This document shows, piece after piece, positions 1 to 32,808 of a DNA stretch of 32,808 bases. The stretch is from a virus, in the IMG/VR virus record IMGVR_UViG_3300032180_000029, positions 1 to 32,808 of that record; one strand, given 5' to 3'. The notes below the pieces were generated by a model that worked only from the letters and a program-made list of their open reading frames with translations, had not been told where the DNA came from and made no database searches. The translations under genes were made by a program, and so were the position numbers. Numbering within the stretch: position 1 is the stretch's first letter; the number at the start of each line of letters is the position of its first letter.

Positions 1-292
<292 letters not shown>

Positions 293-296
<4 letters not shown>

Positions 297-457
297 ACCC
301 GCAACCTGACCGCACGGTCACGTCCACGCGCGACCGCCAGCACCGCGAGCGCATAATCAGCGGGACCATCACAACGACGCTCTATCGCCAATGGCTCGAC
401 CGGGAGGAGGTCCGGAGGAGCGTCGGTGCACGGTGGGGGAAGCGAGGGCTGAGATGA
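293..457 (+). CDS. Small basic protein of unknown function
   Basis: A 54-residue ORF whose ATG overlaps the TGA of the Gly-X gene (ATGA) and whose own TGA overlaps the next ATG in the same way. The protein is Arg-rich, with a central stretch containing IISGTITTTLYRQWLDREEV that could form a helix. I do not recognise a family. Perfect coupling on both sides is the main evidence that it is real, because nothing else would explain the junctions. It could be a small regulatory or DNA-associated phage protein, but that is a guess. Confidence 0.55.
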
Positions 458-654
458 TCGGCTATCGAATCCAAGACATCACCGCCTCACCGATCGTGAT
501 GACACTCACCGAGGACACCTACAGTTTTTGGACGTCCTCGAGCACGCGAGACGAGGTGATGGCGGACGCCGGGCTCTTCGCGGAGCAGACGGCCGAGAAT
601 GTATCGATCCAAGCGCCCGACGGGCGTGAGCTCGAACTCGTGGAGGTACCGTGA
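454..654 (+). CDS. Hypothetical phage protein, 66 aa
   Basis: The frame is open further upstream, but ATG at 454 is the best start because it overlaps the previous stop as ATGA. The product is short, acidic and probably globular, with alternating hydrophobic strands near the N-terminus and the C-terminal end. No motif is recognised. Its stop overlaps a GTG start for the next gene (GTGA), placing it inside an early-type operon upstream of the recombination genes. Confidence 0.6.
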   Translation: MIGYRIQDITASPIVMTLTEDTYSFWTSSSTRDEVMADAGLFAEQTAENVSIQAPDGRELELVEVP

Positions 655-1040
655 GCTACAACATCGATTCAGTGGAGACGCCGGTGCTCGACGCGTGGAT
701 GACCGCGCGCGATATCGTCGCGCTGCATGACGAACACGCCCGCAACCTTCCGGAGGACTGTTTCCTATATGACCTATTGAAAGCAGCAAAGAAGTCGCTA
801 CTTGCCGGCGCACCTGAGACGCCGGTTCGTCTTGTGGGCTTGGCTTGGCGATGCGAAGGCTCTGGCCGCTCCGTTGAGATTCTGGAGAAAAAGATCGCGC
901 CATGCATTCACGGACGAGTAGACGCGATATTCACTTGGGAATGCGGCGACTCCTTCTCCGGGCTCCGCATCGTGGACGGGCTCGTGACCAAGTGTGATGT
1001 GAGTATGACGCTGATACCGAAGCAAGAGGCGCGGAGATGA
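651..1040 (+). CDS. Hypothetical phage protein, 129 aa
   Basis: It starts at GTG 651, overlapping the previous TGA, and ends in a TGA that overlaps the next ATG. The protein mixes a helical N-terminal half (about residues 10-55) with a beta-rich C-terminal half. It has four scattered cysteines that do not form a clear zinc site. I do not recognise the family. Its position directly upstream of the exonuclease and annealing genes suggests an early or DNA-metabolism role, but there is no direct evidence. Confidence 0.65.
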   Translation: MSYNIDSVETPVLDAWMTARDIVALHDEHARNLPEDCFLYDLLKAAKKSLLAGAPETPVRLVGLAWRCEGSGRSVEILEKKIAPCIHGRVDAIFTWECGDSFSGLRIVDGLVTKCDVSMTLIPKQEARR

Positions 1041-1249
1041 CCCGCCGCCTCTGCGTGCAGTGTCATCGCTGGATCGAGCGATCGGAGAAGTGGTGGGCCG
1101 AGCACCCGGGGACTCCGCTGCACCCAGGCAAGTGCCAGTGCGAGCACGCTGCCTACGAGCGAGATGCGGAGGCGCAGAGGAGACGAGCGGGGTTGATCTT
1201 GAAAGGAGAGGAGAATGTCAAGACTGAGACCCGAGGATCTGGCGATTAG
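1037..1249 (+). CDS. Small Cys-rich, possibly zinc-binding protein
   Basis: A 70-residue protein starting at ATG 1037 (ATGA junction). Near the N-terminus it has C-V-Q-C-H, and about 25 residues later C-Q-C-E-H, a spacing compatible with one zinc site. The rest is basic and helical. Its last 35 bases overlap the start of the exonuclease gene, and its 3' end carries that gene's purine-rich ribosome binding site. The family is unknown. A small metal-binding accessory protein of the early operon is the most I can support. Confidence 0.6.
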   Translation: MTRRLCVQCHRWIERSEKWWAEHPGTPLHPGKCQCEHAAYERDAEAQRRRAGLILKGEENVKTETRGSGD

Positions 1250-2162
1250 GAGGACTGGGATTACTGCGACTGATGTGGTCACGCTTGCGGGATTGAGCCC
1301 ATACCGGTCTGCGAGCCCACACCTGGTCTTCGCCGAAAAGGTCGGCATCGCTGTCGAACCCCTGGCGGACGAAGAGCTCGAGATGGGGCACGAACTCGAG
1401 CCGATTGTCCTCCGCATCGCTGGAGCACGGTTAGGTCTCACGCTCGTCAAAGGCTCGACGGAAGCGTCCCGAGAGATCGCGCATCACATCGCGACCCCCG
1501 ATGCTCTTCACGTGCCATCGGGCACACGCGAAGCTCTTGCCGAAGCTAAGGCCGTTGGCATTCGCCACTGGCGAACGTGGGGCCAGGACGAGGAGGGTGT
1601 ACCCGAACATGTGCTCGCGCAAGTCGCTTGGCAGATGCACGTCACCACGCTCCCTCTCGCCTTCGTGGGCGCCCTCGTCGGCACCGAGGTCCGTACCTAT
1701 CGCCTCGAACGCACGCCGGACGTCGACACTCTGATCGGGGCGCTTTGCGAAATCGCCGATCGCTTTTGGGTTGACCACGTGCTTGCGCGCAAGCCCCCGA
1801 CGCTCGACGGAAGTGAGGGCGCCACGAAAATGATCCGCGCTGCGTTCCCGGCTCCTAGGGACCCCATGGTGAGGGCGAGCCCAGACGCAGAGCGTGCTGC
1901 TGCGCTCTACTTCGCATCGAAGGCCGCCAAGGCGACAACGGAGAGGGAGCACGAGACAGCAAAGCAGCTGCTCATTGCAGCGTGCGGCCAAGCGGAAGGG
2001 CTCGTTGGTGACGGGTGGCGCCTTCGGATGCCCGCGCGCAAGGCCTATTCCGTGAGCCCGAAGCCGTACACGGTGCCCGAGGGACGTCGCTTCGACATGC
2101 GGGAATCCACCGAACTTTACCAGGCCAGATATCGCTTTCTCGAAAGGAATCAAACCGAATGA
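1215..2162 (+). CDS. YqaJ-like viral recombinase / lambda-type 5'-3' exonuclease
   Basis: This 315-residue protein matches the YqaJ exonuclease family. It has an N-terminal R-x-x-GITATD-VV-x-LAGLSPY segment (residues 12-30), MGHELEP (57-63), TPDAL (94-98), EAK (110-112), and a QVAWQMHV helix (136-143). Glu62, Asp96, Glu110 and Lys112 are the likely metal and catalytic residues of the PD-(D/E)XK-like fold. The family degrades one strand of double-stranded DNA ends and hands the remaining strand to an annealing protein. The start at 1215 follows an AGGAGAGGAG purine tract at 1204-1213. The stop overlaps the next gene (ATGA), consistent with a two-gene recombination module acting on phage DNA ends. 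Confidence 0.9.
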   Translation: MSRLRPEDLAIRRTGITATDVVTLAGLSPYRSASPHLVFAEKVGIAVEPLADEELEMGHELEPIVLRIAGARLGLTLVKGSTEASREIAHHIATPDALHVPSGTREALAEAKAVGIRHWRTWGQDEEGVPEHVLAQVAWQMHVTTLPLAFVGALVGTEVRTYRLERTPDVDTLIGALCEIADRFWVDHVLARKPPTLDGSEGATKMIRAAFPAPRDPMVRASPDAERAAALYFASKAAKATTEREHETAKQLLIAACGQAEGLVGDGWRLRMPARKAYSVSPKPYTVPEGRRFDMRESTELYQARYRFLERNQTE

Positions 2163-3148
2163 GCGACGACAGTCAGATGACGAAAGCGGCGCCTGGTACG
2201 GCCGGAATCGTCCGCGAAGGGTTCGGGGAAGTCTCTGTCGAGAAACGTCACGAAACGGCCGCGACGTCGATGGCAGCGCAGGCGCAGGCGGAAATTACCG
2301 CGCGCTACATCGTGGCTCGACAGAACCCAAGGGACGCCGACGTCGTGCGCACGCAATTGCTCAAAGAAAGCTCGCGCCCCAACTTCGCCCGCCGTGCCTT
2401 TTACTCTGTCCCTCGGGGCGACAAGCCCGGGAGACTGACAGGGACCCCGGGACGCATCGAGGGGCTTTCCGTGCGATTCGCGGAGTCCGCGATCCGCGTC
2501 TCTGGGAACATCCTTCAGGCCACGCGCACGCTCTACGATGACGACTACAAGCGCATGATCAACGTCGCTGCAACGGACCTCGAGACGAACGCGGTGTACG
2601 CGCGAGATATCGTGATCGAGAAAACCGTCGAGCGCGCCAAGCCGAAGGACAAGGCGGTAATCCTCGGGCAACGCACGAACAGCGCAGGGAACACGGTCTA
2701 TATCGTTCAGGCGACGGAGGACGAACTACTACAGAAAGAGGGAGCCCTTATCTCGAAGACGTTCCGCACACTCGCACTTCGGCTCGTTCCGCCAGATGTC
2801 CTCGAGGAATGCGAGCAACGGATCGTCCTGACCATCGAAGACGAGAACGCAAAGGACCCCGATGCCGCGCGCAAGCTTCTTTGCGACGCCTTTTTCAAGC
2901 TCGGCATCTCACCGGACGAGCTCAAGGAGTACGTGGGGCACGGGCTCGAGCAATTCTCGAAGCAAGAGAAGCTGGACCTCACCGGGCTACATCAGGCGAT
3001 CAAGGACGGTGAGATCTCTTGGGCTGACGCGATGCGCTCTCGGGTCGAGACGCGTGACAAGCCGCCGGGAGAGGAACCGAAGAGATCGCGCGCGGCGGAA
3101 GTCGCCGAAAAGGTGAAATCGAGGCAACGAGAGCCTGGAGAAGATTGA
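2159..3148 (+). CDS. Probable single-strand annealing protein (partner of YqaJ exonuclease)
   Basis: A 329-residue protein translated from ATG 2159, which overlaps the exonuclease stop and has GAAAGGAA about 10 bases upstream. The central part has an AFYSVPRG segment, then G-x-I-E-GLSVRFAES, then a DLETN segment, and later ALRLVPPDVLEECEQ. From memory this arrangement resembles a phage family found beside YqaJ-type nucleases in Gram-positive phages, with motifs like YSFPRGG, GPSIRLAEALA and WDLETN. The C-terminus is a charged, basic tail. By synteny it should bind single-stranded DNA and anneal complementary strands. It is not an obvious RecT or Erf by motif, so the annealing role is inference from neighbourhood plus the remembered family. 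Confidence 0.65.
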   Translation: MSDDSQMTKAAPGTAGIVREGFGEVSVEKRHETAATSMAAQAQAEITARYIVARQNPRDADVVRTQLLKESSRPNFARRAFYSVPRGDKPGRLTGTPGRIEGLSVRFAESAIRVSGNILQATRTLYDDDYKRMINVAATDLETNAVYARDIVIEKTVERAKPKDKAVILGQRTNSAGNTVYIVQATEDELLQKEGALISKTFRTLALRLVPPDVLEECEQRIVLTIEDENAKDPDAARKLLCDAFFKLGISPDELKEYVGHGLEQFSKQEKLDLTGLHQAIKDGEISWADAMRSRVETRDKPPGEEPKRSRAAEVAEKVKSRQREPGED

Positions 3149-3177
3149 TGGATCTATGCTTATCCGGTTGACACACC

Positions 3178-3438
3178 ATGAGTGCGCCTAAGTTTCCTTG
3201 GGAAAAACAATCTTGGCTGACGTACTCGGCGCTGGTGGGACCACTACGTGTGGAGGTCCGAAAAGCACCTGGTGGCGGCTGGCGGGTAGGTGAGATCTTT
3301 GGGTGTCATCACCACACCGCCTCTCGAAGGGTACACAAGTTTTTAGAGGATGCGCAGTTCGAAGCCGAACTAACAGCAATTCGCCTGCTCACAGAGGCAA
3401 GTCGGGCAATACATGTATTGGAGTCGCAAAGTGCATGA
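3178..3438 (+). CDS. Hypothetical protein, 86 aa
   Basis: A small ORF separated from the annealing gene by 29 bases. No good ribosome binding site is visible before ATG 3178, which lowers confidence. The protein has an aromatic N-terminus, a GGGWRVGEIFGCHHH segment and a helical C-terminus. I recognise no domain. It lies between the recombination module and the pentapeptide-repeat gene, all on the + strand. Confidence 0.5.
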   Translation: MSAPKFPWEKQSWLTYSALVGPLRVEVRKAPGGGWRVGEIFGCHHHTASRRVHKFLEDAQFEAELTAIRLLTEASRAIHVLESQSA

Positions 3439-3453
3439 ACCGGATAGGCGTAG

Positions 3454-3729
3454 ATGGATCGTCAGCTGACGGTGCGCGAGCTCATTGCGTTTCTCGAGAC
3501 GTGCCCTGGTGGCGCACTGGTGTTCGCAGATGCCTGCCGCGTCGACGGAGTAGAACTGACGGGTGATCCGCCAAACGTGCGACTACTTATTAATAAGTGC
3601 GCATGTCGATTCCCGCATACCGGCGGCACGATTCGACAGACTGATCCCAACTGCCCGCAGCACGGCACAAAGGAGACGCCATATGATCGAAATCAAACGT
3701 TGGGACACGAGCGCCGTCATCTACCGTAG
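3454..3729 (+). CDS. Hypothetical protein, 91 aa
   Basis: The N-terminal half (TVRELIAFLETCPGGALVF, then a strand containing VDGVEL) looks like a folded alpha/beta unit. The C-terminal third is Cys/His/Pro-containing and looks less ordered. The last 47 bases overlap the next gene, so the extreme C-terminus may be incidental. Only a weak purine stretch precedes ATG 3454. The family is not recognised. Confidence 0.5.
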   Translation: MDRQLTVRELIAFLETCPGGALVFADACRVDGVELTGDPPNVRLLINKCACRFPHTGGTIRQTDPNCPQHGTKETPYDRNQTLGHERRHLP

Positions 3730-4111
3730 CGAAAATGCGACAGAGCTAGCGTACGCGCTGATTGAGGCACTGCGTGCGGGGACGGACCTCTACCGCGCCA
3801 GCCTCTACCGCGCCAGCCTCTACCGCGCCAGCCTCGACGGCGCCAGCCTCGACGGCGCCAGCCTCGACCCAATCCGAGCCGACGTCTGGGACATTTGCTC
3901 GGCTGCTCCAGCGGAAGTATTCGCGTTGCTGGGCGTGCTGCGCGCAGGCAATTTCGACGGCTCGCACTACGAGGGCGAGTGCGCGTGTCTTGTCGGGTCA
4001 ATCGCTAATGCGCGCCACTGCGACTACAAGTATATCGCTGGCCTAAAGCCTAACAGCGACCGACCCGCGGTGATCCACGTCGCAACGTTCGTGGCCCTGC
4101 GCTGCCGTTGA
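3683..4111 (+). CDS. Short pentapeptide-repeat protein with altered C-terminus
   Basis: The start is ATG 3683, which has AGGAG at 3671-3675 with good spacing; an upstream in-frame extension has no such site. Residues 35-62 form five pentapeptide repeats (L-Y-R-A-S three times, then L-D-G-A-S twice). A conserved-looking tail follows, containing APAEV, LLGVLRAGNFDGS and CACLVGSIANAR. From memory, relatives with this tail continue after the S-D-R-P-A position with a W-F-containing strand. Here the last 13 residues diverge and are encoded by one arm of a large inverted repeat (4070-4114), so the 3' end was probably rewritten by a rearrangement. Function unknown; pentapeptide proteins form right-handed beta helices. 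Confidence 0.7.
   Translation: MIEIKRWDTSAVIYRSENATELAYALIEALRAGTDLYRASLYRASLYRASLDGASLDGASLDPIRADVWDICSAAPAEVFALLGVLRAGNFDGSHYEGECACLVGSIANARHCDYKYIAGLKPNSDRPAVIHVATFVALRCR
3788..3862 (+). repeat. 15-bp tandem repeats encoding the pentapeptides
   Basis: Five contiguous 15-bp units. Three identical copies of CTCTACCGCGCCAGC (3788-3832) are followed by two identical copies of CTCGACGGCGCCAGC (3833-3862). DNA-level identity within each type, rather than protein-level similarity only, points to recent duplication and potential copy-number variation. Confidence 0.95.
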
Positions 4112-4246
4112 TGGCGGGCCCGTAGGACGATAATGATCACGCATATTTGCTTGCCGCTTCGCGAGCGTTGCGACGTGGATCACATGGTGCCTCGGCAGCG
4201 AGCCTCAGCACCATCAACGGCAGCGCAGGGCCACGAACGTTGCGAC
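4070..4246. repeat. Nested inverted repeats between convergent genes
   Basis: Bases 4079-4114 are the perfect reverse complement of 4211-4246 (36 bp). Bases 4070-4087 are also the perfect reverse complement of 4166-4183 (18 bp), so the left arm is matched by two separate inverted copies. Inside, ATGGTGC (4184-4190) pairs with GCACCAT (4208-4214), with CTCG/CGAG inside it. The region separates the + strand pentapeptide gene from the - strand lysis genes and could act as a bidirectional terminator. The split double copy looks more like the scar of a rearrangement. Nothing else that looks coding was seen in 4112-4294. Confidence 0.9.
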
Positions 4247-4294
4247 AACGTCTTCCCCGCGAGCTTGGCTGCGACGATCACGGCGACATCTAGT

Positions 4295-4945
4295 TTAGGC
4301 TGCGCAGCACGCCCAAGGCACCTCTCCCTCGAGGTCCGGCTGAATCTCTCCCTTGTCCACTGTCACCCCGCCGATCACAACGTCGAACGCCGTTTGCACC
4401 CACGCATTGCCGCGCACCGCGACCGGGTGCTTGCCGAGGTCCGTCGCATAGGAGTCGTGCGCCAGGTCGTAAAGCTGGTCGGCGCTCAGCGGTACGTCGA
4501 ATCCGTGGTAGAGCCCAGCGCGCAGCCCGGACTGCACGACCCTTTGCGCCCACGCGTTGCTGTACGAGATCGTGGCCGCCGCATCGCCGAGCACGTCCTC
4601 CAGGTCCTGGTAGAGGTGCGCGTCTGGGTAGCCGCAGTTGACCACGTGCTCCGCGGCGCACGCTCCGTCGACGGCGCCCGAGTGCGCGCGGATATCCCAA
4701 CCTCCTGAACCTGTCGCGGAGGCGCGAACATGCTGCACGAGCAGGACTTGCAGCCCGAGTCCGCAAAGCGTCTGGAGCTCGTCGGCATCGATATCCTGCG
4801 CGTCGCTGTTGCCTGGGAGCGGAACGTATCGGACGATGCCCACCGGGGAGCACTCGGCGATGAGCGCCTTCGCGAGAGCGAGCGTTAGCTTCGCGCTCGT
4901 GTCGAGCCACAGGCCTACCGCGGCGGGTTTTGCGACGAGTGTCAT
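4295..4945 (-). CDS. DUF1906 (Rv2525c-like) glycoside-hydrolase-like protein, probable endolysin
   Basis: A 216-residue protein with the layout of the DUF1906 TIM-barrel family: an early LDTSA strand end (residues 14-18), IVRYVPLPG (about 38-46), a GLQVLLVQ strand, HLYQDLEDV, ISYSNAW and AGLYHGF. It ends with an IGGVTVD segment followed by acidic residues and PW near the C-terminus. Members resemble GH25-like lysozymes and often serve as cell-wall enzymes. No signal peptide is visible, so export would need a holin. The start overlaps the upstream gene's stop (ATGA). Location at the end of the late operon beside small membrane proteins fits an endolysin. Catalysis is not shown by the sequence. 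Confidence 0.7.
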   Translation of the reverse strand: MTLVAKPAAVGLWLDTSAKLTLALAKALIAECSPVGIVRYVPLPGNSDAQDIDADELQTLCGLGLQVLLVQHVRASATGSGGWDIRAHSGAVDGACAAEHVVNCGYPDAHLYQDLEDVLGDAAATISYSNAWAQRVVQSGLRAGLYHGFDVPLSADQLYDLAHDSYATDLGKHPVAVRGNAWVQTAFDVVIGGVTVDKGEIQPDLEGEVPWACCAA

Positions 4946-5124
4946 CGTAATTCCTCCGTTCTGGAGACGGATAAAATCCCACGCCGTCCCGCCTCACGAA
5001 GGATCAGGCGGCGCAAGAACCCGCTTAGCGAACGAGCTTCAAGTTCGGCGGCCGCGCGAAGTAACCGCAATTCGCTTCGTGTAAATCGGACCGAAACTGC
5101 CTTAGCTTTTGGCGTTGCCTGCAT
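4942..5124 (-). CDS. Small ribbon-helix-helix-like protein
   Basis: A 60-residue basic protein: a beta-strand-like KAVSVRFTRSE, then helix LRLLRAAAELE, then SLSGFLRRLILREAGRR. This strand-helix-turn-helix pattern resembles Arc/MobC-type ribbon-helix-helix DNA-binding proteins. ATG 5124 is chosen because the longer version would run through the 37-residue membrane ORF. A GGAGAAAGGA tract lies 16 bases upstream, which is too far for a strong site. Its stop overlaps the endolysin start (ATGA). A regulator role is inferred from fold resemblance only. Confidence 0.6.
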   Translation of the reverse strand: MQATPKAKAVSVRFTRSELRLLRAAAELEARSLSGFLRRLILREAGRRGILSVSRTEELR

Positions 5125-5128
5125 GGCA

Positions 5129-5242
5129 TCACCAACCCGGTCCTTTCTCCTGCCGATACCGCATCGCAAGCCACGCCGCCGTGACCACGCCGACGAAGAG
5201 CCCGGCGGTGTACGCGGGTAGCAGCCAAAGCCAGTGAATCAC
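5129..5242 (-). CDS. 37-residue single-span membrane peptide
   Basis: A very small gene starting at GTG 5242, which overlaps the TGA of the receiver-domain gene as GTGA. The first 28 residues are hydrophobic and aromatic (W-L-W-L-L-P, then a GLFVGVVTAAWLA segment). The tail is short and positively charged (RYRQEK) and ends in GPGW, giving one transmembrane helix with a likely cytoplasmic C-terminus. Position just upstream of the endolysin makes a holin or pinholin-like helper possible, but a single short helix cannot prove this. The coupled junction supports expression. Confidence 0.55.
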   Translation of the reverse strand: MIHWLWLLPAYTAGLFVGVVTAAWLAMRYRQEKGPGW

Positions 5243-5637
5243 GGCTCGGTCCCCTCAAAGCTCTTCTCCACGCGTCGGATCTTGTCGAAGAAGTTGTGCT
5301 TCTCGTCCTCGGTCGTAATCGGCTTCTGAAAAAACTGCAGGAAACCCTCAAGCGGGTCGCGCCACTGCGAGCGAATGTACGCGACCGAGTAGCCGCTCCA
5401 CATGAACGTCGCCATCCCCTGCGAGCGAAACCGCTGCCCGAGCTGAACGCCGCTCATAACCCCGCCTCGCAGCTCCCAGTCGATGATCGCCAGATGGAAC
5501 TTGTGCTTCGTGACCAAGTCCGCGGCCTCTAGCGCCGTGTGCGCGCAGTGCGCCTCGTAGCCCTCGGCGCGAATCATGCGTAATAGCGCCTCGCATAGGA
5601 GCGCATCGTCGTCGACTACGAGGATTTTGAAGTCCAC
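5239..5637 (-). CDS. Stand-alone response-regulator receiver domain
   Basis: Starting at GTG 5637, with AGGGGGA about 5 bases upstream, the product is 132 residues and consists only of a CheY-like receiver domain. The canonical residues are present: acidic cluster Asp9-Asp11 after ILVV, phosphoacceptor Asp53 in AIIDWEL, switch Ser81 in MWSGYS, and Lys105 in FQKP. No output or DNA-binding domain follows. Receivers accept phosphate from a histidine kinase, and none is encoded in the window. A lone receiver inside a phage lysis/accessory block is unusual. It could tap a host kinase to tune lysis or lysogeny, or interfere with host signalling, as inference. Adjacent genes are phage-like and in the same operon. 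Confidence 0.85.
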   Translation of the reverse strand: MDFKILVVDDDALLCEALLRMIRAEGYEAHCAHTALEAADLVTKHKFHLAIIDWELRGGVMSGVQLGQRFRSQGMATFMWSGYSVAYIRSQWRDPLEGFLQFFQKPITTEDEKHNFFDKIRRVEKSFEGTEP

Positions 5638-5683
5638 TGCTGTCCCCCTGGGACCTGCCAGCGCGGGCGAAGGTTGACGGCTA

Positions 5684-5986
5684 TCACCGACCACCCCACA
5701 GCCAATCGAGCCAGTGCAGCCGCGTCGCAAAGTGCACGATCGCCGCGCTGACACCGCCGAACGTGAGCGTCCCCGCCTTGGTCCTCCACATCCACATCGC
5801 GGTGAGCCGGAATGCGCGCCCGATGCGCCGGTCAATCCACCGCGTCCACGGCGGGTCCGACTCTGGTCGGTGCCGCGTGGTGACCGCCTCGAGGAACTCC
5901 GGTGCGCTCGGCATCCGAGACCGCATGCGCGGCAGCGGCGGCTCGAGGTCCTCGTGGCCAGGAAGTTTGGGGGGGCCGGCAGTCAT
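5684..5986 (-). CDS. Small C-terminal membrane-anchored protein, 100 aa
   Basis: The chosen ATG at 5986 overlaps the upstream stop (ATGA). The N-terminal half is Pro-rich and soluble-looking. The C-terminal third (about residues 62-98) is aromatic and hydrophobic, with MWMW, then a LTFGGVSAAIVHF helix, ending LDWLWGGR. One membrane helix near the C-terminus seems likely. No family is recognised. In this lysis-associated block it might be a holin accessory or antiholin-like protein, but no motif supports a precise call. Confidence 0.55.
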   Translation of the reverse strand: MTAGPPKLPGHEDLEPPLPRMRSRMPSAPEFLEAVTTRHRPESDPPWTRWIDRRIGRAFRLTAMWMWRTKAGTLTFGGVSAAIVHFATRLHWLDWLWGGR

Positions 5987-6078
5987 GTCCACTCCAACGG
6001 CGATACACGCACACGGCCCAGCCCGTTGCATACGACGCATTTGGATGCCGCCTTGAAGCGGACGCCATTGTCGGTCAC
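5983..6078 (-). CDS. 31-residue CxxC mini-protein
   Basis: A tiny ORF from GTG 6078, overlapping the lipoprotein gene's stop (GTGA) and ending in a TGA that overlaps the next ATG. It encodes a C-V-V-C-N-G-L-G motif, the same shape as one half of a DnaJ-type zinc knuckle (CxxCxGxG). Two cysteines alone cannot complete a zinc site, so a dimer or a redox role is conceivable. Double coupling is the only support for translation. Confidence 0.4.
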   Translation of the reverse strand: MTDNGVRFKAASKCVVCNGLGRVRVSPLEWT

Positions 6079-6332
6079 GGCCGCCTCTGTTTCACTCGAC
6101 GCCGCGCCTGCGGAGCCTGCGGGCTCTCTTCCTCGTCGCAGCAGTATCCCTCGGCGCACGTCACGAACACGTCCGGCTGCGCGCCGCCGCACGTCCAGTT
6201 GTCAGGGCAGCACCCGCCGCCAGCGCAATCGTGCTCGGTGTTGACGAAGCACCCCTGCTCGTCCTTCGGGGCCGTGGGGGACTGCGCGTCCTGGCAGCCA
6301 AGAAGTGCGAGCACGAGGACTACTGCCCGCAT
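6075..6332 (-). CDS. Cys-rich lipoprotein, 85 aa
   Basis: It begins MRAVVLVLALLGC, a short Sec signal with lipobox L-L-G-C (Cys13). The mature part has about nine further cysteines, including C-A-G-G-G-C-C-P and G-Y-C-C, followed by an acidic patch and a basic tail. The CC spacing recalls small disulfide-rich granulin- or EGF-like modules common in secreted proteins of myxobacteria, though I cannot assign a family. The gene overlaps the previous one by 13 bases and the next as GTGA. An outer-membrane-anchored role, such as spanin-like lysis or host surface change, is inference. Confidence 0.65.
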   Translation of the reverse strand: MRAVVLVLALLGCQDAQSPTAPKDEQGCFVNTEHDCAGGGCCPDNWTCGGAQPDVFVTCAEGYCCDEEESPQAPQARRRVKQRRP

Positions 6333-6637
6333 GCGATCCCGAGCGCGCGCATCGCGGCCGCGGACGTGGCTCCAGTGATATCCGAACAGGTGAGGGCCTT
6401 GCCGGACGGTTCTCGGATGACCCGTGCCCCGTCGATGCGCGCCATCACGGTCGTGCAATCCGGTTGCTGCGGACCGCAGTACTCGCGCATCGCGGCGCAC
6501 GCGGCCTCGCACGGCGTCGAGGGGGAGGGTGGAGATGGGGGCGCACTATCGGCGTCCGGAGGTACGGGGCCTGGCGGTCCGGGAGGAGGGCAGCCACCAC
6601 AGACGATCAGAATCGGAAACAGAATCGCTATTTTCAT
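6320..6637 (-). CDS. Proline-rich lipoprotein, 105 aa
   Basis: ATG 6637 gives a hydrophobic signal peptide ending V-C-G-G-C (Cys16), an imperfect lipobox. A Pro-rich linker follows, then a small domain with paired cysteines (C-E-A-A-C, Y-C-G, D-C-T, a C in ALTC, final C near the end). Its start overlaps the protease stop (ATGA), so protease and lipoprotein are probably translated together. Small lipoproteins in phage late operons are often outer-membrane spanin subunits. The Pro-rich region would fit that, but no inner-membrane partner is clearly identified. Confidence 0.65.
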   Translation of the reverse strand: MKIAILFPILIVCGGCPPPGPPGPVPPDADSAPPSPPSPSTPCEAACAAMREYCGPQQPDCTTVMARIDGARVIREPSGKALTCSDITGATSAAAMRALGIACGQ

Positions 6638-7464
6638 GCTGTCACCGCCATGGGGAATGCGTCCCACACCGCCAAGAGCCATGCGGTCGAGCACCACACG
6701 GCACCGTTGTCGGCCCAGTTCGGCCCCCATGAGTTCTGCAATCGGACCTCGATCTGCCCCGCTGCGTTGGTGCGGTATGCGCTGAGGTAGACCGCGTGCC
6801 CCCCGCCGTTCGGATCGTTCGTGTTCGGAGCCTGCGCGATATCGTTCGGGCCAAGGTTCTCGAACGCCGAATCCACGAAGAACCCAATCCACACCGGAAT
6901 CCCCGCGTCGAGCGCCGCAGCGACGACGTTCGGGAGCGTCGCATCGATGTTCGCCGCGTACTCTCCAGAGATGAGATCCGCCGCACCGATCTGGAGTTGC
7001 GTCGGGTCGGGCTCCGGGAAGACGTTATCCGGCGGGTCGTTCTCGCAATCGGAGAAGCGCCCGTCCGTGGTCGGCGCCTGAATCGGCGCGACGCCCCACG
7101 TCTTGACCGCATTCGCGTCGTCCTGGAGCTCCGCGCCGTCGTCGGTGAGAGGCGGCAGCGGCTGCCCTTGCGGAGTCGATAGCGCGCGCGTATCCGCGTA
7201 CGTGCAGCTCGCGATCGTACGCGGCGACGGAACGAAGGACATCGGCTTTCCGGCCGCCTGGAAGGCAGTCCAGATGGCCGCAGCGCACGAGTGTGCGTGG
7301 CATGTGCCCGTCTGCCCCTGATCGAGCCGCTGGCACGGCGTGAGGTCCGCACTGCCCCTAGGGCCCGCGGCGAGCGCTGCAGCGATGCGAGGGTGCAGGT
7401 GCGCGCCGAGGCGGTGCGCGACCTTCGCGGGGGTGGAGCGTTTGAGTCCTTTCCCGTATCGCAT
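6634..7464 (-). CDS. Papain-like (C1-type) cysteine protease
   Basis: The 276-residue product carries the full papain catalytic set in the right order: oxyanion Gln49 and nucleophile Cys55 in LDQGQTGTCHAHS, catalytic His223 in GGGHAVYLSAY, and Asn244 in LQNSWGPNW. ATG 7464 is chosen because GGAGG sits 5 bases upstream inside the end of the previous gene, and the TAG of that gene is 2 bases before it. No signal peptide or propeptide is obvious. The protein most likely cleaves peptides, perhaps in the host envelope during lysis or entry, or in processing of virion proteins. C1 proteases are uncommon in phage late operons, so the role is open. Confidence 0.85.
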   Translation of the reverse strand: MRYGKGLKRSTPAKVAHRLGAHLHPRIAAALAAGPRGSADLTPCQRLDQGQTGTCHAHSCAAAIWTAFQAAGKPMSFVPSPRTIASCTYADTRALSTPQGQPLPPLTDDGAELQDDANAVKTWGVAPIQAPTTDGRFSDCENDPPDNVFPEPDPTQLQIGAADLISGEYAANIDATLPNVVAAALDAGIPVWIGFFVDSAFENLGPNDIAQAPNTNDPNGGGHAVYLSAYRTNAAGQIEVRLQNSWGPNWADNGAVWCSTAWLLAVWDAFPMAVTA

Positions 7465-7466
7465 GG

Positions 7467-8087
7467 CTACCTCCACCTCCGGATCGTGAGCGCGCGCGAA
7501 TGCATCGCATCGAGCTGGTCACCGACCATCTGGGCAGCGGCCGGGCTGTACTGGTCGACGATAGCGCGGATGCGCTCGACCGCGTCCTGCACGTTTTGCA
7601 CGAGCTGAGCAATGTTCGGGGGCGCGGCCTGTACGGCATCGGCAGCGTGCATCGCGTCAACGAGCACGGCGTCCGCGTTCGTCAGGTCGACTACCGCCTT
7701 GTTGAATTGCGCGTTCGCGTCCGACGCTTTCGGTCCGAGCGTGGGCAGGATCATGGTCCAGATCGCCTGGACGAGCGGGAGGAATGTCGAGACGTAAGAC
7801 AAGAAGCTCGTCACGCCAGCCTCGAAGGCCTGCCACTGCTGAGCGCTACAGGCGGTCCCCGTGAGGGTCGTGCACGCCACGAGCAGAAGCACCGCGGCCC
7901 CGGGCGGACCTCCCTTACCCCAAGCCTTCCCCGAGGTCAGTCCGAGGTAGCCAAGCAACGCGGTAAGCACTCCTAGCACCGGGGCAGCCCACGGCGCGGT
8001 TGCGGGGTCCTTCGCGAGGTACGCCAGCACAGCCATTGCGCACCCGACGATCACGATAAACGTGTGGGACGTCGTCCATTTCGGCAT
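7467..8087 (-). CDS. Multi-span membrane protein with internal lipobox-like segment (holin-like candidate)
   Basis: A 206-residue protein with hydrophobic helices at about residues 8-25 and 33-50. A third hydrophobic segment (62-80) contains L-V-A-C at 69-72, which looks like a lipobox. The remaining 125 residues form a long soluble helical region. Two short spans followed by a coil resemble small holins. The internal lipobox suggests either a fusion of a holin-like unit with a lipoprotein or a second, internally started product. An AAGGGAGGT tract lies at 7908-7916, but the next in-frame GTG (7892) is 15 bases away. Upstream of ATG 8087 no strong ribosome site is seen. Confidence 0.55.
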   Translation of the reverse strand: MPKWTTSHTFIVIVGCAMAVLAYLAKDPATAPWAAPVLGVLTALLGYLGLTSGKAWGKGGPPGAAVLLLVACTTLTGTACSAQQWQAFEAGVTSFLSYVSTFLPLVQAIWTMILPTLGPKASDANAQFNKAVVDLTNADAVLVDAMHAADAVQAAPPNIAQLVQNVQDAVERIRAIVDQYSPAAAQMVGDQLDAMHSRALTIRRWR

Positions 8088-8147
8088 TTGTTCAGCTTGC
8101 CAGCCCGTTCAGTTTTCCGCAAGACGAGTCGGGCGTAGATTGCGCTC

Positions 8148-8477
8148 ATGATGCGTTTGGCGATTGTTGGGGGGTTCGTGGGAGGGTTCGTGGGCGCGGT
8201 GATTGTGAGTCTGCTTCTCTCGGGCTGCGGCGGCTCGGCGAGCGGCACGGGGATTGTGGGTAGCGGTTCGGTCGGCGTTCCGCGCGAGACGGATGCGGCG
8301 AGCGAGGAGGCTGTCATCACTGCTCCAGTCTTCTCCGAGCACGCGATCCAGTGCATGACGCCGTGGGGGGCCTCCTACGTGTACGCGCTCGATCCTGCCT
8401 ACGAGGCCGGATGCACCGTGGAGCTCGACGACGCGGGGCACGTGATCGAGGGGACTACAGCGCATCCTGAACAATAA
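8148..8477 (+). CDS. Lipoprotein on the opposite strand (possible moron)
   Basis: A 109-residue + strand gene between two - strand genes. It has a long hydrophobic Gly/Val-rich signal ending in L-S-G-C (Cys27), a Gly/Ser linker, and a small domain with two cysteines in QCMTPWG and AGCTVEL. It starts at ATG 8148 or 8151, diverges from the membrane protein at 8087 and converges on the fibre-like gene, overlapping its 3' end by 23 bases. Orientation against the late operon implies its own promoter in the 60-bp gap 8088-8147, where I see no convincing consensus. Lone opposite-strand genes like this are typical of lysogen-expressed cargo. Function unknown. Confidence 0.6.
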   Translation: MMRLAIVGGFVGGFVGAVIVSLLLSGCGGSASGTGIVGSGSVGVPRETDAASEEAVITAPVFSEHAIQCMTPWGASYVYALDPAYEAGCTVELDDAGHVIEGTTAHPEQ

Positions 8478-11142
8478 GATCGCAGCCGCCGCCGCTCCCA
8501 GTCGACGTGCTTGCGGACACGATGATCGAGTAATTGTGCGATCCGGTGACGGTCGCACGGTACACCACTGAGCCATCGCAACGGCCTGTCGCCGCGACAC
8601 TAACCGTACTCCCCGCGCATTCTGTCAGATAGGAGGCTGACGAGCATGTCGTCGTGCTGTCGACCCCGATACAAAAGGCGCCGTTTATCGCGGTAGCGTT
8701 GGTGTTTGAAAACTGACACGTAAGCGTCGAAAGCGTGTGTTGTCCGAGGTTGGAGAACCCAATCGTCGAGACGGACGTTGGCGTGGTGGAACACGTCCCG
8801 GTGCAGGTTCCGCTCGTGGAGACGCTTCCTGGCAAGAGAGACGCGGACGGAAGCGGTTGATAGCTTGGATCGGACGATCCCCCATTACTGGTGAGAACGT
8901 TCCCGGTTACTGACGGACCGACTTGATTGATCTGCGCTGTTCCTTCGCCGATCAAGGTCGCGTGGGTAATCAGACTGTTTTGCCCCGTGCCGCCAAACTG
9001 CACGGCAAGCGGGCTGTTTATTGAAACCGTGTATGCCGGGCCGCCGGTCACGGTGATCCCATTGCCCGAGGCAACCGTCGGGATCGTCGGGGTGCCGCTA
9101 ATGTTCGAATACGCGATCTGCTGAAACGTCGGATCCGAGCTCGCGCCATTGGAGCAAAGGCAGGTGTTCGACGCGCCAGGCGCCTCGAGCGTGAACGCGG
9201 ACGCTCCTTCGGCCACGGGGACGTTGTGCGCCGTGGGGCTCGCGACGCCGGACCCGCCGTTGGGCGCAGACAGAGGCGTGGTCAGAGCGACGTTGTATGC
9301 GGGGCCTCCGGTGACCGTGATCGGCGCGCTGCCAGCGACCGTGACCCCAGTCCCCGAACCCACGATTGTGCAGTCTTGCCCGGGGCCACAGCCGAATCCC
9401 TGAATCCCGCCGTCAAACTTGAAGAAAGGAGTCGTCGTGTCGTTGTGCCTAGGGTTGTCGGTGATCATCGATCCGAACGGGCAATACACCGTGCCGCCGT
9501 AGCCCCCAGCCGCGATCGACGTCGCCAGTAACGTGTCGAGCGACGAGATCGAGGTAGACAGCGCGAGCCCCGGTACGCACATCTCGAAGTTATGCGTGAA
9601 GTCGCACGCACTCGCCGTGAATGCGTTGTCGCACGTGAACGCGTTTTTTTGCTGCAGACTCGTGCTCGCCGGATCGGTGTACACGAACGTCGCGTGATCG
9701 AACGGGTCGAGCTCCCCGGGCCCCCATAGGTACGCGGTACTCACTCTCGCATCGGGGATGAGGCTCCCGCCATTCTGGGCAATGACCTGACCGGCCGGCC
9801 CTATATAAATACCCGTGTACGAATTGTTCCCATTGAGCACGATTCCGTTGTCGGCCTGGAAGTCATTTTGCAACCCCACGTTGCCCAGGAACGGCAGGCT
9901 GATCTTGCCGCCGTAGATTTGCGGTTGCTTGTCGAGAGCGATTCCACCGTTGTTGCCGGCGATGATCATACGGACTGCGTTGCCGTCCGCGCATCCCGTG
10001 TCGCCTGTGCTCCCGGCCCCACATCCGTAGGGGTTGATGATCGCGGCGCCCGCGCGAGAGCCGTGCACGTAATCGTTCTGGTAGATCCCGCCTGCGTTCA
10101 GAAACGCGATGTTGACGAGAGCGTCGCCCATCACGTCGAAGCGGACGAGCGCGGTATCCGATCCGTTTGTCACCCCTTGCGCGACCGCGAAGTTCGCTGC
10201 GACCGGGCGCGTATCGGGAAAGTCCGCGAGGTCCTCCCAGGAGACTGCCCATCGGCGGAGTGGCACGTTGACGAGTGTATACGCAACGTAATTGTCACCG
10301 TTCGTCCAACCGTCGTCCTCAGCAGGCGGCACGTTCGCGGGAACGATCGTGCTCTCGGTTTGCGGCTGGCTCATGTCCCAGGCGTTGCCAGAGCTGTTGA
10401 AGACGATCCACGCGTAGGACGTGCGGGAGGTGTCCACGATCAGCGTGGGAGTCGTGAGCCCGGACGCGAGCGTGACGTTTAGCCGTTGTGGCGTATTTCG
10501 ATTCTTGGCGACGACGCCGGAGAGCGTCCCGCTAGCAACTTGGATGAGATCGCCTTGAAACGAATACTGCGCCTGATTCTGAACTCGAACCCTGACCTCG
10601 AATTGGTCGACGGCCGGGTTACGCGGCCAGCTGCTGTGCGCAAACTCCGCGGTTGTTTGTCGCAAAACAGGCGCGTCGGTGCCCCATCGACTGAGCCACT
10701 GCTGACGCGTGCAGAGAGGATGCGCGGAGTTGATACCCGTGTTTTCGTCACTGCAGGTCGCGAGTCGAGAGGCGTTGTCGTAGTGGATCGCGGGAATCAG
10801 CCAAGCGGGATTGAAGTTTGGTGGGAAAGGCGAGGGCCCCTTGAGTTTGTGCGCGGCATCCACACCTCCTCCGTCGTCCGCAGCTACGACATCGTGAGCG
10901 ACTGAGGTAAGGCACCCTTTCAGGTGATCCCAATCGACCTGCTCTTGTTCCACGCATCTCTGGACGAGCGGGTGCGCCGGGCGAGGCGTGACGTGGTACG
11001 GGTGCGGCTCCTCCAGGGGCGGGATCGGCAAGGATCGCACGAGAGGCGCAGGCGCATGAGGAGCTCCGGAATCGACCGGGGGAGTCCGGTGACCGCATGC
11101 GAATAGGAGGAGACTCAGGGCGAAGGCAACGAGCTGATACAC
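8455..11142 (-). CDS. Large tail-fibre/spike-like protein with lipoprotein signal peptide
   Basis: 895 residues from GTG 11142, with GGAG about 7 bases upstream. Residues 1-16 form a signal with lipobox L-F-A-C (Cys16), then a Pro/His-rich linker, then a Cys-containing region (to about 170). A long beta-rich body follows, with Gly/Asn-rich segments. The C-terminal third holds two fibre-type repeats, each with ITVTGGPAY, then P-L-S/A, G-G-S/T-G and S-S-D-P. The extreme C-terminus is Cys-rich and beta-like. The body and location downstream of baseplate genes fit a tail fibre or receptor-binding protein. The Sec/lipoprotein start is odd for a virion protein assembled in the cytoplasm. Confidence 0.65.
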   Translation of the reverse strand: MYQLVAFALSLLLFACGHRTPPVDSGAPHAPAPLVRSLPIPPLEEPHPYHVTPRPAHPLVQRCVEQEQVDWDHLKGCLTSVAHDVVAADDGGGVDAAHKLKGPSPFPPNFNPAWLIPAIHYDNASRLATCSDENTGINSAHPLCTRQQWLSRWGTDAPVLRQTTAEFAHSSWPRNPAVDQFEVRVRVQNQAQYSFQGDLIQVASGTLSGVVAKNRNTPQRLNVTLASGLTTPTLIVDTSRTSYAWIVFNSSGNAWDMSQPQTESTIVPANVPPAEDDGWTNGDNYVAYTLVNVPLRRWAVSWEDLADFPDTRPVAANFAVAQGVTNGSDTALVRFDVMGDALVNIAFLNAGGIYQNDYVHGSRAGAAIINPYGCGAGSTGDTGCADGNAVRMIIAGNNGGIALDKQPQIYGGKISLPFLGNVGLQNDFQADNGIVLNGNNSYTGIYIGPAGQVIAQNGGSLIPDARVSTAYLWGPGELDPFDHATFVYTDPASTSLQQKNAFTCDNAFTASACDFTHNFEMCVPGLALSTSISSLDTLLATSIAAGGYGGTVYCPFGSMITDNPRHNDTTTPFFKFDGGIQGFGCGPGQDCTIVGSGTGVTVAGSAPITVTGGPAYNVALTTPLSAPNGGSGVASPTAHNVPVAEGASAFTLEAPGASNTCLCSNGASSDPTFQQIAYSNISGTPTIPTVASGNGITVTGGPAYTVSINSPLAVQFGGTGQNSLITHATLIGEGTAQINQVGPSVTGNVLTSNGGSSDPSYQPLPSASLLPGSVSTSGTCTGTCSTTPTSVSTIGFSNLGQHTLSTLTCQFSNTNATAINGAFCIGVDSTTTCSSASYLTECAGSTVSVAATGRCDGSVVYRATVTGSHNYSIIVSASTSTGSGGGCDLIVQDAL

Positions 11143-11918
11143 CTCAGCACTCCAGGGCTTGCGCCGTCAAAGGCGAACCTGTAGTTCGCACCATCCGTAA
11201 ACCCATTGACGCTCGAGGCCGTGACGGGTACCCCTCCTCCGGTCTTGTGCCCGTCTGGCTGCATGATGACATAGGCCCCTCCGCCACGCTGAATTGTCAC
11301 CGGAACATCCGCGAGAGTCGTCAGCGATCGGATCTGATCGTGCGTGAGTAGAAAGTCCAGGCCTGCCGTTGGGGCAGCAGGGATCGTCACCGTGTCTCCC
11401 GCGATAAAGAGCCCCCAACGATTCAGGTTCGTGAGTACGAGCGTGCCTCCGCTCGACACGATCGGGGCCCCGTATCCGGCGGATGACACGTTGTTCGGCC
11501 CCGACGGGATCACCAATGCCGCGCTCGGGATGGTGGCCCCTGGCGACGCGTTGCCGGTCGTCCCCAGGTTGGTCGCGACGAAGTGCGTTCCGTCGGTGAC
11601 GGAGGCAACCGAGTAGTAGCCCCCGCCTTGAATGAAAATGTCGAGCCCTGCGACCAAAAACGCGGTTGATGTCACGGGGACGGTGACGTTGGAGCCGCTG
11701 GCGGGCTGAACGAAGCTCGCCGTGGTCGCGGTGAACGTCGCGCCCGATGCGATCGTGACGAGCGTGCCGCCATTAGACGGGTCATCCGCTCCCGACACTC
11801 CTCCAACAAGCTCCAAGAGCTTCGCCGAAGGGAAGAGCGTGGAGCCGACCTTGATTTGCGTGTAGCCGCTCGTGAAGTAGGCGTCGAGCCATGTCGGCGG
11901 AACGGGGATCGCGCTCAT
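11115..11918 (-). CDS. Tail-fibre-associated beta-rich protein
   Basis: A 267-residue protein from ATG 11918 (ATGA with the previous stop). The N-terminus has PPTWLDAYF and the C-terminus YRFAFDGASPGVLRC. The first resembles PTTWLDSFF and the second YKFRFDGAIFRC in the neighbouring 116-residue protein, so the two are paralogous at both ends. The middle is Gly/Thr/Val-rich with GADDPSNGG and repeated small-residue strands, typical of trimeric fibre shafts or caps. It overlaps the large fibre-like gene by 28 bases. The role is inferred as distal tail or fibre accessory. Confidence 0.55.
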   Translation of the reverse strand: MSAIPVPPTWLDAYFTSGYTQIKVGSTLFPSAKLLELVGGVSGADDPSNGGTLVTIASGATFTATTASFVQPASGSNVTVPVTSTAFLVAGLDIFIQGGGYYSVASVTDGTHFVATNLGTTGNASPGATIPSAALVIPSGPNNVSSAGYGAPIVSSGGTLVLTNLNRWGLFIAGDTVTIPAAPTAGLDFLLTHDQIRSLTTLADVPVTIQRGGGAYVIMQPDGHKTGGGVPVTASSVNGFTDGANYRFAFDGASPGVLRCISSLPSP

Positions 11919-12265
11919 GACATCCCCACGCACCGGAAGATCGCGCCGTCGAACCGGAACTTGTAGGTGACCGCGCTCGTCCGGAGCGTCACGCTCGTCG
12001 ACGTCGTGTATTGCGATTGCGGGTCGGACACCGAGCGACCGTTGCCGTTCAAGGTCGCATTGCTCGAAACGAAGTTGCCGGACACGGCTTCAAGGAATAG
12101 GTCCTGCCCAACGACAGGACGCCCGGGCAAAAAGATCGTAACGCCCGCGGAGATCTGGAGCCACACGTCGCCCGGTTGCATGGTGTAGGAACCCGCTGCC
12201 ACGACAACCGGAGGGCCGATGGTGCGGAAAAAGGAGTCGAGCCATGTGGTGGGCGTCGTGCTCAC
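11915..12265 (-). CDS. Small tail-fibre-associated protein (paralogue of neighbour)
   Basis: 116 residues, ATG 12265 overlapping the previous stop. It shares the N-terminal T-W-L-D motif and the C-terminal FDG...FRC motif with the 267-residue protein that follows. In between it has a beta pattern with LNGNGRSVSD, a turn pattern seen in beta-solenoid or jelly-roll fibre caps. It probably forms a small trimeric attachment or decoration at the tail tip. There is no enzymatic motif. Confidence 0.55.
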   Translation of the reverse strand: MSTTPTTWLDSFFRTIGPPVVVAAGSYTMQPGDVWLQISAGVTIFLPGRPVVGQDLFLEAVSGNFVSSNATLNGNGRSVSDPQSQYTTSTSVTLRTSAVTYKFRFDGAIFRCVGMS

Positions 12266-13152
12266 TGGGGCATCCCGGAGGGCCTCCAGATTTCAGCGGT
12301 GCACATAAAATCGCCCCACATCTGAAAGGTGCCGGTAACCGTTGGGGTTCGGAGGGCCGGCAGAATGCCAACGTTACCGGATGCGCCGGCAATAAATTGG
12401 CACTTGCTGCTGATTGGCTGATTGATGCTGGGGATCATGAGTCCCGCCCCAGTTATCTTGGAATACGAGCCTATGCCCCCAACCGGTAAGGTACCTGGCA
12501 CATAGCCGATCTGAAACAGGTTGAATTGCGCGATCCCGGGCCACAAATTCGAGCTGGACGCGGTCAGGGAGACCCGGATTAGGTCGCCGCTCACCACGCC
12601 TGGAATCGCGAAGGGATGACCCGGGTCGACGGCGCCTCCGCCGATACCGCCCCCGAATGGCGTATCAGTGAGCGTCGAGGCGACGACTGCGTTGATCCCA
12701 TAAGTGACGCACGCTGGGTCATTGACCAAGCCGATGATGAGCGAACTCACCATCTTGTAAGCGCCCGTGCGGGCCGCAATCCACTGGATGCGATCGCCGA
12801 GCGTCGAGAGCGAAGGGAATATGCTCGCCTGATTGTCATTGTCTCCGTCGGATGGGATCGTGAAAAGGCTCGTCAGGTTGAGCGGCTGCACCGTGCCTGT
12901 TGCTCCGCCCGCGGCGATTCCCGCTTGCGGGATCGTGAACGTGCTGGCGCCCGTCACCGTGGCGCGCCATTGGCCATTGGCAATCGTGTTGACTTGGTGA
13001 CCAACGATGTCTACCTCGCATCCGGTTAGGAAGTCGGTCGGAAGCGACCCCGATACCGTGACCGTGATCGGGTTGCTGTTCGTGGTCGAGGCGATGTTGA
13101 GCGGCCCGTTGGTCGCGACGTTTGCCGAATCGCCATCGTAGTTCGAGGGCAT
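12262..13152 (-). CDS. Tail fibre or baseplate-distal structural protein
   Basis: 296 residues, start ATG 13152 sharing one base with the previous stop (TGATG). Composition is rich in Gly, Ser, Thr and Val. N-terminal segments such as NPITVTVSG and GQWRATVTGASTFTIP resemble phage beta-sandwich repeats. Later parts alternate hydrophobic strands with Gly turns (GGGIGGGAVDPG). The position after the gpI-like gene is where Mu- and P2-like phages place fibre genes. No recognised receptor or enzyme motif. Confidence 0.55.
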   Translation of the reverse strand: MPSNYDGDSANVATNGPLNIASTTNSNPITVTVSGSLPTDFLTGCEVDIVGHQVNTIANGQWRATVTGASTFTIPQAGIAAGGATGTVQPLNLTSLFTIPSDGDNDNQASIFPSLSTLGDRIQWIAARTGAYKMVSSLIIGLVNDPACVTYGINAVVASTLTDTPFGGGIGGGAVDPGHPFAIPGVVSGDLIRVSLTASSSNLWPGIAQFNLFQIGYVPGTLPVGGIGSYSKITGAGLMIPSINQPISSKCQFIAGASGNVGILPALRTPTVTGTFQMWGDFMCTAEIWRPSGMPQ

Positions 13153-13961
13153 CAGACAACTCCATCCAAGAAGGCGCAGTCGGAAAACCGATTCGCCGGG
13201 TTACCCCAAGTGCCATCAGGATTCACGCCGCCCCCGGCCGCATGCGCGGGATCGAAGCGCGCTGTATTCGCAGTAAGGATTATGTTCGGCACCCACACAT
13301 GCGCAGCCTTCCATTGCTTGACGAGCGCGCGAAGGGCTTGCAGTTGCCCAGCCTGGGGGCCGGAAATGCCCCAAAGTCGCCCCGGGTCTCCCCACTTACC
13401 CCCGTCTCCCCATTTCGGCCCGACGGTCCACCCGAGGGGTCCCACGTAGATAATCAGCCACTGCCGCCACCATTGCGCCGTGTTCCCGTCCCAATTCCAA
13501 TTTCCTTGCGAGAGCGAGAAGTGCGGGAGCGCAGGTGTCGACGCCCCCGGCGGAAAGGGCGTATCCCCGAGATTGAACCAGTACCAATTGCCGTTATTGT
13601 CGACCACGCGCACGGTGAGCGAGGTCGGGAGAAACAGTCCGAGCACAGCGAGCAGCAGCCCGACGGGCCGCCCCGCACATCGCCAGAGATCCAGCCACTG
13701 GACAAGCCGCTGCGCGTAGGACGTGTCGCCCTCGAGAAATCCTCGAGTGATGCCGCGAGAAAAGCCGATAAGGGGGAGCGCTGTCGGCGTCCCTTGCCCG
13801 GGGAGCGCGGCATTGGTGCCCTGATTCTGGACTTCAACGAAAATGTCGAGCACCGCCGCAAGCGTGTAGAGAACCTTCGCCCCGACGTTCAGCCCGTTCG
13901 GACGATTCGCCAGCCAACGCGGCGAGTAGCTTGCGACCGAGTGCCGGAGGTTGCGGATCAT
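13152..13961 (-). CDS. Baseplate/tail protein I (P2 gpI-like)
   Basis: A 269-residue protein from ATG 13961, overlapping the J gene stop (ATGA). The N-terminal half has the helical start typical of gpI proteins, with SPRWLANRPNGLNVG and long hydrophobic helices. The C-terminal half is Trp/Gly-rich (NWNWDG, KWGDGGKWGDPGRLWG) and may be a fibre-attachment region. In P2 and Mu, gpI follows gpJ and links wedges to fibres; the gene order here matches. The call rests on synteny plus the general pattern, as the sequence family is divergent. Confidence 0.65.
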   Translation of the reverse strand: MIRNLRHSVASYSPRWLANRPNGLNVGAKVLYTLAAVLDIFVEVQNQGTNAALPGQGTPTALPLIGFSRGITRGFLEGDTSYAQRLVQWLDLWRCAGRPVGLLLAVLGLFLPTSLTVRVVDNNGNWYWFNLGDTPFPPGASTPALPHFSLSQGNWNWDGNTAQWWRQWLIIYVGPLGWTVGPKWGDGGKWGDPGRLWGISGPQAGQLQALRALVKQWKAAHVWVPNIILTANTARFDPAHAAGGGVNPDGTWGNPANRFSDCAFLDGVV

Positions 13962-15100
13962 GGCGGATTCACCAGATTCACTGTGACCGGGGGAACGCTG
14001 TCCGTCGCGACGTCCGCGGGGTTGAGTGTCAGGTCCGTGAAGCCGTCGACGGCGAAGATCGCCGAGCTTACCTCCTCGACTGCCCCCGATAGCCCTGTCG
14101 CCCAGAGCTTCGAGGCGCCCGCGGCCTTCGCCAGGCCTCCGATCGGATAGTTCGAGATGTAATTCGAAATGGCCGTATTGATTTGGGTTTGCAGCGCTGA
14201 GGCGCTTATTCCAGGGAGCCCCTCTGCCCAGACGGTCACCGTCGGCGAGTAGGAGACCGGATTGGCAGATTGGACGAAGAACGTCACCGCATCGGGGACG
14301 GCGAGCGCCACAATCGAATTGATGATCCCCGTGATATTCGTCGACGTGACCGACCCCGAAGGTGAGGCGACGATCACGTTGACGACGCCCGTCAGGGGTT
14401 GCGTATGTACGTTTCGCCGATTCACGTTGACCGGGGCGCCCGAGATCGAATCGACCGCGACGTCTACCGCGTATTGATAAGCATTTGATGGCCCGCCATT
14501 CGTTAGACTTCCCAGCTTTGCTTGGCAGGTCGCGACGAGCGAGGCGTCGCTTTGCGTATCGAGTCCCACAAAAGCCGCGGTGTTCGTCACCGAGACGCCA
14601 AGCATTTGCGTGACGAGCACCGTGATATCCCCGGGGTTCGCGTTGCTCGCCGAACCGGCGGTCACAGCCTGAAAGGTCGTTGTGAGCGTGGAGAGCGAGC
14701 CGAGAAAGACAGCCACCGTATTCGTGTAGGTCTTGCCGGTACGTAGGTTCTGGACCGTGATCCCGCCGGGATTGAAGTTGAACACCCCGCCTCCGGCGTT
14801 CGTCAGGGTAACCGAGCCCGCGGCGAACGTCGCTTGTGCCCGCTGCACGTTGTACACGTATTGCGCGAGCAGAGTCAGCCAATCCCCGGTTGCGGTGCCA
14901 AGGAATTGCGAGCCAATCGCATCGACGATGATTTGCGTAAAATTGGCATAGGTCATCGAGACGATCGTGAGCATCGTCGATAGCGTCCCGCCCTGCCGCC
15001 ATTGGTCCGCGGGAATGCCCAGCGTGTTGAGCATCGACACGAACTTCGCGCGCACCTGAGCGGAGGTGAGCGGAGTCAGAAGCTGGGTAATCGTCAACAT
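13958..15100 (-). CDS. Baseplate J-like wedge protein
   Basis: 380 residues. The N-terminal helical region (to about 85) has GTATGDWLTLLAQ, followed by a beta-rich section with TAGSASNANPGDITVL and LDTQSD. A C-terminal region has the TVTVWAEGLPG strand and helices around ISNYISNYPIGG. This matches the Mu gp47/P2 J family, which builds the baseplate wedge with the gp25-like and gpI proteins. The start directly abuts the previous stop. The order gp25-J-I is conserved in myoviruses. Confidence 0.85.
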   Translation of the reverse strand: MLTITQLLTPLTSAQVRAKFVSMLNTLGIPADQWRQGGTLSTMLTIVSMTYANFTQIIVDAIGSQFLGTATGDWLTLLAQYVYNVQRAQATFAAGSVTLTNAGGGVFNFNPGGITVQNLRTGKTYTNTVAVFLGSLSTLTTTFQAVTAGSASNANPGDITVLVTQMLGVSVTNTAAFVGLDTQSDASLVATCQAKLGSLTNGGPSNAYQYAVDVAVDSISGAPVNVNRRNVHTQPLTGVVNVIVASPSGSVTSTNITGIINSIVALAVPDAVTFFVQSANPVSYSPTVTVWAEGLPGISASALQTQINTAISNYISNYPIGGLAKAAGASKLWATGLSGAVEEVSSAIFAVDGFTDLTLNPADVATDSVPPVTVNLVNPP

Positions 15101-15538
15101 TCAGGGGCCGCCTTGCACCGGGGCGATCGGCGCGAGCCCGGACCCCTGGACATAGCCATATTGCAGGCTGAGCACGCTTCCGTCGACTTGGATCTGGATC
15201 GCGAGAAGCCAGGAACCGTCGGCCTGCTGGCCAAGCACCGCCGAGCATCCGTCGATACGATCGTCTTCCTCGAGCTGATTCTCAATGACGCCCGGAAGCT
15301 TCGCGAGATCGTCTTGCGTGCCCGACAGGTATTGGTCGATGCCCACGCCGCGCCCCGGATCGTCCGGATTGGAGCCCAGTGTTTGGATCAGCACATGCAA
15401 CACGTCTTGCTCGAGGGTCTGAAGATCGCTTGTCGTCTCGTTGCCATTCGGGTCGAGGTCGAGCACGCACACGGCGTCGGGCACCGTGATGGGAAGCAAC
15501 GCGGGCGGAACGATGCCGACGGGGGGCACGTTACTCAT
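15101..15538 (-). CDS. gp25/gpW-like baseplate wedge protein
   Basis: 145 residues with the core features of the lysozyme-like gp25 wedge family: a helix with LEQDVLHVLIQTLGSNPDDPGRG broken by a GSNP turn, then GIDQYLSG, and a helix ending IENQLEEDDRI, followed by beta strands. It forms the inner baseplate ring with J. Start overlaps the spike gene's stop (ATGA). Confidence 0.8.
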   Translation of the reverse strand: MSNVPPVGIVPPALLPITVPDAVCVLDLDPNGNETTSDLQTLEQDVLHVLIQTLGSNPDDPGRGVGIDQYLSGTQDDLAKLPGVIENQLEEDDRIDGCSAVLGQQADGSWLLAIQIQVDGSVLSLQYGYVQGSGLAPIAPVQGGP

Positions 15539-16779
15539 GCGGCCACCGTTTTGAGCGTCGAAGCTGGGGGTAGAGTTCCGACAGCCGCCGAAAGGGCTGC
15601 AGCGGGTGCCGCCATTGGCGTGAGGGGTCCCGTCGATGCGGCGAACATGGAGACAGCGAAGGTGCTGAGCGCCGTTTGGAGAGCGGTTGCCCAGGGGCCG
15701 AGGGCAAGGGGCGTGGCACCCCCTGCGAGAGCCACAAGCGGCGCCGAAGGCCCGACCCTGACGTCCACCGTCGCGTCAATCACGCGCTCGAGCGGCAGGC
15801 TCGTCGGGTCACACCCAAGGATGACCGGTTGCGGCGGCAGGATGCCCCCCTGCTCGACGAAGTGCACAAGCACAAGGCTCGAGGGCTTTAGCTTCGCGCT
15901 ATCGCCGCTCATGCCGGGCCAGAGCGACAGCGGGAGCGTGTCGGGCATGCCCGCCGCCGGGTTGACGGCCTGAAGGCTCAGGCGCCCGTCTGGGCCCTCG
16001 AGGGCGACGCGGTACTGATAGACCTTGAGCGCCGCGGTCCGCGCGAGTTCTCGAACCAGGTTCGTCAGCGCCGAAACGAGCCGGGTGACCGAGTTCTGCG
16101 CGCACCAGGCGGTCACCTTCGAACCGTTCGCGTCGAAGATCTGCTCGACGTCGCGCACCGTCGGCGTCGTCGTCCCCAGGCGCGTATCCGACAGGACCGT
16201 GCCGGGCATCACGAGCGCGTCTGACGTGAGCTCCGCGCGCTGTTGGATAGGATCCCAGTTGATGAGCGTCTGAGACGGATCGGGGACAGCCGGCAGTCTC
16301 GTCGCCACTTGCGTCACGCCCGTCAGATCGACGTACCAGTCCCGATCGCCGAAAACTCGGCTCGCTGGCCCCGCTGAGCGCATGAAGTCGACGCCGAGGA
16401 CCAGCGGGGTAGCGTCGATCACAGTCTCGAGCACGAGCCCCGCCGCGCCCGCGTAGACGGCCGTAGAAACGACCCCGTTATCGGCATGGTAATGGAGCGG
16501 CGGCACGGCCTTATCCCACCCGGCAGCGCCCGCGACGATGCGCACGGATGCCTTGCTGACGAAGGTCCCCGAGCCGCGGGGGTCAACCGTCCCGGTCAAG
16601 ACGCTCCCACCGACGGTGACGACGGCCGGCCCGGAGGTTTGGACGAGCGACGCATCGTCCGGGTCGAGCTCCGCGTCCACGATCCAGGCCCCTCGCCAGG
16701 GGTGAATCAGGCGCGCCGAAAGAATGCGGACGGGTGGCGCGCCAGCAAACGAAACGCTCGGGGGGACCGTGGGCATCAC
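15535..16779 (-). CDS. Baseplate hub/spike protein with OB-fold region
   Basis: 414 residues. The start is GTG 16779 (GTGA) or ATG 16776; the choice changes one residue. The N-terminal half is beta-rich with PVRILSARLIHPWRGAWIVD, resembling a hub or adaptor beta barrel. Around residues 255-330 a segment containing YRVALEGPDGRL, then LPLSLWPGMSG and LVLVHFVEQGG, fits the OB-fold of gpV/gp45-type spikes. The C-terminus is Ala-rich and helical. Mu-like phages encode hub and spike separately. Here one gene lies between the 191-residue tail protein and gp25, so it may combine roles. Confidence 0.6.
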   Translation of the reverse strand: MMPTVPPSVSFAGAPPVRILSARLIHPWRGAWIVDAELDPDDASLVQTSGPAVVTVGGSVLTGTVDPRGSGTFVSKASVRIVAGAAGWDKAVPPLHYHADNGVVSTAVYAGAAGLVLETVIDATPLVLGVDFMRSAGPASRVFGDRDWYVDLTGVTQVATRLPAVPDPSQTLINWDPIQQRAELTSDALVMPGTVLSDTRLGTTTPTVRDVEQIFDANGSKVTAWCAQNSVTRLVSALTNLVRELARTAALKVYQYRVALEGPDGRLSLQAVNPAAGMPDTLPLSLWPGMSGDSAKLKPSSLVLVHFVEQGGILPPQPVILGCDPTSLPLERVIDATVDVRVGPSAPLVALAGGATPLALGPWATALQTALSTFAVSMFAASTGPLTPMAAPAAALSAAVGTLPPASTLKTVAA

Positions 16780-17351
16780 CGCGCCCCCAAGGACTGACGT
16801 TCAGCTCGCAGCTTCTGCAGCTCGACGTCCTGGAGATCCTGAGCTGTCGGTGCGGGCTTGACGACGTCCGGGATCGTGGTCGATGGCTTCGGGGGCGCAG
16901 GCTTTGGCCGTCGCCACTGATAAAACTCGACGGTCCCGCGCCACGTCCCGAACTCATCATTGACCATCGGCGAAATCGATTTCACGACAACCGCAGTCAC
17001 GCCCAACGCCTTGAGCTCGGGGTGGTCGATTCCCATCGCGCTACTTGTGAGGGTGCCGCCCTGCGAGAATACGGGTTTCTTCAGCAGAACCTTGCGGACC
17101 TCGCGGAAGATGGCGAAGTCCGATTGCTTCCAGATCCACACTTCGAACTTTGCGGCCACGATCTCATCGCCCGTGGGCAGCAGCGTCGCCCAAGAGAGGA
17201 AGTTGCCCTTTTGTATCTGCCAGCCGAACACCTTTGTCGCATCGACGAGCAGCCAGCGCCCGGGCATCGTCTGGCCCGCCAGAGAGATCGTATCGACCTG
17301 CGGAAAGGCGGTGACTGTCGGGTTCGGGGCAACCGTATCGCTGAGAGGCAT
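16776..17351 (-). CDS. Tail/baseplate protein following the tape measure
   Basis: 191 residues. ATG 17351 shares one base with the tape measure stop. It is a beta-rich protein (PGRWLLVDATKVFGWQIQ, AAKFEVWIWKQ, WRGTVEFYQW) with a Pro-rich linker and a charged C-terminal helix. In Mu-like order this slot holds the DNA-circulation or baseplate-hub proteins, while other myoviruses have LysM-type tail initiators here. I recognise no LysM motif, so only a general tail-initiator role is inferred. Confidence 0.55.
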   Translation of the reverse strand: MPLSDTVAPNPTVTAFPQVDTISLAGQTMPGRWLLVDATKVFGWQIQKGNFLSWATLLPTGDEIVAAKFEVWIWKQSDFAIFREVRKVLLKKPVFSQGGTLTSSAMGIDHPELKALGVTAVVVKSISPMVNDEFGTWRGTVEFYQWRRPKPAPPKPSTTIPDVVKPAPTAQDLQDVELQKLRAERQSLGAR

Positions 17352-19438
17352 TACCCACCCGCCGCCGTTTGGGTTGGGATGCCGGCGCCGACAAGGGCTT
17401 CCTCGATCGCCTTGGTGAGCTGCGCGAGAAAGTCTGGGGAGCTGAGAGCCTTGGCCGTCTCCGCGCCTTTGCCGCCATCGGGGACTTGGATCTGGACGTT
17501 CAGAGTGATGGGGCCGCCGCCTCGGCCAGCCGTAGCCCCAGCCGCGCCAGGAGGCGCGCTCGGGGCCATCTCATTGACCGACTGCTGCGCGCCCCCCTGC
17601 TTCGCCTCGACGCCCTTGCCGTAGCCTTCGACCGTCTGCTTTCCGTAGCCCTCGAATATTTTGGATGGAGAGTGAATGCCGAGGAGATTCTTGAACGTCG
17701 TTTTGATGCTGTCGGCGACGCCGCCAATGGCCGCCTTTAGCGCATTCCATGCGTTGCGGATCCCCTCGGTGATCCCTTCGATCAATTGCTTGCCGAGCTC
17801 CGCAGCAGCGGTCCGCATCCTGTCACCGAAGCCCTCCACCGTCGCTTGCAAGTCCGTGAAGAACCCGACCACCTTGCCGATCGCGGCGAAGGCGGCGACG
17901 AAGCCGGCGACGACGATCGTTGCCCCGGCCAGCGCAACCCCGACTGCGCCGATCGCCACTTTTACCGCGGTGATGGCATCGTTGACCGAGATGAGCCCGA
18001 AGAGCTTGGCCTTCGTGTCGAGGATGCCGCGGCGCCATTTGATGAAGGCGATGTCCGCCTGATAGGTCCAGATGATGAGCTGTTTGATCGCCTTTTTCGC
18101 GAAGTCCGCGCCGCTCGCGGCTCCTCCCACAAGATCGTTTCCAAGGTCCGTGACGATGTCCTTCAGAGCCGCACCCGCGACGGTGTTGTCCGTGAAAAGA
18201 TCAGTAAGCGAGGTGAAGGCCCGCAGAAGCGGCTCGAGGTTGACGCCCGTCGTGAGCGCGGCAAGCGTCTCGTGAAACTTGAGCTTGATCACGTCCCAAT
18301 CGAGCATCTTGCGAAGGTTGATCGAGGCGAAGCGCGTCTCGATAGCCGTCCGAATCGCCTTCGCCCCTTGATTGACGTCCGTCCAGCCCGCGAGCAGCTG
18401 AAATCGAGCGTCGTTTAGTCCAATCTTGAGTTGCTTCGAAAGGTTGCCGGCGACGTCCTCGAAAGTGATACCCGTGCCCTGGAGCTCGAAGCGTCCGAGG
18501 CCCATGCGGCCCCACGTTTTGCTCCGCTCGATGATCTCTTGGATCTTCGAGCCTGCGGTCTTGCCCATCGCCTCCGAGGCCTGAGCGACAGCGTTGAACG
18601 TGTCGACGATGCCCTGCCCGCCGATCCGAGTGCCGAGCATCGAGCGAGTCATCGTGAGCGCAAGCTCATTGAGCTCGGCCTTCGGGGTCGCGAGCTTCTG
18701 AGCGAGGGCGTCCACCTGGTGACCGAGGGCGTTCGCGTTGGAAGCGCTGCCGCCGGCCGCCTCGCGCATAAGTCCCATCGTCCGAGCCGCGTTTGCCCCC
18801 TCGACCACGAAGCGCGCGAAGGCGATCGTTCCCGCAACGACCGCCGCCGTCAGGCCAATCACTGCCGCTGCAGCAGCAGCTACAGCAGCCACCATCAGGG
18901 TTGCACCGACGGCGAGAGCTCCCTCGGCTGTCGTCATACCTCCCAGGACGCCTTTGAGTCCCTCTAGCTTCTCGCGGAGCTCCGAGACGGGGCCCCCGAC
19001 CTTACGGACCGCATCGGCAGTCGCCTTCGACGACTCGGTGTGCTTGAGCAATGCGTCCGCCGCACGCTTAACGGCATCGCGCTCCTTTTGGGCCTGCTCG
19101 GCGAGCTTAGACTTCGCTGCCTTCTCCTTCTCGGCGCGTGCGTCACGTTGCTGCTTCGTCAAATGCTCGTAGGTCGTGCCTTGCTTGACGAGCTGCAGGT
19201 TCGCGCGCGACATCGCGTCTCGCTCGGCATCTACCTTTGCCTTGAGCTGCGACCGAGCCTCTTTGACGTCATCACTTGCGCCTCGAAGTGAACGAAGAGC
19301 CGAGCCGTAATTCTTGACTGCCTCTTGGGAGGCGAAGATCTTGGCGCGCAGCGCCTCAAGGTCGGACGCCGCCTCTTTTGCGCCCGGCGCTTCGGTCGGG
19401 ATGGCAATCGCGAAACTTGCAGTTTTCTCGGTCGCCAT
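17351..19438 (-). CDS. Tail tape measure protein
   Basis: 695 residues. The N-terminal third is coiled-coil rich (Lys/Glu/Ala heptads, about residues 50-150). Strongly hydrophobic Ala/Val stretches follow near 175-210 and again near 485-520. The segment GIHSPSKIFEGYG is the hallmark H-S-P-S motif near the C-terminus of many tape measures. It sets tail length and is ejected into the host envelope; by the usual rule of about 1.5 angstrom per residue, a tail near 100 nm is expected. It begins 1 base after the frameshifted chaperone's stop. Confidence 0.9.
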   Translation of the reverse strand: MATEKTASFAIAIPTEAPGAKEAASDLEALRAKIFASQEAVKNYGSALRSLRGASDDVKEARSQLKAKVDAERDAMSRANLQLVKQGTTYEHLTKQQRDARAEKEKAAKSKLAEQAQKERDAVKRAADALLKHTESSKATADAVRKVGGPVSELREKLEGLKGVLGGMTTAEGALAVGATLMVAAVAAAAAAVIGLTAAVVAGTIAFARFVVEGANAARTMGLMREAAGGSASNANALGHQVDALAQKLATPKAELNELALTMTRSMLGTRIGGQGIVDTFNAVAQASEAMGKTAGSKIQEIIERSKTWGRMGLGRFELQGTGITFEDVAGNLSKQLKIGLNDARFQLLAGWTDVNQGAKAIRTAIETRFASINLRKMLDWDVIKLKFHETLAALTTGVNLEPLLRAFTSLTDLFTDNTVAGAALKDIVTDLGNDLVGGAASGADFAKKAIKQLIIWTYQADIAFIKWRRGILDTKAKLFGLISVNDAITAVKVAIGAVGVALAGATIVVAGFVAAFAAIGKVVGFFTDLQATVEGFGDRMRTAAAELGKQLIEGITEGIRNAWNALKAAIGGVADSIKTTFKNLLGIHSPSKIFEGYGKQTVEGYGKGVEAKQGGAQQSVNEMAPSAPPGAAGATAGRGGGPITLNVQIQVPDGGKGAETAKALSSPDFLAQLTKAIEEALVGAGIPTQTAAGG

Positions 19439-19439
19439 T

Positions 19440-19613
19440 TCACTTCCCTACGAGCGCCTTTGCGATGATCCCGATGTACTTTATCGCGTCTCCCAGAAGA
19501 AGAGCACCAACGAACGCCTTGTCATCTTCGGGGCCCTCGGGGGAGCGGTACGCCATGAGGCACTCCCCTACGAGCCAATGATTGTGCATCGCCTGCGCGC
19601 GCAGGCTGGCTAT
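19440..19613 (-). CDS. -1 frameshift extension of the tail assembly chaperone (gpGT-type)
   Basis: Read in the -1 frame after the slippery heptamer, 57 sense codons (ATA first) run without a stop to TGA at 19442-19440, ending 1 base before the tape measure ATG. The added domain contains LVGECLMAYRSPEG, DDKAFVGALLLGD and a helical end. The fusion of 138 + 57 = 195 residues matches the G/GT arrangement known from lambda and most long-tailed phages, where a minor frameshift product chaperones the tape measure. An internal ATG at 19589 lacks an obvious ribosome site, so frameshifting is the more likely route. Confidence 0.8.
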   Translation of the reverse strand: MASLRAQAMHNHWLVGECLMAYRSPEGPEDDKAFVGALLLGDAIKYIGIIAKALVGK

Positions 19614-19619
19614 TTTCCC
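19591..19619 (-). promoter_or_regulatory. Programmed -1 ribosomal frameshift signal
   Basis: On the - strand, G GGA AAA (19619-19613) is in the correct phase (GCG GGA AAA TAG). The stop follows immediately, and a 6-base spacer leads to the perfect palindrome GCCTGCGCGCGCAGGC (19606-19591), able to form a GC-only hairpin with a 6-bp stem and 4-base loop. Slippery X XXY YYZ heptamer, short spacer and stem-loop are the standard parts of -1 frameshift sites. Confidence 0.85.
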
Positions 19620-20026
19620 GCCTTCGCCTCCCCTTTGGCTGCGGACATCTCTTGGAGAACTCCCGCGCAGATCCAGGCCACTTGCACGTGCTCACGAAAG
19701 AGACGTTGCGCGGTCTCTCGGTCGGGCACGATGACGGAGGGCAGGACGAACTGGAAAACGTCCTCCTCGGTCACCGTTCCGGCAGAGCCCTTCGCGTTGA
19801 AGGCCTTGTGCTTGATGAACTCCGCGAGCCGTAGGACGAAGTTACCGAGCTCGTTCGATACGATATCGAACTTGACGCCGCGCGCTCCGATCTCCTCGGT
19901 GTACTTCGCTTCGAGCTCGAGCTCTTCGAGGCGACGGAGCTTTGCTTTTGCTTCGCGTGCGGCTTGCCTCTTTGCCTTGTCTTCCTCGAGCCGAGCGAGC
20001 TTCGCGTCGAGGTCTTCGTCGGTCAT
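19610..20026 (-). CDS. Tail assembly chaperone (gpG-like, zero-frame product)
   Basis: 138 residues from ATG 20026 (ATGA). The N-terminal 45 residues are a charged coiled coil; the rest is helical with FVLRLAEFIKHKAF and VWICAGVLQEM-like helices. It lies between tube and tape measure genes, the invariant slot of the tail chaperone in long-tailed phages. It ends in the slippery site G GGA AAA directly before TAG, so a fraction of ribosomes should make the longer form. Sequence similarity to known gpG proteins is not evident by eye; the assignment comes from position, size and frameshift. Confidence 0.8.
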   Translation of the reverse strand: MTDEDLDAKLARLEEDKAKRQAAREAKAKLRRLEELELEAKYTEEIGARGVKFDIVSNELGNFVLRLAEFIKHKAFNAKGSAGTVTEEDVFQFVLPSVIVPDRETAQRLFREHVQVAWICAGVLQEMSAAKGEAKAGK

Positions 20027-20517
20027 GTCCGCTCCGCGGGTAACTTCAGTTGCGCCGAGACCTTTGGCTTGCCGCTCCCGCTCGTGAACGCGAAAACGAG
20101 GCGCACCCATCGATAGGTGCACGCGCGCTCGGCGAGGATCAGCGCGTTCGCTCCTGAGGACACAGCCTTCGATGTCGCCTGGGCGCCCGCACCAACATCC
20201 CAGAAGCTCAGCGTTTGCCAATTGGATGCGTCGCCCAAGTCGGTACCAAGGACCGATGCTCCTCCGCCCTCCGAGCTACTACGATGCGAGCAGGCTTGAA
20301 GGGTGAGCGTTCCGGCGAGGGTAGAGGCGGCGAGCGTAGAAAACTCAATGCTGAACGCATCGCAATCGCCCACGAATACCGGAACGCTCGTGAACGCCGC
20401 GGACGTGGTGACTGTTGCCCCGTCGAAGGGGTTGTTCGGGTTGGCTCCCGTCAGGTTACCGTTCACGTCGGCGACCGCGGGAAATAGAGTGTTGGCCGTG
20501 CGGAGCGTCTTGCTCAT
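20023..20517 (-). CDS. Beta-rich tail protein, 164 aa
   Basis: Starts at ATG 20517 and ends with a TGA overlapping the chaperone start. Gly/Ser/Thr-rich strands (FSIEFSTLAASTLAGTLTL, NWQTLSFWDV, YRWVRLVFAF) suggest a beta-sandwich of the kind that decorates phage tails or capsids. It sits between tube and chaperone, where most myoviruses have no extra gene. A tail decoration protein is plausible, but no family was recognised. Confidence 0.55.
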   Translation of the reverse strand: MSKTLRTANTLFPAVADVNGNLTGANPNNPFDGATVTTSAAFTSVPVFVGDCDAFSIEFSTLAASTLAGTLTLQACSHRSSSEGGGASVLGTDLGDASNWQTLSFWDVGAGAQATSKAVSSGANALILAERACTYRWVRLVFAFTSGSGKPKVSAQLKLPAERT

Positions 20518-20523
20518 GCGGCC

Positions 20524-21036
20524 TCAGAGAAGAGATCGGATCTGGCTCCAGAGCTGCAGCGGCACGCCGTTGGACGTCTTGAAGACCGCGATCGCTTTGC
20601 AGGTGAGCACTGTCACGAGATAGGGCCCCCCGTCCTCGGAGAACTCCTGATCTTCCTCGACTTCCTCGATCACGCATCCGCCGATGACGGTCGAGGAAGG
20701 GAGCGAGATCGTCCCGGGCTCGTTCAGGGTGAGCAGATAGTCGAAGGACGCGTCACCGTAGGAGCCGAGCCCGAGGGCCGTCAGCTCCGTCGCGAGGCCT
20801 TGCTCCCACGAGTCGCGAGAGAGCGTGAAGGAGACGGACTCGACGCGGTAAACGCCCGACGTAATTCCAAGCGGCGTGCCATCTTGTGCAGCCGACGGGA
20901 CGTAGATTCGCTTGCGAGATTCCTTGTAATTGACCTTCGTGATCCCCTTGTACGGGAACCCGTTGAAAAAGTGCGCACACGACGTCCACGAGTACGGAAC
21001 GTTGTTGACGCGGGTGACGAGGTTCGGATCGGGCAT
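20524..21036 (-). CDS. Tail tube protein
   Basis: 170 residues, directly after the sheath gene, 3 bases from its stop. It is beta-rich with a central ESVSFTLSRDSWEQGLATEL segment and late strands (YLVTVLTCKAIAV) consistent with the tube/Hcp-like fold that polymerises inside the sheath. The start ATG 21036 is the first available. The call rests on synteny (sheath, tube, chaperone, tape measure) and size. Confidence 0.75.
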   Translation of the reverse strand: MPDPNLVTRVNNVPYSWTSCAHFFNGFPYKGITKVNYKESRKRIYVPSAAQDGTPLGITSGVYRVESVSFTLSRDSWEQGLATELTALGLGSYGDASFDYLLTLNEPGTISLPSSTVIGGCVIEEVEEDQEFSEDGGPYLVTVLTCKAIAVFKTSNGVPLQLWSQIRSLL

Positions 21037-21039
21037 GGA

Positions 21040-22509
21040 TCACGCTGCGATCTGGAGGGTCTTCGAAAACTCCGAAGTGACGACATAGCCCTTGATATAG
21101 GCCTTGGCGACGATGCTCACGAGCGCGTGCACCGTGGCGGGAATCACCGATAGGTCGTCGGTGCGAGATAGCGAGAAGAGCGATTGCGACACCTGCCCCT
21201 TGAGAGCTTGCTGGAGCTGTCCGTTGACGAGAGCCTCGATCGCACTCGCGTCACTTTCGAGGATGGTCACCGCTCCGGTGTTAGGGTCCTTCTTCGGATT
21301 CTTCGAAACACCCCGCGAGAGCTGTTTGGTGAGCTGCGCCCACGCGATCGTGCACGCGCGATTCATCACGCGAATGTGCTGCAAATACACGAAGTCGCCG
21401 CCCGTCGCCTGAATCGTGTTGGCGTTCGTGACGTATGCGCCGTCTGGCCCTCCCGCGGCAAAGGTGCGGAGCGTCGTAACGCGGAGCCCGTCGAGGTTAG
21501 GGAAAAGGTTCTCGTCGTGGTCTAGGGGATTACCTGCCGCGTCGAAAACCCGGAATCCGGGGCACGGGCCATCCGCGACATACGCCGGGTCGCGTCCGAT
21601 TGGGATCGACATGGCGCGCGCGGCGAGTGCAAGCGATGTCGGGCGCTTGAGGTTCAGGCCAGTGATGGGGCTCGGCAGGTGACCCCCATCGGCGCCCACG
21701 CACATGCGGATGCTCGTCTGGCCTGTCACGAGCGTTGTCACCGCCGTCGTGTAGGCAGCTTCGGTCTCGGCTGTCGGCTCGGGTTCGTTCTTGAATCGCG
21801 TGTTGTGCAGGGCAAACTTGAACTGCCCTTGCCCCTCGATCCCGGCGAGAAAGGTGTCCACGACCCCCACGGTGTTCGTGTCGAAGACGCCGTCGATGAG
21901 CACGCCTTCCCAAGCAATCCGCGTATTGCCTAGAGCCGTCAGCGACGCGCCGAGGTCCGCATTGGTCGAAAGCGCACGCTCAGTGAAGACGCTCCAGCTA
22001 TCCCCCGCGATGAGCGTCCCGGCGCTGAGGGCGAAGGAAACGCCCGAGTTCGGAATCGTGAGCGTATTGAGCGTCCCAAGCGCCTGCGTCCCCGAGAACG
22101 TCGAGCCATCGAGAGCGTACTGGTAGGTGACGCCCGTAACACCGATCGTTCCTCCCGCGATGATCTTGACAACCACCTGGTAATGCTCGAGAGGCGCGGT
22201 CGCGCCCGCCGTCGGAACGCTCGTTCCGGTAACGTTGCTCGTGATCGTCCCATACGTGGCTGCCTGGCTCTGAACGGAACGCAGAAGGACCACGGGCTGA
22301 TTCGCCGTGTCGATCACGTAGGCTCCATACTCGACGAGGGGCCCGTATCCGAACGTCGAAAGGGCCGTGTCGCTCCGCGAATAGGACGCCGGCAGGTTCT
22401 GCGAGCCCGTCTGGCTTCCCGCGATAATCGCGAGCACGCCAGCTACGGATGCGGGTGCCGAGCCGACGTTCGTCTGAACCTTGTTAATGGTGACGCTGGG
22501 CAAAGGCAT
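21040..22509 (-). CDS. Contractile tail sheath protein with inserted beta domain
   Basis: 489 residues, ATG 22509. The N-terminus (PSVTINKVQTNVGSAPASV, then FGYGPLVEYGAYVID) and the C-terminus (a helix-rich part with IEALVNGQLQQAL, then strands around HALVSIVAKAYIKGYVV) fit phage sheath proteins, whose termini interlock between rings. Residues about 85-177 form an extra beta unit with VTYQYALDGSTFSG and LSAGTLIAGDSW, also found in the head connector of this phage. Sheath contraction drives the tube through the envelope. Neighbours are a terminator-like protein upstream and the tube downstream. Confidence 0.85.
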   Translation of the reverse strand: MPLPSVTINKVQTNVGSAPASVAGVLAIIAGSQTGSQNLPASYSRSDTALSTFGYGPLVEYGAYVIDTANQPVVLLRSVQSQAATYGTITSNVTGTSVPTAGATAPLEHYQVVVKIIAGGTIGVTGVTYQYALDGSTFSGTQALGTLNTLTIPNSGVSFALSAGTLIAGDSWSVFTERALSTNADLGASLTALGNTRIAWEGVLIDGVFDTNTVGVVDTFLAGIEGQGQFKFALHNTRFKNEPEPTAETEAAYTTAVTTLVTGQTSIRMCVGADGGHLPSPITGLNLKRPTSLALAARAMSIPIGRDPAYVADGPCPGFRVFDAAGNPLDHDENLFPNLDGLRVTTLRTFAAGGPDGAYVTNANTIQATGGDFVYLQHIRVMNRACTIAWAQLTKQLSRGVSKNPKKDPNTGAVTILESDASAIEALVNGQLQQALKGQVSQSLFSLSRTDDLSVIPATVHALVSIVAKAYIKGYVVTSEFSKTLQIAA

Positions 22510-22512
22510 GGG

Positions 22513-23103
22513 TCAGCTCACCGTCGAGCGGCTCACAACCGCGGTAGGCGTCGCGACGTCCGTCGCCGGGTAGAAGAGCGGGCCGCGGAGCTCGAAGTTG
22601 CAGCAGAGCGCCTCGCCGAATCCTCGCTCCTGGGGAGGAGAGATGCGTTCAACTTCCCATCCCTTCACGAAGCAATCGGCAAGCTGGGAGATGCGGACCG
22701 CCGCGAGCACTTGCTCGAGCAGGATTTCCGTTTGCTCATTCTGCAGGAGTTCGTCGTCCGGATCGGTGAGGTCGGGCGCTGCCCAAAGCGCGACAGCCGC
22801 CGGACGCGTCCAGCCCGCTTGCTCCTTTGGGTTGAACCCGCCCGCCGTGCCCTGAAAGTTCGTGGTGTTGTGCGCGAAGGGAGAGTGGATCCGGCCGTAC
22901 GCGCGCGAGCGAAGCTGCTGCTCGCCGTGAAATTCGCCGAGAACGAAGACTACGCGACTCGCGCCGCCGGGCCCCTGATTGTCTTGCCGGTACCAGGCGC
23001 GCAACCCGTAGTCCACGTTGACCCCGATCTCCTGATCGGCGAAGTAGGCTTGCACGCCTTGGACGAGTTGCGTGAAACCGCTCTGCACGTGAAGGAGCGT
23101 CAT
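22513..23103 (-). CDS. Probable tail terminator/completion protein
   Basis: 196 residues. ATG 23103 overlaps the upstream gene's stop (ATGA); a longer upstream extension is out of keeping with the overlap pattern. It is an alpha/beta protein with GVNVDYGLRAWYRQDN, VVFVLGEF and a helical NEQTEILLEQVLAAVR. It lies between the gpG-like protein and the sheath, the usual place of the gpU/gp37-type terminator that caps the tail and joins it to the head. Family resemblance is only general. Confidence 0.6.
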   Translation of the reverse strand: MTLLHVQSGFTQLVQGVQAYFADQEIGVNVDYGLRAWYRQDNQGPGGASRVVFVLGEFHGEQQLRSRAYGRIHSPFAHNTTNFQGTAGGFNPKEQAGWTRPAAVALWAAPDLTDPDDELLQNEQTEILLEQVLAAVRISQLADCFVKGWEVERISPPQERGFGEALCCNFELRGPLFYPATDVATPTAVVSRSTVS

Positions 23104-23504
23104 GCCGACACCCTCGCTTGCACTTCGGCGCGCGCGGCCTCGAGGATCGCCTTGCGAACGCTCTCGGGGATTTCCGCCCCCGCGTCGGGGATCACTTGCC
23201 GGCGCACGCCGCCATGGGTTGCGCCGAAATGGTGGAAGACGTCCGGACCGGTCAGTGTGATGCGGACCACATTGCCAGACGCGCGGGCGTGCACGTGATC
23301 GCCCGCGTGCTGAAGCGGGGCGCCGCCGTCTTTTCGCTTTGGCCACGGACGGCCCTCGGGGTCCTGACCCGCCTTGGCCGTTCGCCTGATCTGCGACTCG
23401 AGGAGCGGCGCCGCGCGCTTGGCAATGGCCTCGGCGATGTTGCCGCGATCGAGCCCGCGAAGCGTCTCGATGATCTCGTCGAGATGAGCGAAAGACGCGC
23501 TCAC
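23100..23504 (-). CDS. gpG-like virion morphogenesis protein
   Basis: 134 residues from GTG 23504 (GTGA). The pattern of early helices (LDEIIETLRGL, AIAKRAAPLLE), a GRPWPKRKDGG loop, VVRITLTGPDVFHHFGATHGG and a closing P-E-S-V-R-K-A-I helix is typical of Mu gpG/HK97 gp10-type proteins that act at the head-tail junction. It lies between connector and terminator genes, consistent with tail attachment. Confidence 0.75.
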   Translation of the reverse strand: MSASFAHLDEIIETLRGLDRGNIAEAIAKRAAPLLESQIRRTAKAGQDPEGRPWPKRKDGGAPLQHAGDHVHARASGNVVRITLTGPDVFHHFGATHGGVRRQVIPDAGAEIPESVRKAILEAARAEVQARVSA

Positions 23505-24265
23505 GGAAAGCTGTCTCCCGTCTCCGAGCAGTCGTTCGCCCGGCCCGCGTCACGCTGAATGTCCATCCACGCATAGGGCGATGTTTCCGTGTAACCGAGC
23601 GGTCCTCCCGTAACGATCGCCGTGTCGAGGTCTTCCGAAACAGGCAGGTCAAAGAGCCCGGTGTTCGAGTCCGCGGCCTCGCGTAGCTCGTCGTATACGC
23701 GCGTGACGTCTTCCTTGAGGTCCACCTGAGACGGGTCTTGTGGATTTCGCCCGCGCTTTCGGTACGCGTCGTCGGTGACGAGCGTCGTCAGCCAGCGCAA
23801 GACGGCCTCGGGTACTGGGGGGGCGGCGCTGTATTGGTGCGTCGTCGCGTAGGTGCCCGCGGCGAAACTCGCCGTCAGCCCCGAGGCAAGCGGCACCGAA
23901 GCGGCCGTGAGAACCCCAGTCGTGAACGTCACGCCGTTATCGAGCGACCACTTGAAGACGGCGACGCCCAAGGCGCCCGCTGTCGTGATCAGGATGAGCG
24001 GCTGCACCGATCCGAGCGTCGGGCGACCGCTGAGCGTCACCACGGGCGATGTGGGGTCGGATTGCAATAGATTCGGCGGCGTCTGCCCGAACGGCAGAAC
24101 GTTCGTGCGGCCGTAGCGCTTGCGAAATCTACCGTTTAGGTAGCTGGATCGGGACGCGATTGCCTGGACGATCCAGCCCGGCGCAAGCTGCTCGAGCATG
24201 TTCACGTCCCCCACGGGCATGATCGTCCGGGCCTTGAAGCCAGCGAGATCGAGGTAGGGGAACAC
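23501..24265 (-). CDS. Head-tail connector (Mu gp36/DUF1320-like) with inserted beta domain
   Basis: 254 residues from GTG 24265. The N-terminal helices (YLDLAGFKART, LEQLAPGWIVQAIASRSSYL) and C-terminal helices (VPEAVLRWLTTLVTDDAYRKR, DVTRVYDELREA) form a typical DUF1320 head-completion protein split by an insert at about residues 73-147. The insert has VFKWSLDNGVTF and ASFAAGTYATTHQY and resembles the insert in the tail sheath. Connector proteins attach below the portal and gate the DNA channel. The ribosome binding site is weak. Confidence 0.75.
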   Translation of the reverse strand: MFPYLDLAGFKARTIMPVGDVNMLEQLAPGWIVQAIASRSSYLNGRFRKRYGRTNVLPFGQTPPNLLQSDPTSPVVTLSGRPTLGSVQPLILITTAGALGVAVFKWSLDNGVTFTTGVLTAASVPLASGLTASFAAGTYATTHQYSAAPPVPEAVLRWLTTLVTDDAYRKRGRNPQDPSQVDLKEDVTRVYDELREAADSNTGLFDLPVSEDLDTAIVTGGPLGYTETSPYAWMDIQRDAGRANDCSETGDSFP

Positions 24266-24271
24266 GGTCGG

Positions 24272-24550
24272 TCAGCGAGCCGGGAGGATGAGACGTTGAT
24301 TCGCGTTCGTTCGTCCGAATAGCTTGGTCCAGAGATCGCGATCGATGTTCGCGGGTCGCCCATCTTTTCCGACGTAGGTCCCCTTCTCGCGATTGAAGGA
24401 AAGACCATGCTGCGCGAGGAGAGCGTCGCTCGGCCTCGAGGGCTGAGCGTTCGCGCCAGGCTGATGGACCATCGGCACATTGCCATCCGCTTCCGCCTCG
24501 AGTTCGACGGTCTCGGTGATGCCCGGGGCGAGTTGGCGCTTTCGCTCCAT
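24272..24550 (-). CDS. Hypothetical head-region protein, 92 aa
   Basis: ATG 24550 lies 9 bases after the capsid stop. It is a soluble, charged, probably partly disordered protein; the C-terminal half has FNREKGTYVGKDGRPANIDRD-like charged segments (20 residues or fewer form any one block). No family is recognised. Its position between the major capsid and connector genes is where small head proteins such as Mu gp35 occur. Confidence 0.6.
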   Translation of the reverse strand: MERKRQLAPGITETVELEAEADGNVPMVHQPGANAQPSRPSDALLAQHGLSFNREKGTYVGKDGRPANIDRDLWTKLFGRTNANQRLILPAR

Positions 24551-24559
24551 GATGAGCCC

Positions 24560-25720
24560 TCAGGTCGCGTCGATCCGGAAGATGGTGTACGGGTGGCCGT
24601 ACTGAGCCGAAAGCCTTCCCTGGGCGTGGTATTCGAACTCGTTCGTCCGATCTAGGTGCTCGCTCATCGCGGTCCCGCCCGTATCGCCCGTGTAGTAGGT
24701 GACCTTGATGGGCTTTCGCGTCACCAGGAGCAAACCGCCGAGGCGCGTTGTCTGCATCTCCTGACAGACGAGGTACCACGTGGTGTCCGAACCGGTGACC
24801 GTCTCGGGCAGGAACGTGACCGCACCCGTGGTCAAATTCATGAATGGCATCTTCGCGGAGTAGGACATGCTCGCCGCGAGCTCGTTCACGATGACTGGCG
24901 TGCCCATTCCCCAGAACTCGTGCACCGCCTCGACGTCGCCCGAGCCGCCCGCGTTGCTGCCCGCCGATTGCGCGATGAATTTCGCATCGGTGATCTGTGC
25001 GACGCGCTTGGTCAGCGCCGGAGGATAGAGGCCGAACACAGGCGTCAAGAAGCGCGGGTCCACCCCATTGGGCATCTTGAGGCCGTGGATGTACGTCATG
25101 ACCTTCTGGAAGTTCGAGAAGGCCGTATCCACCGTGCTCGCGTTCGTCTCGTCGATGGGGCACGCCCCGGGGTATGGCGCGCTCGCCGCGCCGTGCAGCC
25201 AGTTGGCGTAGCTGCCCGCCGGCAAATTGAACGGGTTGTTGGGGTGGGGGTTCGAGTTGTCGGCGAAGAACGAAATCCCGTCGTAGGCGTTCGCGCTTCC
25301 GTCGGTGTTCGCGCCGTTCAAAATGAGCTGGGCCATCATGCGCTGGGGCAGATAGGCCGATTCGTTTCCGATGTTGTCCGACCACTTGCCCAAGAAATCG
25401 AGACCCGTGCCGTCGAGATCTTCGAGTTGATCTCGGTGCACCGACAGGCCGCGTCCGTACCGGAACGTCGGGTACTCCGCCGTTTGCGTGACCATATCCT
25501 CGAAGCCGATGCGCCCGGTTCCGGTCGGCCCGATGGGCTCGATGGTCGCCGTATCGAGTAGCCAGGTGACCCGCTCGGTGCGGCCTTCGATCGGCATCGG
25601 TCGCGCGACCTTGTTCCACCATGTGCTGCGCGCAGCGAGGCGACGGATGTATTCGTTTTCGACGTTCGCCCTCATGCGGCGCTCGTACTCGAAAACGAAG
25701 GACGGGGTAATTTCGGGCAT
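24560..25720 (-). CDS. Major capsid protein (Mu gpT-like)
   Basis: 386 residues, ATG 25720 with GAGGAAAG about 8 bases upstream. Features of the Mu gpT family are visible: an early FEYERRMRAN helix, RYGRGLSVHRDQLEDLD, and the signature AYDGISFFADNSNPHPN (compare Mu-like DG-x-x-FF-x-x-D-H-P). It ends with strands around GLLLVTRKPIKVTYY. It forms the icosahedral shell in the HK97 fold. The preceding decoration protein and protease-scaffold complete the capsid module. Confidence 0.9.
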   Translation of the reverse strand: MPEITPSFVFEYERRMRANVENEYIRRLAARSTWWNKVARPMPIEGRTERVTWLLDTATIEPIGPTGTGRIGFEDMVTQTAEYPTFRYGRGLSVHRDQLEDLDGTGLDFLGKWSDNIGNESAYLPQRMMAQLILNGANTDGSANAYDGISFFADNSNPHPNNPFNLPAGSYANWLHGAASAPYPGACPIDETNASTVDTAFSNFQKVMTYIHGLKMPNGVDPRFLTPVFGLYPPALTKRVAQITDAKFIAQSAGSNAGGSGDVEAVHEFWGMGTPVIVNELAASMSYSAKMPFMNLTTGAVTFLPETVTGSDTTWYLVCQEMQTTRLGGLLLVTRKPIKVTYYTGDTGGTAMSEHLDRTNEFEYHAQGRLSAQYGHPYTIFRIDAT

Positions 25721-25744
25721 GGGAGTGTCTTTCCTCGGGGCGCC

Positions 25745-26185
25745 TTACGGGACCGTCGCGACGGGGGTGGCTTTCTCGACGAGCACGCCTTTGATTGCGT
25801 CGACGTCCCAGATACGGCCGGCGCACGAATTGGTGCCCGCCGTGATCGTGACGGTGTGATCGTCGAGGATGTACGCGAGATTGAAGATCGCTGCGGCCGT
25901 TACCGCTGCGGCGCCCGTCGCGTTGTCGTACCACTGGCCGAAAAGCTCTTTGTCGAGCTTCACGAGCACGCGAGGCGAGCCCGCGGCGGTGTTGTCGGCG
26001 TTCTCCGCGAACTCGCCGATCTTCACGAGCGTTTGCGAACCGGACGCGCCCTTTTTCACGCTCCCGTAGGCGCTCGTGTCGTAGCAAGCGATACCGCCCT
26101 GAAAGACGGCTTGAGCAGCGAGTGGCAGAGAGATCGTGCGGAACGCGTCCGAACGCGTCATGCGCTTTGTGGTGAGCGCGGCCAT
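25745..26185 (-). CDS. Head decoration/cement protein
   Basis: 146 residues. The ATG at 26185 directly follows the protease TAA without a gap. A small beta-rich protein (AVFQGGIACYDTSAYGSVKKGA, in shorter blocks, then FNLAYILDDHTVTITAG) of the size and position of the trimeric decoration proteins that bind outer capsids. It lies between protease-scaffold and capsid genes, as in Mu-like and lambda-like heads. Confidence 0.7.
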   Translation of the reverse strand: MAALTTKRMTRSDAFRTISLPLAAQAVFQGGIACYDTSAYGSVKKGASGSQTLVKIGEFAENADNTAAGSPRVLVKLDKELFGQWYDNATGAAAVTAAAIFNLAYILDDHTVTITAGTNSCAGRIWDVDAIKGVLVEKATPVATVP

Positions 26186-27853
26186 TTACTTGGTCCCTTC
26201 CGCGCCGCCCAGGGCGCGCTCTTTCAGCTTCTTGGCGGCTTCCTCTGGCGTCATGAAGCCGAGCTCTTGCGAGCGACCGGTGTTGCGCACGCCCGGGCTC
26301 TGCACGGTCGCGCTCATCCGGCGCGAGATGTAGTCGCGCTCGTGATCGGGCACGATCGAATCCGTGGGCTCGCCCGTGTTGCCCTTGCCGCGGGTCCCCG
26401 TCGCCTGAGACGCAGCGGCGACCGCTGCTAGTTTGCCGGATCGCGTTGCGCCCTTCGGGAGATTCTTGAGCACGCGCTCAACGACGTCGACAGGCTCGGT
26501 CTCGAGCCAGGCGATCACTTCGTCCGAGAGATCGGGGCGGCCGGCCATCAATGCCTGGCGCTTGGAGGCCTCGGCGCGCGCGGCCTCGCGTGCCTCGAGC
26601 GTCATCAGGCGAGCCGCAAGCTTCGCCACGGGCGCGTGAGCCTGAGCGCGCTTGCCTTCGCCTTCGCCCTCGCCCTCGCCTTCCCCTTCGGCCTTCTTAG
26701 CGTCCGCCTTGTGGCTTTCGCCTTCGGCTTTCTTACCCTCGGCCTTTTTGTCTTCGTCCTTGTCATCAGCGTCGGCTTTAGCGGCTTTCTTGCCTTCGCC
26801 TTCGCCTTCGCCCTCGCCTTCCCCTTCGGCATCCGCCTTCTTGGCTTTCTTTCCTTCGCCTTCGGACTCGCCCTTTTTGCTCTCTTCCTTTTTCTTCTCG
26901 GTCGGGGCCCCGTCATCCGGTTCGCCCTCGTCGAGCATCTTGAGCATCCGCTTTGCGTGCTTTCGCTCGCTTTCGGACACGTCCTCGTCTTCCGATTCGG
27001 CGACCGACTTGAGCATGTGGCGGAGATAGGAAGCCTTCATCGGGCCTGTCCTTCGCGCTTGGGTTGTGCCTTGTTGTGCCGCTGGCACACCTGGCTCATG
27101 TGCCAGAGTGGACCACGTCCCGAGCTCGTCTGCAAGTCCGGCTGCAACGGCATCCGCTCCGTAGAGGACTCTCGCTTCGAGCGCGGCGACCTTCGCGCGC
27201 GGGATTCCGCGCATTTCCTCGATGAGCCCGAAGAAGATGTCCGCCATCGAATCCACTTGCGTCTGCAGGTTTTTGACGGCCGCGTCACTGATCGGGATAT
27301 GTGGGTTCCCGTCGGTTTTGCGGTCCCCGGAGGCGATGAACCGGAAGGCTTGCCCCTGAGCCTTGTCCATCGCGGTTTGCTCGCGAAGCGCTTCGATGAT
27401 GCCGATCGAGCCAACGCACCCGGTATCGGACACCACGATTCGGGACGCGGCGCTCGCCAGCGCGTACGCGGCGCTCGCGGCCATCGAGTCCGCATAGACG
27501 CAGAGCTCCTTGCCCGTCGCCTCGGCCAGGTCGCGGAGCGCGCGCGCCGTCTCGAAGCACCCATCGACGTCGCCGCCAGGGCTGTCGATCATCAGGATCA
27601 CGCGCTCGGCGGCGCCCTCTCCGAAAGCGGCCTGACAGCGGTCAAGGATGCATTCGTAGCTGTCCCACGCGAAGTGCCGATGGTGCACGAGCGGCCCGCG
27701 AATGGTCACGATCGCCGCGTCTCCATCGAGCTCGTAGGGGGGAGCGGGCTCGTCCCGCCCTGCCACCATCATGATCTCGTAGCTGTCGCCCCACGCCTTT
27801 TGCGCGATGGCTTGCAGGCCGAACCGGCGATAAACGAGGCTCTTTCCGATCAC
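26186..27853 (-). CDS. S49 (SppA/ClpP-type) prohead protease fused to scaffold
   Basis: 555 residues from GTG 27853 (GTGA with the portal stop). Residues about 45-250 are the S49 protease: IDSPGGDVDG (90-99), nucleophile Ser127 in MAASAAYALAS and general-base Lys179 in SGDRKTDG. A long charged, low-complexity linker (about 285-402) contains Lys/Ala/Asp blocks and two Glu-Gly runs. A helical C-terminus follows (VAKLAARLMTLEAREAARAE and VVERVLKNLP). This matches lambda gpC/Nu3 or Mu I/Z, where the protease matures the prohead and removes the fused scaffold. Confidence 0.85.
   Translation of the reverse strand: MIGKSLVYRRFGLQAIAQKAWGDSYEIMMVAGRDEPAPPYELDGDAAIVTIRGPLVHHRHFAWDSYECILDRCQAAFGEGAAERVILMIDSPGGDVDGCFETARALRDLAEATGKELCVYADSMAASAAYALASAASRIVVSDTGCVGSIGIIEALREQTAMDKAQGQAFRFIASGDRKTDGNPHIPISDAAVKNLQTQVDSMADIFFGLIEEMRGIPRAKVAALEARVLYGADAVAAGLADELGTWSTLAHEPGVPAAQQGTTQARRTGPMKASYLRHMLKSVAESEDEDVSESERKHAKRMLKMLDEGEPDDGAPTEKKKEESKKGESEGEGKKAKKADAEGEGEGEGEGEGKKAAKADADDKDEDKKAEGKKAEGESHKADAKKAEGEGEGEGEGEGKRAQAHAPVAKLAARLMTLEAREAARAEASKRQALMAGRPDLSDEVIAWLETEPVDVVERVLKNLPKGATRSGKLAAVAAASQATGTRGKGNTGEPTDSIVPDHERDYISRRMSATVQSPGVRNTGRSQELGFMTPEEAAKKLKERALGGAEGTK
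26651..26830 (-). repeat. Glu-Gly coding repeat tracts in the protease-scaffold linker
   Basis: Two 42-base tracts, 26651-26692 and 26789-26830, differ at one position and encode (Glu-Gly)n runs. Between them lie Lys/Ala/Asp-rich repeats. The tracts are hexanucleotide-like (GAGGGC/GAAGGC on the - strand). The near identity suggests duplication within the gene. Confidence 0.85.
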
Positions 27854-29226
27854 GCTGCCTCCAAGGCGCGCTCCGCGCCGGCCTGCCCCTCGGGCGTCGC
27901 CTGCCCTGGCGCTTCGAGCGGGCGGATCTCTGCATTCGGCGCCTCGCCCTCGAGCAAGGGGATCGCGAAGCGTTCGGCGATTTTCTCGAAGTCGACCGCC
28001 CGCCCTTGCGTCGCGAACGCGGGAAGCAGCTGCGTCAGCGCTTGTCCGAGCGTCTGGAGCGTTTCCCCCTCGGCTTTGAGATCCTTCGGCGTGCCGACGC
28101 TCCAGAGCATCCAAGCGCGTGCGGCGAGGTCGACTCCGCGTAGCAGCGCGTGTGCCGGCAGGATTTGCGTGTTCACCGTGTAGGCGACGCGCTCGGCGTC
28201 CGCGGCGATGAGATCCTGGCGGATGATCTTCTGAACGTCCTGATTCGAGAAGCCGCTCCCGCCCGTCGTCGTCACCTGCTGTCCCGCGATGTTGACCATG
28301 AACTCGCCGTTACACGTGTCGATCTCTTCCTGAAAAACCTTCCAGCCCTCACCCTTCGTCTCGAGGAGCTTCACGTCCCAGCCGGGCGGCATCTCAAAAA
28401 CGCTGTTGATCGCCCACGCCATGATCATGCGGAGCATGCCTTGCCGCTCGGGCTGGCTCGCGCCGATGGGAGCCGTGGCGACGCGCGCGGGGTTCGCGAG
28501 CTTTGCGCTGTAGTTCGCGCGGTGCTGCAGAGCGTGATCCTTGTTGATGAAGCTCTTGCCCAGAGAGCGCCAGATTCCCGAGCGCCAGGGCGCGATGCGA
28601 CCGCCGGGGACATGGAGCACCCATCGCCCGTCCCCTGGGGTGATCGGCAAGAGCCCCGCGACGCTCGAGAAGTACCACCGGTTTTCGACCCACCGGTACG
28701 TGAGAAACTCCGGGTCGAGCCGTACGAGCACCGGGTAGTCGCGCGCCTCGACGGGAACGAGCTCCCCGATCCCAACCCCGAGATCGATCCCGTCCCACAC
28801 CATCGCGCCGAGCTCCCCCGGGGGCACGAGCTCTTCAAAGACGGAACGCGAACCGTCCTGACTCCGGAGCTCGTCGGCGACCGCCTCGCCCCCCTTGCCC
28901 GAGAAGAAGAGCTTTGGCAGACGCACCAGGCCGTCGCTCCGCGTGTTCGCGAGGCCCATCAAGAAGCCGTCGCCGCGCATCGCATTGTGCAAGCGCGAGG
29001 CGAGCATCAGGTTCCCCGAGTCCGCCTGGTGCTGCGCCGTCTCGAGATCGGCGAGGTACCATCGAAGGCGCGTCGTCGGAATCGGCTGGAGCTGACCGCC
29101 GAGCGCTTCGCGGATTCGCTCCACGAGAGCGTCCTCGAGATCGTATCCGACGGGCGGTTTCACCTCATAGGCCGAAACACCCATCAACGCGCCAAGCGCG
29201 TCCTTGATCCGATCCCGGAAGGCCAC
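27850..29226 (-). CDS. Portal protein (Mu gp29/DUF935-like)
   Basis: 458 residues from GTG 29226. Family features include an N-terminal RIREALGG region, ALQHRANYS-like helices, the strand-rich VEARDYPVLVRLDPEFLTYR middle (in shorter blocks), GKSFINKDHA, and a late GGSGFSNQDVQKIIRQDLIAAD helix. The portal forms the 12-subunit ring at one capsid vertex, through which the terminase packs DNA. It follows the large terminase and is coupled to the protease gene by GTGA. No SPP1 gp7-type minor head gene follows it, unlike Mu. Confidence 0.85.
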   Translation of the reverse strand: MAFRDRIKDALGALMGVSAYEVKPPVGYDLEDALVERIREALGGQLQPIPTTRLRWYLADLETAQHQADSGNLMLASRLHNAMRGDGFLMGLANTRSDGLVRLPKLFFSGKGGEAVADELRSQDGSRSVFEELVPPGELGAMVWDGIDLGVGIGELVPVEARDYPVLVRLDPEFLTYRWVENRWYFSSVAGLLPITPGDGRWVLHVPGGRIAPWRSGIWRSLGKSFINKDHALQHRANYSAKLANPARVATAPIGASQPERQGMLRMIMAWAINSVFEMPPGWDVKLLETKGEGWKVFQEEIDTCNGEFMVNIAGQQVTTTGGSGFSNQDVQKIIRQDLIAADAERVAYTVNTQILPAHALLRGVDLAARAWMLWSVGTPKDLKAEGETLQTLGQALTQLLPAFATQGRAVDFEKIAERFAIPLLEGEAPNAEIRPLEAPGQATPEGQAGAERALEAA

Positions 29227-29259
29227 TGGCTCAGATTGTGCCAGAGCCAGATAAGCGTG

Positions 29260-29394
29260 TCACGTGGCACATTTCGCGGAAGCCTTGGCGCGTTTGCCCG
29301 CGCTCGCCTTGCGAGACGCTTCGCTTCGCTGCTCGGGAGTTTTGCTCGCCCACGTCTTGCGGGCCGCTTCGCTTCGCGCACACTTTGCACACAT
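29260..29394 (-). CDS. Small basic CxxC protein, 44 aa
   Basis: From ATG 29394 with GAGGGG about 8 bases upstream. The protein has C-A-K-C near the start, a Cys near the end, and the repetitive basic middle SEAARKTWASKTPEQRSEAS, reminiscent of NUMOD3-like helices. A longer overlapping frame exists but lacks a start and looks unnatural. The gap to the portal is 33 bases. Function unknown; a small DNA-binding protein is possible. Confidence 0.45.
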   Translation of the reverse strand: MCAKCARSEAARKTWASKTPEQRSEASRKASAGKRAKASAKCAT

Positions 29395-29455
29395 CGGCAA
29401 TGCCCCTCTTCTTCGTAAAACGCTGTTACGGTCCCAGCAGCGTCTGTTGAGATGA

Positions 29456-29797
29456 CTAGGACACCGGAGCAACGGTGTGAGCATGTTCGTGCACTGATAT
29501 CGGGTCTTGAGGCAGTTCGCGCAGACTGTCTGGATCTTGCCTTTCGGCGGAACGGATGTAGGGCATGCCGCACGCGCAGCGCAACGCCTTGGGACGCACG
29601 CCAGGCGTCACTTTGGTGTCGATCTCGATGCCCTGAACGACGAGCTGTTTCTCGATGACTTCGGCAAGCGAAGTGATACCTACGATCGTCCCGTTTTTAT
29701 CGACGATATTGACGGCTCGCGTGAGATCGAACGGTCGATTGTTTCGGATGACCGGGGCTACTGCTGCAGACACCACAAGAATCTCTCTCTTTTTCAT
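29456..29797 (-). CDS. Hypothetical protein, 113 aa
   Basis: ATG 29797 overlaps the terminase stop (ATGA), with GGTGGAG a few bases upstream. The N-terminal part is a strand-helix unit (EILVVSAAVAPVI, then FDLTRAVNIVDKNGTIVG and ITSLAEVIEKQ). The middle has a C-A-C-G knuckle-like motif and the C-terminus is His/Pro-rich. No recognised domain. It lies between large terminase and portal, so a small packaging-associated protein is possible. Confidence 0.6.
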   Translation of the reverse strand: MKKREILVVSAAVAPVIRNNRPFDLTRAVNIVDKNGTIVGITSLAEVIEKQLVVQGIEIDTKVTPGVRPKALRCACGMPYIRSAERQDPDSLRELPQDPISVHEHAHTVAPVS

Positions 29798-31401
29798 GTT
29801 CTCCACCAATCGTTTGAGCGGTGAGGATCCATCGGCTCGCCTCGGCGAAACGCCCCATGTTGACGCTCGTACGCTGCAGCTTGCGGAGCCGTCTCTTGCT
29901 CCGCCTGCCACGGCACGGGATTCCACACCGCGAGCGCAAGCGCATCGAAGCTGTCAGGCGAGCGTCCTAGAATATCGCGCAACTCACTCTTCGCGCTGAT
30001 CTCGATTTCCCCGCCCGAAAGCGAGTGCCATGTCGGAGCGTAGAGCTCCGACTGCAGCTTCGCGTCATTCGGGATGCCGCCATCCACCATCCACTGACTC
30101 AGATTCCATACGAGCTCCGAACGAACGCGCTGAAATTTTGATCTGTCTCGACAGAACTTGCTCGATGCTTTTACTCCGCGCACGACGAAGTAATTGTGGA
30201 CGTCGCGCGTCCGTCGATCTTCCGAGATGGCTCGAAGCCTCCCATAGATAGCCGACCCCACTGGCCCCTCGGAGTCGATCAGGATCTCCGGGGTCTCCGG
30301 ATCGTCGCCTCTGTGCACGCGAAGAAACGCGAGCGTCTCCTCGACCGCCCCATCTTCGGTGAGCGCGCGTCGACGATTGAGTGCGAGACATTTGCGACCG
30401 CGCACGGCCGCCCAGGCGTGCTCGTCGCCGTCCTCGGTGGGCCCCGCCGGATCGTAGCCGATACGCAGTGGGCCATCGTCGTCCGGCAGCGTCGCATGCC
30501 GAGCGAGCGAGCCCTCGATGATCACCATCGGCACCGCGCGCCCGGTCTCGTATCGAAGCCACTCCCCCTTGATGCGCAGGTACCAGAAGGGTGAGTCCGT
30601 CCCGTAGCGCTCACGCGCCTCGGCCACCGTGTGCACGTTGACGGTGAATGGGATGCGCTCAGACTGAGTCTCCTGCCAGAGCGCGAGCGTCTCACCGTCG
30701 ACGTGAAAGGTCTGCCAGTACTCCTTGTCGCCGTGAAAACTGTCGTAGAACGGCCCGGCGTTTCGCGTGGGGTTGCTCGCGAACACCATCGCCCCCCCGC
30801 CGCCTAGCATGTTGCCCGCGAAGACCTGAGCTTTTTTCTCTGGCAGGTGTGATGCTTCGTCGATGATCAGCAGCTGCCGGCCAGAGAGGCCGGCCAGCGC
30901 CTCGATGTCTCGACCGCTCATGCCCTTGATCGCCCGCGATCCATCCGTCGACACCATGCCACTGGCCGACGAGTATCCGAGCTTGCCATCGATGATCGTC
31001 CCGTTTTCACTCGCATGTCGGATGCGCACGCCGAGCTCCTTCCACAAGACGTTCTCGGTCTGCGCGATGATCGCCGCGCAGAGATAGACTGTCGCGTTCG
31101 GAAAGCACTCGTACATCCAGAGCGCGGCGCACACGATGAACGTGGTCTTTCCCGACTTCTGTCCACTGCGCACCGAGACGCGAGGACGCGCCTTTCCCTC
31201 GAGCCCACGAGAGAGCGCCGTAAGTGCCTCGGCCTGCCAAGGGAACAGGCGGATGTGAAGCCGATCACGAACGTATTCGACCGGATGCGTCTGATATCGC
31301 TCGAGGGGTTTGCCTCGCGTTTCTGCTGCCCGACGACGGAGATAGGCCCCGACAGCGGATTCGAGGGTGACTCCCTGGGGTGAACGGCGCGCGCGCGGCA
31401 T
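29794..31401 (-). CDS. Terminase large subunit
   Basis: 535 residues. ATPase: Walker A-like SGQKSGKTT (79-87, an unusual form), Walker B LLIIDEAS (177-184), and a likely coupling motif in VFASNPTRN (207-214 region). The nuclease half has acidic Asp317 in RIGYDPAG, Asp376 in ILIDSEG and a late DSFDALALAVW. It powers DNA packaging into the prohead and cuts concatemers. ATG 31401 shares a base with the previous stop (TGATG), which couples it to the small-subunit-like gene. Confidence 0.9.
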   Translation of the reverse strand: MPRARRSPQGVTLESAVGAYLRRRAAETRGKPLERYQTHPVEYVRDRLHIRLFPWQAEALTALSRGLEGKARPRVSVRSGQKSGKTTFIVCAALWMYECFPNATVYLCAAIIAQTENVLWKELGVRIRHASENGTIIDGKLGYSSASGMVSTDGSRAIKGMSGRDIEALAGLSGRQLLIIDEASHLPEKKAQVFAGNMLGGGGAMVFASNPTRNAGPFYDSFHGDKEYWQTFHVDGETLALWQETQSERIPFTVNVHTVAEARERYGTDSPFWYLRIKGEWLRYETGRAVPMVIIEGSLARHATLPDDDGPLRIGYDPAGPTEDGDEHAWAAVRGRKCLALNRRRALTEDGAVEETLAFLRVHRGDDPETPEILIDSEGPVGSAIYGRLRAISEDRRTRDVHNYFVVRGVKASSKFCRDRSKFQRVRSELVWNLSQWMVDGGIPNDAKLQSELYAPTWHSLSGGEIEISAKSELRDILGRSPDSFDALALAVWNPVPWQAEQETAPQAAAYERQHGAFRRGEPMDPHRSNDWWRT

Positions 31402-32171
31402 CAGTTCAGCGTAGCAGCCTGCTCGAGCGCTTGCGCTGCGGCGTCGAGCGCCCCGGGGAAGCCTTCGAGCGCGTCACCGAGTGCGCGCATCAGCCGTCCC
31501 CAATGCTTCGAGCGTAGGATCATTGGAGCCGTGATCTCCGCTTCCCCGGAAACGCGCGCGAGCGTTTGGACGGCCCTCAAATACATTTCCTCCGCGCGCT
31601 TGCGATCCCCGATATCGGCGTCCTCGGGCAAGGCATCGATTTGCGCCTGCGCTCGCGCTACGGAGGCCCGACATCCCTCAAGCGCGCTGATAGGCGCCGT
31701 CAAAACAGCAGTCTTTGGCTTGGATGACGATTTGGGCTGAACTTTTGGCTTGATCGTCGGAGCGCGCGAGTTCTCCAAGTCGCTGCGCTCCATCAGCTGA
31801 GTCGCATGCTTGCCGTTTGCGCCGACTTTCGATGCCCCGACGCGGCGATATCCTAACCGCTCGAACCATCCAACCTTTTCCTCGATCGCCGATACCCATC
31901 GCGGCTTCAGATGCGCCATCAAAGCGCTGCCAACACCTCGGCCCTGCGCCTTGAGCGAGACGCTGAGCGCCTGCAGTTTGTCCTTCGCGATCAGCGCAAC
32001 ACCAAGATCGGCCTCCTCAACGACCGCAATGCAGGCACGACCCGTCGTAGCGCAGCGATAGAATAGTTCCCGACCGACGAAGCCCGGATGCTTCGCGGCG
32101 TTCAGGACTTTCTTGGCGCGATCGTAGTCGTCAGGGCCCAGCAGATCGAAACGCGGAATCGGGGACGTCAT
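31401..32171 (-). CDS. GNAT acetyltransferase domain fused to terminase-small-subunit-like domain
   Basis: 256 residues. Residues about 1-125 have a GNAT fold: the acetyl-CoA loop AQGRGVGSALM (75-85) after a LSVSLK strand, and WFERLGYRRVG (102-112), the usual C-terminal GNAT signature. A Lys/Ser/Pro linker (138-155) leads to a helical domain (158-256) with MYLRAVQTLARVSG, LRSKHWGRLMRALGDAL and a final helix, resembling small terminase subunits of Mu-like phages. Direct coupling to the large terminase supports the packaging role. The acetyl target, perhaps the host, DNA-binding protein or an antibiotic-like molecule, is unknown. Confidence 0.65.
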   Translation of the reverse strand: MTSPIPRFDLLGPDDYDRAKKVLNAAKHPGFVGRELFYRCATTGRACIAVVEEADLGVALIAKDKLQALSVSLKAQGRGVGSALMAHLKPRWVSAIEEKVGWFERLGYRRVGASKVGANGKHATQLMERSDLENSRAPTIKPKVQPKSSSKPKTAVLTAPISALEGCRASVARAQAQIDALPEDADIGDRKRAEEMYLRAVQTLARVSGEAEITAPMILRSKHWGRLMRALGDALEGFPGALDAAAQALEQAATLN

Positions 32172-32454
32172 AAAATCCTAGTCTGCCCTTGATTAGGTCG
32201 CTCGTCACGCGCCGCACGAGCCGAAGTTCCCACACGTACTGGCCCACGCTCGAGACCCCGCCCGTACGCGACTCGTCGCCAATTCGACCCTCGCGACAGT
32301 CCACGAGATCGACCACGGCGCACGCGCCTCCACCCCGACTCTCGCAGATCAGCAGAGGACCTCGATAACGTGTACGTCGAGAGCGAACCTCCAGCGTCTT
32401 ACTCCCGTCGGCGATCAGTCCCGCCCAAGGCGCACGCACGCTCAGAGCGCGCAT
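32131..32454 (-). CDS. ASCH-domain protein
   Basis: 107 residues from ATG 32454, with AGGAG 8 bases upstream; an in-frame GTG at 32463 is less well placed. The opening RALSVRAPWAGLIADGSKTLE and RTRYRGPLLICES, then ACAVVDLVDC, match the ASCH (PUA-like) fold, a small RNA-binding or nuclease-related domain common in phages. Its 3' end overlaps the terminase-fusion gene by 41 bases. The role in this phage is unknown. Confidence 0.75.
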   Translation of the reverse strand: MRALSVRAPWAGLIADGSKTLEVRSRRTRYRGPLLICESRGGGACAVVDLVDCREGRIGDESRTGGVSSVGQYVWELRLVRRVTSDLIKGRLGFYDVPDSAFRSAGP

Positions 32455-32456
32455 TT

Positions 32457-32645
32457 TTAGCACTCCTCGGACGATTCACTGGCCCGCGACAGCTTGCCCA
32501 GAGGATCGCGCGTGCGCATCAGCTTGCAGCGCAGAACCGAGGCCCGCATCGAGAGCTCGTCGCGTTCATCTTTTGGCGTTCGGCTTGAGTAGAGCGCCGA
32601 GCAAACGGCCTGAAGTTCCTGGAGCAGGCTCTGTCGCTTCGTCAT
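32457..32645 (-). CDS. Small helical protein, 62 aa
   Basis: ATG 32645, TAA ending 2 bases before the ASCH gene's ATG. It looks like a two-helix charged protein (SLLQELQAVCSALYSS, then ERDELSMRASVLRCKLMR). No family is recognised. It overlaps the next upstream gene by 80 bases, so one of the two may be misassigned. Confidence 0.45.
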   Translation of the reverse strand: MTKRQSLLQELQAVCSALYSSRTPKDERDELSMRASVLRCKLMRTRDPLGKLSRASESSEEC

Positions 32646-32808
32646 GAGTAAAATATAGAACGTCGGGAGCGAATTGTCGGCACTTTTTCCAGCATTTACG
32701 TGGCGTGCAGTGCTGACCGTTTAGGCACTGTTCCGGCGCACAAAACGTCGTGTCGCGAGCCCCGGCGGACACGTAAAGTACCGGAAGCGATCTGCTTTGG
32801 GAATTGTG
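32566..32808 (-). CDS. Cys-rich small protein, partial at window edge
   Basis: Open to the right edge of the window. A GTG at 32772 is the only visible start candidate and has a weak site. The middle contains C-A-P-E-Q-C, then H-C-T-P-R-K-C and K-K-C, suggesting a compact zinc- or disulfide-stabilised fold; similar motifs LPVLYVSAG and DVLYFTHDE flank it. It overlaps the 62-residue ORF by 80 bases. Unknown function; identity depends on sequence beyond the window. Confidence 0.4.
   Translation of the reverse strand, partial: HNSQSRSLPVLYVSAGARDTTFCAPEQCLNGQHCTPRKCWKKCRQFAPDVLYFTHDEATEPAPGTSGRLLGALLKPNAKR

Follow-up and report, generated by a model that had tools for sequence, protein, structure and literature searches.

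A two-form tail assembly chaperone, very probably produced by programmed -1 frameshifting, in an uncultured contractile-tailed phage

Introduction

Does the gene that lies just upstream of the tape measure gene in an uncultured virus make one protein, or two? The window, by which we mean the whole stretch of DNA that was analysed, corresponds to a linear virus record in IMG/VR that is 32,808 bases long. One of its genes stops at TAG, and a second open frame overlaps that end and leads up to the tape measure gene. An initial annotation had proposed that a programmed -1 frameshift joins the two and produces a two-form tail assembly chaperone. All the elements named in support of this proposal are present, relatives conserve the extension and in most -1 cases have an in-phase heptamer, and from the sequence we consider it very probable that the gene gives rise to two forms through a programmed -1 ribosomal frameshift of the lambda type.

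Tail module and extension frame

The tail genes are all on the minus strand of the window, as are the features of the chaperone gene located below, and they follow the order sheath, tube, an unmatched 164-residue gene, the chaperone gene, the extension and the tape measure gene. The tail sheath (DUF2586, 489 residues, 21040..22509) matches PF10758 with E 1.2e-23 and phrog_907 with E 1.6e-19; the tail tube protein (170 residues, 20524..21036) matches a profile of relatives' tube proteins with E 2e-7; and the tape measure protein (695 residues, 17351..19438) matches phrog_58 with E 2.3e-17. The phage is contractile-tailed and uncultured, with a tail module of the myovirus type.

The short, gpG-like form of the chaperone has 138 residues (19610..20026) and occupies the slot between the tail tube and tape measure genes, as expected of the gpG/gpGT kind, with one extra gene intervening. 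This intervening gene (20023-20517) has no match in the searched libraries or in related loci. Its stop codon overlaps the start of the chaperone gene (ATGA).

The -1 extension, a T-like domain of 57 codons followed by TGA, lies at 19440..19613, with the stop codon at 19442-19440. A single base (19439) separates this stop from the tape measure ATG at 19438, so the 57-codon open frame ending one base before the tape measure gene was correctly described. As in gpG/gpGT genes, the -1 frame is open all the way from the slip site to the start of the tape measure gene, and the predicted fused product has 195 residues.

The open frame by itself says little: in this GC-rich stretch, 14% of dinucleotide shuffles also leave 57 codons open. 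It could accordingly be asked whether frame, heptamer and palindrome are mere coincidence, with the chaperone simply stopping at TAG. Codon usage speaks against chance, since the extension frame is gene-like: its codon score is 0.238, compared with 0.225 +/- 0.19 for genes and -0.17 +/- 0.22 for off-frames, while the two remaining frames of this stretch have scores of -0.46 and -0.34.

Signals at the predicted slip site

The chaperone gene runs from ATG to GCG GGA AAA TAG, and this ending, with its in-phase G_GGA_AAA, agrees base for base with the one first described. The slippery heptamer GGGAAAA (19613..19619) takes its first G from the third base of GCG and abuts the TAG; an in-phase heptamer close to where the short form ends is another feature of the gpG/gpGT kind. 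Throughout the window, in-phase X_XXY_YYZ heptamers with AAA or TTT as YYY number 7 in 6902 codons, which gives a probability of about 0.001 for finding one in the last slot, or about 0.01 within the last ten codons; this too argues against coincidence.

After the heptamer comes a 6-nt spacer, TAGCCA (19607..19612), that includes the zero-frame stop. It is followed by the perfect 16-base, GC-rich palindrome GCCTGCGCGCGCAGGC (19591..19606), again just where it had been placed, 6 nt 3' of the heptamer. The palindrome can form a hairpin with a 6-bp stem and a GCGC loop, and it is the longest perfect palindrome in the 32.8-kb window, where tight GC-rich 6-bp hairpins are found at only 17 positions. 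The folding energy downstream of the heptamer is only moderately unusual (z -1.33; 8.5th percentile), and the hairpin is a likely frameshift stimulator. Perfect palindromes of 14 bp also exist elsewhere in the window (3407-3420, 3585-3598 and 1781-1794), two of them AT-rich and approximately 165 bp apart; these are possible operators or terminators.

Upstream, 7 nt 5' of the heptamer, there is a Shine-Dalgarno (SD)-like element, GGGGAGG (19627..19633), whose duplex with the anti-SD sequence has an energy of -10.5 kcal/mol, in the 0.7th percentile of gene-internal positions. The combination of GGGGAGG, heptamer and hairpin 6 nt on resembles the three-part dnaX cassette. No consistent presence of an SD-like stimulator is seen in relatives (mean percentile 0.21 for -1 loci and 0.18 for +1 loci), and because of this inconsistency we treat the element as a possible stimulator.

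Relatives and conservation of the extension

When the chaperone itself was used as the query, zero relatives were found in public phages or IMG/VR, and therefore the sheath was used as bait. A sheath search found Meiothermus phage MMP7, Thermus phage Riverbug and Myxococcus phage Mx4. In IMG/VR, the window's tape measure or sheath alone as the query found nothing, but an alignment of the MMP7, Riverbug and Mx4 sheaths retrieved 40 loci, and a wider alignment 59. A search of genome contigs gave no confirmed match.

The three named phages share the order sheath, tube, chaperone, extension and tape measure. Among the first-set loci that are complete from sheath to tape measure, nearly all have sheath, tube, chaperone, an overlapping open frame and tape measure in this order, the exceptions being L036 and L039. 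The extension profile has no match in these two loci, and a candidate -1 site in L039 was discarded; several distant sheath relatives (e.g. L054-L056) likewise lack an extension match.

To compare the extension with that of the window, a profile was built from relatives only, with the window left out, and the six frames of the window were all searched with it. One frame only is matched, at 19691-19443, with E 1.9e-7 when all relatives are used and E 6.8e-8 when only the -1 relatives are used; the next best values are 0.2 and 0.06. With the window included, the profile found the extension in further loci outside its building set. The shared motif is roughly AAxxLxAYxRGE..PEA.AGALL.A..L. Neither the short form nor the extension has a match in Pfam, PHROGs or NCBIfam, and the extension is a domain family for which these libraries have no model. 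Between close relatives in the +1 branch described below, differences in the extension are distributed 63/15/164 over codon positions 1/2/3, a third-position pattern that indicates protein-level constraint. The extension is thus conserved as a protein, as it is in the gpG/gpGT kind, and the check first suggested, whether relatives conserve heptamer and extension, has a positive outcome: the profile picks this frame, and 16 -1 relatives carry a heptamer. In sequence, the chaperone body of the window resembles those of the relatives only weakly, with E 0.06 in hmmsearch and E 0.0043 at a probability of 8% in hhalign.

Because a profile made from relatives alone matches this particular frame, and with the same architecture present in dozens of relatives, coincidence is in practice refuted and we regard it as extremely improbable. 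A frameshifted, two-form chaperone accounts for the same observations.

A different concern is that the extension could be a small gene of its own, started at an internal ATG and never fused to the chaperone. Ordinary gene calling had been thought to miss the extension for want of a good start. That was too strong: there are in-frame ATGs at 19589 (49 residues) and at 19556 (38 residues), and the statement does not strictly hold because the second of these is preceded by GGGGAG about 7 nt upstream. The public annotations of MMP7, Riverbug and Mx4 also present the equivalent stretch as a hypothetical protein in its own right. However, relatives conserve neither of the two ATGs as a start, and the one at 19556 falls within the conserved motif L-x-A-Y. 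In four relatives (L011, L016, L018 and L038), ATG, GTG and TTG are all absent from the extension, and in three more (L019, L026 and L031) a possible start codon occurs only in the last 18 residues; with no start codon to use in several relatives, separate initiation fails to explain the extension. A separate gene would also leave the heptamer unexplained, and the frame of the extension continues upstream past it without a stop codon. We consider a separate gene very unlikely, and return to the reading in which the extension is reached by a -1 shift from the chaperone gene.

Slip sites in the -1 relatives

Sixteen other -1 relatives also have an X_XXY_YYZ heptamer in phase where the short form ends. 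A_AAA_AAA, A_AAA_AAG or A_AAA_AAC is found in Mx4, L005, L006, L009, L019, L026, L030, L031, L037 and L038, and also in L045, L046, L047, L049 and L051; in L057, a heptamer of the A_AAA_AAN type is located approximately 57 nt ahead of the short-form stop. The slip site in L053 is GTG GGG GAA, and a GGGGGAA motif has been reported for many actinophages (PMC10885494). Canonical heptamers are missing from four -1 relatives: L015, L033 and L050 have just NNA AAA near the stop, which suggests single-tRNA slippage, and L048 has no recognised site. The -1 relatives carry A-rich heptamers even though, in their sheath and tape measure genes, AAA makes up only 12% of the Lys codons and AAA-AAR pairs number 2 versus 18 for AAG-AAG.

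Mx4 p57 and p58 (L004:9031-9578) are deposited as two hypothetical proteins. Judging from their junction, they look like one gene with a -1 frameshift at A_AAA_AAA.

Such runs raise the question of whether the frame is changed by RNA polymerase rather than by the ribosome. Mx4, L037 and L026 have runs of at least eight A, at which transcriptional slippage is conceivable, and in Thermus dnaX transcriptional slippage takes place at a run of 9 (PMC5009743). The GGGAAAA run of the window is too short for this, though; the runs in L006, L009 and L019 are short as well, and their phase fits a ribosomal heptamer. Polymerase slippage is therefore very unlikely in the window, even less likely than a separate gene, and ribosomal slippage remains our preferred reading.

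A branch with the extension in the +1 frame

A sister clade that includes a Meiothermus and a Thermus phage has the homologous extension in frame +1, which is equivalent to -2. There are 16 such loci, including MMP7 and Riverbug: L002:9304-9778, L003:9853-10318, L007, L008, L010, L011, L013, L016, L018, L021-L024, L027, L028 and L032. These loci are not mutually independent, and hosts are known for MMP7 and Riverbug only. In MMP7 and Riverbug the extension is deposited as a separate gene.

The -1 heptamer is absent from all 16, and each has an in-frame TTT C, with the short-form stop following 4 to 16 codons later. When TTTC is read as one Phe step, the two frames fuse, and the resulting proteins can be aligned through the junction. 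TTT accounts for 31% of the Phe codons in these phages. Several of the loci have GAGGAGG five bases upstream of TTT C, an arrangement reminiscent of prfB. TTT C is the probable slip site in this clade, where +1 and -2 shifts are inseparable by sequence.

We think it likely that the direction of frameshifting has switched within one homologous tail module, between -1 (the window and its myxophage-like relatives) and +1 at TTT C, the change of recoding mechanism perhaps being linked to host tRNA sets. Tail chaperones with -1, -2 and +1 shifts are all known (PMC5009743), and we found no paper on this +1 branch in the open-licence literature. The homologous set permits -1 and +1 recoding to be compared directly; if the switch is real, the set is a natural test case for the reasons behind a change of recoding mechanism in a lineage.

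Structure models

For the short form, AlphaFold2 gives a model (pLDDT 89.3, pTM 0.72) with a long helix at the N-terminus, a beta hairpin and further helices. In a Foldseek search, its top PDB match is 3fgx (RBSTP2171; prob 0.97, TMt 0.68, E 0.19), and the HK97 tail chaperone gp13 (2ob9) and YqbN (3klu) are at ranks 3 and 4; none of these matches is significant by E-value, and they are not fully independent of the relatives because the alignment used for the model contained them. By sequence, the profile of the relatives' chaperones matches 3fgx with E 3.9e-9. For the extension, the model shows three helices (pLDDT 93.8), and Foldseek found no match to it.

Proposed mechanism

We infer slippage and its efficiency, the roles of the hairpin and the SD-like element, and the binding partners as follows. 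Most ribosomes would end at the TAG and release the 138-residue form. A minority would stall at G_GGA_AAA through the downstream hairpin, possibly with a contribution from the upstream SD-like contact, and would move back by one base, with GGA re-paired as GGG and AAA as AAA. These ribosomes would read 57 further codons, and the long form, of 195 residues, would end in a C-terminal domain of three helices. As in lambda gpG/gpGT, the part shared by both forms may coat the tape measure protein, and the rare extension may recruit tube subunits. Genes of that kind are expected to yield both products in a constant ratio, with neither present in the virion and with binding to tape measure and tube.

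Comparison with known systems

The closest parallel is lambda gpG/gpGT, where a single gene immediately 5' of the tape measure gene gives two forms by a -1 slip at a GGGAAA-type heptamer late in the short form, and where the extension stops at the tape measure start; the window has the same layout. The lambda heptamer is GGGAAAG. Unlike in lambda, the slip site of the window abuts the stop codon, the tail is contractile, and the 57-residue extension, known here from sequence, belongs to a family absent from Pfam, PHROGs and NCBIfam. The function of the lambda chaperones has been reviewed (PMC5009743).

P2 E/E+E' and Mu (-2) share the contractile tail, the gene slot and the two-form chaperone. 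No match to a P2 or Mu family was found for the chaperone or extension of the window, and the slip site differs from that of Mu. Mx4 p57-p58 has the same gene order, an in-phase heptamer and a -1 extension up to the tape measure gene; it differs from the window in the heptamer itself and in its deposition as two proteins. In MMP7 and Riverbug, the chaperone slot likewise contains the homologous extension motif, but in the +1 (or -2) frame, with the probable TTT C site in place of a -1 heptamer.

In E. coli dnaX, an SD-like element precedes the slippery heptamer AAAAAAG, and a hairpin follows about 6 nt downstream. The window has the same three parts at similar spacing, but its heptamer is GGGAAAA, its SD-like part is not conserved in relatives, and its shift would lengthen the product, whereas that of dnaX shortens it.

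These comparisons correct the annotation of a tail module whose parts are deposited as separate 'hypothetical proteins' even in the isolated phages Mx4, MMP7 and Riverbug, and they define the extension domain family. For recoding biology in general, an established rule is confirmed rather than broken: the two-form chaperone is new to this phage, and its kind is already known from lambda gpG/gpGT.
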